This document shows positions 1-64,000 of a stretch of DNA of 64,000 nucleotides, piece by piece; the first letter of the stretch is position 1, and each line of letters starts with the position of its first letter. Under the pieces are notes generated by a model, which worked only from the letters and a program-made list of their open reading frames with translations, ran no database searches and was not told the DNA's origin. This DNA is from Mariniflexile maritimum (GTDB lineage Bacteria; Bacteroidota; Bacteroidia; Flavobacteriales; Flavobacteriaceae), in NCBI RefSeq assembly GCF_009746565.1, contig NZ_WRPN01000001.1:496001-560000 (forward strand), given 5' to 3'. The translations under genes and the position numbers were made by a program.

Positions 1-705
1 GTTTTTTATGGCAAGTGCATGTTCTTTTTTTAAGAATTCCATTCGGTCCCAACGGTACATTTGCAACGTATTAAATACTATGGGTTTTTCGGTATTGTAT
101 TTTTGCATCATTTTGGTAACCAAGGCATCCGAAGCATTTTGCATCCAGCTTTCCTCGGCATCAATAAGTACGGAAATATCGTGGGCTTTCCCACGTTTGC
201 AAACCATATCAAACCGGTTCTCCACCCTGTCCCATTCGGCTTTTTCACTGGTAGTTAAAGCAGCACCACTCCCTACTTTCTCAAAAAGTTTCAGTCGGCC
301 AAAACCGGTTGGTTTAAAAACCGCAATGGGCATCGCATCCTTGGCACTTGCAAAATCGATAATATTTAGTGTTGTGTGCATGGCAGCATCAAATTCGGCA
401 TCATTTTCCTTACCTTCAACCGAATAATCCAATACCGAGCTCACGCCTTTTTCATACATTTTGTCAATTACGGGCAAGCAATCTTCTTCATTAACCCCGC
501 CGCAAAAATGGTCGAAAACGGTCGAGCGTATCAAGCCTTCAATGGGCAAATGGGCCTTTATGGCAAAATTGGTGGCCGCGGTTCCTATACGTACCAGCGG
601 TTCGATGGAAATCATTTTAAACAAAAAATAAGCGCGCTCTAACTCAGAATCGCTTTTTAATGCAAAGGCTATTTTGGTATTATCAAAAATGCGTTCAGTA
701 CTCAT
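1..705 (-). CDS. Proline dehydrogenase, N-terminal 235 codons (cut by left edge)
   Basis: FAD-dependent proline dehydrogenase family, which oxidises L-proline to pyrroline-5-carboxylate. The reverse strand from ATG at 705 is open to position 1 and starts MSTERIFDNTKIAFALK. Family-like segments are DHFCGGVNEEDCLP, a central AVFKPTGFGRLKLFEK and NTLQMYRWDRMEFLKK near the edge, which resembles the proline dehydrogenase barrel motif. The stop lies outside the window; Bacteroidota homologues are about 390 residues, so about 60 percent is present. It is divergent from aroB, a pairing common in flavobacteria from memory. A TATATTTG -7 element lies just upstream. The family call is firm from motifs; substrate is inferred. 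Confidence 0.85.
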   Translation of the reverse strand, partial: MSTERIFDNTKIAFALKSDSELERAYFLFKMISIEPLVRIGTAATNFAIKAHLPIEGLIRSTVFDHFCGGVNEEDCLPVIDKMYEKGVSSVLDYSVEGKENDAEFDAAMHTTLNIIDFASAKDAMPIAVFKPTGFGRLKLFEKVGSGAALTTSEKAEWDRVENRFDMVCKRGKAHDISVLIDAEESWMQNASDALVTKMMQKYNTEKPIVFNTLQMYRWDRMEFLKKEHALAIKN

Positions 706-721
706 AAATTAAAAATTTATA

Positions 722-729
722 CAAATATA
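722..729 (-). promoter_or_regulatory. Candidate -7 element for proline dehydrogenase
   Basis: The minus strand reads TATATTTG, a full match to the Bacteroidota housekeeping -7 consensus TAnnTTTG, 17 bases before the ATG at 705. No clear -33 TTTG was seen at the expected distance. Confidence 0.4.
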
Positions 730-799
730 ATCAGGAGTATCTTATCATTTTATGTAAAATCTCCTTAATTTCACGGCTTTAAAATAAAGGTTTAATTTC

Positions 800-1867
800 A
801 TGGATTCTATTGCAACAACCCAATGTACGATACATTTTAACAACCAGTGCTATGCTGCTTTAAATGAACATATTAGGAAGCGTAATTTTTCTAAGATTTT
901 TATTTTGGTGGATGAAAACACGCATCAGTATTGCTTGCCTACTGTTTTAGAAAAACTGGAAACAACGATTGCCATTGAAATCATTGAAATTGAATCGGGT
1001 GAAGTTAATAAAACCATCGATACTTGTGTTGGGGTTTGGAATACCCTTTCGGAAGGGGATGCCGATAGAAAAAGTGTGCTCATCAATATTGGCGGTGGCG
1101 TTATTACCGATTTGGGCGGTTTTGTAGCCTGCACCTTTAAGCGCGGTATTGCCTATGTGAATGTGCCCACTACCCTTTTGTCCATGGTCGATGCCTCGGT
1201 AGGCGGAAAAACAGGTGTAGATCTCGGTAACTTAAAAAACCAGATTGGGGTAATCAGCAATCCGGATTTAGTACTTATAGATACACAATTTTTAAACACT
1301 TTGCCACAAAACCAAATGCGCTCGGGCTTAGCCGAAATGTTAAAACATGGCCTTATAAGCGACCGTACTTACTGGAACAAGTTTAAAACATTATCAAAAC
1401 TTTCATTGGATGATTTGGACATGTTGATTTACGAATCGGTAATGATTAAAAAACACGTGGTTGAATTGGATCCCTTAGAAAACAATTTGCGCAAAACCTT
1501 AAATTTTGGCCATACGCTTGGGCATGCCATCGAATCGTATTTTTTAAGCCATCCAAACAAAACAACCCTGTTGCACGGAGAGGCCATTATTGTGGGCATG
1601 ATTATGGCCTGTTACATTTCAACAGAATTAACGGGGTTCCCAAAACAAGAGACCATTGAAATTAAGGCGTTGTTTACCGATTATTATGGCAAGGTTACCA
1701 TCGACCCCTCGGAATATGCCCCCATTATGGAATTGCTCAAGTACGATAAAAAAAACAACCACGGCCATATAAATTTTGTGCTCTTGGAAGCCATTGGTAA
1801 AACAAAAATAGATTGTTTGGTCGATGACCAGATTATACTTGATGCTTTTGAGTTTTACGCTTCATAG
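800..1867 (+). CDS. aroB: 3-dehydroquinate synthase
   Basis: Second step of the shikimate pathway: DAHP to 3-dehydroquinate, NAD- and divalent-metal-dependent, cytosolic. At 355 residues it has normal family length. Visible motifs are the NAD-binding GGGVITDLGGFVA (about residues 98-110), PTTLLSMVDASVGGKTG (about 123-139), the metal ligand Glu in LAEMLKHG (about 178-185), and the metal His residues in NFGHTLGHAIE (about 235-245) and LLHGEA (about 257-262). The start ATG at 800 is the first in frame and gives a normal N-terminus. It is followed after 34 bases by the CpsB-type phosphatase gene on the same strand. Confidence 0.96.
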   Translation: MDSIATTQCTIHFNNQCYAALNEHIRKRNFSKIFILVDENTHQYCLPTVLEKLETTIAIEIIEIESGEVNKTIDTCVGVWNTLSEGDADRKSVLINIGGGVITDLGGFVACTFKRGIAYVNVPTTLLSMVDASVGGKTGVDLGNLKNQIGVISNPDLVLIDTQFLNTLPQNQMRSGLAEMLKHGLISDRTYWNKFKTLSKLSLDDLDMLIYESVMIKKHVVELDPLENNLRKTLNFGHTLGHAIESYFLSHPNKTTLLHGEAIIVGMIMACYISTELTGFPKQETIEIKALFTDYYGKVTIDPSEYAPIMELLKYDKKNNHGHINFVLLEAIGKTKIDCLVDDQIILDAFEFYAS

Positions 1868-1901
1868 GCCAACCGCTTAATGCCCCATAACTACCCTACT
1901 G

Positions 1902-2648
1902 ATGCTGCAAATATTCACTAAAAAACATTTCTTAAAAGATTTATTGGAAGGTTTTGTTGATATTCACAATCACATCCTACCGGGCATTGATGATGGCGCA
2001 AAAAATGTGAAGGAATCCTTAAGTTTGATAAAAGGCTTGAAGGAACTTGGGGTCGCTCAGTTTATACCAACGCCCCACATCATGCAGGATTTTTATCCCA
2101 ATACCGATGAAAGCATTGGCGATGCCTACCAGTTGCTTTTAGGGAGTTTGACAAAAAAAATGTTAAGTGGCATTACCTTAAATCCGGCTGCGGAATATAT
2201 GCTGGACAATCATTTTGAAAAACTATTGGATGAGGGGAATCTTTTCACCTTAAAAAGCAAGTACGTGCTTATCGAGATGTCGTATTTCCAACCGCCCATT
2301 CAATTGGAAGAGCTAATATTTAAAATCAAGACCAAAGGTTATGAACCGGTTTTGGCACACCCCGAACGTTATGCCTATTATCATAACAATGTAGCGTATT
2401 ATAAAAAACTTAAAAACCTAGGATGCCATTTTCAACTCAACCTGTTGTCGTTAAGCACCCATTATGGCAAGAGCGTTGAAAAAACAGCGCATTACCTTAT
2501 TGAAGAAAACCTTATGGATTTTGCGGGTACCGATGCCCATAACCTTACACACATCGAAAAATTATCGGCCATTGTGTTGAATAAAAACTTGATAAAAAAA
2601 ATGCCGTATTTAATTGATAAAACAAATACGACATTTTCGGTTATTTAA
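1902..2648 (+). CDS. CpsB/YwqE-type PHP-family tyrosine-protein phosphatase
   Basis: Manganese-dependent phosphatase of the PHP superfamily, the type that dephosphorylates bacterial tyrosine kinases controlling capsule export. It has 248 residues. Metal-binding motifs are DIHNHILPGIDDGAKN near residue 21, PTPHIM, a lone His in AHPERY, and the C-terminal AGTDAHN. The gene is convergent with the Wzc-like kinase and their 3' ends overlap by four bases, so kinase and phosphatase are physical neighbours on opposite strands. Its likely substrate is the C-terminal tyrosine cluster of that kinase (inference from family and location). Confidence 0.9.
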   Translation: MLQIFTKKHFLKDLLEGFVDIHNHILPGIDDGAKNVKESLSLIKGLKELGVAQFIPTPHIMQDFYPNTDESIGDAYQLLLGSLTKKMLSGITLNPAAEYMLDNHFEKLLDEGNLFTLKSKYVLIEMSYFQPPIQLEELIFKIKTKGYEPVLAHPERYAYYHNNVAYYKKLKNLGCHFQLNLLSLSTHYGKSVEKTAHYLIEENLMDFAGTDAHNLTHIEKLSAIVLNKNLIKKMPYLIDKTNTTFSVI

Positions 2649-5038
2649 GCCTTTCTTTTAAAAAGTCCTTTTTTTTCTGGTTTGCCATAGTAACCATATT
2701 TGGCACCATAACCAAAATTTGATTGGCTCACATCGTTTACTACCAACATCATACCGTTTAATTTTTTGTCGTTATGCAGTTCTTTTGCAAAATTTAAAAC
2801 GCGCTTTTCGGTATGTCCTGCTCTTGTTAAATAAATAGTATGTCCCGCATAGGCACTAATCAATAAGGTATCGGTAACAAGCATGGCAGGAGCGGTATCT
2901 ACAATAACGATGTCGTATTGGTTGGATGCGTAATCAAACAGTTCCTTAACGCGCTTGCTCATTAATAGTTCAGCTGGATTGGGCGGTACTTTTCCAGAAA
3001 GCAATATGTCTATCTTGATGTCGTTAATCACGTAACTATTGATGGTTTCACCGGCTAAAATAGTTTTATCAACTAAATATTCAGTCAAACCAACCATACT
3101 CGAATGGGGCTTAAGATGCTTCTTTATGGCTGTTTGCAGTTGGGGGTTTCTAATATCGGCTCCTATCAATAGCACACGCTTATCGGTGTTGGCCATGGTA
3201 AGTGCCATATTCAAACTAAAAAACGATTTGCCTTCACCGTTAATGGTCGAGGTTACAAAAACAACGTTATCATAATGTTCCACGGTTCGGCCACGTCGTA
3301 CATAATCAAAATTGGTGCGCATAATTCTAAAGGATTCAGATAAAATGGAACGATCGTTTTTCTCAACCAATAAACTTTCAGTTTGTTTTAATCCGGTTTT
3401 AACCCGTGGTATTTCACCCAGAACCGAAATATTTTTAACCTCGCGTTCTAAATCTTCTTTGTTGTGTATTTTCGTATCCAATAAATCGCCAATATAGATA
3501 ATTCCAAACGGTATTAAAAAACCTAAAAGTAAAGCGGCTATATAAAACATCTTTTTGTTGGGCGCCACAGGACTTCCCGAGCTATACGCCATATCGATAA
3601 CCTTGGAGCTGGGCGTGGTTGCCGTTAACGAAATAGCGGCTTCTTCACGTTTTTGCAATAAATAAAGGTAAAGCGATTCTTTAATACCTTGTTTCCGCTC
3701 GATACCACGCAATTTACTTTCTTGTCCAGGAACGGAGTATATTTTGGAATTTAGTCTATTCGATTGGTTTTCAAAGCTATTGATTTGTATGCCCAATGAT
3801 TTTTTAGAGTTTTGGATGCTACGGGCAAGATTGTCCTTTAAACTCCTTAGGTTTTGGTCCAGCTGAATAACCACCGAGTTTTTTTCACCCGCACTTTTTA
3901 ACAAACGCTCCCGTTCGGTAATGAGTTCATTGTATTTTGAAGATAACGTAACGATGGTAGGATCGCCCAAACCAAGGTTTGAGGGAATGGGCGTAAAGGA
4001 ATTGGTTTCGCCCAATGAGGAATCCATATAGTTAAGTTGGCGCAATTGCATTCTCGACTGTTCCAATAACTGCTCGTTTTGCATACTGGTCGTTAAAAAT
4101 TGGCCTGCTTCCGAGGCTACATCCGTAACCTTATTGCCTGTTTTAAAGCGTACAATACTATCATCAACACCCACTAAATCTTTGGCTATCAATTCTACAC
4201 GGTCGTTTATGAATTTCGCCGTGTTGATCGATTTGATGTTCTTTTGTTCCATGGTTGCCTCATTGTATCGGTCAATCAAGGTGTTAACAATGTCTTTGGC
4301 CTTTTGTTCTATGGGGTCTTGAATGGAAATATTGATTATTTTGGACCCCTTAACCTCTTGGAATATGTTGATGCGACGCTTTAAGGATTCGGCAATGGCG
4401 TTAATGGATGACATTTGTGTGCGGATATCGGAGCCTATATGATTCTCGATATTTGCAGAGCTTGGGGTAATTATCATCCCACCAAAGGCGGTTGGGATTT
4501 TTTCCCCAAACGACATTTTCTTTGGGTCATCACCATCGTTCACCCAATAATTAAAGTCTTTATTGGATAGTATTTCCGTATGAAAACTAAAGCTTACGCG
4601 ATCGATAATGGAATCGGAAGCAATGAAAGTAATGGTTATGGGCGCATTGTTATAGATTTCAGAATCATAAATGCGTCCTTTAGCGAAATGTTGAATGTTT
4701 AAATGTAAATCTTTGGCAACACGTTGAAAAAAATCGCGCGACATAATAACCTCCATTTCATCCTCAACTTTGGCATCTTCCTTTTCAGCAAAAAACGGCA
4801 AATCCTTAAAAATGGCCCCGGGGCTGGAGGCATCCTTATCGCTTAATAGCATAATTTTTGCCGTGGCCATGTAGGAAGGTGCGGTATAACGCAAATTAAT
4901 ATAAGCGATGCTTAAACATATTAAAATGCTTAAAACAAACCAAAACCACCGCTTTAAATATATGGAGGCCGCTTTTTTTAAATTAAAGGCGTTTTGGGTA
5001 TCTATCTTTGAAAAAGTGTTTAAGTCTGTCATAATCAA
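2645..5038 (-). CDS. Wzc-like polysaccharide co-polymerase and tyrosine autokinase
   Basis: Inner-membrane chain-length and export regulator fused to a BY-kinase, 797 residues. Residues about 20-50 and 495-515 form the two membrane helices that bracket a large periplasmic Wzz domain with coiled-coil and GNVR-like parts. The C-terminal kinase has Walker A in STINGEGKSFFSLN (about residue 600), an A' motif VLLIGADIRNPQ with Gly where many kinases have Asp, and Walker B DIVIVDTAPAML. The tail holds closely spaced tyrosines (FGYGAKYGYYGKP), the expected autophosphorylation cluster. It is the last gene of the minus-strand capsule module and begins directly after the Wza-like gene. Confidence 0.93.
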   Translation of the reverse strand: MIMTDLNTFSKIDTQNAFNLKKAASIYLKRWFWFVLSILICLSIAYINLRYTAPSYMATAKIMLLSDKDASSPGAIFKDLPFFAEKEDAKVEDEMEVIMSRDFFQRVAKDLHLNIQHFAKGRIYDSEIYNNAPITITFIASDSIIDRVSFSFHTEILSNKDFNYWVNDGDDPKKMSFGEKIPTAFGGMIITPSSANIENHIGSDIRTQMSSINAIAESLKRRINIFQEVKGSKIINISIQDPIEQKAKDIVNTLIDRYNEATMEQKNIKSINTAKFINDRVELIAKDLVGVDDSIVRFKTGNKVTDVASEAGQFLTTSMQNEQLLEQSRMQLRQLNYMDSSLGETNSFTPIPSNLGLGDPTIVTLSSKYNELITERERLLKSAGEKNSVVIQLDQNLRSLKDNLARSIQNSKKSLGIQINSFENQSNRLNSKIYSVPGQESKLRGIERKQGIKESLYLYLLQKREEAAISLTATTPSSKVIDMAYSSGSPVAPNKKMFYIAALLLGFLIPFGIIYIGDLLDTKIHNKEDLEREVKNISVLGEIPRVKTGLKQTESLLVEKNDRSILSESFRIMRTNFDYVRRGRTVEHYDNVVFVTSTINGEGKSFFSLNMALTMANTDKRVLLIGADIRNPQLQTAIKKHLKPHSSMVGLTEYLVDKTILAGETINSYVINDIKIDILLSGKVPPNPAELLMSKRVKELFDYASNQYDIVIVDTAPAMLVTDTLLISAYAGHTIYLTRAGHTEKRVLNFAKELHNDKKLNGMMLVVNDVSQSNFGYGAKYGYYGKPEKKGLFKRKA

Positions 5039-5812
5039 CTAATTTCTAGTAACAAAAATAAGTGCTGTTGTTAATATAAAAGAAGTAATGGTAATGATGG
5101 TGCCTATCCTTATATCACCCGAAGCACCACTGATAGCAGAATTGTTGGGCTCTACATATACATAATCGTTCTGGGTTAAATAATATACAGGAGAGTTGAA
5201 CACTTCCTTATTGGTTAAATCGATACGGGTATAGGTTTTGGTGCCGTTAAAATCGCGGATTACCAACACATTGTCCCTACGGCCCTTAATGGTTAAATCA
5301 CCGGCCATCCCTAGGGCTTCCAATATGGATACACGTTCTCCAGAAACCGGGTACACACCGGGCGAGCGCACTTCGCCGGCAACGGTAACCCTAAAGTTCA
5401 AAACCCGTATCATTACTACGGGGTCTTTAAGCAACTGGCCTTCCGAGAATTTCTTTTTTATAAGTTCTTTGGCTTCTTCTACCGTTAAACCTACCAATTT
5501 AAGTTTACCCAAAACGGGGTAATCAATATTGCCATCAACATCTATCAAATAGTCTATTAATTGCCCCCCACTGCCACTGGCAATAATAATATTGTAGGGC
5601 GCGGTAACCAAAGGATCCAAAGTGGAAACATACACGCTTACTATATCGCCAACTTTTAGTTTGGCTTTAAAGGTATCGGTATCCACAACGGTTTCAAAGC
5701 TTTTGGCATTTTGAAAATAAACGACATCTTGTTTGGTAGCACACGATGTAACCAATACACCTAAGGCACAACATAAAACAATAAACTTGTTAGGTAAATA
5801 AGATTGAATCAT
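5039..5812 (-). CDS. Wza-like polysaccharide export lipoprotein
   Basis: Outer-membrane polysaccharide export protein with SLBB/Poly_export domains, 257 residues. The N-terminus is a lipoprotein signal ending LVTSCATKQ, with Cys as the lipid site. The Poly_export domain follows (KAKLKVGDIVSVYV, then GNIDYPVLGKLKLVGLTVEE), then an SLBB segment RVTVAGEVRSPGVYPV. A hydrophobic C-terminal stretch (IGTIITITSFILTTALIFV) probably spans the outer membrane as in Wza. It adjoins the kinase gene with no gap, consistent with an export pair in one operon. Confidence 0.92.
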   Translation of the reverse strand: MIQSYLPNKFIVLCCALGVLVTSCATKQDVVYFQNAKSFETVVDTDTFKAKLKVGDIVSVYVSTLDPLVTAPYNIIIASGSGGQLIDYLIDVDGNIDYPVLGKLKLVGLTVEEAKELIKKKFSEGQLLKDPVVMIRVLNFRVTVAGEVRSPGVYPVSGERVSILEALGMAGDLTIKGRRDNVLVIRDFNGTKTYTRIDLTNKEVFNSPVYYLTQNDYVYVEPNNSAISGASGDIRIGTIITITSFILTTALIFVTRN

Positions 5813-5893
5813 TAGTAATAGAATATTTGGGGAAAAGTACTAATTTTTTTTGGTTTTTATAATTAGTTATTGGCTATTGTTCAAGGGGTTAAA

Positions 5894-7837
5894 CTAGATG
5901 CTTTTTGAGCTTATATCCACTGCTTCGGTTGTTGCAACCTCTTTGGCTTTTTTATAAATTTGAACATGCTTATCAAAACGTTCATAATCAGAGTTATTCG
6001 ATTTGTATTCAGGTATTAGGCGTTTCATTTTCATCACGATATTGTTATTTTGAAAACGATTGGTTATGCATAATTCCTCGATTTCGGCCTTAACGGTTTG
6101 GGTATCTAAAGCCCTCGTTTTGCTTATCAATATTTTTTTATGATAGGTTGACAGGGTATTTTCGCCATTGGCCAATAATTCCTCATACAGTTTTTCACCT
6201 GGGCGCAATCCGGTAATTTTAATATCGATATCTTCAGGAAAACGCAATCCGGATAATTTAATCATGTTTTTGGCAAGGTCATAAATCTTAACCGATTCGC
6301 CCATATCAAAAATAAATATTTCACCACCTTTACCCATGGTACCTGCTTCCAATACCAATTGGGACGCCTCTGGGATGGTCATAAAATACCGTGTAATGTC
6401 TTGATGCGTGAGCGTTAAAGGGCCACCTTTTTCAATTTGTTTTTTAAACAGCGGAATCACCGAACCGTTTGAGCCCAATACGTTTCCAAAACGGGTGGTT
6501 ATGAATTTGGTCTTACTTTCCTTTTGCAAACAGCTAATGTACATTTCGGCCATACGCTTGGTAGCACCCATCACACTGGTAGGGTTTACGGCCTTATCGG
6601 TTGATACAAACACAAACTTCTTAACGTTGTAGCGCGATGAGGTATCGGCCAATAGTTTTGTGCCATACACATTAATTTTAATGGCCTCGTAAGGCGATGC
6701 TTCCATAAGGGGCACATGCTTATAAGCTGCGGCATGAAAGACCATGGTAGGCTTGTACTCCTGAAAAATAGCATCTAAGCGCAAACCATCGCGTATATCG
6801 GCAACAATGGCCGTATAGTTATGTTTGCCATTTTGTTTCAAATCTTGCTGCACATCGTATAAAGGCGATTCTGCTTGATCTACCAACACCAAGTGCTTCA
6901 CTTGAAACTGGGCAAGTTGTTTCACCAATTCGCTACCAATTGACCCTGCGGCACCGGTAACCAATACCGTTTCGCCATAAAATTCATTCAAAAGATTGGG
7001 GTTGTCAATTTGTATGGGCGCACGTCCTAACAAATCTTCAATTTGTACTTGTTTTATTTGGCGTACGTTCAACTCCCCATTAATCCAGTTTTCAATGGGT
7101 GGCACTTTGGTAATCTTCACATTAAGGTTCACCAAACTTAACAAGCTATCTTTATTGATGTTTTCTGAAGTTACAATAATTTCATCTATTTGGTGGGCAT
7201 CAACATACGCTTGGGTTACCTTATTTTTATGGAAAATGGAAATACCGTTAATGGCTTTACCGTTTTTACGATGGTTATCATCAATAAACCCAACCACATC
7301 AAAGCGTTCCCTAACATTGCTAATTAAAGCATTGTAGGTAACAATGCCAGAATCGCCCGCACCATAAATAAGCACACGTTTTGAAGTTACATATTTGCAT
7401 TTCAAGTGGTTATAGGTCATTTTAAAAAGCAATCGGCTGGCACTTAAAAACACAAAGCTCATTAAGGCATGCATCACTAATATGGAAAGTGGTATGGTAA
7501 AATCGGCTATAAAGTTCAATTCGCGGTTTAGCAAAACAAACAAAATGGTAAATAACGACATGATGGCAACCGATTTGAACAAATTAACCACATCGGTAAA
7601 TCCTGTATGGCGTATCACACTTTTAAAAGAGCCCACAATTAAAAAACTTACAGCGGCAACAACCAATACAAAGGGCAATTGGAACAAAAATTGTTTGATA
7701 TCAAAATTTAGGCTAAAATTGAACCGAATTAGATAAGAGGCACAAAACGTAACCAATACAGTTATTAAATCGATAGCAAAAACAAGCCATTTAGAAGCGT
7801 ATTTTTGAGAAAGATAGGTAAAATAATGATGTATCAT
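5894..7837 (-). CDS. CapD/WbpM-type nucleotide-sugar 4,6-dehydratase
   Basis: Membrane-bound nucleoside-diphosphate sugar epimerase/dehydratase, 647 residues, acting on UDP-GlcNAc-type substrates in surface-glycan synthesis. The N-terminus has about four membrane helices (to about residue 140). A first Rossmann-like domain starts VLIYGAGDSG, then the catalytic SDR domain with VLVTGAAGSIGSELV (about 293-307), FVSTDKAVNPTSVMGATKR and FGNVLGSNGSVIP. It overlaps the upstream aminotransferase gene by four bases, so the two are probably co-translated and act in sequence: dehydration to a 4-keto sugar, then transamination. The exact sugar cannot be read from sequence. Confidence 0.93.
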   Translation of the reverse strand: MIHHYFTYLSQKYASKWLVFAIDLITVLVTFCASYLIRFNFSLNFDIKQFLFQLPFVLVVAAVSFLIVGSFKSVIRHTGFTDVVNLFKSVAIMSLFTILFVLLNRELNFIADFTIPLSILVMHALMSFVFLSASRLLFKMTYNHLKCKYVTSKRVLIYGAGDSGIVTYNALISNVRERFDVVGFIDDNHRKNGKAINGISIFHKNKVTQAYVDAHQIDEIIVTSENINKDSLLSLVNLNVKITKVPPIENWINGELNVRQIKQVQIEDLLGRAPIQIDNPNLLNEFYGETVLVTGAAGSIGSELVKQLAQFQVKHLVLVDQAESPLYDVQQDLKQNGKHNYTAIVADIRDGLRLDAIFQEYKPTMVFHAAAYKHVPLMEASPYEAIKINVYGTKLLADTSSRYNVKKFVFVSTDKAVNPTSVMGATKRMAEMYISCLQKESKTKFITTRFGNVLGSNGSVIPLFKKQIEKGGPLTLTHQDITRYFMTIPEASQLVLEAGTMGKGGEIFIFDMGESVKIYDLAKNMIKLSGLRFPEDIDIKITGLRPGEKLYEELLANGENTLSTYHKKILISKTRALDTQTVKAEIEELCITNRFQNNNIVMKMKRLIPEYKSNNSDYERFDKHVQIYKKAKEVATTEAVDISSKSI

Positions 7838-8964
7838 AAGCTGGGGGTTTTTGAGAGTTGGTAAATAATACGGTCCAAATCGTCTTGACTCAAATTGGAG
7901 CCGCTAGGTAAGCAAAGCCCTTTTTCAAAAAGAGCTTCCGAGGTACCATCTGTAAAATGCAAACAATCCTTAAAAAGGGGCTGCATGTGCATAGGTTTCC
8001 ATAAGGGTCTGGATTCAATATCGTCTTCAAGCAAAGTCAATCGTATGGCTTCACGTTTACGGTACGAATCGGTTGTAATGCAGGTAAGCCATCTATTGGA
8101 AAAGCTACCTGTGGGTTCTTCCAAAAAGGAAATTTCAGGATAAACCGCTAATTGGTCTTTATAAAAATTAAAATGACGTCTTCTGGCCGCAACTCGTGCA
8201 TCAAGCACTTCCATTTGCCCGCGTCCAATGCCCGCTAGCACATTGCTCATCCTATAATTAAAACCTACCGATGAGTGCTCATAATGTGGGGCATTATCGC
8301 GTGCTTGGGTAGATAAAAATACTGCCTTGTTCTTTAGGGCCTTATCGTGGGTTATCAGCGCACCGCCACCCGAGGTGGTTATAATTTTATTGCCGTTAAA
8401 GGATAAAATGCCAAGGTCTGCCAAGGTACCGCATGCTTGACCAAAATACGTGCTTCCCAAAGCTTCGGCACTATCCTCTACTACCGGAATCTCATATTTG
8501 TTTGCAATAGTGTTTATGGCTTGGGCATTATAGGGCATCCCATATAAATGCACAGCGACAATGGCCTTTGGTTTTTTGTGTTTGGCGATACGGTCTTTTA
8601 TGGCACGTTCCAATAAGTCTGGGGACATGTTCCATGTATCTGGTTCACTATCAACAAAAACAGGAATGGCTCCTTGGTATAAAATGGGGTTTGCCGATGC
8701 GGAAAACGTAAAACTTTGGCATAACACTTCATCATCTTTGGAAACACCCAAAAGCTGAAGCGCTAAATGAATGGCCGCAGTACCCGAACTTAGTACGGCA
8801 ACCTCACAATCGTTACCTAAATAGGTTTGAATATCAGCTTCAAAACCATCAACATGAGGTCCCAAGGGCGCTATCCAATTGGTATCAAAGGCTTCGTTAA
8901 CAAATTTTTGCTCCGAACCGCCCATGTGTGGGGATGATAAATAAATTTTAGTTTTGGTCAACAT
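7834..8964 (-). CDS. DegT/DnrJ/EryC1-family PLP sugar aminotransferase
   Basis: PLP-dependent aminotransferase of the sugar type, 376 residues, resembling PglE and similar enzymes that aminate 4-keto sugars. Seen: AVLSSGTAAIHLALQLLGV, VEDSAEALGSTYFGQACG, the PLP lysine in LSFNGNKIITTSGGG, and C-terminal CLPSGSNLSQDDLD. It is the first gene of the minus-strand capsule module and overlaps the dehydratase gene by four bases, so amination of that enzyme's 4-keto product is a reasonable inference. No glycosyltransferase, flippase or polymerase precedes it; upstream is a 704-base gap and then rnpB. Confidence 0.92.
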   Translation of the reverse strand: MLTKTKIYLSSPHMGGSEQKFVNEAFDTNWIAPLGPHVDGFEADIQTYLGNDCEVAVLSSGTAAIHLALQLLGVSKDDEVLCQSFTFSASANPILYQGAIPVFVDSEPDTWNMSPDLLERAIKDRIAKHKKPKAIVAVHLYGMPYNAQAINTIANKYEIPVVEDSAEALGSTYFGQACGTLADLGILSFNGNKIITTSGGGALITHDKALKNKAVFLSTQARDNAPHYEHSSVGFNYRMSNVLAGIGRGQMEVLDARVAARRRHFNFYKDQLAVYPEISFLEEPTGSFSNRWLTCITTDSYRKREAIRLTLLEDDIESRPLWKPMHMQPLFKDCLHFTDGTSEALFEKGLCLPSGSNLSQDDLDRIIYQLSKTPSL

Positions 8965-9668
8965 CTATATAACTGCGCTTATTGCTCGCTATTAAATTTA
9001 AAAAGAAAGGTTAAAAACGAGCAAAATCCAGCAACCCCTAGCATGATGCTACGGTAATTGGCAAGTATGTTGTCGTGATAATTCCCTCTTTTGTACATAA
9101 ACAAAATATGATTAATTAAAAACTTAATAGTAATTGAGATGAAATGTTTTTAACAATATCCTATCTATTAATTTGAAATGGATAGCCTTGAGAGATTAAA
9201 AAAAATACCGTTATTAAACATTTTATACAATTAAATTAATGATGCTATTAATCAATTCAATTTTGTATTACGGTGTAAATTTAGTAATAGTTTTCAATTT
9301 AAGATGGTGTAAAGTGCTTAATTCGCTAAAAACCTAATTAAAATCGGTTAACGACATGTAATAATTTTATAAACAATAAAACACCACCATTTATCGATTT
9401 CATGCATCTATAGGTTGACCACTAAAACATGAAAAAACCAGGAAAGCAAATGAACAAAGTATTGGCAAAAAGCTACTTGTCTCAGGTTTTGAGAGCTGTA
9501 AATTTAGTGCATGCCCTTTAGAAAAACGGTACGGTGTGGGAAACAGCCAGATTTACCAACCCTTCTATATTTAACCATAAAAGATTTAGAGTTCAAACGC
9601 CAAAAGCAGTTACTCGTTAATCCCATAAAAAACAAAGCTCCCCGAAAAAATCAAGGAGCCTGTTTGGT
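8965..9668. other. 704-base AT-rich intergenic region
   Basis: Lies between the 5' end of the capsule module and the 3' end of rnpB. It should hold the capsule promoter on the minus strand, but I found no clean TAnnTTTG with a spaced TTTG. The only short ORF worth naming is 9429-9521 plus, 30 codons (MKKPGKQMNKVLAKSYLSQV...), with no recognisable family and weak coding signal. The rnpB terminator occupies its right end. Nothing else was recognised. Confidence 0.5.
9622..9661 (-). terminator. Rho-independent terminator after rnpB
   Basis: Reading the minus strand: a stem AGGCTCC, a loop TTGATTTTTTC, a closing GGGGAGCT, then TTTGTTTTTTA. The hairpin starts about eight bases after the P1 helix of the RNase P RNA. 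Confidence 0.7.
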
Positions 9669-10006
9669 CAAGCAAATCTATAAGCCGAATTCTGTACGTC
9701 TTATTTTTTATAAAAAAATCCATAAAAAACAAAAAGCCCTTATCATTTATCTGAGTGCACTGTTACCAATACACTTTAGCTGCTTACCCTCCAGCATCAA
9801 GCGTGCAGCCTTTACCAAATGGGCGCTGGTTTACATAGCATTGCACCATATAGAGTTTACCTGGTTTCACTACAGCATTACCTGTACATACTTTCTGTTG
9901 CACTTGTCCTAGCCTCACGACTGGTGGCCGTTAACCACTATATTGCACTACGGTGTTCGGACTTTCCTCCCAAATTAAAATTTGAGCGATAAGGCGATTT
10001 ACTTGT
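9668..10006 (-). ncRNA. rnpB: RNase P RNA, class A
   Basis: Catalytic RNA of RNase P, which matures the 5' ends of tRNAs. On the minus strand it has the conserved 5' core GGGAGGAAAGTCCGAACACC and the 3' core ACAGAATTCGGCTTATAG. The two ends form a 10-base P1 helix: CAAGTAAATC (minus strand, 10005-9996) with GATTTGCTTG (9678-9669), including one G-U pair. Length about 335 nt, slightly short but within the bacterial range. A TAATTTTG -7 element lies 5-12 bases upstream and a hairpin terminator downstream. The long plus-strand reading frame at 9511-9912 is a shadow of this RNA. Confidence 0.95.
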
Positions 10007-10009
10007 GCG

Positions 10010-10017
10010 CAAAATTA
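10010..10017 (-). promoter_or_regulatory. -7 promoter element of rnpB
   Basis: The minus strand reads TAATTTTG, matching TAnnTTTG, about five bases before the first P1 base of rnpB. This spacing fits a start near 10005. A TTTG at 10032-10035 is only 14 bases away, short for a Bacteroidota -33 box. Confidence 0.55.
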
Positions 10018-10062
10018 CAACAAAGAAATGCCAAATCCCTATAATCAAATAAATAAAGTTTG

Positions 10063-10167
10063 GGCGTTACCTTTATCCTGAAACAAGTTCAGGAACTGGT
10101 CGGGCTATTCGTTACAATCTTTTTGCTCGTGCCTCACAAAAAGGATTTCCACTACTATCCCTAACGC
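10063..10167 (-). repeat. Dispersed intergenic element copy R1 (GCGTTA/TAACGC ends)
   Basis: Read on the minus strand it runs GCGTTAGGGATAGTAGTGGA to GGTAACGCC, with ATTGTAACGAATAGCCCGAC inside. It shares this plan with copies at 36348, 46396, 48929 and 62344. It contains the palindrome TCCTGAAACAAGTTCAGGA at 10076-10094. It lies between the 3' end of alkB and the rnpB promoter. Confidence 0.7.
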
Positions 10168-10280
10168 GCATGTTTACTAGGTTTTAGTAAAAAAGAAAGG
10201 TGTTTTAGCTTTTGTAGTGGCCAATCTATGCGCAACAATGGAAATTAAAAAGTAATCGCTTCTATTATGTATGCGGTTCA

Positions 10281-10883
10281 TCAGGTCACAATGGTCCTAA
10301 ATGTTAAATTTATCCGTGGCACCATTACTTTCTTGGTGGGAGGCAACCTATGAAGCCAATGTTGCTGTGTTTTACCTTTCATAATCAACAAACTCCCTTT
10401 TTCCAAAAAAACGGAAACGGTTTGTTTTGTTGCCTTATGCTTAAACAAAAAAGGGCGTTCAGCACCCAAACTCAACGACGCAATAGCACCCTCCTTTTTT
10501 AGATCTTTTTCCCCATCGCTATGCCATGCCATACCTTCTGTACCGTTATGGTAAAGGTTTAGCAAACAGGAATTAAAGGTTTCGCCAGTTCGGTTCTCAA
10601 TAAGTTCCTTTAGTTCCAAAAGCTCTTGGGTCCATGGTAGCGCAGATTTCGTTATTTTTGAATAAGTATATTGAAAAGGCTTAGCGCCATACCACGCCAC
10701 TTTACGTTTAGTAACAATCAATTTCCCAAAAATAAGGGCTTTGTCATGTTCCCATTCTATATTCTCTTGTAGCGTTTCAAAATAACGGCGTGCTATTTTC
10801 GTATTCATTATGGAACCATAATAATGCACCTCGCCATCAAAAGGCAAGAGATTCATGCTGGAAGCTTGATTGAATAAATCCAT
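10281..10883 (-). CDS. alkB: AlkB-family 2-oxoglutarate/Fe(II) dioxygenase
   Basis: Oxidative demethylase for alkylated nucleic-acid bases, 200 residues, the usual length of short bacterial AlkB homologues. The iron-binding HxD lies in NLYHNGTEGMAWHSDGEKD and the distal His in QQHWLHRLPPTKK. The 2-oxoglutarate/base-binding Arg pair is in VPRINLTFR at the C-terminus. The family is certain; whether it repairs DNA or modifies RNA cannot be told. It stands alone on the minus strand, divergent from dnaX. Confidence 0.92.
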   Translation of the reverse strand: MDLFNQASSMNLLPFDGEVHYYGSIMNTKIARRYFETLQENIEWEHDKALIFGKLIVTKRKVAWYGAKPFQYTYSKITKSALPWTQELLELKELIENRTGETFNSCLLNLYHNGTEGMAWHSDGEKDLKKEGAIASLSLGAERPFLFKHKATKQTVSVFLEKGSLLIMKGKTQQHWLHRLPPTKKVMVPRINLTFRTIVT

Positions 10884-11078
10884 TTTAAATTAAATTTAGA
10901 GTTTACAATTGAAATGCTAAGCAATTTTAAATTAACACCCTTCAATTTTTCATATCAAACGAAGTTCGCCAATATTTGTGTGAAATTCAAAAAAGTTCTA
11001 TCCAATTTGCACCTTCAATTTTGTTAATAACTAATTCTAAATTCCCAATCCATAATTCATATTTCTGAATTCATTTTT

Positions 11079-11086
11079 TAACTTTG
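11079..11086 (+). promoter_or_regulatory. Candidate -7 element for dnaX
   Basis: TAACTTTG matches TAnnTTTG and lies 17 bases before the dnaX ATG, implying a leader of only about 10-12 bases. No -33 TTTG was seen. Confidence 0.45.
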
Positions 11087-11103
11087 TTACTTTAAGAAAT
11101 TCC

Positions 11104-12837
11104 ATGGAACACTTTGTAGTATCGGCTAGAAAATACCGTCCGCAAACGTTTAAAGACGTGGTGGGGCAGCAGGCTATTACAAACACTTTGCTTAATGCCA
11201 TTGAACACAACCATTTAGCCCAAGCCCTTTTATTTACCGGTCCGCGTGGTGTTGGTAAAACAACCTGTGCCCGAATTTTGGCGAAAATGATCAACAGCGA
11301 TGGCACCGAAACCGGCGATGAAGATTTTGCCTTTAATATTTTCGAGCTCGATGCCGCTTCAAACAACTCGGTTGACGATATTAGGAGTTTAACCGACCAA
11401 GTGCGCATTCCGCCCCAGGTTGGCAAATACAAAGTATATATTATAGACGAGGTGCACATGCTATCGCAGGCCGCTTTTAACGCGTTTTTAAAAACCTTGG
11501 AAGAACCGCCAAAACACTGTATTTTTATTTTGGCGACTACCGAAAAGCACAAAATAATACCAACCATTCTTTCGAGGTGCCAAATATTTGATTTTAAACG
11601 CATTACCGTACGCGATGCCAAAGATTATTTAAAGTACATTGCAGAAGAACAAGGTATTACTGCCGATGACGATGCACTTCACATTATAGCCCAAAAGGCC
11701 GATGGCGCCATGCGCGATGCCTTATCCATTTTTGATAGGGTGGTTAGTTTTTCGGGAAAGGAATTGACCCGACACGCCGTTACAGAAAACTTAAACGTGC
11801 TGGATTACGAAACCTATTTTACCAGCACCGATTTAATTTTGGAAAACAAAATACCGGAGTTGCTCATCCAGTTTAACGAAACCCTTGCAAAAGGTTTTGA
11901 TGGGCACCATTATATTGCTGGTCTAGCATCTCATTTTAGAGATTTATTGGTGAGCAAAACGCCCCAAACCATTGAGTTGCTTGAAGTGGGCGAAGAAACC
12001 AAAAAGAAGTATTTAGAGCAATCGCAAAAAGCTTCGCAAGAGTTTTTGCTACAAGGCATCAACCTTGCCAACGACTGCGATTTAAAATATAAAACCAGCA
12101 AAAACCAACGCCTGCTCATTGAGTTATGCCTTATGCAACTTGCCTCTATCACTTTTGATGGAGAAAAAAAAAATAGCAGACATTACATAATTCCCGCTTC
12201 TTACTTCAAAAACAAAGGCATCGCACCGGTTACCGTTTCAATTCCCAAAAACATTGCGACCATAAACGAACCTGTTAAACCTAACCCTTCTGAAGTAAAA
12301 AAAAATGAGGTTCCCGCTGATGCTTCCACTAAATTTCAGGTTATCGAGCCCGAAAAAATTGCTTTAAATCTCGACCTCAAACGGGCTTCGGGCCTATCGT
12401 TAAAAAGCCTTAAAGTAAAAAAAGAACATCTCATCAAGCAAATGGATGTTGTTGTTGATGAAGAAAACCTGCCCAAAGAAGCCTTTACCGAAACGGCACT
12501 CATAACTGTTTGGAACGAATATATTGCCCAACTGCAAGATCTGGGCAAGCACAATTTAGCGTCCATTTTATCCATTGACACCCCGAAAGTAAGTGGAACT
12601 GCCATCCATTTAGAGTTTCCAAATGCCACCAATAAAGTGGAGCTGGAACGCCAACAATATGAATTACTGGCATTTATACGAAAAGCGTTGAATAACTTCG
12701 ACATCCATTTGGCAATTACGGTGAACGAAGAAATGGAAAAACAATACGCTTACACAACACAGGAAAAATTTGAAAAGTTAAAAGAGAAAAACCCAAACAT
12801 AGAAATTTTAAGAAAAACCTTCGACTTGGATATTTAA
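11104..12837 (+). CDS. dnaX: DNA polymerase III subunit gamma/tau
   Basis: Clamp-loader ATPase subunit of the replicative polymerase, 577 residues. Motifs: start FVVSARKYRPQTFKDVVGQQ, Walker A LLFTGPRGVGKTTCARILAK (about residues 38-57), Walker B YIIDEVHMLSQAAFNAFLK, sensor ILATTEKHKIIPTILSRCQ. After domain III the protein continues as a Lys-rich linker and a tau-like C-terminal domain. The four-cysteine zinc module normally between Walker A and the DAAS segment is missing: only about 20 acidic residues without Cys lie there. Alone with its own promoter; the small lipoprotein gene follows after 10 bases. Confidence 0.95.
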   Translation: MEHFVVSARKYRPQTFKDVVGQQAITNTLLNAIEHNHLAQALLFTGPRGVGKTTCARILAKMINSDGTETGDEDFAFNIFELDAASNNSVDDIRSLTDQVRIPPQVGKYKVYIIDEVHMLSQAAFNAFLKTLEEPPKHCIFILATTEKHKIIPTILSRCQIFDFKRITVRDAKDYLKYIAEEQGITADDDALHIIAQKADGAMRDALSIFDRVVSFSGKELTRHAVTENLNVLDYETYFTSTDLILENKIPELLIQFNETLAKGFDGHHYIAGLASHFRDLLVSKTPQTIELLEVGEETKKKYLEQSQKASQEFLLQGINLANDCDLKYKTSKNQRLLIELCLMQLASITFDGEKKNSRHYIIPASYFKNKGIAPVTVSIPKNIATINEPVKPNPSEVKKNEVPADASTKFQVIEPEKIALNLDLKRASGLSLKSLKVKKEHLIKQMDVVVDEENLPKEAFTETALITVWNEYIAQLQDLGKHNLASILSIDTPKVSGTAIHLEFPNATNKVELERQQYELLAFIRKALNNFDIHLAITVNEEMEKQYAYTTQEKFEKLKEKNPNIEILRKTFDLDI

Positions 12838-12847
12838 TTAGTTATAT

Positions 12848-13399
12848 ATGAGAGCGTTATTTATAATATTAATTTCAATGTTATGCTTTAGCGGTTGTGA
12901 TGGCAGAAAATCGAAAGCTGAATCATTAAAAGATGCTGTTTCACAATTTAAGGATTCACTAGAATTCATTGAATACATTCCCAAGGAATATGCAGAAATG
13001 AAAACCGATACCATTTTAAGCAATGGTTTTTCAATTAGTATAAAAACATATACAAACATGAAAAAATCGGTCATAACAAAACATACAATTGACAGTATTT
13101 TGCATATACAACACCATCGCGATTGGATTTCGGAAGTGAAAATAAAAAGAAAAAACCAACTGCTGTTCAATGAAAAAATTGATATGGCATTCTTCGCCAA
13201 AAACAACATCAACATTCTTGATTCCATACCCAATGCCATAAATACAAGGGTTTGGTTGGATGATGACACCCCTATTGAAAAAGATTCCATAAATTTATTG
13301 ACCGTTTTTTTAAATCCTGAAGATGATAATTTTATATTGTATAGAATTAAGATAGGAAACCAAGGAACCTACAGTTTAAAAAAATTAGAAACCTATTAA
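12848..13399 (+). CDS. Small lipoprotein of unknown function
   Basis: 183 residues. I do not recognise a family. A lipoprotein signal is clear (MRALFIILISMLCFSGCDGR, lipid Cys at 17). The mature part is mostly polar and charged, alternating beta and helix, with no Cys after the lipid site. It is squeezed between dnaX (10 bases) and miaE (2 bases) on the same strand, so it is probably co-transcribed with them, though nothing links it to replication or tRNA modification. Confidence 0.8.
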   Translation: MRALFIILISMLCFSGCDGRKSKAESLKDAVSQFKDSLEFIEYIPKEYAEMKTDTILSNGFSISIKTYTNMKKSVITKHTIDSILHIQHHRDWISEVKIKRKNQLLFNEKIDMAFFAKNNINILDSIPNAINTRVWLDDDTPIEKDSINLLTVFLNPEDDNFILYRIKIGNQGTYSLKKLETY

Positions 13400-13401
13400 T
13401 T

Positions 13402-13983
13402 ATGTTAGGACTTAAACTTCCAACCGACCCACGATGGGTAAATATTGTTGAAAAAAACATAGAGGAAATATTAACCGACCATGCATTTTGCGAACAAAAG
13501 GCAACCAGCACCGCCATTTCACTTATTGTTAGTTTTCCTGAATATACCGAACTGGTGCAGGAAATGGTGGCCTTGGTGAAAGAGGAAATCAGCCATTTTA
13601 AAATGGTACACGACAAAATTATTGAGCGCGGATGGACCCTTGGCAGGGACCGACGCGATGATTATGTGCTAGAACTGTTGAAATTTTTCCCGAAAGGCGG
13701 CAGCAGGACCAACCAATTGGTACATCGCTTATTATATGCTGCCTTAATTGAAGCCAGAAGTTGCGAGCGTTTCAGACTCTTATCGGAACAGCTAAAAGAC
13801 AAAGAATTGGCAACCTTTTACAGAAATTTAATGGTAAGCGAAGCCAACCACTACACCATGTTTTTAGGGTTTGCCAGACAATACGGCGAAAAAAAGGAAG
13901 TTGATGCGAAATGGCAGCAACTGCTTGAATATGAGGCCAAAATTATGGCCAATTTAGGTAAAAAGGAAACCGTTCACGGATAA
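13402..13983 (+). CDS. miaE: tRNA-(ms2io6A37)-hydroxylase
   Basis: Diiron enzyme hydroxylating the isopentenyl group of ms2i6A37 in tRNA, 193 residues. The ferritin-like four-helix fold shows the expected ligand pairs: EEISHFKMVHDKI (ExxH), EARSCERFRLLSEQL and SEANHYTMFLGFA (ExxH). The N-terminus MLGLKLPTDPRWVNIVEKN and HAFCEQKATSTAISLI are typical. The last 95 bases (13889-13983) recur in degenerate form at 15103-15196, beyond the next gene. Confidence 0.93.
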   Translation: MLGLKLPTDPRWVNIVEKNIEEILTDHAFCEQKATSTAISLIVSFPEYTELVQEMVALVKEEISHFKMVHDKIIERGWTLGRDRRDDYVLELLKFFPKGGSRTNQLVHRLLYAALIEARSCERFRLLSEQLKDKELATFYRNLMVSEANHYTMFLGFARQYGEKKEVDAKWQQLLEYEAKIMANLGKKETVHG

Positions 13984-14021
13984 TCTGTATTTTTTTGATA
14001 TTGCTTACGAAATCTTCATTT

Positions 14022-15092
14022 ATGAAACACAAATACCTTCTTTTTTTACTGTTTGCCAGTATCATTTCAGTTGGTCAAAATAGCATAACCAACGTTTCTT
14101 GGTACTTGCAATATATAAATGTGAATGGCACTCAATTTGACAATTATTTTAATTACAGCATTGAACCATTAAATATCAAGTTAAATTTTACGGAAACCGA
14201 AATAAGCGGGCGTGCTACCTGCAATGATTTTAGTGGCACTTACACCATAGAAAACGGCAATGAGGTTAACGTTCGCATTGATGGGGTTACTTTAATGGGT
14301 TGCGCAGGGATTTTAAACTTTTATGAACTTGAGTATTTTAATATTGTACTTAACAACTTTAGTTACCTAATATCTGGTAATGGTGAAACCCTAACCTTAA
14401 CAAGTGCAAACGGAAATCATGCCGTGTTTTCAAAAACACCTTCAACCTTGGCCCTATTTAAAACATGGTATTTAAACAGCATTGAAACCAGTGCCGGTGT
14501 GGTTACAGTTCCAACTTCAAATACACCTACATTAAACTTAACCACAAATTTTAATGATATTTATGGGAAATCGTTGTTAAATGGGTTTGATGGATGCCAT
14601 GATTTTAACGGATTTTATAATATGTACGAATCGAACCAAAATGCCTTTAAAATGTTTCAGTACAATGGTGTTTCCGGAAGCTGTACAAATTCATACACCG
14701 ATCTTTACACTTCCATACTATCCAATACTACCAGCACCTTTAGTTATACTTTATCCAATGAAGGTAAAACATTGATGTTAACCAATACTAGTGGTGAACA
14801 ATTAATTTATTCCGATAGAGTATTGTCTTTGGAAGAAACCATATTTAAAAATTCAAAAATTTATTTGGTTGAAAACCCAGCAACTAGCCATTTAAGGCTT
14901 GTGTTTCCAGAACTTAATGCTGTTTCGTTAAATTATAAAATAGTTTCTGTGGATGGTAAAACAGTTAACCAAGGGATGCTTCAGAATGATTCGATAAACA
15001 TAGAAAATCTACATTCAGGACTTTATTTTTTAAGATTAACTTCCCCAATTAATTTTCAAGAAGCTAAAACCTTAAAATTCATAAAAAAATAA
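14022..15092 (+). CDS. Secreted protein with two META-like domains and a T9SS type A sorting domain
   Basis: Start set at ATG 14022, not the upstream TTG at 13995, because it gives a clean signal peptide MKHKYLLFLLFASIISVGQ; 356 residues. Two tandem META/HslJ-like domains follow: the first with ISGRATCNDFSGTYTIENG and LMGCAG, the second with LLNGFDGCHDFNGFYNMY and GVSGSC. Both keep the Cys pair and CNDF/CHDF pattern of the family. The last about 75 residues are a type A sorting domain (KIYLVENPATSHLRL, YKIVSVDGKTV, LHSGLYFLRL), so it is exported by type IX secretion. The gene lies between miaE and a degenerate copy of the miaE 3' end, suggesting late arrival. Function unknown. Confidence 0.85.
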   Translation: MKHKYLLFLLFASIISVGQNSITNVSWYLQYINVNGTQFDNYFNYSIEPLNIKLNFTETEISGRATCNDFSGTYTIENGNEVNVRIDGVTLMGCAGILNFYELEYFNIVLNNFSYLISGNGETLTLTSANGNHAVFSKTPSTLALFKTWYLNSIETSAGVVTVPTSNTPTLNLTTNFNDIYGKSLLNGFDGCHDFNGFYNMYESNQNAFKMFQYNGVSGSCTNSYTDLYTSILSNTTSTFSYTLSNEGKTLMLTNTSGEQLIYSDRVLSLEETIFKNSKIYLVENPATSHLRLVFPELNAVSLNYKIVSVDGKTVNQGMLQNDSINIENLHSGLYFLRLTSPINFQEAKTLKFIKK

Positions 15093-15102
15093 TGCAATTG
15101 GT

Positions 15103-15196
15103 CTAAAAAAAAAGTTGCTACACAATGGCAGCAACTTCTTGAATATGAGACTAAAATTTTGTGTATTTTACTGAAATGGAAATCGTTCTCGGTTAG
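15103..15196 (+). pseudogene. Degenerate copy of the miaE 3' end
   Basis: Aligns with 13889-13983 of miaE through to the stop codon (TAG here, TAA there). A 35-base core at 15123-15157 differs at three positions, and a 15-base stretch (GGAAATCGTTCTCGG) at two. There are single-base gaps, so the frame is broken. It overlaps the last bases of the convergent beta-barrel gene. Confidence 0.75.
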
Positions 15197-15717
15197 AATT
15201 TATAGCCAACCCCAATTTGAATGTTCCTGTTTTTTGCTTCAAAAGGCACATAATCATCAAAAACGTTCGCAAAGCCGTAGGTGTATCGAACATCGGCAAA
15301 CAACGTATGCGAAAGTTTATACTCCAACCCAGCCACACCAGAATAGGCCATGTTTTTGGCAACATCATCAACCTTGTTCACTTTAAGTCCTACTTGTGGC
15401 CCCAGACCAACGTGTATTTTCTCACTCAATCTAAACTTCAAAAAAATAGGCGCTTGAATGTAATCCAATTGCCAAACTTCTACTTTGGCACCTTCAGCAG
15501 AAAATTGTATTTCGGGCACCAATGATACGGTTTTCGATAAACGGATATCACCAAAAAAACCAATGTAGATACTATTTCTGTGGGCATTGGTTTTTGGGGT
15601 ATTACCTTCAAAATCTAAATTTGAAATGTTGTAACCACCTCGTACACCATACTTCACATCTTGCGAAAATCCGTAAAAGGACATAACAAGCAGCAGTGTT
15701 AAAAATATATTCTTCAT
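15193..15717 (-). CDS. Outer-membrane beta-barrel protein (OmpW/porin-like family)
   Basis: 174 residues: signal peptide MKNIFLTLLLVMSFYGFSQ, then an eight-strand type barrel with alternating residues (YGVRGGYNISNLDFEG, YIGFFGDIRLSKTVSLVPEI, IHVGLGPQVGLKVNK, LFADVRYTYGFANVF) ending NIQIGVGYKF with terminal Phe, typical of outer-membrane proteins. Matches the small flavobacterial outer-membrane beta-barrel family. No ligand is evident. Upstream lies a pair of 14-base direct repeats that may be an operator. Confidence 0.85.
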   Translation of the reverse strand: MKNIFLTLLLVMSFYGFSQDVKYGVRGGYNISNLDFEGNTPKTNAHRNSIYIGFFGDIRLSKTVSLVPEIQFSAEGAKVEVWQLDYIQAPIFLKFRLSEKIHVGLGPQVGLKVNKVDDVAKNMAYSGVAGLEYKLSHTLFADVRYTYGFANVFDDYVPFEAKNRNIQIGVGYKF

Positions 15718-15783
15718 AATTAATAGGTTTGGGTTATAAATTTTTACAATTTATGTTATACGAATATATATTATAAAATTAAA

Positions 15784-15819
15784 ATGGTGCAATTTTAAAA
15801 GGTGAATGGCACAATTTTA
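15784..15819. promoter_or_regulatory. Pair of 14-base direct repeats, possible operator
   Basis: ATGGTGCAATTTTA (15784) and ATGGCACAATTTTA (15806) differ at two bases and are 22 bases apart, two helical turns. They lie 67-102 bases upstream of the beta-barrel start codon. Confidence 0.35.
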
Positions 15820-16722
15820 CTGTGTATTGCTAGAAACCGTATCATAGTAGATGCTTTTTATAATACCGTCGGCCAATCCTATTTTTGGTACATAGAGGTT
15901 TTTGGCGCCACTCCATTTCATGGCAGACAGGTAAATGCGTGTGGCAGGAATAATTACGTCGGCCCTATCCTGGTTTAAGTCCAATTCGGTTATTCGCTCT
16001 TCGTAAGAATAACGCTGGAGCATATTGTAATACGACGTTAAATAGAAATACGTTAAAGGTTTGCCCAAGGCTTTGCCCGAAACCTTGAAAATTTTGTTAA
16101 TGTTGCCACCAGAACCCAGCACCGAAATTTTTTCATAACCAACGGTATGCGTTTTAATCCATTGTTCCAGTTCGTGCCATGCCTCGTTGGATACCATATC
16201 GTTCAATAAACGAACCGTTCCTATTTTAAACGATTTTGATGTTACGGGATTGCCTTCGTGAATAACGGTAAACTCGGTGCTACCTCCGCCCACATCAACA
16301 TATAGGTACGTTTTGCTTTTATCGATATATGAGTTTAAATCGGTGGCAGCTATTATTGCGGCTTCTTCTTCGCCCTCAATAACATCAATTTTAATTCCCG
16401 ATTGTTTAAAAACCAAATCCACCACTTGTTTTCCGTTCAAGGATTCGCGCATGGCCGAAGTGGCACAGGCTTTATATTTTACCACTTTATGCGATTTCAT
16501 CAATAATTTAAACGCGTGCATGGTATCTAAAATTCGTTGCGTGTTTTCCTTGGAAATTTTATGGTTTAAAAACACATCCGAACCCAAGCGAATGGGCACA
16601 CGCACCAAGGAGTTTTTTTTGAACAGTACCGGTTTGCCCTTTTGTTCTATAATGTTGGATATAAGCAGCCTAACGGCATTGGAACCAATATCGATCGCTG
16701 CATATTTTTTTATTGAAAGCAT
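15817..16722 (-). CDS. ppx: Ppx/GppA-family exopolyphosphatase
   Basis: Hydrolyses terminal phosphates of polyphosphate and/or pppGpp; actin-like ATPase fold. 301 residues, the short two-domain form without a C-terminal HD domain. Motifs: YAAIDIGSNAVRLLI (phosphate 1), ACATSAMRES, DVIEGEEEAAII, LYVDVGGGSTEF (phosphate 2) and VLGSGGNINKI. One base separates it from ppk1 upstream, forming a synthesis/degradation pair. GppA activity cannot be separated from Ppx by sequence alone. Confidence 0.93.
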   Translation of the reverse strand: MLSIKKYAAIDIGSNAVRLLISNIIEQKGKPVLFKKNSLVRVPIRLGSDVFLNHKISKENTQRILDTMHAFKLLMKSHKVVKYKACATSAMRESLNGKQVVDLVFKQSGIKIDVIEGEEEAAIIAATDLNSYIDKSKTYLYVDVGGGSTEFTVIHEGNPVTSKSFKIGTVRLLNDMVSNEAWHELEQWIKTHTVGYEKISVLGSGGNINKIFKVSGKALGKPLTYFYLTSYYNMLQRYSYEERITELDLNQDRADVIIPATRIYLSAMKWSGAKNLYVPKIGLADGIIKSIYYDTVSSNTQ

Positions 16723-16723
16723 G

Positions 16724-18787
16724 TTAATTTTCTAGTTTTTTTAAGTAATAATTGTAGGTTTCAAACTGCGACCTTACTTTTTCTTTATCATTTATCTTAT
16801 ATTCATTTTCTTGTGAAGCGTTCAATACCCGTGCCTTCACGTTATCGCTCCAACAAATATTGAAGGTGTCGATAATTTCTTGTTTTATGGCTTCATCATA
16901 AATGGGGCAGCTCACTTCTACCCTATTTTCTATGTTCCTTGTCATCCAATCGGCAGAAGAAATATACACCTTGGGGTTGCCGTTATTGCCAAATATATAT
17001 ACCCTGGAATGTTCTAAAAATTTATCGACCACACTAATAACCTCAATATTTTCGCTCATGCCCTTAATGCCCGGAACCAAACAGCAAATCCCCCTTATGA
17101 TCATTTCAATTTTAACGCCTGCGTTACTGGCTTCATATAGTTTATCGACCATGTTGTAACTTGAAATACTGTTCATTTTTAAACGTATTAAGCCTTCGTT
17201 CCCGTTTTTTACGTTTTGGATTTCGGCATCAATTAATTTGAAAATTGATTTTTTGGTATGATGGGGCGATGTTATTAAATGCTTGTAACGGAATATTTTA
17301 TAGTTCGATTCAAAAAAGCTGAAAATTTTAGTTACATCTTTCAGGATACGCTGGTCGGAGGTGAACAAGGTATAATCGGTATATACTTTTGCGGTCGATT
17401 CGTTAAAATTTCCGGTGCTTATAAAACCATACCGTTTTAGCTTCTTCCCTTCTTCCCGCTCGATGATGCACATTTTGCTGTGCACTTTTAAACCTTTTAC
17501 GCCAAAAACCAAATTGATGCCTTCATCTTCCATTTGTTGGGCATAGTTGATGTTGGCCTGCTCGTCGAACCTAGCTTGAAGTTCTATGGAAACCGTTACT
17601 TGCTTGCCGTTTATGGCGGCATTTATAAGCGAACTGGCAATATCGGATATTTGTGCCAACCTATATATGGTTATTTTTATGGTTCTTACCTTGGGGTCCA
17701 AAGCGGCCTCGCGCAAAAATTTAACGATGTACGAAAACGTTTGGTAGGGCGCGTGCAGCAGGTAATCTTTTTGTTTGATGGCTTCAAATATGCTGGATTC
17801 CAAGCTAAGTCCCTTAATGGGCAAAGCCTCTATTTTACTGTACATTAAATCGGTACGCCCTAAACTAGGGAAGCTCATGTAATCGCGACGGTTGTGGTAG
17901 CGACCTCCGGGTATGATGCTGTCGGTATCTTCAATGCCCATTTTAGTCATTAAAAATTCCAAAGTTTCAGCATCAATGGTTTTATCATAAACAAAGCGCA
18001 CGGGGTTGCCCAATTGGCGGTGCTTCACACTATCGGATATTTTTTCAATAAAACTTTTGCTCAAATCGCTCTCAAAATCCAATTCCCCATCGCGGGTTAT
18101 CTTAATCATGTGGGCTGAAATGCTTTTGTAGTCGAAAATGTTAAAAATATCGCGCAAGCAATGGCGCAATAAATCGTCTATTAAAATGATGAAGTTTTTA
18201 TCGTCCTGCTTTGGAAGTTCCACAAAGCGGTTTATGGATTTTGGTATTTCAATTAATGCAAACTGTTTTTTAGCATTGTTCATTTCCATCCTAACGGCCA
18301 AATAAGCGGCGCTATCCTTTAGGTTTGGCAATAAAACTGCATCGTTTAAAATAATGGTTACCAGGGCAGGACTAACTTTTCTAATAAAATATTTTCTTAA
18401 AAACTCGTGCTGCGTATCGTTAATTTGGGTTTCATTGATGATGTAAATGTTTTCATCTTTCAGGCGCATTTGGATGCTGTCCAAAACCTCTAAACTTTCA
18501 CTTTGTTGTTTTATAACTATTTGGGTAATAATTTCCAGCAATTCGGTAGCCTTCATACCGCCCAATTCGGTTTTACCGCCTTTTCCGGCATCAACAATTC
18601 GCTTTACTGTTGCATAGCGTACTTTAAAAAACTCGTCGAGGTTGTTCGAAAAAATGCCTAAAAAACGCAAACGCTCTATTAAAGGAACCGTTTCGTCGGA
18701 TGCTTCTTGCAAAACCCGCGCGTTAAATTGCAACCAGCTTATTTCTCGGTTTATATAAATGTTCGTGTGAACTTCTGGTTTGATCAT
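16724..18787 (-). CDS. ppk1: Polyphosphate kinase 1
   Basis: Reversibly polymerises ATP gamma-phosphate into polyphosphate. 687 residues, usual length. N-terminal domain starts YINREISWLQFNARVLQEA, with RLRFLGIFSNNLDEFFKVR. The PLD-like catalytic domains include ALDPKVRTIKITIYRLA, KVHSKMCIIER (catalytic His), FISTGNFNESTAKVYTDY and, in the second half, HSRVYIFGN and YISSADWMTRNIENRVE. The gene lies between sixA and ppx on the same strand. Confidence 0.96.
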   Translation of the reverse strand: MIKPEVHTNIYINREISWLQFNARVLQEASDETVPLIERLRFLGIFSNNLDEFFKVRYATVKRIVDAGKGGKTELGGMKATELLEIITQIVIKQQSESLEVLDSIQMRLKDENIYIINETQINDTQHEFLRKYFIRKVSPALVTIILNDAVLLPNLKDSAAYLAVRMEMNNAKKQFALIEIPKSINRFVELPKQDDKNFIILIDDLLRHCLRDIFNIFDYKSISAHMIKITRDGELDFESDLSKSFIEKISDSVKHRQLGNPVRFVYDKTIDAETLEFLMTKMGIEDTDSIIPGGRYHNRRDYMSFPSLGRTDLMYSKIEALPIKGLSLESSIFEAIKQKDYLLHAPYQTFSYIVKFLREAALDPKVRTIKITIYRLAQISDIASSLINAAINGKQVTVSIELQARFDEQANINYAQQMEDEGINLVFGVKGLKVHSKMCIIEREEGKKLKRYGFISTGNFNESTAKVYTDYTLFTSDQRILKDVTKIFSFFESNYKIFRYKHLITSPHHTKKSIFKLIDAEIQNVKNGNEGLIRLKMNSISSYNMVDKLYEASNAGVKIEMIIRGICCLVPGIKGMSENIEVISVVDKFLEHSRVYIFGNNGNPKVYISSADWMTRNIENRVEVSCPIYDEAIKQEIIDTFNICWSDNVKARVLNASQENEYKINDKEKVRSQFETYNYYLKKLEN

Positions 18788-18908
18788 GCTTAAAATATGT
18801 TGGGACTTTTCACAAATATATCCTATTTAGGTTAAATAAACCCATTAAAAAAATGAAGATGTTTTACGATTCTTCACGATTACTATGAACCATTTACTGC
18901 TGAAGACA

Positions 18909-19409
18909 CTAAAAAGAAGGGTCGTTTTTTAAATCTCTTGGAAATAAAGCACTTATGGTTTTTCCTTTGGTTAAATCTTGCCATCTGTCCACATCAAACA
19001 CTATTGTTACCACACCACAGGTTGGTACGTTTTCTATATATCGATCACCAAAAGTATTTACAAACGCTGTAATGGCGTGGTTGTGGCCAAAAACCATCAA
19101 ATTATGCACACGGTTATCGCAATTTTTAATAATCCGGATCAAATTGTTTCCTGAAAAATCATAGAGATCTGGTTCAACATGAAATATACTTGGTTGGATA
19201 TGCAGATTTTCAACAAAAATGTTTGCCGTTGTTTTGGCTCGAACCGCATCACTTGAAATCGCCAAATCGATGGCTAAATCGTTTGCATTTAAATGGTTTG
19301 AAACTAAATGTGCGTCGGAAATACCGCGTTCATTCAACGGGCGATCATGGTCGTTCAGGTGATGCTCCCACGATGATTTGGCATGCCTAACGATGAGTAG
19401 CTTTTTCAT
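18909..19409 (-). CDS. sixA: SixA-type histidine phosphatase
   Basis: Histidine-phosphatase superfamily, 166 residues. The catalytic LLIVRHAKSSWEH stands at the N-terminus; other pocket residues are in PLNERGISDA, ISSDAVRAKTTA and MVFGHNHAITAFVN. SixA proteins act on phosphohistidine of phosphorelay proteins in Escherichia coli; the substrate here is unknown. First gene of the sixA-ppk1-ppx run, with a 121-base gap to ppk1. Several TTAATCGA/TCGATTAA copies cluster around its start. Confidence 0.9.
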   Translation of the reverse strand: MKKLLIVRHAKSSWEHHLNDHDRPLNERGISDAHLVSNHLNANDLAIDLAISSDAVRAKTTANIFVENLHIQPSIFHVEPDLYDFSGNNLIRIIKNCDNRVHNLMVFGHNHAITAFVNTFGDRYIENVPTCGVVTIVFDVDRWQDLTKGKTISALFPRDLKNDPSF

Positions 19410-19885
19410 AAAATTTTCGATTAACTGTAAATTTAATCGATAAAAGGTTGTTTTTTTCGATTAAATTCATTTTATTTGCTCGATAAAGTTACAAATTTTG
19501 TTTTTATTATGGTGGAAAACGCTAACAAACGCATTAATTATTAAAGCATTAGGATATTAAAATTTTACAACCGACAAATAACACATTATTGCGATTAAGC
19601 GCAACTTGGAGCTTTTAATCGATTTTTTAAGTGATTTAACATTTTATTTTGACCAACACATAGCTTATACGTTAATTTGTTCTACCTATATAATTGAAAC
19701 TTATGACCCCAAATCTAATTTCACAAAAAGCCATAGCATTGTTGTACAATGTTTTTCCCTCGCAGTTTTTTCCCTCAAAAACTATTTTATCGTTGATTTT
19801 AACATTCAGAAACTAAGAGTGACCATTGCGTTGCGTTAGTGTCTGTATTATAATATATTTTAATTAAAATAATCTTTTTTTAGCC
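19410..19885. other. 476-base divergent regulatory region between sixA and the adhesin locus
   Basis: No convincing gene; a 77-codon frame at 19606-19839 looks non-coding. Contents seen: TCGATTAA at 19417-19424, a 10-base inverted repeat ATTTAATCGA/TCGATTAAAT at 19431-19440 and 19457-19466, a further TTAATCGA at 19615-19622, and two direct copies of TTTTTCCCTC at 19752-19761 and 19767-19776. The first group probably concerns sixA, the last the adhesin locus. No clean TAnnTTTG was found for the plus strand; TATATTTT about 30 bases before the ATG at 19886 is the nearest. Confidence 0.5.
19431..19466. promoter_or_regulatory. Inverted repeat upstream of sixA, possible operator
   Basis: Perfect 10-base arms ATTTAATCGA and TCGATTAAAT separated by 16 bases, 22 bases upstream of the sixA start. 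A third half-site TCGATTAA lies at 19417-19424. Confidence 0.35.
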
Positions 19886-20410
19886 ATGAGAAATAAATCG
19901 ACTTTTGCGTTTTATACTTTTTTGTTTTCCCTATGTGTATCCTTATGTTCTTTTAACAAAACAACGGCACAGGAAAAGGGTATTTATGAACTAAGTGAAA
20001 CGAACAGTTTAGCAAAAACCAGTTCAAAAAAAGCAAACCTAAACGACAGGGAAGATTTTTATGCATTGGCGCTTAACCTTCATGCAACCATTTATGTTGA
20101 AAATAATAGTTTAAGAAAAAGCAACAAAAATATAACTTCTGCATCAAAGCTAACTTTTAATGATGCCAAGTCTTTTAACATATTAAACCAAAACAACCAA
20201 GATTTTAGCGATGTAGAGCTTATTACCATTGTTTTGAATAGTGAAAGCGATTTGAACAATAAAATAAACCTTACGCAAGCCAATGGTTTTAATAGTTTAA
20301 AATACGTTTACATAAAATGCAATTTTAAATGCAGCGAACAACAACTTAAAAGCTTTGTAACCTCTGATGCTGCCATAAGAGTGTTCTACAAATCTGAAAC
20401 GCCTTCATAA
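19886..20410 (+). CDS. Small secreted protein upstream of the giant adhesin, unknown function
   Basis: 174 residues, no family recognised. An N-terminal signal runs to about residue 29 (FLFSLCVSLCSFNKTTAQ). The mature part has a Ser/Lys/Asn-rich first half and a second half of mixed strand/helix (DVELITIVLNSESDLNN, LKYVYIKCNFKCSEQQLKSF) with two Cys four residues apart. There is no sorting domain, so it should stay in the periplasm or outer membrane. It precedes the 9.7-kb adhesin gene by 37 bases and is probably the first gene of that operon; a chaperone or accessory role would be pure inference. Confidence 0.75.
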   Translation: MRNKSTFAFYTFLFSLCVSLCSFNKTTAQEKGIYELSETNSLAKTSSKKANLNDREDFYALALNLHATIYVENNSLRKSNKNITSASKLTFNDAKSFNILNQNNQDFSDVELITIVLNSESDLNNKINLTQANGFNSLKYVYIKCNFKCSEQQLKSFVTSDAAIRVFYKSETPS

Positions 20411-20447
20411 AAGTCCTAAAGATACCATCCATTTAAAAGTTTGAAAA

Positions 20448-23400
20448 ATGAAAAAACATTACACTAAAAAAACAGTTGCAAATACCGTTTCAATTAAATT
20501 GATGCTGTTTGCCGTTTTGCTTATAAGTGCAATTTATACAAGTTATGGTCAGGTTAGGGTGCCTTTTACCCCAAGAGCATCGGACTTTACGCCTACAAAA
20601 ACCAATTATACCCTAAAGGGCGATTTTACCATGATAGGAAACACCAACCTACAATTGGCCGGTTTTACCTATCCAACCAATGCATCAAACAACAACGAGA
20701 TGAAATACGTTGATATTGATGGAGATATTAATACTTGGAACTCATCTTCAGCCAATTTAACGTTTTCAACCGAAAATGGCGCCAATCCAGATTGTTCCAA
20801 TATTGTGTATGCAGGATTGTATTGGACAGGTAGATCGAACATTGAAAATACGTTTGAAGTGGTAAACCCAAACACCATATACCACAACAATACTATTGAT
20901 AAAACAAATTACACCTTAAATATTTCAACCGATAGTAACTATACTTATTTTTTATTTACCCCTGCGGGCACTGGAGACACCGTTCGGTTCAGGATTAACT
21001 CATCCAATAATGCCATTCAAGTTCAAAGAAATGGCGGTGGCTGGAGTGCCAACATACCCAATACTTACAACAACAATCGATTTAACTTTACGACTAATTA
21101 TGAGGTTTTTTCAACCTCAAATTATGTTTTAGAAGTTTCGGCTTTAAGAACAGACAATACCGATCGTGCCTATGTAAATACTAAAAAAAGTTTTGATAAA
21201 CATAAAGTGCTATTAAAAGGCCCTTCCGCTACAACCTATGATAATATCACGGCTGCAGACAATAATATTTATTACCCAACTACTGGCGATGGTTATATGT
21301 TCTCTGCCTATGCTGAAATTACCGATTACGTGAAACTTCATGGCCTTGGAGATTATTTTGTTGCAGACATTGCTTTAAGAGAAGGTGAATCTGATGCTAC
21401 CGGTTATTATGGTGGCTGGGGAATGGTAGTGGTTTATGAAAACTCTAAAATGAAATGGCGCGACGTAACCGTTTTTGATGGTCATGCCTATGTAGCAAAC
21501 CAAATAACTGCCAATTATACGTTTAATGTTTCTGGCTTTAACGCTGTACAAAATGGCGATGTAAACTTAAAGTTAGGGCTTATGGCTGGAGAAGGTGATA
21601 TAGCTATATCTGGAGATTATTTTCAAATTGAAAAACGAAATACCGGCGTTTATGAATCCTTAAGCCATAGTAGCAATGCTACCAATAACTTCTTTAACTC
21701 ATCCATCGTAACAGGAGGAAATTCTAGAAATCCAAATTATGGAAACAATACCGGTATGGATATTGCCATGTTTGAAGTAGATAACGGAAACAACGATGCC
21801 AACCCTTCCAACGACAACCAGTACATTACCAATAACCAAACTTCTACCTCCTTTAAATACGGCTCTACACAAGATACCTATGTGATATTTAATCTAACAT
21901 TTTCCGTAGATGCCTATATCCCAGAACCTGAGGTATTGTTAACAACCAGCGCAATTAATACCAGCGGCTCAAACCCCAATGTGCTCTTGCCAGGTGAAAG
22001 TGCCACTTATAAGATAGAAATTAGAAATAAAGGAACTGAAGCTACTAACAATACCATTATTACCATACCGGTACCATACACGTCTTCTTATCAAAATTTA
22101 AGTATCCTATATAACGGTTCAACTAATTTCACACCTGCTAATGCGCCCATTTACGACCCAAATGCGGGGGCAACGGGCTCTATTATTTGGAATCTTGGAA
22201 CCTTACCAGCAACTGGAAACCCGAATGAAATTTTAGCCGACTTAAGCTTTACGTTAAAAGCTACAACCGATTGTTCGCTTTTAGTAAACGCCAATTGCGA
22301 TTCTAATATTTCTTTAGGGGGTTCTATTGCAGGCACAGGCGCAACCTCAGGCGTTTCATTTAACCAACAATTAATCCAAGGTTATGAAACAAATGGTAGC
22401 TGTGTGGGCGAGCCTATACCAACACCAAACATACTTCCAATAGATTCTGAAGCTTATGTTAATGCTAATTGTGGAAGCTATACGGCTGTTAGGGATTTTT
22501 ATTTTTGTAACATTGGCTCTAATCCTATCCAAACTTCTCAAATAAAAGATGCATTTCCTCCAGGTACTAAATACTATAACGAATATCCTTTAACGAATAC
22601 TTCAATCCAGTTCAGTGCTTCAAACCCGTTTCCTCCTACTTTAGGGTCATCGGTGTACTATGCAATTCCTCCTGGATCCACAACTTGTTATTACCAATTT
22701 ACCATTAATGTATCTAACATATCCTCGGTACCAACTGTACAGAACGTTAGTTACTGTTTAAATGCTCCAGCGAGCCCATTAACGGCCGTTCCTAGTGATG
22801 CACCAACATCGCCATCGGCATTTACGCTATACTATTATACTGATAATAACCCATCAACACCTGCGCAAACTTCTATCGTTCCATCTACAAGTACTGCCGG
22901 AGAAACCACTTATTATGTAGCAGAAGGTTATTCAAATTCTTGTATCAGTCCAATTAGGGTTCCTATAAAAGTAACCGTTTATGGAGGTGTACCAGTAATA
23001 ACAGCACCAAATACCATTGCCATTGAAGGATGTGATGTAAACAATATTACCGCGTCAACTGCTAGATATCCTTACAGTTCTACGCAGTCTGCCGATATAA
23101 AAGACACCTTTATTACAACAGGTTACACGGCTTCAGATGATGAAACCATAGCTAGCATAACGTATATCGATGTTATTGATACTAACACAAGTTGTCCATT
23201 AGTGGTAACTAGAACTTTTACTATTACTGATGGATGTGGAAATACAGCAACTGCATCACAAACTATAACAATAACCCAAGTTGACTTTACGGCTCCAGCA
23301 AACGGCGGCTCCACCGTCGATTGCTTAGCGGCCGCCAAAGTAGCACCTGCAACGCCTACCGTAATCGATGCTTGTGGCAACGCTTTAATCCCTGTTCTAA

Positions 23401-26400
23401 AGACAGCACCTGCCGATATCGCCTGTTCCGGTGACATGGTATGGGTCTATACCTATACCGACTGTGCCGGCAATACAAAGGATTGGACTTATACTTATAC
23501 AATCGATGTCCCTGACTTCACCGCACCTGCAAACGCAGGCTCTACCGTAGATTGTTTAGCTGATGCCAAAGTAGCACCTGCGACGCCCAACGTGACCGAT
23601 GCCTGTGGCAATGCCATAACGCCCGTGCTAAAGACAACGCCCGCAGACATCGCCTGTTCAGGTGACATGGTATGGGTCTATACCTATACCGACTGTGAAG
23701 GCAACGCCCACGATTGGTCGTACACTTATACCATCAACGTACCTGACTTTACGGCTCCCGCAAACGCAGGCTCTACCGTAGATTGTTTAGTTGATGCCAA
23801 AGTAGCACCCGCGACGCCTACCGTAATCGATGCTTGTGGCAACGCTTTAATCCCTGTTCTAAAAACAACACCTGCCGATATTGCCTGTTCAGGTGACATG
23901 GTATGGGTCTATACCTATACCGACTGTGAGGGGAACGCACACGATTGGTTGTACACCTACTCCATCGACGTGCCCGATTTTACGGCTCCCGCAAACGGCG
24001 GATCTACCGTAGATTGCTTAGCGGCCGCCAAGGTAGCACCCGCGACGCCCAACGTGACTGATGCCTGTGGCAATTCCATAACGCCCGTGCTAAAGACAAC
24101 GCCCGCAGACATCGCCTGTTCAGGAGACATGGTATGGGTCTATACCTATACCGACTGTGAGGGGAACGCACACGATTGGTCGTACACTTATACCATCGAC
24201 GTCCCTGACTTCACCTTACCTGCAAACGGTTTGCAAACTGTCGGCAACCTTGCCAATGCCGTGGAGCCAACACCGCCCAACGTGACCGATGCCTGTGGCA
24301 ATGCTATCGTGCCTGCCGCTGCCATAAAAACAGCGACCCCCGATTGCCAGGGAACCGTGGTATACACGTTCACATACACCGATTGTGAGGGCAATGCCCA
24401 TGATTGGACCTATACCTATACCATTGAGCTCGCTCCTTTTGCGGTGCCCGCAAACGGTGGCGCCACCGTGAACTGTATTGCAGATGCCACAACGCCAACA
24501 CCGCCAACGGTATCGGATGCCAATGGCAGCCCCATTGCGCCTACAATGGCACAAAGTGCGGACCCTACCTGTTCCGGCAGCAAGGTGTTCACCTTTACAT
24601 ATACCGACTGTGCCGGCAATACAAAGGATTGGACTTATACCTATACCATCGATGTCCCTGACTTCACCGCACCTGCAAACGCAGGCTCTACCGTAGATTG
24701 TTTAGCTGATGCCAAAGTAGCACCCGCGACGCCCAACGTAATCGATGCCTGTGGCAATGCTTTAATCCCTGTTCTAAAAACAACACCTGCTGATATCGCC
24801 TGTTCAGGAGACATGGTATGGGTCTATACCTATGCCGACTGTGAAGGGAACGCACACGATTGGTCGTACACCTACACCATCGACGTACCTGACTTCACCT
24901 TACCCGCAAACGGCTTACAAACTGTTGGCAACCTAGCGGATGCCGTAGCGCCGACACCGCCCAACGTGACCGATGCCTGTGGCAATGCCATCGTGCCTGC
25001 GGCACCTACCAGGACCGCGGCACCCGATTGCCAGGGAACCGTGGTATATACCTTCAACTACACCGACTGTGAGGGCAATGCCCATGATTGGACCTATACC
25101 TATACCATTGACCTCGCTCCTTTTACAGTACCTGCCAATGGTAGCGCTACCGTAAACTGTATTGCAGATGCCACAACGCCAACACCGCCAACGGTATCGG
25201 ATGCCAATGGCAGCCCCATTACGCCTACAATGGCACAAAGTGCTGACCCAACCTGTTCCGGCAGCAAGGTGTTCACCTTTACATATACCGACTGTGCCGG
25301 CAATACTGCCGATTGGACATATACCTACACCATCGACGTACCTGACTTTACGGCTCCCGCAAACGGCGGCTCCACCGTTGATTGTCTAGCGGATGCCAAA
25401 GTAGCACCTGCAACGCCCAACGTGACCGATGCCTGTGGCAATGCCATAACGCCCGTGCTTAAGACAACGCCCGCAGACATCGCCTGTTCAGGAGACATGG
25501 TATGGGTCTATACCTATACCGACTGTGAGGGGAACGCACACGATTGGTCGTACACTTATACCATCGACGTCCCTGACTTTACGGCTCCCGCAAACGCAGG
25601 CTCTACCGTAGATTGTTTAGTTGATGCCAAAGTAGCACCCGCGACGCCTACCGTAATCGATGCTTGTGGCAACGCTTTAATCCCTGTTATAAAAACAACA
25701 CCTGCCGATATTGCCTGTTCAGGTGACATGGTATGGGTCTATACCTATACCGACTGTGAAGGGAACGCACACGATTGGTCGTACACCTACTCCATCGACG
25801 TGCCCGATTTTGCGCTACCGGCAAACGGCGGCTCCACCGTCGATTGTTTAGTTGATGCCAAAGTAGCACCTGCAACGCCTACCGTAATCGATGCTTGTGG
25901 CAATGCTTTAATCCCTGTTCTAAAAACAACACCTACCGACATCGCCTGTTCCGGTGACATGGTATGGGTCTATACCTATACCGACTGTGAGGGGAACGCA
26001 CACGATTGGTCGTACACCTACACCATCGACGTGCCCGATTTTACGGCTCCCGCAAACGGCGGCTCCACCGTCGATTGTCTAGCGGCCGCCAAGGTAGCAC
26101 CTGCAACGCCCAACGTGACCGATGCCTGTGGCAATGCCATAACGCCTGTGCTGAAGACATCGCCCGCAGACATCGCCTGTTCAGGAGACATGGTATGGGT
26201 CTATACCTATACCGACTGTGAAGGCAACACCCACGATTGGTCGTACACCTACACTATCGATGTCCCTGACTTCACCGCACCTGCAAACGCAGGCTCTACC
26301 GTCGATTGTTTAGCTGATGCCAAAGTAGCACCTGCAACGCCTACCGTAATCGATGCCTGTGGCAACGCTTTAATCCCTGTTCTAAAAACAACACCTGCCG

Positions 26401-29400
26401 ATATTGCCTGTTCCGGTGACATGGTATGGGTCTATACCTATACCGACTGTGAAGGCAACACCCACGATTGGTCGTACACTTATACCATCGACGTCCCTGA
26501 CTTCACCTTACCCGCAAACGGTTTGCAAACTGTCGGCAACCTAGCGGATGCCGTGGAGCCAACACCCCCTACAGTGAGCGATGCCTGTGGTAACGCTATT
26601 ATACCTGCCGCTGCCATAAAAACAGCGACCCCCGATTGCCAGGGAACCGTGGTATATACCTTCAACTTCACCGATTGTGAGGGCAATACCCATGATTGGA
26701 CCTATACCTATACCATTGAGCTCGCTCCTTTTGCAGTACCTGCCAATGGTAGCGCTACCGTAAACTGTATTGCAGATGCCACAACGCCAACACCGCCAAC
26801 GGTATCGGATGCCAATGGCAGCCCCATTGCGCCTACAATGGCACAAAGTACGGACCCTACCTGTTCCGGCAGCAAGGTGTTCACCTTTACATATACCGAC
26901 TGTGCCGGCAATACAAAGGATTGGACTTATACTTATACCATCGATGTCCCTGACTTCACTGCACCTGAAAACGCAGGCTCTACCGTAGATTGTTTATTTG
27001 ATGCCAAAGTAGCACCTACAACGCCTACCGTAATTGATGCTTGTGGGAATGCTTTAATCCCTGTTCTAAAAACAACACCTGCCGACATCGCCTGTTCCGG
27101 TGACATGGTATGGGTCTATACCTATACCGACTGTGAAGGGAACGCACACGATTGGTCGTACACCTACTCCATCGACGTGCCCGATTTTGCGCTACCGGCA
27201 AACGGCGGCTCCACCGTCGATTGTTTAGTTGATGCCAAAGTAGCACCTGCAACGCCTACCGTAATCGATGCTTGTGGCAATGCTTTAATCCCTGTTCTAA
27301 AAACAACACCTACCGACATCGCCTGTTCCGGTGACATGGTATGGGTCTATACCTATACCGACTGTGAAGGCAACACCCACGATTGGTCGTACACTTATAC
27401 CATCGACGTCCCTGACTTCACCTTACCCGCAAACGGTTTGCAAACTGTCGGCAACCTAGCGGATGCCGTGGAGCCAACACCCCCTACAGTGAGCGATGCC
27501 TGTGGTAACGCTATTATACCTGCCGCTGCCATAAAAACAGCGACCCCCGATTGCCAGGGAACCGTGGTATATACCTTCAACTTCACCGATTGTGAGGGCA
27601 ATACCCATGATTGGACCTATACCTATACCATTGAGCTCGCTCCTTTTGCAGTACCTGCCAATGGTAGCGCTACCGTAAACTGTATTGCAGATGCCACAAC
27701 GCCAACACCGCCAACGGTATCGGATGCCAATGGCAGCCCCATTGCGCCTACAATGGCACAAAGTGCGGACCCTACCTGTTCCGGCAGCAAGGTGTTCACC
27801 TTTACATATACCGACTGTGCCAGCAATACAAAGGATTGGACTTATACTTATACCATCGATTTAACAACAAAACCAGTAGTGCCTGTAAGTGGAAATTCAA
27901 TTGTAGAATGTATTGCAGATGCTACACAACCAACCGCTCCAATTGTAACCGATGCCTGTGGCAACAACATTATACCCGTGATTACTCAAAGTGCCGATCC
28001 AATTTGTGAAGGCACCAAAGTATATACCTTTACTTATACAGATTGTGCTGGAAATGAATCGGTTTACACATACACTTATACCATTGATGTTTCAACAGTA
28101 CCAACTGTACCGGCAAATGGTAGTTCAACTGTGGAATGTATTGCAGATGCTATCCAACCAACCGCTCCAATTGTAACGGATGTTTGTAATAACACCATTA
28201 TCCCTGTGATTACAGAAAGTGCCGATCCAATTTGTGAAGGCACAAAAGTATATACCTTTACCTATACCGATTGTGCTGGTAATGTATCTGTTTACACTTA
28301 TACTTATACTGTTAAAGATACAACCGCTCCGGTACTAACTTTGCCTGCAAATGCGACCGCTGAATGTAGTGCGGATTTATCAACAATCGCTTTTGGAAAC
28401 GCCACAGCAACCGATAATTGTGACCCAAATCCAACAATTACCTATGAGGATGTTACAACAAATGGAGCATGTCCTGGTAGTTATATAATAACTCGTACCT
28501 GGAAAGCAACCGATACCTGTGGCAATTTCTCTACTGCCGATCAGATAATTTCAACTGCAGATACAACAGCACCAGAGTTTGTTCAAACAAACCTTCCTAG
28601 CGATATTACTGTTGAATGTAATGCTATTCCTGTTGCGGAGATCCTAACAGCCACCGATAATTGCGGAACAGCTTCAGTTTCTATAACTGAAGAGAAAATT
28701 AATGGTAGTTGCATTAATAATTATACCATTAAGCGTACTTGGACTGCTACCGATGAATGTGGTTTAACAAAATCACACACTCAAACCATAACGGTTAAAG
28801 ATACCACGCCTCCAGCATTTGTTGAAGCGTTACCTCCCACAAATTTGGTTGTAGAGTGCGATGCAGTTCCTACTGCTGAAACATTAACAGCAACAGATAT
28901 CTGTGGTTCTGCAACAGTTTCGGTAAAAGATGATAGAACCAATGGCAGTTGCCCAAATAGCTATACGTTAGCGCGTATTTGGACAGCGACTGATGAATGT
29001 GGTTTAACAGCAAAACATACCCAAATTATTGTAGTTCGCGATACCAAAGCTCCAACATTTGTAGGAACACTTCCTCCTAAAACTTTAACTGCTGAATGTG
29101 ATGCCGTACCAACTGCTGACATATTAACAGCTATTGATAACTGTGGAGATGCTACCGTAACGGTAAAAGATGTAAAAACGACCGGTGATTGCCCAAATAA
29201 TTATACCATTGTGCGCACTTGGGTCGCTACTGACGAATGTGGTTTAACAAGTAAATACGAACAAATCATAACTGTTAAAGACACCAAAGCACCTGTTCCT
29301 GCATCAACATTCAATCCAGAATTAAATGTAAGCTGTACTAACATCCCTGAAGTGCCCGCCCTAACATTTACCGACAATTGTTCATCTGCATCGGCAATAA

Positions 29401-30140
29401 CCGTAACATTTGCAGAAACAAGCACCTATGTTGCAAACGTTTACAAAGATTACCAAATTATTAGAACATGGACAGTTAAAGATGAATGTGGCAATGAAAA
29501 AGATTATAAACAAACGCTCAATGTGGCTCTTGATGAAATTATAACAGACATTGTTGCTCCTGATCTGTGTTTTGATGAAGGTGCCATTAACCTGAACAAT
29601 TTAACTCCTGAAAACCTAAACACCGATGGAACTTGGGAATTATTGGAAGGTGATCCTAGTGCCACAATCAATGGAAATATATTTGATGCCAAAAATGTAA
29701 TATGGGACAAAAACACGGTATTACAAGGTTTAGACTATAAATTTAGATATACTACAACCGATAATGGCTGCATCAGTATCAACGATATTGCAATGACTGT
29801 TAACTATTGTAAAGTACTGCCCTGTGGTGAAAACGACGTGGTTATTTCAAAAGCGGTTACGCCAAATGGTGATGCTTATAACGAATCTTTCGACATATCG
29901 GGCATTGAATTATGTGGATTCAAGGCTGAAGTTAAAATATTCAACCGTTGGGGCGCTTTAATATATGAATCTGATAATTACACCGTTGGAGAAAATCTAG
30001 GCGATTGGAAAGGAAACGCCAGTAAATCGTCCATAGGTAATGCCGGCAAAGTACCAAACGGAACATATTATTACATAGTAACTATAAAAGATAGCGGATT
30101 GGCACCATTTACTGGACCAGTTTACTTAGGAACCAAATAA
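20448..30140 (+). CDS. Giant SprB-like surface adhesin with 22 Cys-rich tandem repeats and T9SS type B sorting domain
   Basis: 3230 residues. A signal segment is followed by a large N-terminal region (to about residue 480), a DUF11-like domain (about 495-620; LLPGESATYKIEIRN) and Ig/HYR-like segments. Residues 946-2623 are 22 tandem units of 74-77 residues, each ending near YTDCEGN..DWSYTYTI. Five classical HYR-like units follow (about 2624-3030; DTTAPVLTLP, WTATDECG). The C-terminus (about 3125-3230; SKAVTPNGDAYNESFDI, VKIFNRWGALIYE, VPNGTYYYIVTI) is the gliding-motility-associated type B (CHU_C-like) sorting domain. The PorP/SprF-like gene follows after 10 bases, the usual arrangement for a type B cargo and its partner. 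Probably a cell-surface adhesin; role in gliding not shown. Confidence 0.93.
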   Translation: MKKHYTKKTVANTVSIKLMLFAVLLISAIYTSYGQVRVPFTPRASDFTPTKTNYTLKGDFTMIGNTNLQLAGFTYPTNASNNNEMKYVDIDGDINTWNSSSANLTFSTENGANPDCSNIVYAGLYWTGRSNIENTFEVVNPNTIYHNNTIDKTNYTLNISTDSNYTYFLFTPAGTGDTVRFRINSSNNAIQVQRNGGGWSANIPNTYNNNRFNFTTNYEVFSTSNYVLEVSALRTDNTDRAYVNTKKSFDKHKVLLKGPSATTYDNITAADNNIYYPTTGDGYMFSAYAEITDYVKLHGLGDYFVADIALREGESDATGYYGGWGMVVVYENSKMKWRDVTVFDGHAYVANQITANYTFNVSGFNAVQNGDVNLKLGLMAGEGDIAISGDYFQIEKRNTGVYESLSHSSNATNNFFNSSIVTGGNSRNPNYGNNTGMDIAMFEVDNGNNDANPSNDNQYITNNQTSTSFKYGSTQDTYVIFNLTFSVDAYIPEPEVLLTTSAINTSGSNPNVLLPGESATYKIEIRNKGTEATNNTIITIPVPYTSSYQNLSILYNGSTNFTPANAPIYDPNAGATGSIIWNLGTLPATGNPNEILADLSFTLKATTDCSLLVNANCDSNISLGGSIAGTGATSGVSFNQQLIQGYETNGSCVGEPIPTPNILPIDSEAYVNANCGSYTAVRDFYFCNIGSNPIQTSQIKDAFPPGTKYYNEYPLTNTSIQFSASNPFPPTLGSSVYYAIPPGSTTCYYQFTINVSNISSVPTVQNVSYCLNAPASPLTAVPSDAPTSPSAFTLYYYTDNNPSTPAQTSIVPSTSTAGETTYYVAEGYSNSCISPIRVPIKVTVYGGVPVITAPNTIAIEGCDVNNITASTARYPYSSTQSADIKDTFITTGYTASDDETIASITYIDVIDTNTSCPLVVTRTFTITDGCGNTATASQTITITQVDFTAPANGGSTVDCLAAAKVAPATPTVIDACGNALIPVLKTAPADIACSGDMVWVYTYTDCAGNTKDWTYTYTIDVPDFTAPANAGSTVDCLADAKVAPATPNVTDACGNAITPVLKTTPADIACSGDMVWVYTYTDCEGNAHDWSYTYTINVPDFTAPANAGSTVDCLVDAKVAPATPTVIDACGNALIPVLKTTPADIACSGDMVWVYTYTDCEGNAHDWLYTYSIDVPDFTAPANGGSTVDCLAAAKVAPATPNVTDACGNSITPVLKTTPADIACSGDMVWVYTYTDCEGNAHDWSYTYTIDVPDFTLPANGLQTVGNLANAVEPTPPNVTDACGNAIVPAAAIKTATPDCQGTVVYTFTYTDCEGNAHDWTYTYTIELAPFAVPANGGATVNCIADATTPTPPTVSDANGSPIAPTMAQSADPTCSGSKVFTFTYTDCAGNTKDWTYTYTIDVPDFTAPANAGSTVDCLADAKVAPATPNVIDACGNALIPVLKTTPADIACSGDMVWVYTYADCEGNAHDWSYTYTIDVPDFTLPANGLQTVGNLADAVAPTPPNVTDACGNAIVPAAPTRTAAPDCQGTVVYTFNYTDCEGNAHDWTYTYTIDLAPFTVPANGSATVNCIADATTPTPPTVSDANGSPITPTMAQSADPTCSGSKVFTFTYTDCAGNTADWTYTYTIDVPDFTAPANGGSTVDCLADAKVAPATPNVTDACGNAITPVLKTTPADIACSGDMVWVYTYTDCEGNAHDWSYTYTIDVPDFTAPANAGSTVDCLVDAKVAPATPTVIDACGNALIPVIKTTPADIACSGDMVWVYTYTDCEGNAHDWSYTYSIDVPDFALPANGGSTVDCLVDAKVAPATPTVIDACGNALIPVLKTTPTDIACSGDMVWVYTYTDCEGNAHDWSYTYTIDVPDFTAPANGGSTVDCLAAAKVAPATPNVTDACGNAITPVLKTSPADIACSGDMVWVYTYTDCEGNTHDWSYTYTIDVPDFTAPANAGSTVDCLADAKVAPATPTVIDACGNALIPVLKTTPADIACSGDMVWVYTYTDCEGNTHDWSYTYTIDVPDFTLPANGLQTVGNLADAVEPTPPTVSDACGNAIIPAAAIKTATPDCQGTVVYTFNFTDCEGNTHDWTYTYTIELAPFAVPANGSATVNCIADATTPTPPTVSDANGSPIAPTMAQSTDPTCSGSKVFTFTYTDCAGNTKDWTYTYTIDVPDFTAPENAGSTVDCLFDAKVAPTTPTVIDACGNALIPVLKTTPADIACSGDMVWVYTYTDCEGNAHDWSYTYSIDVPDFALPANGGSTVDCLVDAKVAPATPTVIDACGNALIPVLKTTPTDIACSGDMVWVYTYTDCEGNTHDWSYTYTIDVPDFTLPANGLQTVGNLADAVEPTPPTVSDACGNAIIPAAAIKTATPDCQGTVVYTFNFTDCEGNTHDWTYTYTIELAPFAVPANGSATVNCIADATTPTPPTVSDANGSPIAPTMAQSADPTCSGSKVFTFTYTDCASNTKDWTYTYTIDLTTKPVVPVSGNSIVECIADATQPTAPIVTDACGNNIIPVITQSADPICEGTKVYTFTYTDCAGNESVYTYTYTIDVSTVPTVPANGSSTVECIADAIQPTAPIVTDVCNNTIIPVITESADPICEGTKVYTFTYTDCAGNVSVYTYTYTVKDTTAPVLTLPANATAECSADLSTIAFGNATATDNCDPNPTITYEDVTTNGACPGSYIITRTWKATDTCGNFSTADQIISTADTTAPEFVQTNLPSDITVECNAIPVAEILTATDNCGTASVSITEEKINGSCINNYTIKRTWTATDECGLTKSHTQTITVKDTTPPAFVEALPPTNLVVECDAVPTAETLTATDICGSATVSVKDDRTNGSCPNSYTLARIWTATDECGLTAKHTQIIVVRDTKAPTFVGTLPPKTLTAECDAVPTADILTAIDNCGDATVTVKDVKTTGDCPNNYTIVRTWVATDECGLTSKYEQIITVKDTKAPVPASTFNPELNVSCTNIPEVPALTFTDNCSSASAITVTFAETSTYVANVYKDYQIIRTWTVKDECGNEKDYKQTLNVALDEIITDIVAPDLCFDEGAINLNNLTPENLNTDGTWELLEGDPSATINGNIFDAKNVIWDKNTVLQGLDYKFRYTTTDNGCISINDIAMTVNYCKVLPCGENDVVISKAVTPNGDAYNESFDISGIELCGFKAEVKIFNRWGALIYESDNYTVGENLGDWKGNASKSSIGNAGKVPNGTYYYIVTIKDSGLAPFTGPVYLGTK
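23283..28316 (+). repeat. 22-unit tandem repeat array inside the adhesin gene
   Basis: Units are 231 bases (type A), 228 (B), 225 (C) and 222-228 (D). Starts: 23283, 23514, 23745, 23976, 24207, 24435, 24660, 24891, 25119, 25344, 25575, 25806, 26037, 26268, 26499, 26727, 26952, 27183, 27414, 27642, 27867, 28095. Order: AAAABCABCAAAAABCAABCDD. A and D units hold four Cys; B lacks the first and C the second. A-C units are near-identical in DNA and look richer in G+C than the D units and flanks. Confidence 0.92.
28317..29536 (+). repeat. Five degenerate HYR-like repeats
   Basis: Units of about 80 codons, each beginning DTTAP, DTTPP or DTKAP and holding TATDNCG-like and WTATDECG-like segments. 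They are well diverged in DNA, unlike the preceding array, so they are older or not homogenised. Confidence 0.8.
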
Positions 30141-30150
30141 CACTTAACCT

Positions 30151-31071
30151 ATGAAATTTATTAAAAATCACATAATCGCAATGGCATTGTTTGGCTGTAC
30201 GGTTGGAATGGCGCAACAGTTACCGCAGTTCACCCAGTATATGTACAATACAATATCCATAAACCCCGCTTATGCAGGGAGCAGGGAAGCTTTAAGTATT
30301 GTGGGCTTGCACCGAAGCCAATGGGTTGGTTTTAGAGGCGGTCCTATTACACAAACACTTTCTATCCATACGCCGTTAAGAAACGACCGCATTGGTTTGG
30401 GGTTATCTTTTATTGAAGATGATTTAGGTCCCGAAAACTTCACCTATTTATATGGCGATTTCTCGTATTCAATTCCAACAGGAAAAACAGGAAAACTGGC
30501 GTTTGGTATTAAAGGTGGATTTACACAATATAGTTTAGATCCCGATTTTCGCGAAGCCGAAAGTTTCGACCCATCAATTTATGGCATTGAAGACCGCTGG
30601 ACCCCCAATATTGGGCTTGGTGTTTATTATAGCACAAACCGGGTATATTTCGGTCTATCAACACCTCGAGTGTTAAATACCGATAAAAACACCGAAGAAG
30701 GGTTCGAGGCCTTAGATAGATTAAGTTACTATTTCACTGGTGGCGTAGTAGTCGATTTAAGCAACAGCTTCAAATTCAAACCTGCATTTTTAGTAAAAGC
30801 AACCAATGGTGCACCCGTATCTTACGATTTAACGGCAAACTTCTTGTACAACGAAAAGTTTTGGATTGGAGGTTCGTATAGAATCAACGAAAAAACAGCC
30901 GCCATTGGTGGTATAGCCGATTTTCAAGTGTCCAGACAGTTGCGCATAGGCTATGCCTATGAAAAACCAATCTCTGAAATTGCGCGGTACACCACCGGAA
31001 CGCACGAGATTTTATTGATGTACGAATTCAAATTCTTAAGTTCTAAATTAAAATCACCTCGATATTTCTAA
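30151..31071 (+). CDS. PorP/SprF-family type IX secretion membrane protein
   Basis: 306-residue outer-membrane barrel with signal peptide ending GMAQ, then the family N-terminus QQLPQFTQYMYNTISINPAY, AGSREALSIVGLHRSQWVGF and SIHTPLRNDRIGLGLSF. In Flavobacterium johnsoniae, SprF is needed for surface delivery of SprB; family members are usually encoded directly after a type B sorted protein, as here. It is therefore the probable dedicated partner of the giant adhesin (inference from context). The first OmpA-like gene follows 11 bases later. Confidence 0.93.
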   Translation: MKFIKNHIIAMALFGCTVGMAQQLPQFTQYMYNTISINPAYAGSREALSIVGLHRSQWVGFRGGPITQTLSIHTPLRNDRIGLGLSFIEDDLGPENFTYLYGDFSYSIPTGKTGKLAFGIKGGFTQYSLDPDFREAESFDPSIYGIEDRWTPNIGLGVYYSTNRVYFGLSTPRVLNTDKNTEEGFEALDRLSYYFTGGVVVDLSNSFKFKPAFLVKATNGAPVSYDLTANFLYNEKFWIGGSYRINEKTAAIGGIADFQVSRQLRIGYAYEKPISEIARYTTGTHEILLMYEFKFLSSKLKSPRYF

Positions 31072-31082
31072 TACTTTTTTTT

Positions 31083-32999
31083 ATGAACGTTAAAAATTAC
31101 ATATTAGTTTGTATCACAATAATGCTAAGTGTTTCTGTGTTTTCACAACAAGGAAAGCAAAAACGGGCAGACACCTTGTTTAATAAATTCTCGTTTGTAA
31201 AAGCTGCGGAAGTTTACAAAGAACTCATAGCAAACAAGTACAACGAAGACTATGCTACCCGAAAGCTGGCCGATTGCTATGCCCTTTTAAGAGACCCAAA
31301 AAATGCGTCGCGCTACTATAAAAAAGTGGTGGCACAAGAAAAAGTGCCCATTGAATATTATTATAGTTATGCACAATCGCTTCGAGGCATCAAAGACTAT
31401 AAGGAATCTGAAGTTTGGCTTCAGCGTTTTAAGGACTCCGGGGGTGTTGTAAATGCCAACGATTTTTCAAAAGACGCCAATTTTATCACTAGCATTTTCA
31501 ATGCAAAACAACAATATTTCCTCGATAAGGTCTATTTCAATTCAAAATTTAGCGATTTTGGTGCTTTTGAACAGAACGGAAAAGTCTATTTTACGTCTTC
31601 CCGCGATGAAGGTGTTGCCATCAAACGCCTTTATGGCTGGAACGAACAACCTTTTTTGGATGTTTATGTAACCGATGCCAAAACCAAAAGAAATGTTGAC
31701 CATAGTGCCAAATTAAAGGGCGATGTAAATTCCATATACCACGATGGCCCCGTAACCATTACCAAAGATGGCCGTACCATGTATTTCTCGCGAAATAATT
31801 ATAAAGACCAAATTGAGGCGAAGGACAAAAAAGGGCTTACCAACATGAAAATTTACAGAGCGACCCTACGCGATAGCATCTGGACCGATGTTGAAGATCT
31901 ATCAATAAACAGCGATGAATTTTCAACCCAACATGCTGCATTAAACGTTGACGATACCAAACTGTATTTTGCATCCGACAGACCGGGAGGCCACGGCGGC
32001 TCGGATATTTGGGTAGTTAACATTTATCCCGACGGTTCCCTTAGGGATTTGCAAAATCTTGGAAGTGTTGTTAATACCGAAAGTGCCGAAGGGTTCCCTT
32101 TTATAAATAATGAAGGCACCTTATTCTTTTCATCCGATGGACATACCGGTTTGGGCCTACTCGATATTTTTGGCACCATTAAAGGTGAAAACGATGAAAT
32201 TGTTGATGTTATAAATTTGGGCGTTCCCGTGAACTCAAATAAAGATGATTTTTCATTCACGATGAACCCCAACGGAATAACCGGTTATTTTGCTTCCAAC
32301 CGACAAGGCGGACGTGGTGATGACGATATTTATGCCTTCCACCGAGTGCCCACATTGCAAGTTGAAGGGGTTGTAACCGATGCCATTAACACTAAGCCCG
32401 TCGCCAACTCCCTCATCACGCTATTTGATGACAAAGGCAATAAAATTGCAGATATGGTTACCGATGAAAATGGTTTTTACCAAATTAACATAGACAGGAA
32501 CAAAGATTATAAAATTGTTGCAGGACAGAATAAATATATAGACGATTATAGAAATTTCACCTCAAAACATTTACAAACGGAATTAACAACCATCAAAGCC
32601 AATTTACTGTTGAACCCCAAACCCGACGTTGTTAAACTTGCCGAATTGAACACCATTTATTTTGATTACGACAAACACAACATCCGTAAAGATGCCGCTT
32701 TGGAACTTGATAAAATTGTTAAGTTGATGAATGTCGATTATCCTGAAATGGTAATCCGTATTGAATCGCATACCGATTCCAGAGGCGCACTTTCCTACAA
32801 TGATAAGTTATCTATTGACAGGGCCAACTCAACCTATGAATACTTAATTTCTAAAGGCATTAAGCCCGAACGCATTACAGCCCACGAAGGCTTTGGTGAA
32901 CGTAGATTGACCAATGGTTGCGAAGATGGTGCTAAATGCGAGGAAACCGATCATCAATTAAACCGTCGTACCCAATTCATCGTAGTTAAAATGGAATAA
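31083..32999 (+). CDS. PorE-like OmpA-family protein, copy 1
   Basis: 638 residues. Architecture in order: signal peptide (to about 22), TPR-like helical part (ADTLFNKFSFVKAAEVYKEL), PD40/WD40-like propeller strands (LYFASDRPGGHGGSDIWV, LFFSSDGHTGLGLLDIFG, GYFASNRQGGRGDDDIYAF), a carboxypeptidase-regulatory-like domain (about 430-500), and a C-terminal OmpA peptidoglycan-binding domain (TIYFDYDKHNIR, IESHTDSRGALSYNDKLS). This TPR-propeller-CRD-OmpA order is that of PorE of the type IX system. It probably anchors the adhesin/SprF complex to peptidoglycan. The next gene is a close paralogue. Confidence 0.92.
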   Translation: MNVKNYILVCITIMLSVSVFSQQGKQKRADTLFNKFSFVKAAEVYKELIANKYNEDYATRKLADCYALLRDPKNASRYYKKVVAQEKVPIEYYYSYAQSLRGIKDYKESEVWLQRFKDSGGVVNANDFSKDANFITSIFNAKQQYFLDKVYFNSKFSDFGAFEQNGKVYFTSSRDEGVAIKRLYGWNEQPFLDVYVTDAKTKRNVDHSAKLKGDVNSIYHDGPVTITKDGRTMYFSRNNYKDQIEAKDKKGLTNMKIYRATLRDSIWTDVEDLSINSDEFSTQHAALNVDDTKLYFASDRPGGHGGSDIWVVNIYPDGSLRDLQNLGSVVNTESAEGFPFINNEGTLFFSSDGHTGLGLLDIFGTIKGENDEIVDVINLGVPVNSNKDDFSFTMNPNGITGYFASNRQGGRGDDDIYAFHRVPTLQVEGVVTDAINTKPVANSLITLFDDKGNKIADMVTDENGFYQINIDRNKDYKIVAGQNKYIDDYRNFTSKHLQTELTTIKANLLLNPKPDVVKLAELNTIYFDYDKHNIRKDAALELDKIVKLMNVDYPEMVIRIESHTDSRGALSYNDKLSIDRANSTYEYLISKGIKPERITAHEGFGERRLTNGCEDGAKCEETDHQLNRRTQFIVVKME

Positions 33000-33007
33000 G
33001 AAGCACC

Positions 33008-33027
33008 AGCGTTTGATAGCAAACGCT
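33008..33027 (+). terminator. Intercistronic hairpin between the two OmpA-like genes
   Basis: AGCGTTTG, loop ATAG, CAAACGCT: a perfect 8-bp stem, followed by ATTTAGATTTTT. It lies 31 bases before the second OmpA-like start. It may be a leaky terminator or an mRNA-stabilising hairpin. Confidence 0.5.
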
Positions 33028-33057
33028 ATTTAGATTTTTAATTAAAATAAAGACCCC

Positions 33058-34971
33058 ATGAGATTAAAAAACTACATAGTAACCAGCATCGTTTTAGCAG
33101 TTAGTTTTTCTGCTTCAGCGCAATCTGGTTTACAAAAAAAGGCAGATAACCTATTTAACAAATTTTCGTTTGTTCATGCTGCCCAAGCCTATAAGGAACT
33201 TATCTCAAAAAATGACAATGCCGATTATGCAACCCGCCAATTGGCCGATTGTTATGCCTACATGCGCAACCCAGACAGCGCGGTGGTCTATTATAAAAAA
33301 GCCGTTCAACAACCCAACGTGCCCAATTACTATTTCTATAATTATGCACAAGCATTGCGTGGAACCAAAGATTATAAAGAATCGCGAATATGGTTAAAAC
33401 GCTTTAAAGATACTGGCGGCGAAATAAATGAATCTAAATTTTTAAAGGATGCCGATTTTATAAACAGCATCTTTAGCGCAAAACCACCATATAGCTTAAA
33501 AGAAGTAAAATTCAATTCAAAGTACAGCGATTTTGGAGCCTATGAAAAAAACGGAAACGTTTATTTTGTATCCTCTAGGGATGAAGGCGTTTTAACAAAG
33601 AACAACTACGGCTGGAACAATGAACCTTTTTTGGATATGTACGTGAAGTTAAAAAACGACACGGTGGTAAACACAAAATCGAAGATAAAAGGCGACATCA
33701 ACACCCTTTACCATGAAGGGCCATTAACCATTTCAAAAGACGGAAAAACACTCTATTTTTCAAGAAACGACTTCAATAAACGGGTTTTAGGAAAAACCGA
33801 TGCAGGCGTTACCAACTTAAAAATTTACAAGGCCACCCTCGTTGATGACGCATGGAAAAACATTCAGGAAGTACCATTCAACAGTCCCTCCTACTCCATA
33901 AGCCATCCCGCTTTAAATAGTGACAATACAAAGCTATATTTTGCATCCGATATGCCCGGAGGTTTTGGTGGCACCGATATTTATTACGTTGACATAAAAA
34001 GTGATGGTTCTTACGGCACGCCTCAAAACTTAGGAAACGTTATAAACACCAATAGAAATGAAAGTTTCCCTTTTTTAAATAATGAAGATGCCTTGTTCTT
34101 TTCTTCTGATGGACATCCTGGTTTGGGCTTGTTGGATGTATTCGGAACGGTTTCAGATGCCAACAAAATAGTAAGTGTTATCAATTTAGGAATGCCTATA
34201 AATTCCAGTAAAGACGATTTTTCATTTTTTATGAATGAAGACGGCCTATCCGGATATTTTGCATCAAACAGAGATGGAGGTGTGGGCAGCGACGATATTT
34301 ATGCTTACAACAGAACGCCACAATTAAAAATTGAAGGAGTGGTTACCAATGCAGAAACAAACATGCCAATTGAAAACGCAACCGTTACTTTGTTTGACAC
34401 CGCCAATAACCCCGTTGCAACTGTACAGACCGATGTTAATGGAAACTACGACATTACCATTGATAGAGACGCCGACTATACTTTGAATGTTAAAAAGGAT
34501 GCATATCTTGATTCTTCCGTGCCAGTAACGTCGAAAAATATTGCAAAAAACGTTACAAGTATCTCTAAAAACGTGGCAATAAATCCAGAAAAAAATACGG
34601 TTACGCCTATTGCAGAACTGGAACCTATTTATTTTGATTTTAATAAATACGACATTCGCCATGATAGTACGTTAGAATTGGATCGCATTGTAAGTCTGAT
34701 GAAAACCACCTACCCAAATATGGTCATTAAAATTGAGTCGCATACCGATTCTCGTGGTTCAACAGCATACAACCATGCCTTATCCGAAGAACGCGCCAAA
34801 GCCACTTATGAGTATTTAATTAACAAAGGAGTGAACCCTTCGCGAATAACAGCATATAAAGGTTTTGGGGAACAAAAATTAACAAATGGCTGCGATGGTT
34901 CAATACCTTGTACCGAAGCACAACATCAACTTAACAGACGCACCCAATTTATAGTTATTAAAATGGAGTAA
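33058..34971 (+). CDS. PorE-like OmpA-family protein, copy 2
   Basis: 637 residues, same architecture as the preceding gene: signal (SFSASAQ), TPR-like (ADNLFNKFSFVHAAQAYKEL), PD40-like strands (LYFASDMPGGFGGTDIYYV, LFFSSDGHPGLGLLDVFG, GYFASNRDGGVGSDDIYAY), CRD (EGVVTNAETNMPIENATV) and OmpA domain (PIYFDFNKYDIRHDS, IESHTDSRGSTAYNHALS). Both end QLNRRTQFIV(V/I)KME. A clear tandem duplication that has diverged throughout. Last gene of the adhesin locus; a strong terminator follows. Confidence 0.92.
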   Translation: MRLKNYIVTSIVLAVSFSASAQSGLQKKADNLFNKFSFVHAAQAYKELISKNDNADYATRQLADCYAYMRNPDSAVVYYKKAVQQPNVPNYYFYNYAQALRGTKDYKESRIWLKRFKDTGGEINESKFLKDADFINSIFSAKPPYSLKEVKFNSKYSDFGAYEKNGNVYFVSSRDEGVLTKNNYGWNNEPFLDMYVKLKNDTVVNTKSKIKGDINTLYHEGPLTISKDGKTLYFSRNDFNKRVLGKTDAGVTNLKIYKATLVDDAWKNIQEVPFNSPSYSISHPALNSDNTKLYFASDMPGGFGGTDIYYVDIKSDGSYGTPQNLGNVINTNRNESFPFLNNEDALFFSSDGHPGLGLLDVFGTVSDANKIVSVINLGMPINSSKDDFSFFMNEDGLSGYFASNRDGGVGSDDIYAYNRTPQLKIEGVVTNAETNMPIENATVTLFDTANNPVATVQTDVNGNYDITIDRDADYTLNVKKDAYLDSSVPVTSKNIAKNVTSISKNVAINPEKNTVTPIAELEPIYFDFNKYDIRHDSTLELDRIVSLMKTTYPNMVIKIESHTDSRGSTAYNHALSEERAKATYEYLINKGVNPSRITAYKGFGEQKLTNGCDGSIPCTEAQHQLNRRTQFIVIKME

Positions 34972-34991
34972 CACCCTTGAAAATTAGCAAT

Positions 34992-35030
34992 AAAAAAACC
35001 ACCAAAATTTAGGATTTTGGTGGTTTTTTT
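34992..35030. terminator. Bidirectional Rho-independent terminator
   Basis: AAAAAAACCACCAAAAT, a short loop, ATTTTGGTGGTTTTTTT. The stem is perfect and has a T-run in both directions, ending the plus-strand adhesin locus and the minus-strand clpS. Confidence 0.9.
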
Positions 35031-35045
35031 ATTATGCTTAGGCCA

Positions 35046-35321
35046 TTAAATAATTTCGGCACTTAAACCTGCTTCCTGCAACATGCTGCAACGCGGTTTT
35101 AAATCGTCGTAAAGACCTGTTTTTACTGTACATTTCCCTTTATAATGCACCAAAAGTGAGCATTGTTCGGCTTGTTCTGCCGTATGATCACAGGCATAGA
35201 TTAGCGTTTCGATAACATGGTCGAAGGTATTTACGTCGTCGTTATACAACACAATTTCATTTTGGGTCAATAACCCTTCTTCTACCAGTAATTGTTCTAA
35301 GGTTTTTTCTTTAGTGCTCAT
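35046..35321 (-). CDS. clpS: ATP-dependent Clp protease adaptor ClpS
   Basis: N-recognin that delivers N-degron substrates to ClpAP-type proteases, 91 residues. The conserved LYNDDVNTFDHVIETLIYAC segment is present, followed by AEQAEQCSLLVHYKGKCTVK. The N-terminal tail is short, as in the family. Last gene of a minus-strand run with prmA and tpiA, though 138 bases separate it from prmA. Confidence 0.93.
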   Translation of the reverse strand: MSTKEKTLEQLLVEEGLLTQNEIVLYNDDVNTFDHVIETLIYACDHTAEQAEQCSLLVHYKGKCTVKTGLYDDLKPRCSMLQEAGLSAEII

Positions 35322-35459
35322 GGTTTCTATTCTTAAAACGTTTGTTGCCCTGTTGTTTATCGGTTTATAGTTTTATAAAGTTGAAATTTTATGGGGTTAT
35401 GAGAATTAAATTAACTTTTAACTTCTAATATTTTATTTCTAACTTCAAAAAACTACCCA

Positions 35460-36296
35460 CTAATTTAAAAATTTTAAGGCAACCCAATGGTTTTTTTCTA
35501 ATTTTTCAACAAATTTTAACGCATAATTTTCGCACGCTTCCTGTATAACGGAACAATCGTCGTTGTAAAACCCACTTAAAAATAGAAGTCCGTTTTTGTT
35601 CAAACAAGCCACATAGGCTTCCATATCATTCAACAAAATATTACGGTTGATATTGGCTATGATAATATCGTATTTTTTATCTTTTAAAACGCTGGCATCG
35701 CCTTCGATAACCGTAATATGGCTACACTTATTACGCTCCACATTTTCAATACTGTTCAAATAGCACCAATTATCATAATCGATGGCATCAATGGGTTTTG
35801 CGCCTTTTTTTTCGGCCAAAATCGCTAAAACACCCGTGCCGCAACCCATATCCAATACCGATTTATTGGTAAAATCATTTTTTAAGATATGCTGAATCAT
35901 CATGTGCGTGGTTTCGTGGTGCCCGGTTCCAAAACTCATTTTTGGTTCGATGATGATATCGTATTTGGTATTGGGTTTTTCGTGGAATGGTGCGCGAACG
36001 GTACAAATGCCATCAACAACAATTGGGTTGAAGTTTTTTTCCCATTCTTCGTTCCAGTTGGTTTGTTCAATCTCGCTGAACGTGAAATCTATTTTGAATT
36101 CTTCTGAATTTAAAATTTGAACATCGTCGAGTATGGAGGCGTTCCATACGTTTTTTTGAATGTAGGCCGTAACGCCTTCATCTGTTTCAACAAAACTTTC
36201 AAAACCTGCGTAACCAAGTTCTGCAATAAGTATTTCGGTACCGGGTTGCAAGGGTGTTACTTTAAACTCGTAGCCGATATATATTAAATTGGACAT
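35460..36296 (-). CDS. prmA: Ribosomal protein L11 methyltransferase
   Basis: SAM-dependent trimethylation of ribosomal protein L11; 278 residues, usual length. The N-terminal substrate domain is followed by IIEPKMSFGTGHHETTHMMI, motif I VLDMGCGTGVLAILAEKKGA, DAIDYDNWC (acidic motif II), and IIANINRNILL (NxxxN catalytic-like motif). Own start ATG at 36296 with IYIGYEFKVTPLQPGTEIL typical of Bacteroidota PrmA. Confidence 0.94.
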   Translation of the reverse strand: MSNLIYIGYEFKVTPLQPGTEILIAELGYAGFESFVETDEGVTAYIQKNVWNASILDDVQILNSEEFKIDFTFSEIEQTNWNEEWEKNFNPIVVDGICTVRAPFHEKPNTKYDIIIEPKMSFGTGHHETTHMMIQHILKNDFTNKSVLDMGCGTGVLAILAEKKGAKPIDAIDYDNWCYLNSIENVERNKCSHITVIEGDASVLKDKKYDIIIANINRNILLNDMEAYVACLNKNGLLFLSGFYNDDCSVIQEACENYALKFVEKLEKNHWVALKFLN

Positions 36297-36347
36297 GATT
36301 ATTTACGATTTTTTGTTTTACGGATTTTTGATTGAAGTTGTGCGTTT

Positions 36348-36499
36348 GCGTTAGGGATTGGAGTGAAAATCCTTTTTTAAAAATACTAAATAGCTGTGAC
36401 TATTTTTAGAAATTGCCTCAATAAATACATGTTTACTGAGGCAATACGATGGTTTTTTAAAAAAGATTGTAACGTAAAGCCCGACCCTTGGGTAACGCC
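36348..36499 (+). repeat. Dispersed intergenic element copy R2
   Basis: Longest copy, 152 bases: GCGTTAGGGATTGGAGTGAA at the left, GTAACGTAAAGCCCGACCC then GGTAACGCC at the right. The middle holds two further imperfect hairpins, CTAAATAG/CTATTTTTAG and GCCTCAATAAA/TTTACTGAGGC. Lies between the 3' end of tpiA and the 5' end of prmA (both minus strand). Confidence 0.75.
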
Positions 36500-36541
36500 A
36501 AAAAAATTCACTTCTTTAAGGAACTGATAAATTAATTGAAT

Positions 36542-37291
36542 TTAGAACGCGTTTACGATGGCGAAAAAATCGTTAGCATTCAATGCTGCACCGCCAATCA
36601 AGCCCCCATCTACATCTGGTTTCGAGAAAATTTCTTGGGCATTATTGGGTTTTACGCTGCCACCGTACAAAATGGACACGCTGTTTGCCAAATCGTTGCC
36701 GTATTTGTTTGCCAAGGTTTTACGGATAAAAGCGTGCATATCCTGTGCTTGCTCCGGAGTGGCGGTTTCGCCCGTGCCAATGGCCCAAACAGGTTCGTAA
36801 GCCAACACGATATTTTTAAATGCAGAAGCTTCTAAATGGAATAAGGCGTTTTTAATTTGGCCTTCCACAATGTTTTCGTGGTTTCCAGATTTTCTATCGG
36901 CCAAAACCTCGCCAAAACAGAAGATAACGCGCAAATGATGCGCTAGGGCGGTATCGACTTTTTTTGCGAGAATGGTATCGGTTTCCCCAAAATATTCACG
37001 ACGCTCGCTGTGACCTAAAATAACGGTTTTTACACCAACGCTCTTTAACATGCTGGCACTTATTTCGCCTGTATAAGCGCCATTTTCGGCAAAGTGCATG
37101 TTTTGTGCAATTACTTCAATGGTATCGTCCTTTAAGGTTTGGTAGGCTTGCCATAAATTGGTAAAAGTTGGCGCTATCATCACTTCGGCGTTTGATGTTT
37201 TTGTTTGGTTTTTTAAACTTGTAATCAATGTTTCGGTTTGTGCCAGATCATTGTTCATTTTCCAGTTTCCTGCTACAATTTGTTGTCTCAT
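36542..37291 (-). CDS. tpiA: Triosephosphate isomerase
   Basis: Interconverts dihydroxyacetone phosphate and glyceraldehyde 3-phosphate; 249 residues. Motifs: VAGNWKMNND (catalytic Lys), VILGHSERREYFGE (catalytic His), VLAYEPVWAIGTGETA (catalytic Glu), SILYGGSVKPNNA and GGLIGGAAL. Complete and ordinary. It follows the TlpA lipoprotein gene on the minus strand by 39 bases. Confidence 0.97.
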   Translation of the reverse strand: MRQQIVAGNWKMNNDLAQTETLITSLKNQTKTSNAEVMIAPTFTNLWQAYQTLKDDTIEVIAQNMHFAENGAYTGEISASMLKSVGVKTVILGHSERREYFGETDTILAKKVDTALAHHLRVIFCFGEVLADRKSGNHENIVEGQIKNALFHLEASAFKNIVLAYEPVWAIGTGETATPEQAQDMHAFIRKTLANKYGNDLANSVSILYGGSVKPNNAQEIFSKPDVDGGLIGGAALNANDFFAIVNAF

Positions 37292-37330
37292 TTTGAATTT
37301 ACCCTTATTTGCGAGGGAATTTATTAATAG

Positions 37331-37822
37331 TTATTTTAAAAATTTTATAAGTTGCTCATCATCAGCCTCAATGGCCTTGAATAATTTTATGTTCCCGTTT
37401 TGGTCGATAACCATGTACCGCGGTATCCAATCTAATTGCACGAATTCCCCAAAAGGGCCTTTCCAACCCGATTGCATAAAGTAGTGCTCGCCGTTTACAT
37501 CGTATTTTTCGATACCTTTTTTCCAGGCCTCTTGGGTTTTATCTAAAGATAGAAACACATAATTTACATTAGGAAATTGTTGTTGCAATGCTTTAACTTT
37601 TGGCATGCCTTTAATGCAATCGCTACACCAGGATGCCCAAATATCAACGATTGTTGTTTTGCCTTTATTGGTTTCCAAAATAGCTTTAAATGTTGTAGTA
37701 GCACCATCAAGCGTTATAAAAGTGTCGTTTAAAGCTGCTTCGGAAAATTGGGTGGGTTTTTCCTGTGCTTTGCAGCCTAAAAAGCTGAATGAGAAGATTA
37801 GTATGTATTTGAATATTTTCAT
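37331..37822 (-). CDS. TlpA-family thiol-disulfide lipoprotein
   Basis: Thioredoxin-fold periplasmic redox protein, 163 residues. Lipoprotein signal ending FSFLGCKAQ; active-site CxxC in IWASWCSDCIKGMP; later WIPRYMVIDQNGN carries the cis-Pro. Probably membrane-attached and acting on periplasmic dithiols. Precedes tpiA on the same strand. A TAATTTTG element at 37861-37868 (minus strand), overlapping the end of the permease gene, may be its promoter. Confidence 0.88.
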   Translation of the reverse strand: MKIFKYILIFSFSFLGCKAQEKPTQFSEAALNDTFITLDGATTTFKAILETNKGKTTIVDIWASWCSDCIKGMPKVKALQQQFPNVNYVFLSLDKTQEAWKKGIEKYDVNGEHYFMQSGWKGPFGEFVQLDWIPRYMVIDQNGNIKLFKAIEADDEQLIKFLK

Positions 37823-37865
37823 TTTCCTTTTTTTAGAGTTTGCTGCTTTCGCAGGAACTGCAAAA

Positions 37866-38906
37866 TTACTGAAGTTTTACTTTAGGGTCTAACCAAACGT
37901 AAATTATATCGACAAAAATATTAATAATGATGAATAATAACGCGATCACTAAAACCGAACCCATAATTACGGGCAAGTCTAAGGTGTTTAGGGCATTTAC
38001 AATTTCTTTTCCCAAACCATTCCAACCAAAAATATATTCCACAAAAACGGCACCTGCCAACATGGATGCAAACCACCCCGAAATAGCCGTAACCACAGGG
38101 TTTAGGGCGTTTTTAACCGCATGCCGTTTTATAATTTGAAACTCACTTAACCCTTTGGCCCTTGCGGTACGGATGTAATCTTGATTGAAAACTTCGAGTA
38201 ACGAATTACGCATAAGTTGGATAACAACCGCCAACGGGCGAATGCCTAAAACAATGGCTGGAAGTAGCAGGTTTTTTAATTTTAAATGGTTGGATTCGCC
38301 ATAATCATCGAGTTCGTAAAGACTGCCCGTCATTTCCAAATGGGTGTATTTATGCAGTATGAAACCAAAAAACCACGCAAATAAAATGGCACTGAAAAAG
38401 GAAGGCACGCTCATACCAAAGGTACTGAAAATCTGGATGGTTTTATCGAGCCATCGGTCTTTAAAAAGTGCTGAGATAATACCTAAAAAAATGCCCAATA
38501 GCATGGCTATTACAATTGCTGAAACCGCCAGAACAAAGGTATTTGGCAAGGTTTCAGCCAAAACCGCACTTACTTTTTTGCCCTGTTTGGTAAACGATTC
38601 GCGCAAATAAGGAAATTTTAAAACTAGGGTTGTGTTTCCTATCGCGAATAGTTTTATCGCGCTATATTTTCCCGGTCTCAAATAGGTATAATCCCCGGTA
38701 TTTTTTGAATGAAGGGAAATGGGCGATAAATCATTCAAATAATAAAAATATTGGGTACTTACCGGCTTATCGAAACCATATTTTTGTTTTACGATGGCCA
38801 ATTGGGCACTATCTTCATTTTGGCCCAACATCATTTGTGCCGGATCGCCCGGTAGTACATTAAACAAAAAGAAAATAACGCTTACCACTCCAAACAAGGT
38901 GAGCAT
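37866..38906 (-). CDS. DppB-type ABC transporter permease
   Basis: Inner-membrane permease of a peptide/nickel-type ABC importer, 346 residues from ATG 38906, with six membrane helices. Visible: FFLFNVLPGDPAQMMLG, VSAIVIAMLLGIFLGIISAL, and the coupling motif region YIRTARAKGLSEFQIIKRHA followed by VKNALNPVVTAISGWF. The frame stays open upstream to 38948 and encodes LISYLLNKITYA, the usual first helix start of this family, but has no ATG/GTG/TTG there; only CTG (38942) or ATA (38939) are available. No ATPase, second permease or binding-protein gene is nearby. Confidence 0.88.
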   Translation of the reverse strand: MLTLFGVVSVIFFLFNVLPGDPAQMMLGQNEDSAQLAIVKQKYGFDKPVSTQYFYYLNDLSPISLHSKNTGDYTYLRPGKYSAIKLFAIGNTTLVLKFPYLRESFTKQGKKVSAVLAETLPNTFVLAVSAIVIAMLLGIFLGIISALFKDRWLDKTIQIFSTFGMSVPSFFSAILFAWFFGFILHKYTHLEMTGSLYELDDYGESNHLKLKNLLLPAIVLGIRPLAVVIQLMRNSLLEVFNQDYIRTARAKGLSEFQIIKRHAVKNALNPVVTAISGWFASMLAGAVFVEYIFGWNGLGKEIVNALNTLDLPVIMGSVLVIALLFIIINIFVDIIYVWLDPKVKLQ

Positions 38907-39020
38907 TGCATAAGTGATTTTATTTAATAGATAGCTTATCAGTTTGTAGAATGGTTATTTGGTTATGGGTTATTTGCTCAACTGCAAATCTTTTATCATT
39001 AACAGATTAGTTGTACGAAG

Positions 39021-39058
39021 TAACTTTTAACTTTTAATTTTTAACTTTTAACTTTTAA
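39021..39058. repeat. Short tandem repeat of TAACTTTT-like units
   Basis: About five imperfect copies of TAACTTTT/TAATTTTT, running into the last codons of the DoxX-family gene on the minus strand. Low complexity. Confidence 0.6.
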
Positions 39059-40156
39059 CAGTAGCTTCAAATCTTCAAGATCGTTCCAATGCACTTTTTG
39101 CTTTACCGTACCTTTGTGCAATTCTAAAATTCCGGGGTTGGAGCGTACCACGGTTTTAAGGGCTTTTTCATCGCATAAATAAAAATCGAAATTTAACTGG
39201 TACTGTTTTTTTATACGTTCTTTTTCGGCATCGCCCGAAGCTGTTAAACCAATTACTTTATAGCCTTTTTTCAATGCAGCATCTGAAAAGGTTTTTAATT
39301 TATCGGCTCCGGCTTTTTCCATGTGCTCCAAGCTATATGAAACAATGATGATGAGATTTTGTTCTGAAAGGAATTGTTGCGTTAAATCGTCCCCATCTGA
39401 ATTTTCAATCGAAAAATCGACAACAGGTGGTTGATAGCCTTCACTTATAACCTTAGTGTCCACACTTAAAAACTCGCCATCAACCGATGGGTAAGTGCCA
39501 GTTGTGGTGATAATTTTTTCCTTTCCGTCCACCTTAAATTTCCAATAATACTCTACCACAGGTTTTGGTGCATTTTCGGGTATGCTCATCCCTTCTCGTA
39601 TGTTGTTGCCTATTTTATACGCTCTAAAATCAATAACAGGCAAATGCATCAATACGTGGTAAGCCAACCAGAAACTAAAGATAAAACTTAGAGATGCTAA
39701 AATAGTGATTTGTAAGTTGTTGAACACCGGTTTAATGTGCTTAACCCCAAAAAATAAAATGAGTATAAAAAACAAGAGCACCACGTCTTTGGTGAAGCTT
39801 CCCCAAGGAGTTAGCTTTAGGGCATCGCCAAAGCATCCGCAATCCTTAACCTTATCGAAATAGGCAGAGTAAAAGGTTAGAAACGTAAAAAACACAATCA
39901 TAAGCAACAAACTCCACACCGTGAACTTGGGTTTGTAGCCAATAAGTAAAAACACCCCTAAAATAACCTCAAACACCACCACCAATACCGAAATCATGAG
40001 TGCATAAGGCTCTAAAAACGGGATGTTTAGAACTTCAACACTAAAATATTCTTGCAGTTTATATGAAAAACCAAGTGGGTCGTTCAATTTTATCAATCCT
40101 GAAATGATGAATAAAACACCTACAAAGATTCTGGATATGCTTACTAAATATTTCAT
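39041..40156 (-). CDS. DoxX-family membrane protein with C-terminal thioredoxin-like domain (BT_3928 type)
   Basis: 371 residues. The first half has four membrane helices of the DoxX/MauE type (SRIFVGVLFIISGLIKLNDP, VFEVILGVFLLIGY, DCGCFGDALKLTPWG). The Cys-Gly-Cys stretch and GDA are typical of this group. After a further helix the C-terminal half is thioredoxin-like without a CxxC (NLIIIVSYSLEHMEKAGADK, FDFYLCDEKALKTVVRSNPG). Probably a quinone-linked or thiol-linked membrane redox protein; the activity is not established. Confidence 0.83.
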   Translation of the reverse strand: MKYLVSISRIFVGVLFIISGLIKLNDPLGFSYKLQEYFSVEVLNIPFLEPYALMISVLVVVFEVILGVFLLIGYKPKFTVWSLLLMIVFFTFLTFYSAYFDKVKDCGCFGDALKLTPWGSFTKDVVLLFFILILFFGVKHIKPVFNNLQITILASLSFIFSFWLAYHVLMHLPVIDFRAYKIGNNIREGMSIPENAPKPVVEYYWKFKVDGKEKIITTTGTYPSVDGEFLSVDTKVISEGYQPPVVDFSIENSDGDDLTQQFLSEQNLIIIVSYSLEHMEKAGADKLKTFSDAALKKGYKVIGLTASGDAEKERIKKQYQLNFDFYLCDEKALKTVVRSNPGILELHKGTVKQKVHWNDLEDLKLLLKVKS

Positions 40157-40242
40157 AACTTTTTTCTTTCCTACGAAAGCAGGAATCTTTTAAATTGAAA
40201 CTCACTCTTTATAATGGATTCCTGACTTTGCAGGAAATACTA

Positions 40243-40791
40243 TCATTTAGCCTGGTTTTCTTCCAGCAAAATCATAGCAAAAACCGCATAATTTACCATA
40301 TCCTGGTAATTGGCATCAACCCCTTCGCTAACTTGGGTGGTTCCTGCATTATTTTCAATGGATTTAACGCGCAACAACTTTTGCAAAATCAAATCGGTTA
40401 AACTGCTTACCCGCATATCGCGCCATGCTTCGCCATAATCGTGGTTTTTGTCTTCCATTAATTTTTTGGTGGCAGCCACCTGTTTTTCGTATAGTGCGAT
40501 GGCCTCTTTGGATGAGATATCCGGTTTTTCAACCACCCCTTTTTCCAACTGAATCAGGGCCATAATACAATAATTAATGATACCAATAAACTCGCTCACT
40601 TCATCTTCATCTACCTTTCTAACGGCATTTTGTTGTAGTCCTCGAATACGCTGTGCTTTTATGAAAATTTGATCGGTAAGCGAAGGCAACCGCAAGATGC
40701 GCCATGCACAACCGTAATCGGCCATTTTTTTAACAAATAAACTTTTGCAGTTTGCAATAACGGCATCATATTGCTTTGAAGTATCTTGCAT
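40243..40791 (-). CDS. DUF1599-domain protein with internal duplication
   Basis: 182 residues built of two similar halves: KMADYGCAWRILRLPSLTDQ followed by IKAQRIRGLQ, and KNHDYGEAWRDMRVSSLTDL followed by LQKLLRVKSIENN. Both contain DYG.AWR..R..SLTD and end in a helix IMALIQLEKG / FAMILLEE. This is the DUF1599 family; the fold recalls all-alpha nucleotide pyrophosphohydrolases, but I cannot assign a reaction. Divergent from folP, a neighbour pairing I recall from other flavobacteria. Confidence 0.85.
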   Translation of the reverse strand: MQDTSKQYDAVIANCKSLFVKKMADYGCAWRILRLPSLTDQIFIKAQRIRGLQQNAVRKVDEDEVSEFIGIINYCIMALIQLEKGVVEKPDISSKEAIALYEKQVAATKKLMEDKNHDYGEAWRDMRVSSLTDLILQKLLRVKSIENNAGTTQVSEGVDANYQDMVNYAVFAMILLEENQAK

Positions 40792-40872
40792 GAAATGTAT
40801 TGAATTTTGCGTAAATTTCGTTTAAATTGTTTAAAGTTCAAAAGTTTAATGTTTAAAGTTTTCATAACTCTT

Positions 40873-40904
40873 TTTGATGTTTCAGATTTAAAGTATTAGG
40901 TTTG
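40873..40904 (+). promoter_or_regulatory. Promoter of folP (-33 TTTG, -7 TAGGTTTG)
   Basis: TTTG at 40873-40876 and TAGGTTTG at 40897-40904 are 20 bases apart, matching the Bacteroidota primary sigma consensus. The expected start near 40910 leaves a leader of about 30 bases. Confidence 0.65.
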
Positions 40905-40939
40905 GAATTTAGAACATAAACTATTGGAATTTTAGCGTT

Positions 40940-41764
40940 ATGACCATTAATTGCAAAGGAAAACTCATCGACCTGTCGTTGCCAAAAGTGATGGGAATTT
41001 TAAACCTCACCCCCGATTCCTTTTACGATGGCGGTAAGTTTTTAAACGAAACGGCCATTCTAAAGCAAGTGGAAAAAATGCTTCTTGAAGGCGCTACATT
41101 TATTGATATGGGTGCTTGCAGTTCGCGCCCAAACGCAGACCATGTAAGCGAAACTGAAGAATTAAACCGCATTTTGCCTGTTGTAAAGTTAATCTTGAAG
41201 TCGTTTCCTAATGCCTTAATTTCAATAGATACCTTTAGAAGCGAAATTGCAAAACAAACCGTTGAAGCAGGTGCTGCTTTGATTAATGATATTTCGGCCG
41301 GAAAATTAGACGATAATATGCTGCCAACCGTTGCCAAATTGCGCGTGCCCTATGTTATAATGCACCTTAGGGGTACACCTCAAACCATGCAACAACACAC
41401 TAATTATGAAAACATTACAAAAGAAGTCTTGTTTTATTTTTCTGAACGCATCAGGGAAGCCCAAGCGTTGGGGATGCTAGATATTATTATAGATCCGGGG
41501 TTTGGGTTTTCAAAAACATTGGAGCAAAATTTTGAGCTATTGAACAATCTGGAATTATTTAAAATGGTAAACAAGCCCCTGTTGGTTGGGGTTTCCAGAA
41601 AATCGATGGTTTATAAAAAATTGGGGGTTACAGCAAACGATGCCTTAAACGGCACCACCGTTTTAAATACCATAGCGTTGCAAAAAGCAGCGGCCATTTT
41701 ACGGGTGCACGATGTAAAAGAAGCCATGGAAACCATTAAATTAGTAGAATCTTTAAAACCTTAA
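40940..41764 (+). CDS. folP: Dihydropteroate synthase
   Basis: Folate pathway: condenses pterin pyrophosphate with p-aminobenzoate. 274 residues, usual length. Motifs: KVMGILNLTPDSFYDGGKF, GATFIDMGACSSRPNA, ISIDTFRSEIAK, LINDISAGKLD, YVIMHLRGTPQTMQ, IIDPGFGFSKTLEQN, VGVSRKSMVYKKLG. Starts a plus-strand run with the lipoprotein gene (1-base gap) and cdaA. Confidence 0.96.
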   Translation: MTINCKGKLIDLSLPKVMGILNLTPDSFYDGGKFLNETAILKQVEKMLLEGATFIDMGACSSRPNADHVSETEELNRILPVVKLILKSFPNALISIDTFRSEIAKQTVEAGAALINDISAGKLDDNMLPTVAKLRVPYVIMHLRGTPQTMQQHTNYENITKEVLFYFSERIREAQALGMLDIIIDPGFGFSKTLEQNFELLNNLELFKMVNKPLLVGVSRKSMVYKKLGVTANDALNGTTVLNTIALQKAAAILRVHDVKEAMETIKLVESLKP

Positions 41765-41765
41765 A

Positions 41766-42431
41766 ATGAAATCTACATTACTTTTATGTTGGGTACTCTT
41801 TATTTTTTCCTGTGGAAAAGAAAAAGTAATTCAACTGCCCGAAATACACCATGCTGATGTTTCAACATTGGAGGATGTTTCTGCGGCTTATCTGTTTTAT
41901 GATGATACTAAAACGGACAAAGTGGACCTGAACAGAAAAAACTTGATTACTACCACCAATTGGTTAATTAACGTAGACAAACGATTTACGTTAAAACAAG
42001 TAATTCCACACATTCAATTTTTACAGGAGAAAAAAGGAAACGCAGGCCATAAGAATGAAAGTGCCAAAAACTACTTTACGTGCAACGATGTTAGTAAGAA
42101 AAATCTTGGATTTATCGAGTTTACCCATGTTGTTTACCATACCGAAGAGGCCGAAACAGTACTTGAAGACCAATACAGTATCGCCGTTATGGATTTGAGC
42201 GACATTATAATTTTCTCGCCAGATGAATATGAATATAAAACCAATATCAAAAATTTAGTGAAGGTTCTTAATAAAAAAAGTTCCCAAAATGAAGAAAACA
42301 AAATCTACCATCTTTCTTTCAATGCCCAGTTATCATTTCAATATTACATCACGATAAAATCAGAACTTTCTAAATGGGATGCTAAAAACGTGTCCATTTC
42401 AAACCACGAATATATTTTTAACGCGCCATAA
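41766..42431 (+). CDS. Lipoprotein of unknown function
   Basis: 221 residues, family not recognised. Lipoprotein signal with lipid Cys in LFIFSCGKEK (residue 16). The mature domain is soluble, with segments AAYLFYDDTKTDKVDLNRKN, NWLINVDKRFTLKQVIPHIQ and IAVMDLSDIIIFSPDEYEYK. It lies between folP and cdaA, 1 and 36 bases away. Cotranscription is likely; a functional link to folate or c-di-AMP is not shown. Confidence 0.8.
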   Translation: MKSTLLLCWVLFIFSCGKEKVIQLPEIHHADVSTLEDVSAAYLFYDDTKTDKVDLNRKNLITTTNWLINVDKRFTLKQVIPHIQFLQEKKGNAGHKNESAKNYFTCNDVSKKNLGFIEFTHVVYHTEEAETVLEDQYSIAVMDLSDIIIFSPDEYEYKTNIKNLVKVLNKKSSQNEENKIYHLSFNAQLSFQYYITIKSELSKWDAKNVSISNHEYIFNAP

Positions 42432-42467
42432 CACATATTTTATTAAATTTACCAAAACCCCAATACT

Positions 42468-43253
42468 TTGGAAATTTTTAACGACCTCTTAAAATTCTCG
42501 GTAGTTGATGTCATTGATGTTATCCTGGTAGCACTCCTACTCTATTACATCTACAAGCTTATAAAAGGTACTGTTGCCATTAACATTTTTATTGGTATCA
42601 TCATCATTTATTTGGTGTGGCGACTTACCAATTTTTTAAACATGGAATTGCTGTCCAGCATTTTTGGGGGCTTTATGAAGGTGGGCATTATCGCGCTCAT
42701 CGTGGTATTTCAACCGGAAATCCGTAAGTTTTTGTTGATGGTGGGCTCTACTAATTTTAGCCGACGCGGTAAGTTTTTAAAACAGCTTAAATTTTTAAAA
42801 ACCGAAAACACCGATGAAACCAATGTAGATGCCATTTTATCGGCGTGTGTTAAAATGGGAAGTTCTAAAACAGGGGCCTTAATTGTTTTTGAACGGAATA
42901 ACAATTTAGACTTTTTAAGCACTACGGGCGATGAAATGAATATAAAAGTAACCCAGCCTATTATTGAAAGTATTTTTTTTAAAAACAGTCCATTGCACGA
43001 CGGTGCTATTATTGTTAGCAACAATATTGTAAAGGCAACCCGCGTAATATTACCTGTTAACAATGAAAAAACCATTCCAAAACGCTTTGGGTTACGCCAT
43101 AGGGCTGCCATTGGAATAACCGAAAAAACCGATGCCTTGGCCATTGCGGTAAGTGAGGAAACAGGCCATATTTCCTATTTTAAGGATGGGGAATTTGTGG
43201 TGTTTGACGATATAGACCAACTTAACCTAATGATTAAAAAGGATTTGGCCTAA
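42468..43253 (+). CDS. cdaA: Diadenylate cyclase CdaA (TTG start)
   Basis: Makes cyclic di-AMP from two ATP at the membrane; 261 residues. N-terminal part has three membrane helices (VIDVILVALLLYYIYKLI, INIFIGIIIIYLVWRL, VGIIALIVVFQPEIRKFLL). The DAC domain has the DGA motif in SPLHDGAIIVS and the RHR motif in FGLRHRAAIGITE. The start is TTG at 42468: the resulting MEIFNDLLKFSVVDVID matches the family N-terminus and no ATG precedes it in frame at a sensible place. Its 3' end overlaps the convergent ABC exporter gene by four bases. In flavobacteria, from memory, cdaA commonly follows folP. Confidence 0.94.
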   Translation: MEIFNDLLKFSVVDVIDVILVALLLYYIYKLIKGTVAINIFIGIIIIYLVWRLTNFLNMELLSSIFGGFMKVGIIALIVVFQPEIRKFLLMVGSTNFSRRGKFLKQLKFLKTENTDETNVDAILSACVKMGSSKTGALIVFERNNNLDFLSTTGDEMNIKVTQPIIESIFFKNSPLHDGAIIVSNNIVKATRVILPVNNEKTIPKRFGLRHRAAIGITEKTDALAIAVSEETGHISYFKDGEFVVFDDIDQLNLMIKKDLA

Positions 43254-45019
43254 AGCGCTTCCTCCTTTAAAAACTGCACTTCATATAAATTTTTATAATA
43301 GCCGTTTTCTTTTTTAAGAAGTTGGGCGTGGGTACCTTCCTCAACAATGTTGCCGGCATCCATAACTATTATTTTGTCTGCTTTTTTTATGGTAGCCAGT
43401 CGGTGGGCAATTACAATGGAGGTTCTGCCATTGGTCATTTTATCGGTGGCATTTTGAATGAGCTGTTCCGAATGCGAATCGACGGACGAGGTCGCTTCAT
43501 CCAAAACCAAAATACTGGGGTTGGTTACATAGGCCCGCAAAAACGAAATGAGCTGCCGCTGGCCCGAAGAGAGCATCACCCCGCGTTCCTTTACATTGTA
43601 GTGGTAGCCACCCGGTAAACTGGCTATAAAATCGTGTACGCCTATATCTTTGGCGGCAGTGATTACTTGGGCTTCGGTTATTTTAGGATTATTTAGCGTG
43701 ATGTTATTCATAATGGTATCGGCAAACAGAAATACATCTTGAAGAACCACAGCAATTTGTGTGCGTAAGGATGCCAAGGTAACTTGTTTGATATCCATAC
43801 CATCAATAGCAATAACGCCTTTATTAATTTGGTAAAAACGGTTCAGCAAATTAATGATGGTCGATTTTCCGGCTCCCGTTGCGCCAACTATGGCAACGGT
43901 TTCACCCGGTTTCACCTCAAACGAAATGCCTTTTAAAACCGCTTCATCTTCCACATAATTAAAAAAAACCTTATCAAAGGTAATGTTGCCCTTAAAATGT
44001 TCGGCTATATGGGTGCCATTATCGTCAATTTGCGAAGTGGTATCTAAAATTTTAAATACACGGTTTGCCGCCACCATACCCATTTGCAGGGTATTAAAAT
44101 TATCGGCCATTTGGCGTAAAGGCCTGAATAACATCGGGATAAACATCACAAACGCAATTAAATCACCTTGCGAAACTTCGGTGCCTTTCAATACAATGTT
44201 CAAACCGCCGTACCATGCCACCAAACCAATGCTGATGGAGGAAACCAAATCGGCCAACGGAAAGAAAATGGAATTATACCAAACCGTTTTTAACCAGGCC
44301 TTTTTATGGCGCTCGTTTATAACGGTAAAGTTTTTATAATCAATTTTTTCACGGGTAAACAATTGCAGGATCTTCATCCCTGTAAGGCGTTCCTGTACAA
44401 ATGAATTCAAATTGGATACTTCATTTCTAACCTCTTCAAAGGTAACTTTCATATATTTTTGAAAAATACGGGTGGCGTACATTAATAAAGGCAACATGAT
44501 GAACACGATGAAGCTCAAGCGCCAATTAATATAAACCATCACCCCAAAAACCACCACCATGGCCAGTAAATCCCTAAAAATAGTGAATAATCCTTGACCA
44601 AAAATATCGGCGATTCGTTCCATATCGGTAACTGCCCGGGTAATGAGCACACCAACCGAGGAATTGTCGTAATATTTCATTTTAAAACTAAGCAAATGGT
44701 TGAACAGCTTCACGCGTACATCCATCACCAAATTTTGCCCCAACCAAGCCGCATAATAAATAAAAGCCAACTGGAATATGGTTTGAAGAATTAAAACCGC
44801 AAACATAACCATTACATAAAACAGAAAACTTTTGGGTTCTTTAACGGCTATGCTATTATCTATGGCGTATTTGGTAATGTAAGGTGTTGCCGTTGTAAAT
44901 ATGGCCAAAAGTATAACCAGTACCAACAACCCATAAAAGATGCCCTGGTAGGGTTTTATGTATTGAAACAAGCGTTTAAACAATCTATAATCGAAAATAT
45001 TTTCTTTTTCTTTGGCCAT
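43250..45019 (-). CDS. ABC exporter half-transporter (fused membrane and ATPase domains)
   Basis: 589 residues, MsbA/MdlB-like. Six membrane helices in the first about 330 residues, with the coupling segment RLTGMKILQLFTRE. ATPase: Walker A VAIVGATGAGKSTIINLLN, Q-loop VLQDVFLFADT, signature LSSGQRQLISFLRA (Ser for the usual Gly), Walker B ILVLDEATSSVDSHSE, H-loop VIAHRLATIKKAD. Exports an unknown substrate, plausibly lipid or drug. It begins one base into the stop of truA, so the pair is co-transcribed. Confidence 0.93.
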   Translation of the reverse strand: MAKEKENIFDYRLFKRLFQYIKPYQGIFYGLLVLVILLAIFTTATPYITKYAIDNSIAVKEPKSFLFYVMVMFAVLILQTIFQLAFIYYAAWLGQNLVMDVRVKLFNHLLSFKMKYYDNSSVGVLITRAVTDMERIADIFGQGLFTIFRDLLAMVVVFGVMVYINWRLSFIVFIMLPLLMYATRIFQKYMKVTFEEVRNEVSNLNSFVQERLTGMKILQLFTREKIDYKNFTVINERHKKAWLKTVWYNSIFFPLADLVSSISIGLVAWYGGLNIVLKGTEVSQGDLIAFVMFIPMLFRPLRQMADNFNTLQMGMVAANRVFKILDTTSQIDDNGTHIAEHFKGNITFDKVFFNYVEDEAVLKGISFEVKPGETVAIVGATGAGKSTIINLLNRFYQINKGVIAIDGMDIKQVTLASLRTQIAVVLQDVFLFADTIMNNITLNNPKITEAQVITAAKDIGVHDFIASLPGGYHYNVKERGVMLSSGQRQLISFLRAYVTNPSILVLDEATSSVDSHSEQLIQNATDKMTNGRTSIVIAHRLATIKKADKIIVMDAGNIVEEGTHAQLLKKENGYYKNLYEVQFLKEEAL

Positions 45020-45762
45020 TATAATTTTATAGCGTTTGGATATTCAATTTTGGTTAAATAAAGCGCATGGGCAGGTACCGAAAACCCAGCTTCCCGTCTG
45101 TTTTTAGATTTAATAATGGCATGCAAATCTTCAACCTGCAACTTGCCTAAACCTATTTGTACCATGGTACCTACAATGGAACGTACCATATTTCTTAAAA
45201 AACGATTGGCTTTGATAGTAAAATGAAGTTCGTCGTCCTCAAAAAACCATTCGGCCTGCATCAATTCACAATTATAGGTTTTCACATCGGTATTTACTTT
45301 TGAAAAACATTGAAAATCGCGATACTGAAATAATATTTTTGTAGCTTCCTTCATTTTTTCAACATCCAAATTCAGTTTCACATAATACGCCGAAGCAAAA
45401 TTAAACACATTTTTTTGCAACGAAATTCGGTACAGATACGTTCTACTTATCGCATCAAATCGGGCATGTGCGGTTTCTTTCACCTTAAAAACAGCATGTA
45501 TGGCAATATCGTTCGGCAAAAATGAATTTAGTTTGTAGATCAAATCTGCTTCATTAAAAACAACATCCGTATCAAAATGGGCAAACATTTGTTTAGCGTG
45601 CACGCCTGTATCGGTTCTGCCAGCGCCCACGGTACTTATGGGCGTTTTTAAAAGCAACAACAGCCCTTTTTCAAGAACTTCTTGCACGGTTAAGGCATTG
45701 GGCTGATTTTGCCAACCATTATAAGCAGCACCATGATAAGAAAATTCTATAAAATATCGCAA
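45019..45762 (-). CDS. truA: tRNA pseudouridine(38-40) synthase
   Basis: Isomerises uridines 38-40 in the tRNA anticodon arm; 247 residues. Motifs: FIEFSYHGAAYNGWQNQPNA, the catalytic Asp in VGAGRTDTGVHAKQMFAHF, HARFDAISRTYLYRI and FLRNMVRSIVGTMVQIGLGK. Complete. A TATCTTTG -7 element lies about 29 bases before the ATG. Followed with 1-base overlap by the ABC exporter gene. Confidence 0.96.
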   Translation of the reverse strand: MRYFIEFSYHGAAYNGWQNQPNALTVQEVLEKGLLLLLKTPISTVGAGRTDTGVHAKQMFAHFDTDVVFNEADLIYKLNSFLPNDIAIHAVFKVKETAHARFDAISRTYLYRISLQKNVFNFASAYYVKLNLDVEKMKEATKILFQYRDFQCFSKVNTDVKTYNCELMQAEWFFEDDELHFTIKANRFLRNMVRSIVGTMVQIGLGKLQVEDLHAIIKSKNRREAGFSVPAHALYLTKIEYPNAIKL

Positions 45763-45790
45763 TTTGTTTTTTATACTTTTGTTGAAAGTG

Positions 45791-45798
45791 CAAAGATA
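45791..45798 (-). promoter_or_regulatory. Candidate -7 element for truA
   Basis: The minus strand reads TATCTTTG, matching TAnnTTTG, 29 bases before the truA ATG. Confidence 0.45.
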
Positions 45799-45813
45799 AG
45801 TAGATTTACGTCG

Positions 45814-45828
45814 CGATAGCTATCGGGA
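45814..45828. repeat. Palindrome CGATAGCTATCG
   Basis: Core CGATAGCTATCG with flanking GGG on the right, in the truA/phosphoesterase divergent gap. The same core forms the centre of copy R3 (46425-46450), and a variant that of R5 (62359-62376). Confidence 0.6.
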
Positions 45829-45852
45829 TTAAATTTACGATTAACATTTTAT

Positions 45853-46350
45853 ATGACAAACATACTTCTTCTTTCGGATACGCACGGTTACATGGATGCC
45901 AACATACTAAAATATGTACAACAGGCCGATGAAGTTTGGCATGCGGGCGATATTGGCGATTTGAAAGTGACCGACGCCATTAAAAAACTAAAACCTTTAA
46001 GAGCGGTTTACGGGAATATTGATGGTACCGAAATACGCTCGGAATTCCCAGAAAACAATCGGTTTATTTGTGAAGATGTAGAGGTTTGGATAACGCACAT
46101 TGGCGGTTACCCTGGTGCTTATAACATTCGGGTTCGTGAGGAGATTAGAATAAATCCACCAAAACTGTTTATCTGCGGACATTCGCATATACTAAAAGTG
46201 ATGCCTGACAAAAAATTGAATTTACTACACATGAACCCTGGTGCGGTTGGTAAACATGGGTTCCATAAGGTTAGAACCATGCTTCGTTTTACTATTGATG
46301 GTTCTAAAATTGATAACTTAGAAGTAATTGAGTTTGAAAAACGCCATTGA
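45853..46350 (+). CDS. YfcE/MJ0936-family metallophosphoesterase
   Basis: 165 residues, calcineurin-like fold. All metal and phosphate motifs are present: LLLSDTHGYMD, VWHAGDIGD, AVYGNIDG, WITHIGG and FICGHSHILKV, followed by HMNPGAVG. Members are small cytosolic phosphodiesterases/phosphatases; the natural substrate is not known. Single gene, divergent from truA. Confidence 0.92.
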   Translation: MTNILLLSDTHGYMDANILKYVQQADEVWHAGDIGDLKVTDAIKKLKPLRAVYGNIDGTEIRSEFPENNRFICEDVEVWITHIGGYPGAYNIRVREEIRINPPKLFICGHSHILKVMPDKKLNLLHMNPGAVGKHGFHKVRTMLRFTIDGSKIDNLEVIEFEKRH

Positions 46351-46367
46351 TACCATCATTTTTTTAA

Positions 46368-46387
46368 AAACCAATTTTTATTGGTTG
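46368..46387 (+). terminator. Hairpin after the metallophosphoesterase gene
   Basis: AACCAAT, TTTT loop, ATTGGTT, followed by a short GTTT. The T-tract is weak, so this may only act together with element R3 just downstream. Confidence 0.4.
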
Positions 46388-46395
46388 TTTAATTT

Positions 46396-46490
46396 GCGTT
46401 AGGGATAGAAGTGAAAAGCCCACAGCTCTCCCGATAGCTATCGGGAGAGCGAGGACTTGTAACGTATAGCCCGACCCTTGTGGTAACGCC
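46396..46490 (+). repeat. Dispersed intergenic element copy R3
   Basis: 95 bases: GCGTTAGGGATAGAAGTGAA at the left, TTGTAACGTATAGCCCGACC then GGTAACGCC at the right. Its centre is a perfect 26-base palindrome (46425-46450) with core CCCGATAGCTATCGGG. It lies between two convergent genes. Confidence 0.8.
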
Positions 46491-46502
46491 CAAACAATAA
46501 AA

Positions 46503-46535
46503 CTAAAAAACCCAAAGCTTTCACTCTGGGTTTTA
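46503..46535 (-). terminator. Terminator for the DUF4293 gene
   Basis: Minus strand: AAAACCCAGAG, loop, CTTTGGGTTTTTTAGTTTT. A stem with one mismatch and a T-rich tail, about 30 bases after the stop. Confidence 0.7.
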
Positions 46536-46564
46536 ACGCACTAATACTACTAAGATATAAGGTT

Positions 46565-46975
46565 TTATCGCAATCGATCTACAGATTTTACGAGATCTTC
46601 ATCCTTCTTGATGGCCTTATTGGCTAGGGCCAAAAACACGATAGAAACAATAGGAAGAAACATCCCAATACCTTTCTCAGAAACCGCCGTTTCTCCAGAT
46701 ACATTTAGAGATTGATACACAAAAAATCCTAGTAAAATAAAGTTTAATATGATGTTGAGTCGCCCCAAAATAAACTGCGACTTCCTGTTTTTATACTTAA
46801 AAATTGCAATTAAAGATAATAATGCAGAGCCTAAAAAAAGACTTAAATACAGCAAATTATCCTTGGCATACACTACAACCTCGTTATTGGTAACCCATAA
46901 ATGCCATACAAATATAAAGCCAGCCGAAACTAGGGCTGCAATTAAAAGATAGACGGTTTGGATGCGCTGTAACAT
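46565..46975 (-). CDS. DUF4293 integral membrane protein
   Basis: 136 residues with four membrane helices and a short charged tail. Starts MLQRIQTVYLLIAALVSAGF, the characteristic opening of the Bacteroidota DUF4293 family, which from memory is usually found next to rho; here it is divergent from rho. Function unknown. A possible -7 element TATTTTTG lies at 46998-47005 on the minus strand. Confidence 0.88.
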   Translation of the reverse strand: MLQRIQTVYLLIAALVSAGFIFVWHLWVTNNEVVVYAKDNLLYLSLFLGSALLSLIAIFKYKNRKSQFILGRLNIILNFILLGFFVYQSLNVSGETAVSEKGIGMFLPIVSIVFLALANKAIKKDEDLVKSVDRLR

Positions 46976-47170
46976 ATTGCTATATAATGCCGGTGCACAA
47001 AAATAATAGTTTCTTTTATAAAATTAGTGTAAAAAAATAAAATTAAAGTTGTATAATTGCATAAAATTCTCAACACCCACAAGTAGAGGTTGTTAATTCT
47101 TCAGAATAAAATCAATTTTTTTCAGAACAACTCAAAATTTATATTCAAAACACACATTCAATAAACATTT

Positions 47171-48862
47171 ATGTTTGAAATTTCTCAATTAAACGAAAAA
47201 AAGCTGTCTGATTTACAAGAGATAGCACAAAAACTGAACGTCCCAAAGTTTCGTTCCCTAAAAAAATCCGATCTTGTTTACCAAATTTTAGATCACCAAG
47301 CAGCAAACCCCAAAGCGGTTGAAGCCGTTATAGAGCCAAAACCTGAAGCCGCAGAAAGTACCCCAGAAAAAAAAGAACCAAAAAAACCACGGCAGCGCGT
47401 TATCAAACCTGTAAAGAACACTCCAGTTAAACAAGAACCAAAGGCCGCAAAAGAACCAAAAGCTGAAATAACTGAAGCAACCAATACGCCTACCGCCGAA
47501 AACAAGACCGAACCAAAACCCCAAAACACACCAAAGCAAAAAAACCAAAACGAGCGCCAAAACGACAACCAACAAAAGCAGCCTCAAAAAAGAGAGCATA
47601 ACCAGCCCCAAAAGAACCAAAACCCAAATCAAAATCCTAACCAAAACCAAAATCCAAACCAACATAAAAACCAAAAAAATGGTAATATAAACGTTGATGC
47701 AGGCAATAAGGATACTAGAAACCGCTACCGCGAGCCCGATTTTGAGTTTGATGCCATTATTGAGAGCGAAGGCGTTTTAGATATTATGCAAGATGGATAC
47801 GGCTTTTTGCGCTCATCCGATTACAATTATTTATCATCGCCCGATGATATTTATGTATCACAGTCGCAAATAAGATTGTTTGGACTAAAAAAGGGCGATA
47901 CCGTTCTGGGCAACGTAAGGCCACCAAAAGAAGGCGAAAAATATTTCCCACTAATAAAGGTAACCAAAATTAACGGACAAAAACCCGAAGTGGTGCGCGA
48001 TCGCGTCTCTTTTGAGCACTTAACACCCTTATTCCCAAAAGAAAAATTCAACATTGCCGAAAAACAAAGCACTATTTCCACGCGCATCATGGACTTGTTT
48101 TCACCCATCGGAAAAGGCCAACGCGGTATGATTGTATCGCAACCAAAAACAGGTAAAACCATGTTGCTTAAAGATGTGGCAAACGCCATTGCCGCCAATC
48201 ATCCGGAAGTGTATTTAATGATTTTACTCATCGATGAACGCCCCGAAGAGGTTACCGATATGCAACGCAATGTACGAGGCGAGGTAATCTCATCAACTTT
48301 CGATAAAGAAGCGCACGAGCACGTTAAAATTGCCGATATCGTTCTTGAAAAGGCCAAACGCTTGGTTGAATGTGGGCACGATGTGGTAATATTGTTAGAC
48401 TCCATCACCCGTTTGGCACGCGCCTACAACACCGTACAGCCCGCATCGGGCAAAATATTGAGTGGTGGTGTCGATGCCAACGCACTGCACAAACCAAAAC
48501 GCTTTTTTGGCGCCGCACGTAACATCGAAAATGGTGGTTCGTTAACCATTATCGCAACCGCTCTTACCGAAACAGGCTCTAAAATGGACGAGGTTATTTT
48601 CGAGGAATTTAAAGGCACCGGTAACATGGAGCTTCAATTGGACAGAAAAATATCCAACCGCCGTATTTTCCCTGCCATCGACTTAACGTCCTCAAGCACC
48701 CGTCGCGACGATTTACTACTGGACGAAAACACCATACAACGCATGTGGGTAATGCGCAAATACCTTGCAGACATGAACCCCGTTGAGGCTATGGAATTTA
48801 TAAACGAACGCTTCAAACAAACCAGAAACAACGAAGAATTTTTAATATCCATGAACGGATAA
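47171..48862 (+). CDS. rho: Transcription termination factor Rho with long disordered insertion
   Basis: Hexameric RNA helicase ending transcription; 563 residues, against about 420 in Escherichia coli. Rho_N domain at residues 5-40 ([20 protein letters not shown]). Residues about 45-185 are low complexity: Lys/Pro/Glu first, then Asn/Gln/Pro-rich ([16 protein letters not shown]). The RNA-binding fold follows ([20 protein letters not shown]), then the ATPase: Walker [35 protein letters not shown]-loop [20 protein letters not shown] and R-loop [15 protein letters not shown] strong terminator follows. Confidence 0.96.
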
Positions 48863-48889
48863 TACACTAACTAAACATTAAACTAAACC

Positions 48890-48927
48890 AAAAAGCCTTA
48901 ACAAACAAATAGTTAAGGCTTTTTTTA
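48890..48927 (+). terminator. Rho-independent terminator after rho
   Basis: AAAAAGCCTTAAC, loop AAACAAATA, GTTAAGGCTTTTTTT. Perfect 11-13 bp stem with a T7 run, about 30 bases after the stop. Confidence 0.9.
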
Positions 48928-48928
48928 T

Positions 48929-49016
48929 GGCGTTACCACAAGGGTCTCGCTTTACGTTCATAGTTTTGGCTCGATGCGGCCGCTCGCCAAAAGCTAACCA
49001 CTACAATCGCTAACGC
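48929..49016 (-). repeat. Dispersed intergenic element copy R4
   Basis: 88 bases; read on the minus strand it runs GCGTTAGCGATTGTAGTGG to GTAAAGCGAGACCCTTGTGG and TAACGCC. The most diverged of the four long copies. It starts right after the T-run of the rho terminator. Confidence 0.7.
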
Positions 49017-49051
49017 AACTATCGCTTCCAATTCAAAATTTTACCTCATAG

Positions 49052-49088
49052 TTAACCCTTTCAGGTTTTTAAACCCTGAAAGGGTTAA
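49052..49088. repeat. Palindrome TTAACCCTTTCAGG / CCTGAAAGGGTTAA
   Basis: Arms of 14 perfect bases (18 with one mismatch) around a short T/A loop. No T-run on either side, so probably a repeat rather than a terminator. Confidence 0.6.
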
Positions 49089-49133
49089 TAGCAAAATAAT
49101 CAATTCAGCACTAGGTAGTTTCAAATAAAAACG

Positions 49134-49141
49134 TACCTTTG
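49134..49141 (+). promoter_or_regulatory. -7 element of the DEAD-box helicase gene
   Basis: TACCTTTG matches TAnnTTTG. A start near 49147 would give a leader of about 100 bases. No -33 TTTG was seen at the right distance. Confidence 0.5.
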
Positions 49142-49185
49142 CCGCTTGAAATTCCTCAGGGTGAGGATGTGTTACTAGAAGTTTA

Positions 49186-49229
49186 GGTTTATTAAGTCGA
49201 TACGCTTCTTGTTTAACACGACATAAACC
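49186..49229 (+). promoter_or_regulatory. Stem-loop in the helicase mRNA leader
   Basis: GGTTTAT (49186-49192) pairs with ATAAACC (49223-49229), and after a TAA bulge GTCG (49196-49199) pairs with CGAC (49219-49222): an 11-bp interrupted stem ending 19 bases before the ATG. A smaller hairpin CCTCA/TGAGG lies at about 49154-49166. Confidence 0.45.
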
Positions 49230-49248
49230 ATCGAATACTTATAAACGA

Positions 49249-51126
49249 ATGAACACATTCCAAGATTTAGGTCTTAATGACGACCTTTTACATGCCATTA
49301 CCGATTTAGGCTTTACAACCCCCAGCGAAGTACAAACCAAAGCCATTCCCATTTTACTGGAATCGGATACCGATTTAGTAGCACTTGCCCAAACCGGCAC
49401 CGGAAAAACAGCGGCCTTTGGTTTCCCAATGCTGCACAAAATAAATGTGGATAGCCGCACCACACAAGGCTTAATTCTTTCGCCAACCCGCGAACTTTGC
49501 CTACAGATTACCAACGAAATGAAACTTTATGGCAAGTACTATAAAGGCCTGAACGTGGTAGCTGTTTATGGTGGTTCCAGTATTACCGACCAAGCAAGGG
49601 AAGTAAAAAAAGGGGCACAAATTATTGTAGCTACACCGGGCCGAATGAAAGACATGATTAACAGAAAATTGGTTGACATCTCAAAAATTGAGTATGCTGT
49701 TTTAGATGAAGCCGACGAAATGTTGAACATGGGCTTTAAGGAAGATATTACCGATATACTTTCCTTCACGCCCCAAGAAAAAAACACCTGGCTATTTTCA
49801 GCAACCATGCCGCGCGAAGTTGCTGCCATCGCAAAAAACTTTATGCGCAAGCCACAGGAAATTACGGTGGGCAACAAAAACGAAAGTACCAATCAGGTAT
49901 CGCACGAATATTATTTGGTGAATTCACGCGACCGCTATGATGCCTTAAAACGTTTGGCAGATGCCAACCCCGATATTTTTTCGGTTGTATTCTGTCGCAC
50001 AAAAAACGACACCCAAAAAGTAGCAGAGCGTTTAATTGAAGACGGGTACAGTGCCGGTGCCCTCCATGGCGATTTAAGTCAAAACCAACGCGATTTGGTG
50101 ATGAATTCCTTCAGGAAAAACCAAATCCAAATGCTTGTCGCTACCGATGTGGCAGCACGTGGCATTGATGTAGATGACATTACACACGTTATAAATTACC
50201 AACTTCCCGATGAAATTGAAACCTACACCCACCGCTCAGGGCGTACAGGACGCGCTGGAAAAACAGGCGTTTCCATGGTTATCGTTTCAAAAAGTGAAGT
50301 GCGTAAAATAAAAAGTATTGAGCGCATTATCAATAAAGCGTTCCAGAAAAAAGACATCCCAGATGGCATGGAAATTTGTGAAGTGCAATTAATGTCGCTT
50401 GCCAATAAAATCCATAACACGGCGATTAATCCCGAAATTGAAAAATACCTGTCCAGCATCAATGAATTGTTTGAAGACACCAGCAAGGAAGAACTTATCA
50501 AGAAATTCTTTTCAGTTGAATTCACGCGTTTCTTCAACTATTACCAAAAATCCAAAAACCTGAACGTTTCCGATGCCGATTTCCGTGATAGGGATGGCGC
50601 ACGTGATGGCGGTCGCGAGTTTAAAGGGGGCTCCGATTCTACCCGTTATTTTATAAACGTGGGGAGTAAGGACGGTTTTGACTGGATGAAATTAAAAGAC
50701 TTTTTAAAAGAAGTGCTTGAACTGGGTAGGGACGACGTTTTTAAGGTGGAAGTTAAAGATAGCTTCTCGTTTTTCAATACAGAAAATGAATTAAAAGACA
50801 AAGTGTTGGCATTTTTTACCGATTATAAGCATGAAGGCCGCTTTGTAAATGTTGAAGTTTCTGAAAACCGCGGCGGCGGTGGCAAACGTTCAGACAGGTT
50901 TAGCGGTGGAAAACGTGAAAGAAGAAGTGACGACAGACGCTCAGGTTCCAGAGGCGATTCGGGAAACAGACCCGACAGAAGAAGCAGTAGCGACGCCAAA
51001 CCAAGGCGCTCGGGCGATTTCAAACCCAACACCAATGGCGCTCCCAATAGGGCTGCAAGACGTGCTGGAGGCAACTTCAAACCAACCGATTCGGCCATTT
51101 CAAAACCCAGACGTTCCCGACGTTAA
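49249..51126 (+). CDS. DEAD-box RNA helicase (DeaD/CshA-like) with RGG-like tail
   Basis: ATP-dependent RNA unwinding, probably in ribosome assembly or RNA decay; 625 residues. Motifs: Q-motif FTTPSEVQTKAIPILL, I LAQTGTGKTAAFGFP, Ia SPTRELCLQ, II VLDEADEMLNMGF, III FSATMPREV, IV VVFCRTKNDTQ, V VATDVAARGIDVDD, VI YTHRSGRTGRAGKTG. A DbpA-type RNA-binding domain follows (about 450-545; RYFINVGSKDGFDWMKLKDF). The last about 75 residues are Arg/Gly/Ser-rich and basic, likely disordered RNA binding. Its leader is structured. Confidence 0.95.
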   Translation: MNTFQDLGLNDDLLHAITDLGFTTPSEVQTKAIPILLESDTDLVALAQTGTGKTAAFGFPMLHKINVDSRTTQGLILSPTRELCLQITNEMKLYGKYYKGLNVVAVYGGSSITDQAREVKKGAQIIVATPGRMKDMINRKLVDISKIEYAVLDEADEMLNMGFKEDITDILSFTPQEKNTWLFSATMPREVAAIAKNFMRKPQEITVGNKNESTNQVSHEYYLVNSRDRYDALKRLADANPDIFSVVFCRTKNDTQKVAERLIEDGYSAGALHGDLSQNQRDLVMNSFRKNQIQMLVATDVAARGIDVDDITHVINYQLPDEIETYTHRSGRTGRAGKTGVSMVIVSKSEVRKIKSIERIINKAFQKKDIPDGMEICEVQLMSLANKIHNTAINPEIEKYLSSINELFEDTSKEELIKKFFSVEFTRFFNYYQKSKNLNVSDADFRDRDGARDGGREFKGGSDSTRYFINVGSKDGFDWMKLKDFLKEVLELGRDDVFKVEVKDSFSFFNTENELKDKVLAFFTDYKHEGRFVNVEVSENRGGGGKRSDRFSGGKRERRSDDRRSGSRGDSGNRPDRRSSSDAKPRRSGDFKPNTNGAPNRAARRAGGNFKPTDSAISKPRRSRR

Positions 51127-51227
51127 TCGCCTTTTTGTTAATATTAAGTCAAAATAAACTCAGAAATTTATTATTAATCTTTTGTTTAGTACTTTTATAA
51201 CCCACGAAGCATTAACCAATTCATGAT

Positions 51228-51989
51228 ATGAAGTACTTCCTATATTTATTTTTATTTATTTCGGCCGCTGCAGTGGCACAAGATTTAGATAAAGCTACGG
51301 GAGTGGTCGTAAATGCTTCTACCGGCGATGTATTGGAGAGCGTAAACATTGTAAACCTTAACCAAGTGGTTGGTACCGCTACCAATAGTAAAGGTGAATT
51401 TAAAATTTCGGCAAAAGCGAACGATACCCTGCATTTTTCGTACTTGGGTTTCAAATCGATAAAAGTTAGGGTTACCAACGACTGGCTTAAATTTGGAAGT
51501 TCCAAAATTGAACTAACCGAATTAGCACTCGCGCTTGAAGAAGTAGTTGTAAACCAACTAAAATTAACGGGGTATTTAGAAGTTGACATTAAGCAAGTGC
51601 CCATTATCAATAACAATTACCGTTATAGCATTTCCGGATTGCCCAGTACGGGTTATGAGGCATCTTCACCGGGAGCGGTGACCAAAATTATGGGTTCCAT
51701 TTTTAATCCGGTCGATTTTTTGCACCGCATGTTTGGCAAAAACCCCAACGAGATGCGAAAATTGAAAAAAATGAAACAGGATGATGAAATTAGAAACCTG
51801 TTGGCTACCCGTTTTGACCGTGAAATGCTTATGGTTTTGCTACAAGTTGACCGAATAGACCTGGATGAAATTGTAAGTCAGTGCAACTATTCAAAAAGTT
51901 TTATTCAAACGGCCAACGATTTGCAGATTTTAGATGCCATAAGCGAATGTTACGAAGAGTTTAAAATACTAAACCGCAGTAGAAATTAA
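51228..51989 (+). CDS. CarboxypepD_reg-like domain protein
   Basis: 253 residues. Signal peptide (YLFLFISAAAVAQ), then a carboxypeptidase-regulatory-like beta-sandwich at about 20-105 (KATGVVVNASTGDVLESVNI, GEFKISAKANDTLHFSYLGF), as in the N-termini of TonB-dependent receptors. The C-terminal half is helical and charged (RKLKKMKQDDEIRNLLATRF). Periplasmic or outer-membrane associated; function unknown. Single gene. Confidence 0.83.
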   Translation: MKYFLYLFLFISAAAVAQDLDKATGVVVNASTGDVLESVNIVNLNQVVGTATNSKGEFKISAKANDTLHFSYLGFKSIKVRVTNDWLKFGSSKIELTELALALEEVVVNQLKLTGYLEVDIKQVPIINNNYRYSISGLPSTGYEASSPGAVTKIMGSIFNPVDFLHRMFGKNPNEMRKLKKMKQDDEIRNLLATRFDREMLMVLLQVDRIDLDEIVSQCNYSKSFIQTANDLQILDAISECYEEFKILNRSRN

Positions 51990-52053
51990 GTATCTGTAAT
52001 CTGGAAAAAAAATTTATTCCTATAGAACAAACAGAATCAGCAAGATAATCATC

Positions 52054-52081
52054 ATGGCACCTAAAGTAATTTAGATGCCAT
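52054..52081. terminator. Imperfect palindrome between convergent genes
   Basis: ATGGCA-C-CTAAA, loop GTAA, TTTAG-A-TGCCAT. It lies between the 3' ends of the CRD-protein and bshA genes; without a long T-run its role as terminator is uncertain. Confidence 0.4.
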
Positions 52082-52155
52082 TTCCAAAAATCTCAAATTT
52101 TTATTGATTTCATGAACTTGCTTAGTGATGTATTCCAGATATATCTTAAATACAG

Positions 52156-53289
52156 TTAAACCATGCATTTTGCCAAGGTATCTTCATAAATAACTTCGTA
52201 TTGCGGTACAATGGTATGCAAATCGTATTTTTTTGCAGTGTTTCTTGCATTGGCTTTAAAGGTTGCCAAGCGTTCCGGATCGCTCAAAATATATAGGGCG
52301 TTTTTGGTCATATCGCCTATATCGCCCACATCGCTTAAAAACCCCGAAACGCCATGAATATTAACTTCAGGAATTCCCCCTGTGTTGCTAGAAATAACAG
52401 GAACGCCAGATGCCATGGCTTCTAAAGCGGCCAAACCGAAGCTTTCTGTTTGCGATGGTAATAAAAACAAATCGCTAAAACACAATATCTTATCGATTTC
52501 GTTACTTTTTCCGAAGAAAATAACCTTATCCAAAATGCCCAATTCCTGACAGCGGTATTCTATCTGTTCCCGCTCGGGCCCTTCGCCAATAAGCATTAAC
52601 TTTGCGGGCATTTCCTTTTGAATGTTATAGAAAATGCTGATAACATCCTGCGAACGCTTCACGGGACGTAAGTTACTGATGTGCGTAATGATTTTTTCAT
52701 CCTCTTTCGCCATCATTCCACGTTGGCAATCTGAAAATTTATGGGCGTATTTTTCTAAATCTATAAAATTATGTACAACACTAATTTCATTTTTTATATC
52801 GAACAAACGCATGGTATCTTTCTTTAAACTTTGTGATACCGCTGTTACCGCATCCGATTTATTGATGCTAAACGTAACGGCCGTTTTATAAAACGGATGA
52901 CTGCCCACAAGGGTTATATCGGTACCATGTAAGGTTGTTACAATGGGGATATAAATACCTAAATCTTCCAACATTTTTTTGGCCATATAAGCGGCATACG
53001 CATGCGGAATGGCATAGTGTACATGTAAAATCTCTATTTTGTGGAGTTTAACCATGTCAACCAATTTGCTTGACAAGGCCAGTTCGTAGGGTTGGTAATG
53101 AAACAGCGGGTATTCGGGAACGTTCACTTCATGGTAATGCACGTTATTGCTTAGCAGTTCCAAACGCACCGGTTGGTTGTAGGTTATAAAATGGATTTCA
53201 TGCCCGCGTTTTGAAAGTTCCAAGCCCAATTCTGTGGCAACCACGCCACTTCCCCCAAAAGTGGGGTAACACACTATTCCTATTTTCAT
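52156..53289 (-). CDS. bshA: N-acetyl-alpha-D-glucosaminyl L-malate synthase BshA
   Basis: First step of bacillithiol synthesis: GlcNAc from UDP-GlcNAc to L-malate. 377 residues, GT4 fold. Seen: MKIGIVCYPTFGGSGVVATE, HFITYNQPVRL, HVHYAIPHAYAAYMAK, VTTLHGTDITLVGSHP and, in the C-terminal domain, SQTESFGLAALEAMASGVPV with the EX7E motif. The family-specific GGSGVVATELG start supports BshA over other GT4 enzymes. Other bsh genes are not in the window. Confidence 0.94.
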   Translation of the reverse strand: MKIGIVCYPTFGGSGVVATELGLELSKRGHEIHFITYNQPVRLELLSNNVHYHEVNVPEYPLFHYQPYELALSSKLVDMVKLHKIEILHVHYAIPHAYAAYMAKKMLEDLGIYIPIVTTLHGTDITLVGSHPFYKTAVTFSINKSDAVTAVSQSLKKDTMRLFDIKNEISVVHNFIDLEKYAHKFSDCQRGMMAKEDEKIITHISNLRPVKRSQDVISIFYNIQKEMPAKLMLIGEGPEREQIEYRCQELGILDKVIFFGKSNEIDKILCFSDLFLLPSQTESFGLAALEAMASGVPVISSNTGGIPEVNIHGVSGFLSDVGDIGDMTKNALYILSDPERLATFKANARNTAKKYDLHTIVPQYEVIYEDTLAKCMV

Positions 53290-53403
53290 ATATTTTATTC
53301 TGAATTTAAAGATGTTATCGTGAGAAAATAGTGAGAAGCGTTACCCAATTATCTTCCGTCTTTCATCTCATGTCTATTGTCTATATTCTGTTGTTTATTG
53401 TCC

Positions 53404-56340
53404 TTATTCAATAATCGCTTCGTAAATTAAGCGCTGTATTTCTGTTCTAATATTCGATTTCAATAGGGCATTATCTCCTGCATTGGGGTAGGTTCTATTG
53501 GCTAAGAACACATACACGATTTCTTTTTCAGGGTCTGCCCAAGCATAGGTTCCCGTAAAACCTGAGTGCCCAAAACTGCTAAGCGATACACAGCCACAGG
53601 TTGGGCCATCTTCGCCTAACTGTGGTTTATCAAACCCGATGCCCCTTCTGTTGCCTTTTTCACAAAAATAACAGGTATTGAATTTATCGAGTGTTTCTGG
53701 TTTAAAATAGCGTTTTCCACCATAAAAGCCTTTTTGAAGGTACATTTGCATAATTTTAGCAACATCGTTGGCATTGCTGAATATACCTGCATGCCCGCCA
53801 ATACCGTTTTGCATGGCAGCACCCATATCGTGCACATAACCACGAATCTCTTGATGCCTGTAATAATCGTCAATTTCGGTGGGAATAATTTTACTGCTGC
53901 TTATTTTATGGTATGGGTTGTACATAGTATGGTTTGCGCCTAACGATTTATAAAAATGATCTTCAGCAAGAACATCCAATGTTTGGTCGTAATAGTTCTC
54001 AATATATTTCTTTAAAATGTAATAAGGTAAATCGCTATACTTATAGGCAAGCTTATCCAATAGTTTGGAATCTTTGATGATTTTTTGAATGGAATCTTGA
54101 TAATCGGAGCGTAAATATAAATTATTGGCCACTTCAATATTGAATTTTTGGCTACGTTCCTTTCTATAATATTTTTCGCTGGGAAGTTTTGTATCGCCAT
54201 CCAAGGTATGCAAATAGAAAGGTTCCCATGGTTTTAGGCGTGCATAATGCGATAACATGCTTTTTAATGTGATGTTTGCCTTATTTGATTTTTTATAGCT
54301 TGGTAGCATTTGTGAAAGCTTGGTATCTAAACTTACCACCCCTTTTTCTTCCAGTTCCATGAGCAACGGCAAGGTAGCCAGTATTTTGGTAAGGGAAGCT
54401 ACATCGTAAATAGCATCGTCGGTAACCAATTCTTTCCCTTCGTAAGTGGGTTTTCCGAAGTTTTTGCTATAAAACACCTTCCCTTTTCGTGCTATAACCA
54501 ATTGAATACCGGGCGTCATCATACCATCTACGGCCGATTGCGCCATGGCATCTATTTTTTTTAATTTTTCAGAATCCATACCAACACGTTCGGGAATGGT
54601 ATAGCTTAAACGAGCTAAATATTTGGTTGAAATCCCTTCGCCCGCTTTAAAATAGGTACCAATGGAAACGGGCAACACCCCTTTGGCCTCTATGCCGCCA
54701 AAAATAAGTTGTGCCGATTTTTGTTGAGCGATAATACTGTTTTGGTAGCTCACCACAATAGCCTCAATATTTTCAATCGTTGCTAAATCAGAAAGTGCGT
54801 AAGGTTTCACAAACGCATCAAGAATAACGGTGTGCGTTCTGGCTATTTCATATAACCAGGTTAATTCGGTTTCTGTAAATTGGTACGCTTTCCAAGGTGT
54901 TTCGTTGGAATTGTGCAAACCTACAATCACGGTATTATAATCCTGTAATTTCGCCATAAGCTCGTCCAACATGGTCGCTTCAACCACATGTACTTTGGTG
55001 TATTTTTTCAGTTCATCCAAAAAAGCGCTGCCATCATCACTTCCCATCTTAACATAAGCAATGTTTTTTTCTTCCAAATGACTCAAGGGCAATACCTCTT
55101 GTTTGTTTTTTACAACGGTAATGGCATTTTCCAACAGTTCTTCATAAAGGATATTATCTTCCAATCGATTCAAGTCGCCCGACAAATTACTTAAGCCAAC
55201 AGGTTCGTAGCGGTTTAAGCCTACCTTGTATTTTGCTAGTAGAATTTTTTTGACCGAATGTTCCAAACGGGCTTCGGTAATGGTGCCATTGGTGTAGGCA
55301 TCCATGAGTGCGGTAACGCCAACGCCAACATCTTCTGGCATGAGCAGCACATCGTTTCCTGCCTGAAACGCAGCCAAATCGATAGCTCCTTTTTCTTTAA
55401 AATTGGATGCGCCCTTCATGGTTAATGCATCGGTAAAAATCAAACCGTTAAAACCCAATCGTTCCTTTAAAATGGTGGTAACAATTTGTTTTGATAAGGA
55501 AGAAGGATAGCCCGATGGCTCCAAGCTAGGTACGTTTAAATGGGCTACCATTACACTTGAAAGTCCGTGGTTGATTAATTTTTTATATGGATACAATTCA
55601 ACCGAATCAATCCGTTTTTCGTTAAAACTGATGGTTGGCAAGGTTTTATGGGAATCTTGATCGGTATCGCCATGTCCGGGAAAATGTTTCGCACTTGCCA
55701 AAACACCCGCGTTTTGCATGCCTTTCATAAATGCCGCAGCTTTTTCGGTAACATTATCCCTATCTTCCCCAAACGACCGATTGCCAATTATGGGGTTTAA
55801 CGGATTGGTGTTAATATCAACTACCGGGGCAAAGTTAAAATGAACCCCTAGGCGTTTACAGTGTTCACCTATGTGCTTGCCCACGCGTTCAATTAAAGCA
55901 TTGTCCTTTATGGCACCAAGCGTCATGTTCCAAGGGAAGGAGTAGGTAGAATCCAAGCGCATGCCCAAGCCCCATTCCGCATCCATACCAATCAATAACG
56001 GTATTTTAGAAAGTGACTGCAATTCATTATTCAATTTAGCTTGCCTTACTGGGCCACCCAACGAATAAATCAAGCCCCCAATACGGTAATCGCGTATCAA
56101 TTTTACAATTTTATTCTTGGCAATCGTATCTTGATTGGACATAACCTGTACCATGAATAACTGCCCTACCCGTTCTTTTAAAGTCATGGATGCATACACG
56201 CTATCAACCCATTTTTGTTGTGCTTTGGCATCAATAGAAATTAATGGGTTGACTGAAATTTGTGCAAAGGTTGAAAGGCTTGTATATAGAAAAACTACTG
56301 ATAATAGAATTTGACGCATATTTAAGGATGGATTAAGCAA
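53404..56340 (-). CDS. GH3 beta-N-acetylglucosaminidase fused to a beta-lactamase-like serine hydrolase
   Basis: 978 residues. Signal region, then a GH3 catalytic domain (about 40-390) with LKERVGQLFMVQ, LLIGMDAEWGLGMRLD, SAKHFPGHGDTDQDSHKTLP (NagZ-type KHFPGHGDT with the Asp-His pair), VMVAHLNVPSLEP and IFTDALTMKGASN. A GH3 C-terminal-like domain follows (about 410-590). The last about 370 residues are a class C beta-lactamase/DD-peptidase-like domain with SxxK in YDVASLTKILATLP and HSGFTGTYAWADP near the end. Likely exported and acting on peptidoglycan fragments (inference). Usual two-domain fusion in this phylum. Confidence 0.92.
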   Translation of the reverse strand: MLNPSLNMRQILLSVVFLYTSLSTFAQISVNPLISIDAKAQQKWVDSVYASMTLKERVGQLFMVQVMSNQDTIAKNKIVKLIRDYRIGGLIYSLGGPVRQAKLNNELQSLSKIPLLIGMDAEWGLGMRLDSTYSFPWNMTLGAIKDNALIERVGKHIGEHCKRLGVHFNFAPVVDINTNPLNPIIGNRSFGEDRDNVTEKAAAFMKGMQNAGVLASAKHFPGHGDTDQDSHKTLPTISFNEKRIDSVELYPYKKLINHGLSSVMVAHLNVPSLEPSGYPSSLSKQIVTTILKERLGFNGLIFTDALTMKGASNFKEKGAIDLAAFQAGNDVLLMPEDVGVGVTALMDAYTNGTITEARLEHSVKKILLAKYKVGLNRYEPVGLSNLSGDLNRLEDNILYEELLENAITVVKNKQEVLPLSHLEEKNIAYVKMGSDDGSAFLDELKKYTKVHVVEATMLDELMAKLQDYNTVIVGLHNSNETPWKAYQFTETELTWLYEIARTHTVILDAFVKPYALSDLATIENIEAIVVSYQNSIIAQQKSAQLIFGGIEAKGVLPVSIGTYFKAGEGISTKYLARLSYTIPERVGMDSEKLKKIDAMAQSAVDGMMTPGIQLVIARKGKVFYSKNFGKPTYEGKELVTDDAIYDVASLTKILATLPLLMELEEKGVVSLDTKLSQMLPSYKKSNKANITLKSMLSHYARLKPWEPFYLHTLDGDTKLPSEKYYRKERSQKFNIEVANNLYLRSDYQDSIQKIIKDSKLLDKLAYKYSDLPYYILKKYIENYYDQTLDVLAEDHFYKSLGANHTMYNPYHKISSSKIIPTEIDDYYRHQEIRGYVHDMGAAMQNGIGGHAGIFSNANDVAKIMQMYLQKGFYGGKRYFKPETLDKFNTCYFCEKGNRRGIGFDKPQLGEDGPTCGCVSLSSFGHSGFTGTYAWADPEKEIVYVFLANRTYPNAGDNALLKSNIRTEIQRLIYEAIIE

Positions 56341-56436
56341 TATATTGCAATAGCAACATAAATAATCATGCCAAAATACTACTTTTAAGATGAAGATTAA
56401 AAAACTTTAAGATAGATTTATAAAAGATTATAAACA

Positions 56437-57885
56437 CTAGTTGTCCATAACAAATTTAACACCAGCAGAAACAATATTGGCATTTAACCCGGTGTTGCGT
56501 TTATAGTTATTGTATTTTAAATCGATGCTTTTTAAACCCAGTTTCCAAATGTGCGATTTTGTAAAAATATCGGTATAACCAATGCCGAAACCATATTGAT
56601 TGGCGTTGAATTTAGACAAATCATAATCGGACGTATAATACTGATTTGTGGAAATATTCTCATCAAAAGGCGCAAAATAATCGGCAGCAGTTTGGTTATA
56701 GTACCTATACGTTGGATAAAGGGTGAATTTTGATGAGATTTTAATGGGCAATTCGATACTTGCAGTATGCGATTTTATACCCCAATCGTCAAAATAATAG
56801 CGGTAATAGGTTCGCATGGTAACGACTTCATTGAAATAATAATTAAAGCGCAGGCCAAATGGCATCTTAAATCGCGTATCGGGTAAACGCTCAATATCAT
56901 CAGCCAATTGAAAAACATCTTTATTGTTGGGCGACGTGTAGTTGTTTATACTTGAGGCATTTCCAATAAAATAATTGGCAACATCAGCAAAATACACACG
57001 TTGCATTGGGTTTGAAAGCCAGCCTTTTTGCTGAACCACATCAAAAAACAACGAAACCTGTGCATTTTTATTCAATATTTGTGAAAAACTAAAAGATAGT
57101 GAATAGGAATTTCTACCCTTATTGTCTATAAGTTTAAAACCCGAAATAGGGTTCCAACCTGTACTTGCATTACCATTTTGATCTAAAATTGTGATACCTT
57201 CAAAAAAACCTTGGTTTAAATTACCGTTTACTTCCAGATACGAATCTAACTCGGTTGGGTATTTTGGCATCCATGTGTCCAAATATATTTTTGTATTAAC
57301 ACCTAGTGTAGTGTTTTTTTCATTGAACTGTTTAAGTATGCCACCACCAAAACCCAATGAAAAATAATCATATTCGGTTGCTAATGAAACATCCGCGTTC
57401 CAAACCGTGTTTCTATTATCCGAACTATGGGAATAATCCAAATTCACATTACTCCAAACATCTTGTCGCGAAGCACCAGAAGAAGCCACCCATGGACTTC
57501 CTACAACATTCCCTGCAGCATTTCTGTCATCATCTTCATCGTCGTCATCACCACCACCATTTCGTGAGGCCCCACTAATATCAAACGGGTTTAGGTTACT
57601 TGAAGAAGCCGAGGTGTATGCCGAAATTCCCACATCTATTGTAAGCACATCATCGGCATTTAAAGGCATGCTTATTACAATGGTGGGCGTAAAATCGGAA
57701 AGTTTTTCTGTTCCAATACCACCCGTTACAGAGGCGTTATTTCCATCTTGGGTATAATAGCTTGTTAAAAAATCGACTTCCGTAGTTTCTAAAACACGCT
57801 TTTTAAAAGTGGCTTGGTTTTCTTGAGCAATTCCTAGTGCAGCAAAAAGTAAAATTGGCAAGTATATAAGCTTTTTCATCTTCAT
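56437..57885 (-). CDS. DUF3570 outer-membrane barrel with two SGAS motifs
   Basis: 482 residues. Signal peptide ending LGIAQ, then DUF3570: a predicted large beta-barrel (DFLTSYYTQDGNNASVTGG, alternating strands throughout, C-terminal IVSAGVKFVMDN). Residues 101-140 stand out: FDISGASRNGGG, a run of Asp/Glu, then about 15 residues on VASSGASRQDVW. DxSGAS resembles the D-x-x-S/T-G-A-T/S sites that ApbE flavinylates in other proteins. Last gene of the four-gene operon, 6 bases after DUF4266. Function undescribed as far as I know. Confidence 0.85.
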   Translation of the reverse strand: MKMKKLIYLPILLFAALGIAQENQATFKKRVLETTEVDFLTSYYTQDGNNASVTGGIGTEKLSDFTPTIVISMPLNADDVLTIDVGISAYTSASSSNLNPFDISGASRNGGGDDDDEDDDRNAAGNVVGSPWVASSGASRQDVWSNVNLDYSHSSDNRNTVWNADVSLATEYDYFSLGFGGGILKQFNEKNTTLGVNTKIYLDTWMPKYPTELDSYLEVNGNLNQGFFEGITILDQNGNASTGWNPISGFKLIDNKGRNSYSLSFSFSQILNKNAQVSLFFDVVQQKGWLSNPMQRVYFADVANYFIGNASSINNYTSPNNKDVFQLADDIERLPDTRFKMPFGLRFNYYFNEVVTMRTYYRYYFDDWGIKSHTASIELPIKISSKFTLYPTYRYYNQTAADYFAPFDENISTNQYYTSDYDLSKFNANQYGFGIGYTDIFTKSHIWKLGLKSIDLKYNNYKRNTGLNANIVSAGVKFVMDN

Positions 57886-57891
57886 AATTAT

Positions 57892-58101
57892 TTAATTACA
57901 ACCACAGCCACCGCCAGATTTACCACCATTTGCGCCAGATGCACCTTCGCGATACACTTGGAAATTTGTTTCAAACCGATTGACTTTTTTTTGCGACAAC
58001 ACCATATCGGGGTCGCTCAAATTTACTTTTTCGTATTCTTTAACAGCGGTGCACGATGTAAATGCCATTGCTATAAGAACAAGCATTGTTAACTTTTTCA
58101 T
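57892..58101 (-). CDS. DUF4266 small lipoprotein with GGGCGCN tail
   Basis: 69 residues. Lipoprotein signal with Cys in IAMAFTSCTAVKEYE. The mature peptide (about 53 residues) begins with the family segment VKEYEKVNLSDPDMVLSQ and ends in a flexible Gly-rich tail YREGASGANGGKSGGGCGCN with two Cys. It overlaps the apbE stop by one base (TAATG) and precedes DUF3570 by 6 bases, so coupled translation is likely. The tail could bind metal or be the substrate of the neighbouring thioredoxin or ApbE (inference). Confidence 0.88.
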   Translation of the reverse strand: MKKLTMLVLIAMAFTSCTAVKEYEKVNLSDPDMVLSQKKVNRFETNFQVYREGASGANGGKSGGGCGCN

Positions 58102-59087
58102 TAATCAATAGGTTTTAAATTAATATTTTGGGAGGTATGTAATTTATTATCAGCATCAACAATAACACATTCTACACCTTTAAGTTGGTTTACAAAATCC
58201 AAACCCGTTTCTACACCCATTACAAAAATGGAGGTTGCCAAGGCATCGGCCACTTCGGCGTTTGGCGCAAAAACCGTAGCGCTTAATATGCCAGTACTTG
58301 GGTAACCCGTTCTGGGGTCGATGATATGCGTATATAAAGTACCGTTTAGGGTTACATACTTTTCGTAATTGCCCGAAGTTACTACCGCACTATTATGCAC
58401 CGGTAACCATGAAAAAACCTTGCTTTTATTTAACGGGTTCACTATGGCTACCATCCAATCTTTGCCATCGGGCTGTTTTCCCCATGTGTTCAAATCGCCA
58501 GAAGCATTTATAATACCTGCCACAACCCCTTTTTGCTGTAATAACGCTTTGGCTTTATCGGCTGCATACCCTTTACCAATAGCACCAAAACCAATCTTCA
58601 TACCTGCTAACTTTAGGAAAACAGAATGATTTTCGTCGTTTAGAATAATGTTTTGGTAACCTACTTTTGAAACGGAGTTTTTAATGGCTTCTTCCGAAGG
58701 CATTTCAGTCATGCTACCATCAAAATGCCAAACTTTATCCATTGAAGCGTAACTAATATCAAAAGCACCATTGGTAAGTTTTGATATTTTTAAGGAACGC
58801 TTGATTAATTGGTACAGTTCTTCATCAACAATAATGGGTTTTATTCCACAATTTCTATTGATTTCTAAAGTTTGGGAACGGGCATCCCATGAAGAAATCA
58901 ATTTTTCAATTCTTGCTATTTCATTAACTGCCAAATCTATATACTGATTGCCTTCCGTTTCAGAATTTGCAACCACCGTAATATCAAAACGGCTTCCCAT
59001 AAGTTTCAACGTTCGTTCATAAACGTTTTGAGAAGTGGCAGCAAGTGTCATTAAAATAAGCAGGGCATTACAGATACTTTTTAACAT
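58101..59087 (-). CDS. apbE: ApbE-family FAD:protein FMN transferase
   Basis: Attaches FMN covalently to Thr/Ser of exported redox proteins; 328 residues. Signal peptide (ALLILMTLAATSQ), so periplasmic. Family motifs: LKLMGSRFDITVVAN, FDISYASMDKVWHFDG, KIGFGAIGKGYAADKAKALL, AGIINASGDLNTWGKQ, and the metal-binding HIIDPRTGYPS followed by ADALATSIFVMG. Its start overlaps the thioredoxin stop and its stop overlaps the DUF4266 start, each by one base (TAATG). A client should be in the operon; DUF3570 is the best candidate. Confidence 0.94.
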   Translation of the reverse strand: MLKSICNALLILMTLAATSQNVYERTLKLMGSRFDITVVANSETEGNQYIDLAVNEIARIEKLISSWDARSQTLEINRNCGIKPIIVDEELYQLIKRSLKISKLTNGAFDISYASMDKVWHFDGSMTEMPSEEAIKNSVSKVGYQNIILNDENHSVFLKLAGMKIGFGAIGKGYAADKAKALLQQKGVVAGIINASGDLNTWGKQPDGKDWMVAIVNPLNKSKVFSWLPVHNSAVVTSGNYEKYVTLNGTLYTHIIDPRTGYPSTGILSATVFAPNAEVADALATSIFVMGVETGLDFVNQLKGVECVIVDADNKLHTSQNINLKPID

Positions 59088-59530
59088 TATTTTATAAATG
59101 AAGCTAACTTAGTGTAGTATTGTGTTGGGGTTATTTTTTCGTACCCCATGTTTCCTAGTACTTTTCCGTTTTTATCTAAAACAACCACAAAAGGAAAATA
59201 GCCTTGATTGTTATAAGTTTCGGCAAGTTTTTGGTTCTGTAATTCTAAGTTTGAAGGAAGTTTGTTCGCTTTTTTTCTGGGAAAATCGGCTTTTAGCATT
59301 ACAAAATGATTTTTTGCTAAATCTTGATATTCCTTGGTGTTCCAAATTTCCTTGTCTAATTTCATACAGGGTGCACACCAATCGGAACCTTGAAAAACCA
59401 GCACAATATGTTGGTTGGTTTTTGATGCAACCTGTTTTGCCTCTTCAAAATTTGTGGTCCACTCTTGTGCACCAACAAAAAATGACAAGCTAAAAAATGC
59501 AACGTATAGCAAATAGGCTTTTGTTTTCAA
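59087..59530 (-). CDS. Periplasmic thioredoxin-family protein
   Basis: 147 residues, thioredoxin fold with signal peptide (AFFSLSFFVGAQ). Active site CAPC in VFQGSDWCAPCMKLDKE, the DsbD-gamma/DUF255-like variant; cis-Pro in YFPFVVVLDKNGKVLG. First gene of the ApbE/DUF4266/DUF3570 operon. It may keep the CGC tail of DUF4266 reduced or oxidised, by inference from location. Confidence 0.88.
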   Translation of the reverse strand: MKTKAYLLYVAFFSLSFFVGAQEWTTNFEEAKQVASKTNQHIVLVFQGSDWCAPCMKLDKEIWNTKEYQDLAKNHFVMLKADFPRKKANKLPSNLELQNQKLAETYNNQGYFPFVVVLDKNGKVLGNMGYEKITPTQYYTKLASFIK

Positions 59531-59687
59531 ACGGCTAAAAATTTATAATTGAAACATTAAAAAACCACTAAATAAAAAAAGAAACCATTAAAAAATAACG
59601 CGAAATAATATTTAATATTTTGAAGGATTGTAATTTATATTAAATCCAATTAAACAGTCGCTTCAACAATTAACGAATAAGCTCAGG

Positions 59688-60911
59688 TTATTCCAATAAA
59701 TCGATATGCCTATCGTGGTAGCCCAACAGGTACAAAACACCATCAAGTCCAATGCTTGAAATGGAACTTTGCGCATTTTCCTTTACGGTAGGTTTTGCAT
59801 GAAAGGCGATGCCCAAACCTGCAAGATTGAGCATGGGCAAATCGTTGGCGCCATCGCCCACTGCAATGGTTTGACTGATATCAATGCCTTCCTGTTGTGC
59901 TAATTTTTGAAGATATTCGGCTTTTTTGTTGCCATCAATAATTTCACCCAAATAGCCGCCCGTTAATACGCCATCAACAATTTCAAGTTGGTTGGCAAAT
60001 ACATAATCGATGCCCAATTCCTTTTGTAAATGGTGGCCAAAATAAGTAAATCCACCCGATAAAATGGCGGTTTTAAAACCGTAACTTTTTAAGGTATCTA
60101 TCAATCTTTTTGCGCCTTTGGTAAGTGGCAGGTTTACGGCAACATCATGCAACACATCCTCACTTAACCCTTTTAACAGCTTCATGCGCTTGGTAAAACT
60201 TTCGGTAAAATCTATTTCACCTTGCATGGCTTGTTCGGTTATGGCTTTTACTTCATCGCCAACTCCTGCCAATTCTGCCAATTTATCAATAACTTCGGCT
60301 TGAATTAGGGTTGAATCCATATCGAAACACACCAAACGACGGTTTCGGCGGTAAATATTATCTTCTTGAAAAGCAATATCAACATTCAAATCTCTTGAAA
60401 TTTGCATGAATTTTTCGGTAAACTCACGTTTATCATCAATATGCCCCCTAATTGAAAGTTGGATGCAAGCTCGTGGATATTCTTCTTTTTTAAGTAAAGA
60501 TGTTCTACCCGTAAGCCGTTTTATGGAATCGATATTCAGGTTTTTCTCTGAGATTATTTTTGTTACTTCCGAAATTTGTTCAGCCGTTAGTTTTTCGCCC
60601 AAAATAGTAACAATATAGCGGTCTTTTCCTTGAAGCGTAACCCATTTTTCGTAATTTTCGAGTGTGATGGGTGTGAACTTTGCCTTGATGCCAAGTTCAT
60701 ACGATTTAAAAAGCAAATCTTTTAAAACGGCGGCCGATTTTGCGCCGGAATGTATTTCAAATAAAATACCCAATGAGAGAGTATCGTGAATATTTGCCTG
60801 CCCTATGTCGAGTACCTTGGCACCATATTCGGCCAAAACGCCTGTTAAACTTGATGTTAGCCCTGGCTTGTCCTGTCCAGAAATATTTAATAGGAAAATT
60901 TCCTTTGCCAT
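59688..60911 (-). CDS. serB: Phosphoserine phosphatase with N-terminal ACT domains
   Basis: Last step of serine synthesis; 407 residues. N-terminal about 175 residues are two ACT-like regulatory domains (EIFLLNISGQDKPGLTSSLT; YIVTILGEKLTAEQISEVTK). HAD catalytic part: LVCFDMDSTLIQAEVIDKLA (nucleophile Asp), KTAILSGGFTYFGHHL, and TIAVGDGANDLPMLNLAGLG. The ACT domains suggest feedback by serine or another amino acid. Single gene. Confidence 0.95.
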   Translation of the reverse strand: MAKEIFLLNISGQDKPGLTSSLTGVLAEYGAKVLDIGQANIHDTLSLGILFEIHSGAKSAAVLKDLLFKSYELGIKAKFTPITLENYEKWVTLQGKDRYIVTILGEKLTAEQISEVTKIISEKNLNIDSIKRLTGRTSLLKKEEYPRACIQLSIRGHIDDKREFTEKFMQISRDLNVDIAFQEDNIYRRNRRLVCFDMDSTLIQAEVIDKLAELAGVGDEVKAITEQAMQGEIDFTESFTKRMKLLKGLSEDVLHDVAVNLPLTKGAKRLIDTLKSYGFKTAILSGGFTYFGHHLQKELGIDYVFANQLEIVDGVLTGGYLGEIIDGNKKAEYLQKLAQQEGIDISQTIAVGDGANDLPMLNLAGLGIAFHAKPTVKENAQSSISSIGLDGVLYLLGYHDRHIDLLE

Positions 60912-61004
60912 ATTATTTTATACCTTTTTTGAGCTGTAAAACTGCTTATTTTATTTAATATATGAACGTTTAATTTTAAGTTTTGCGATAAAGGATTGCA
61001 TACT

Positions 61005-61490
61005 TTATTTTACAAACCTACTGTGCCAACTGTCGCTTGCGGGTACTTCCCAACTTTCGTTAAATTCGGCAATGGTGGTTACTAAATTGTTAAAAACAAT
61101 GGTGTTTTTTGAAACGGCCTTATCTTTTGCCATTTGTTTAAAATCAATCAGCGTTTTGTAAGCTACAAAATCGCCCTGTTTGTATGAAACGTTCATTTTA
61201 TCCAATAAATCGACATTATATTGACTTTCCAATTGCTGAATAAAACGTACCGACTCATCAATGGAACAACCCGAAGCCTTATTTAAGTTTTGATTGATAC
61301 CAATAATGATAAACCGTTTATATTTAATGAGATAGCCTGCATACAAATCACTGCCGTGTGCTGTCCAGTTTTCAATAAAAACATCTAATTTTGATTGTAT
61401 TTCTTCAATTTCTTCTTCGGAAAACGAGCGATTTGCTTGGTAAATCCAAACACGTGATTCTTCGGGCAGGGTATTAAAATCTACTAACAT
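61005..61490 (-). CDS. Conserved Bacteroidota protein of unknown function
   Basis: 161 residues beginning MLVDFNTLPEESRVWIYQAN. As I recall, homologues are often labelled 'ABC transporter ATPase', but there is no Walker A, signature or Walker B here, so that label is not supported. Visible are WTAHGSDLYAGYLIKYKRFI, a Cys in NKASGCSIDESVRFIQQLE, and WEVPASDSWHSRFVK at the C-terminus; soluble. Downstream of the two Fe-S protein genes and on the same strand, 31 bases after the first. Confidence 0.85.
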   Translation of the reverse strand: MLVDFNTLPEESRVWIYQANRSFSEEEIEEIQSKLDVFIENWTAHGSDLYAGYLIKYKRFIIIGINQNLNKASGCSIDESVRFIQQLESQYNVDLLDKMNVSYKQGDFVAYKTLIDFKQMAKDKAVSKNTIVFNNLVTTIAEFNESWEVPASDSWHSRFVK

Positions 61491-61521
61491 TTATTTGATT
61501 TACGATTTTTGAATTCAGAAT

Positions 61522-62316
61522 TTATAAATTTTGGGCATTTGCGATTAATTCCGCAATATCATATATTTTCACCGATGCTTCTTTTTCCTTGGCCTTTACA
61601 CCATCGGTCATCATGGTATTGCAAAACGGGCAGCCCGTTGCGATAATGCTCGCTTGGGTTTCAAGGGCATCCTCGGTTCTAAGCACGTTAATATCTTTAT
61701 CGCCTTTTTCTGGTTCCTTAAACATTTGTGCGCCACCAGCGCCACAACATAGGGCCGTTCTTCGGTTGCGCTTCATTTCAACCAATTCAACGCCTAAATT
61801 TTTCAATAGGGTTCTTGGGGCTTCGTATTCATTATTGGCACGACCTAAATAACACGGGTCATGGAATGTGATGCGCTTGCCTTTTAAGTTTGAATTGTCT
61901 TCAATGGTTAAACGCTTATTTTTAATTAAATCGGCAATAAATTGGGTGTGATGCTGCACGTTATAATGGCCCCCAAGTTCTGGATATTCATTTTTTAGGG
62001 TATTATATGAATGTGGACAGGCCGTAACGATGTGCTTAACTTGGTAAGCGTTTAACAATTCTATGTTTGAAAGGGCTTGCATTTGAAACAAAAACTCGTT
62101 TCCTGCGCGTTTGGCAACATCGCCGGTTGAGCTTTCTTCGGTGCCTAATACTGCAAAATCTACCTTTGCCTTGTTTAGGATTTTCACAAATGCCCTGGTT
62201 ATTTTTTTGGCCCGATCGTCATAACTTCCAGCTGCACCAACCCAGAATAATACCTCTGGTTGCCTGCCTTCTGCCATACATTCTGCCATGGTTGGCACTT
62301 TAAGTAATTCACTCAT
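61522..62316 (-). CDS. (Fe-S)-binding protein with CCG domains (HdrB-like)
   Basis: 264 residues of the heterodisulfide-reductase B / glycolate oxidase F type. Cys-rich clusters: VTACPHSYNTLKNEYPELGG, HDPCYLGRANNEYEAPRTLL, ALCCGAGGAQMF and IATGCPFCNTMMTDG. These would bind an iron-sulfur centre. The partner encoded upstream is a membrane 4Fe-4S protein, so the two probably form an electron-transfer complex (inference). Substrate unknown. Confidence 0.9.
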   Translation of the reverse strand: MSELLKVPTMAECMAEGRQPEVLFWVGAAGSYDDRAKKITRAFVKILNKAKVDFAVLGTEESSTGDVAKRAGNEFLFQMQALSNIELLNAYQVKHIVTACPHSYNTLKNEYPELGGHYNVQHHTQFIADLIKNKRLTIEDNSNLKGKRITFHDPCYLGRANNEYEAPRTLLKNLGVELVEMKRNRRTALCCGAGGAQMFKEPEKGDKDINVLRTEDALETQASIIATGCPFCNTMMTDGVKAKEKEASVKIYDIAELIANAQNL

Positions 62317-62343
62317 AGCGTGCTTTTGTTTGTTATTTTGTGT

Positions 62344-62387
62344 GCGTTAGGGATTTTGTCCCGATAGCAATCGGGATTGGTAACGCC
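62344..62387. repeat. Dispersed intergenic element copy R5 (short form)
   Basis: 44 bases: GCGTTAGGGAT, palindrome TCCCGATAGCAATCGGGA (62359-62376), GGTAACGCC. Only the ends and central hairpin remain. It fills the gap between the two Fe-S protein genes. Confidence 0.65.
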
Positions 62388-62399
62388 CAAATTATACTA

Positions 62400-63713
62400 T
62401 TATTCGTCTTTCCAATTTAACCTATCCATTTGATTGTAAGGCCAAGGGGCACCATTGTTTTCAATGTTGGCCATCATGCTATTAAGTTCGGTAGGGGCAG
62501 CACTTTGCTCCATAACCAGATAACGACGCATTTCGATGATGATTGATAACGGGTCGATGCTTATGGGGCATGCTTCTACACAGGCATTGCAGGTGGTACA
62601 GGCCCAAAGCTCTTCAGGGGTAATATAATCGCCCAACAGCTGTTTACCATCGTCTTTAAATGTACCCTTGTTGGCATCGATGTTTTTCCCAACTTCTTCT
62701 AATCGGTCGCGGGTATCCATCATAATTTTACGGGGCGATAGTTTTTTGCCCGTTAAATTTGCAGGACATTCGCTGGTACAACGGCCACATTCCGTACAGC
62801 TGTAGGCGTTTAAAAGTTGTACCCAGGTTAAATCTTGAACGTCGCTGGCACCGAATTTTGCCGGTACATCAGGTTGCGTTCCTTCAGGTTGTGAAGCAAA
62901 CGGATCGACATTGGGATCGAGCATTAATTTGACTTCATTAGTAACCGAAGCGACATTGTTTAGTTGACCTTTGGGCGCAATCTTGCCGTAATATGTGTTT
63001 GGAAACGCCAGTAAAATGTGCAGGTGTTTTGAAAAATACAGGTAATTTAAAAATACCAAAATACCGGTAATGTGCAGCCACCATGCACTTCGCTCGATAA
63101 TATGAAGTGTGTTTGCGGATAAACCTTCAAACAATGGCGCTATAAATTGACTAATTACATTGCCAGAATGGATGTTTTGAAAATGAACATCGGTAGCATT
63201 CATGATTAAAAACAGGCCCATTAAAACCATTTCAAAATACAAAATGTAATTGGCATCGTTTTTTGGCCAACTGGTCATTTCACTTTTCCAGAAACGGGCC
63301 AGTTTTATGAAATTTCTTCGCATCCAGAAAATGATAACCGATACAAAAACCAATACCGCCAACACCTCAAAAGTGCCAATTAAAAATCCGTAAACCGCTG
63401 TTGGCAAAATAGTTAAACCTATTCGATGCGTTCCAAATATTCCATCGATAATGATTTCTAAAACTTCAATATTAATAATGATAAAGCCTACATAAACAAC
63501 TAGGTGCAAAATGCCGGCAATGGGGCGACGTACCATTTTGCTCTGCCCTAAAGCTATTATTGCCATATTTTTTAAACGTTGCGATTTGTTGTCGCTTACA
63601 TTTATTGGCTGCCCCAATTGAATGTTCCGAATAAGCTTTTTTACGTTTTTTGCAAAATAACCTATGCCAATAACGAGGACTGCTAGAAAAAGGAGATTGA
63701 AAAGGTAATTCAT
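62400..63713 (-). CDS. Membrane (Fe-S)-binding protein (HdrC/NarI-like)
   Basis: 437 residues. The N-terminal half has about five to six membrane helices of the nitrate-reductase-gamma type (LLFLAVLVIGIGYFAKNVK, ILHLVVYVGFIIINIEVLEI). The C-terminal half has two 4Fe-4S motifs: CTECGRCTSECPAN and CTTCNACVEACPI. Probably takes electrons from or to quinone and passes them to the CCG-domain protein. It lies between an MCE protein and that partner, on the same strand. Confidence 0.92.
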   Translation of the reverse strand: MNYLFNLLFLAVLVIGIGYFAKNVKKLIRNIQLGQPINVSDNKSQRLKNMAIIALGQSKMVRRPIAGILHLVVYVGFIIINIEVLEIIIDGIFGTHRIGLTILPTAVYGFLIGTFEVLAVLVFVSVIIFWMRRNFIKLARFWKSEMTSWPKNDANYILYFEMVLMGLFLIMNATDVHFQNIHSGNVISQFIAPLFEGLSANTLHIIERSAWWLHITGILVFLNYLYFSKHLHILLAFPNTYYGKIAPKGQLNNVASVTNEVKLMLDPNVDPFASQPEGTQPDVPAKFGASDVQDLTWVQLLNAYSCTECGRCTSECPANLTGKKLSPRKIMMDTRDRLEEVGKNIDANKGTFKDDGKQLLGDYITPEELWACTTCNACVEACPISIDPLSIIIEMRRYLVMEQSAAPTELNSMMANIENNGAPWPYNQMDRLNWKDE

Positions 63714-63723
63714 AGGATATTAA

Positions 63724-64000
63724 TTAGCCTTTATTTTTAATTTCATTGCCCTGGGCATCGTATTGTTTTGGTTTTTTTCCGAATAAAGAAAAATGCACAT
63801 AGCGTTTGGGGTTCAGCTTCATGTCCTGTAAAAGTTGTTCTAATTGTAAAGTTGCCCCTTCTAAATTATTATAAACGGCATCGTCTTTTAAAAGTTTTCC
63901 AACAGAACCTTCACCGCGCTCAACAGCTGCAAGCACCGCGTTTAGATTATCGAGGGTTTTGTGAAGCGATGCTACGGTTTCGCCCATATTGGCATCCTTT
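63724..64000 (-). CDS. MCE/MlaD-family protein, C-terminal part (cut by right edge)
   Basis: Open from the right edge to the stop at 63724; the upstream frame reads KDANMGETVASLHKTLDNL, so the ATG at 63987 is internal. The visible 92 residues are the helical tail of an MCE protein (VERGEGSVGKLLKDDAVYNN, LQDMKLNPKRYVHFSLFGKK), with GxGSxGKLL..D..VY and NPKRYVHFSLFGKK typical of Bacteroidota MlaD proteins. Likely periplasmic lipid transport. The MCE domain itself is outside the window. Confidence 0.85.
   Translation of the reverse strand, partial: KDANMGETVASLHKTLDNLNAVLAAVERGEGSVGKLLKDDAVYNNLEGATLQLEQLLQDMKLNPKRYVHFSLFGKKPKQYDAQGNEIKNKG

Follow-up and report, generated by a model that had tools for sequence, protein, structure and literature searches.

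To our knowledge, the known electron conduits of the outer membrane all rely on hemes. These include the Mtr and Pcc porin-cytochrome conduits, mentioned in PMC5227917, in which a barrel is proposed to serve electron transfer across that membrane. FMN_bind proteins of the NqrC/RnfG type carry FMN on a Ser or Thr to which ApbE attaches it. The closest described system to the locus considered here is that of Méheust et al. 2021 (PMC8238504), the main text of which presents clusters of ApbE, DUF3570, thioredoxin and DUF4266 genes with or without DsbD, counts 316 DsbD-less clusters as the same system, and reports flavinylation by ApbE at two SGAS sites of a DUF3570 from Chlorobium. That main text, figures aside, contains neither 'barrel' nor 'porin', and its single use of 'outer membrane' concerns siderophore receptors.

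Here we describe a four-gene operon of Mariniflexile maritimum (contig NZ_WRPN01000001.1), in a 64,000-nucleotide stretch referred to as the window, whose positions serve as gene coordinates throughout. It shares with the system in the text of Méheust et al. the four genes, DUF3570 as the predicted ApbE substrate, and a DUF4266 ending in CXC. An earlier, sequence-only reading of the locus had proposed a possibly undescribed flavin system of exported proteins that includes a barrel in the outer membrane; the flavin system and its barrel are supported, whereas 'undescribed' is not, since a 2021 paper (PMC8238504) already described the gene set and showed DUF3570 to be flavinylated. What is new is the predicted architecture, namely the barrel topology, the extracellular placement of the sites, the move of one site to another loop in some copies, a DUF4266 tail of fixed length, and a TSAS/SSAS site form that escapes the [S/T]GA[S/T] pattern given in the text of that paper. 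A possible conduit through surface flavins is the bold part of our proposal.

Results

The four genes run together on the minus strand, as had been read from the sequence, with one-base overlaps (TAATG) at the thioredoxin/ApbE and ApbE/DUF4266 junctions and 6 bases (57886-57891) between DUF4266 and DUF3570. Pfam bit scores, judged against curated cut-offs, bear out the earlier identification of all four products, and the CAPC motif of the thioredoxin is present; signal sequences were called by eye. The genes and their parts are:

59087-59530, minus strand: thioredoxin-like protein (Thioredoxin_7), 147 aa, TTG start, exported (ORF; PF13899, 56.7 bits, cut-off 27)
59366-59377, minus strand: CAPC active-site motif (WCAPC), thioredoxin residues 52-55 (sequence)
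58101-59087, minus strand: ApbE (FAD:protein FMN transferase), exported, 328 aa (PF02424, 279.7 bits, cut-off 25.6)
57892-58101, minus strand: DUF4266, a lipoprotein of 69 aa with Cys17 in its lipobox and a mature tail of 53 residues (PF14086, 72.8 bits, cut-off 27)
57895-57906, minus strand: CGCN C-terminus of DUF4266, residues 66-69, putative redox dithiol (family-wide ending)
56437-57885, minus strand: DUF3570, predicted outer-membrane beta-barrel, 482 aa, 16 strands, without cysteine (PF12094, 144.3 bits, cut-off 25; AlphaFold; Foldseek)
57466-57612, minus strand: loop L2 of DUF3570, which joins strands 3 and 4 (residues 92-140) and is predicted to be extracellular, with ApbE-like sites and an acidic run (AlphaFold secondary structure; motif mapping)
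57604-57615, minus strand: site 1, TSAS, DUF3570 residues 91-94 (alignment of 79 copies)
57565-57576, minus strand: extra SGAS, DUF3570 residues 104-107, in some relatives only (alignment)
57469-57480, minus strand: site 2, SGAS, DUF3570 residues 136-139 (alignment of 79 copies)

The operon thus holds DUF3570 with two [S/T]GA[S/T] motifs, ApbE, Thioredoxin_7 and a DUF4266 with a C-terminal CXC. DsbD, which marks only the DsbD subtype of the published system, is absent from it, and the one DsbD_TM match of the genome lies on another contig (C37). The thioredoxin, which scores below cut-off against a DsbH-like profile, is likely the periplasmic electron donor. Its neighbor ApbE shares 41.5-76% identity with ApbE proteins from DUF3570 operons elsewhere in the Bacteroidota.

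Among 148 genomes of the phylum, the 39 that hold DUF3570 are the very ones that hold DUF4266, and every one of the 39 has ApbE; the association of the gene set is therefore beyond chance, in a sample drawn evenly from unequally related genomes in which one family (f15) supplies 20 of the 39 positives. A same-strand ApbE lies within 4 kb of 40 of the 53 DUF3570 copies, leaving 13 without one. The sequence-only reading would have fallen if DUF3570 and DUF4266 were found mostly without ApbE; since ApbE regularly adjoins them, it survives this check. All four genes stand together in 21 of 23 Bacteroidota loci (L003-L025), and in the remaining two (L008 and L015) the contig begins within the gene block. 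In 45 of the 53 copies DUF4266 lies no more than 500 bp from DUF3570, and in 19 DsbD lies within 6 kb, immediately downstream of the cluster in L013 (DsbD_N plus DsbD); in-cluster DsbD occurs in Chlorobi-lineage genomes and on one Vibrio megaplasmid. Among L003-L027, no neighbor is conserved beyond the four genes, the commonest other family occurring in 5 of 25 loci. Neighboring proteins were sampled with Pfam in L004, L007, L013, L020, L026, L027, L070, L078-L080, L091, L094, L108, L111, L112 and L114, and DUF3570 from beyond the phylum is represented by a thin sample (L026, L027 and the Vibrio locus L114).

AlphaFold predicts the window DUF3570 to be a 16-stranded outer-membrane barrel (pLDDT 80.8, pTM 0.76), and also finds 16 strands in the L026 relative, which is 28% identical; most of the alignment behind one model also underlies the other, L022 (one X) having been excluded from both alignments and L013 and L015 from the second. 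Foldseek places the window model with the outer-membrane barrels FadL, TodX, OmpG and OprD and the L026 model with porins, at low TM-scores (about 0.3-0.5) that support the fold class only. A search of PDB sequences with the DUF3570 profile returned just two weak, unrelated matches (E 0.28 and 0.31), and no NCBIfam model matches DUF3570. Because the odd loops of the window model are long (9, 49, 2, 51, 48, 4, 27, 4) and the even turns short (4, 5, 6, 2, 4, 8, 2), the loop that carries the motifs is assigned to the extracellular side. Extracellular strand halves or loops hold 41 of the 50 best-conserved positions; conservation is lower in the loops overall (1.38) than in the turns (1.90), and a strand-flip test gives a modest result (301 of 10,000). 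Both the fold and the side of the motifs are computed predictions, and low pLDDT in L2 (below 50 at 92-97, 104-124 and 136-140) means that the model does not fix the placement of this loop relative to the pore.

In the alignment of 79 DUF3570 copies, from which two L115 fragments had been dropped beforehand, the motif [ST][GSTA]A[ST] occurs 172 times, and 163 of these fall in the predicted extracellular loops (155 in L2 and 8 in L1, with 9 elsewhere). Seven copies have their second site in L1 instead of L2, leaving a sole site in L2; five others have only one match, and L072 and L073, where ApbE adjoins, have none. Weighted conservation reaches about 98% at A93 and S94 of site 1 and about 75-78% at A138 and S139 of site 2, so that the most conserved site of the window protein is TSAS 91-94 and not an SGAS. 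The strict [S/T]GA[S/T] pattern finds two motifs in the window protein (SGAS 104-107 and SGAS 136-139), and we rejected it as a guide to the first site, which reads TSAS or SSAS in flavobacteria, the SGAS at 104 being variable. Under a strict SGAS pattern L026 and L027 seemed free of motifs, with no ApbE in the stretch fetched; the idea that clusters without ApbE lack the motif was likewise discarded, as their loops read SAAS/TTAS and TSAS/TSAS and both genomes encode ApbE elsewhere.

Both window sites lack Asp where it usually stands, and in site 1 a Ser replaces Gly. According to a review, Asp to Ala causes a minor loss and Gly to Ala a loss of about 50%; Gly to Ser is not given. By analogy with the Chlorobium homologue, the window DUF3570 would be flavinylated as well. 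Eight of the 79 copies, the window protein included, have an acidic run (DDDDEDDD in the window) between the two L2 sites.

The DUF4266 lipoprotein proved to have the mature length (53 residues, Cys17 to 69) and the GGGCGCN ending read earlier from the sequence. Across the family, 71 of 72 ORFs end in CGCN or CGCG, and the mature length is 53-56 residues in the 65 that were scored. None of these 65 has a D/E pair after the lipobox Cys, and hence no surface-export-like signal. A conserved [S/T]GA[S/T] is absent from DUF4266, the tails reading SGAN, SGGS and similar.

Discussion

The best explanation of these observations, and one we hold with the chances evenly balanced, is a heme-free relay fed by DsbD, from thioredoxin through the DUF4266 CGC to surface flavins on DUF3570. 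DUF3570 would be an outer-membrane barrel of 16 strands with covalent FMN groups, usually two, on its first two extracellular loops, attached in the periplasm by the operon's own ApbE before or during insertion. DsbD, a protein of the cytoplasmic membrane that normally delivers electrons outward and is encoded elsewhere in this genome, would re-reduce the exported thioredoxin, which may in turn reduce the CGC dithiol at the C-terminus of DUF4266, itself anchored by lipid. The DUF4266 tail, long enough to enter the barrel, could then hand the electrons to flavins at the cell surface, which would reduce an acceptor outside the cell that may be ferric iron or some other metal. We infer the electron transfer itself, its outward direction, the reach of the tail to the flavins and the acceptor.

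A wider reading is tentative, and we would sooner doubt than assert it: that DsbD, thioredoxin and a CGC lipoprotein feed a pair of covalent flavins borne by the outer loops of a barrel resembling porins, forming a heme-free conduit across the outer membrane. Through it, bacteria lacking outer-membrane multiheme cytochromes could pass electrons to acceptors outside the cell or take them from donors there. Unlike Mtr and Pcc, the window system would use flavins and thiols in place of hemes, in an outer-membrane barrel predicted by AlphaFold and Foldseek, with 16 strands, and the 18-kb stretch that surrounds the operon (L081) contains no ORF with two or more CXXCH motifs. If DUF3570 does carry covalent flavins at the surface, electrons could be exchanged across the outer membrane without iron, with a reach of 39 of 148 sampled genomes of the phylum, including common marine Flavobacteriia and green sulfur bacteria, and DUF3570 and DUF4266 would gain a testable anatomy in the flavin-bearing Ser, the side it faces and the thiol that feeds it.

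The same electron path could instead end in a reductase porin, in which ferric iron or a different metal is reduced by flavins at the mouth and the reduced ion enters through the barrel itself, for assimilation and not for respiration or electron disposal. The acidic run between the L2 sites, the generic, porin-like Foldseek matches of the barrel, and a VIT1 iron transporter in 25 DUF3570 clusters counted in the text of PMC8238504 are consistent with this; however, the acidic run is lineage-limited and in the 25 loci L003-L027 the four genes have no recurrent transporter neighbor, and metal uptake is unlikely. Electrons might also flow in reverse, either from DUF4266 and thioredoxin through the flavins to oxygen, in an oxidase driving periplasmic disulfides, or inward from outside in the Chlorobi lineage. 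An 8-heme cytochrome, in one case truncated, lies upstream in 6 of 32 f15 loci (L082-L113), followed in L111 by a monoheme cytochrome and a cupredoxin-like protein; two multiheme ORFs occur in L079, of family f13; both families belong to the Chlorobi lineage, as the FMO antenna protein occurs in the genomes tested, five of f15 and two of f13; and growth of Prosthecochloris aestuarii on electrons from an electrode or Geobacter is reported in PMC5227917. Such flow is nevertheless quite unlikely, given the normally outward-delivering DsbD in 19 of 53 clusters and the lack of a multiheme neighbor within 18 kb of the window operon.

Two further alternatives concern the small partners. Thioredoxin and DUF4266 may act in assembly, helping to attach the flavin or to insert the barrel, and not as redox partners in turnover, as the closeness of DUF4266 to DUF3570 and its small, lipid-anchored form of fixed length could suggest. 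This is improbable, because a barrel without cysteine is unlikely to need thioredoxin for disulfides of its own, and because, as described in the text of PMC8238504, ApbE alone sufficed to flavinylate DUF3570 on co-expression. That a metal or some other cofactor is bound at the near-invariant CGCN/CGCG end, along the lines of the earlier reading, is more improbable again: regular pairing with a CxxC thioredoxin, often with DsbD, fits thiol chemistry better, and a redox-active Cys pair, also suggested in the text of PMC8238504, is the simpler proposal.

The NqrC/RnfG-type FMN_bind proteins differ from DUF3570 in fold and in membrane. Three FMN_bind matches occur elsewhere in the M. maritimum genome, which also encodes a second ApbE, 28% identical to that of the operon.

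Identity of the operon

ORF calls recovered the four minus-strand genes that the sequence-only reading had described, at the same positions and with the same overlaps, and Pfam assigned Thioredoxin_7, ApbE, DUF4266 and DUF3570 to their products, each well above its curated cut-off.

56437-59530, minus strand: operon for thioredoxin, ApbE (FAD:protein FMN transferase), DUF4266 and DUF3570
53404-56340, minus strand: gene after the operon, encoding a 978-aa protein with glycosyl hydrolase family 3 and beta-lactamase-family domains (Pfam)

The set had been taken for a possibly undescribed system, a view that does not stand: Méheust et al. reported in 2021 (PMC8238504) that genes for ApbE, DUF3570, DUF4266 and a thioredoxin-like protein cluster with DsbD, and they counted a further 316 clusters of the same set without DsbD. 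According to the available text of that paper, the DUF3570 of Chlorobium luteolum becomes flavinylated in the presence of its own ApbE, flavinylation is abolished only when both SGAS sites are changed, and redox cycling is suggested for the CXC of DUF4266. The window operon is a further case of this DUF3570 flavinylation system. The accessible portions of the later reviews PMC11334425 and PMC12052999 mention neither DUF3570 nor DUF4266; the available main text of PMC8238504 uses neither 'barrel' nor 'porin', and 'outer membrane' once, on siderophore receptors. No description of a flavinylated barrel was recognised among the literature matches listed. A heme-free conduit with flavins at the cell surface is a new and testable reading, which we advance tentatively and consider somewhat doubtful.

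Co-occurrence and gene order

The association with ApbE proposed from sequence holds across the phylum: among 148 sampled genomes DUF3570 occurs in 39, DUF4266 in the identical 39, and ApbE in 97, including all 39. These 39 genomes carry 53 DUF3570 copies, with same-strand DUF4266 within 500 bp of 45, thioredoxin within 3 kb of 41, ApbE within 4 kb of 40 and DsbD within 6 kb of 19; three copies have none of the four within those distances. Most of the 13 copies with no ApbE that close are additional copies in family f15, and some of the 13 sit at the ends of contigs. Families f15 and f13 are placed in the Chlorobi lineage because FMO antenna genes were found in all genomes tested (5/5 and 2/2, respectively). 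The usual order in that lineage, shared by a Vibrio megaplasmid (L114), is thioredoxin-DUF4266-DUF3570-ApbE-DsbD, and the flavobacterial order is thioredoxin-ApbE-DUF4266-DUF3570. On one flavobacterial contig (L013) DsbD_N and DsbD immediately follow the four genes; the genome of the window has a single DsbD_TM match, on a different contig.

Proteins with bacterial Ig-like Big_5 domains (L091, L094, L108) or an extra NusG_II protein (L078) lie between DUF3570 and ApbE, and L112 has an outer-membrane barrel-like protein. On a Hymenobacter sp. DG25B plasmid (L115, 7758-9022) the DUF3570 annotation is split between two neighbouring ORFs, which may reflect a broken gene or a sequencing error.

The operon ApbE shares 41.5-76% identity with ApbEs of other Bacteroidota operons and 28-34% with those of the Chlorobi lineage (E about 1e-43 to 5e-55). 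The second ApbE of the same genome (C33:66080-66901) is a weaker match than the latter (28%, E 1.6e-26), and the ApbE of the Vibrio operon matches even less well. The operon enzyme would be dedicated to DUF3570 alone. Three FMN_bind matches lie on other contigs of the genome (C12, C33, C34); with the second ApbE, they therefore point to other flavinylated proteins in the cell.

A predicted outer-membrane barrel

The large outer-membrane barrel claimed for DUF3570 is upheld by predicted structures. An AlphaFold model of the window protein, which contains no Cys (pLDDT 80.8, pTM 0.76; alignment of 25), has 16 strands when 387-389 is merged with 392-398 and short in-loop strands are ignored. Its odd loops comprise 9, 49, 2, 51, 48, 4, 27 and 4 residues and its even turns 4, 5, 6, 2, 4, 8 and 2, with both termini on the short-turn side. 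In normal outer-membrane barrels the long loops lie outside, and the modelled protein follows this plan. A Nitrospinota protein (L026, 28% identity) is again modelled with 16 strands (pLDDT 73.9; odd loops 12, 17, 2, 12, 22, 4, 25, 4; turns 4, 3, 3, 2, 4, 4, 15). Foldseek matched both models to outer-membrane barrels at low TM-scores, which support only the barrel class.

The 50 most conserved positions fall in extracellular strand halves (26), outer loops (15), periplasmic halves (5), turns (3) and a terminus (1). Conservation is modestly higher in extracellular than in periplasmic strand halves (2.31 vs 1.98; reached by 301 of 10000 strand-flip permutations); loops overall score lower than turns (1.38 vs 1.90), as expected since they carry variable inserts. 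Invariant residues include a YRYYFDDW block at the outer end of strand 11 and in loop L6.

Candidate flavin sites

Among 79 aligned DUF3570 copies, 155 of 172 [ST][GSTA]A[ST] motifs lie in the predicted extracellular loop L2, eight in L1 and nine elsewhere, the Gly of SGAS being frequently replaced by Ser. Loop L2 holds two motifs in 52 copies and three in 13; seven copies, all f15, have their second site in the neighbouring outer loop L1, five show one L2 motif but no L1 motif, and two (L072, L073), both beside ApbE, lack the motif. The window protein has three motifs.

Residues 91-94, TSAS: conserved first candidate site (A93 and S94 about 98% by weight)
Residues 104-107, SGAS: lineage extra
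Residues 136-139, SGAS: second candidate site (about 75-78% by weight)

All three lack Asp at the usual position. TSAS is nevertheless a plausible flavin site, because replacing Asp by Ala is reported to matter little and about half remains when Gly becomes Ala (section 8 of PMC12052999, as available). In the 2021 experiments, DUF3570 lacking its signal carried flavin although most of it was found in the pellet (PMC8238504, available text), a result compatible with flavin being attached to protein that is not folded or not inserted. Short peptide tags, too, are known to be modified by ApbE (PMC12052999, available text).

An acidic run separates the two candidate flavin sites in eight of the 79 copies (L004-L008, L023, L025 and the window, where loop L2 at 57466-57612, minus strand, carries DDDDEDDD). 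This run and the VIT1 link of DUF3570 clusters published in PMC8238504 (available text) lead us to favour a metal as electron acceptor in some lineages. At L078 and L079, loop L2 contains SAAS, SSAS and SSAS.

The DUF4266 tail and proposed direction of electron flow

As described from sequence, mature DUF4266 is a 53-residue lipoprotein ending GGGCGCN, with its lipobox Cys at 17. CGCN or CGCG ends 71 of 72 DUF4266 ORFs (the other ends CGCAK), and mature length is 53-56 in the 65 scored by lipobox pattern. In none of these 65 do the six residues following the Cys include a D/E pair, the type of signal that directs surface export of Bacteroidetes lipoproteins (PMC5080379, available text), so DUF4266 is likely an outer-membrane anchor facing the periplasm. 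With each residue adding about 3.3 A, a fully stretched tail of 50 residues could be long enough to cross a barrel.

In the most likely scheme, thioredoxin, reduced by DsbD, would reduce the DUF4266 CGC; the DUF4266 tail would then reduce flavins in DUF3570 loops L1/L2, which, facing outward, would pass electrons to an external acceptor. In the Chlorobi lineage electrons may instead flow inward. An 8-heme cytochrome lies upstream of DUF3570 in at least six of 32 f15 loci, and two multiheme ORFs occur at L079, counts that are lower bounds because the analysed stretches differ in length; for Prosthecochloris aestuarii, an electrode or Geobacter is reported to serve as electron source (PMC5227917, available text).

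Upstream of DUF3570, Chlorobi-lineage loci L086, L094, L100, L106, L108 (truncated) and L111: 8-heme cytochrome, 872-875 aa

The neighbours of this cytochrome at L111 are a monoheme cytochrome, a cupredoxin/CarboxypepD_reg protein and a protein resembling the C-terminal part of cytochrome b.
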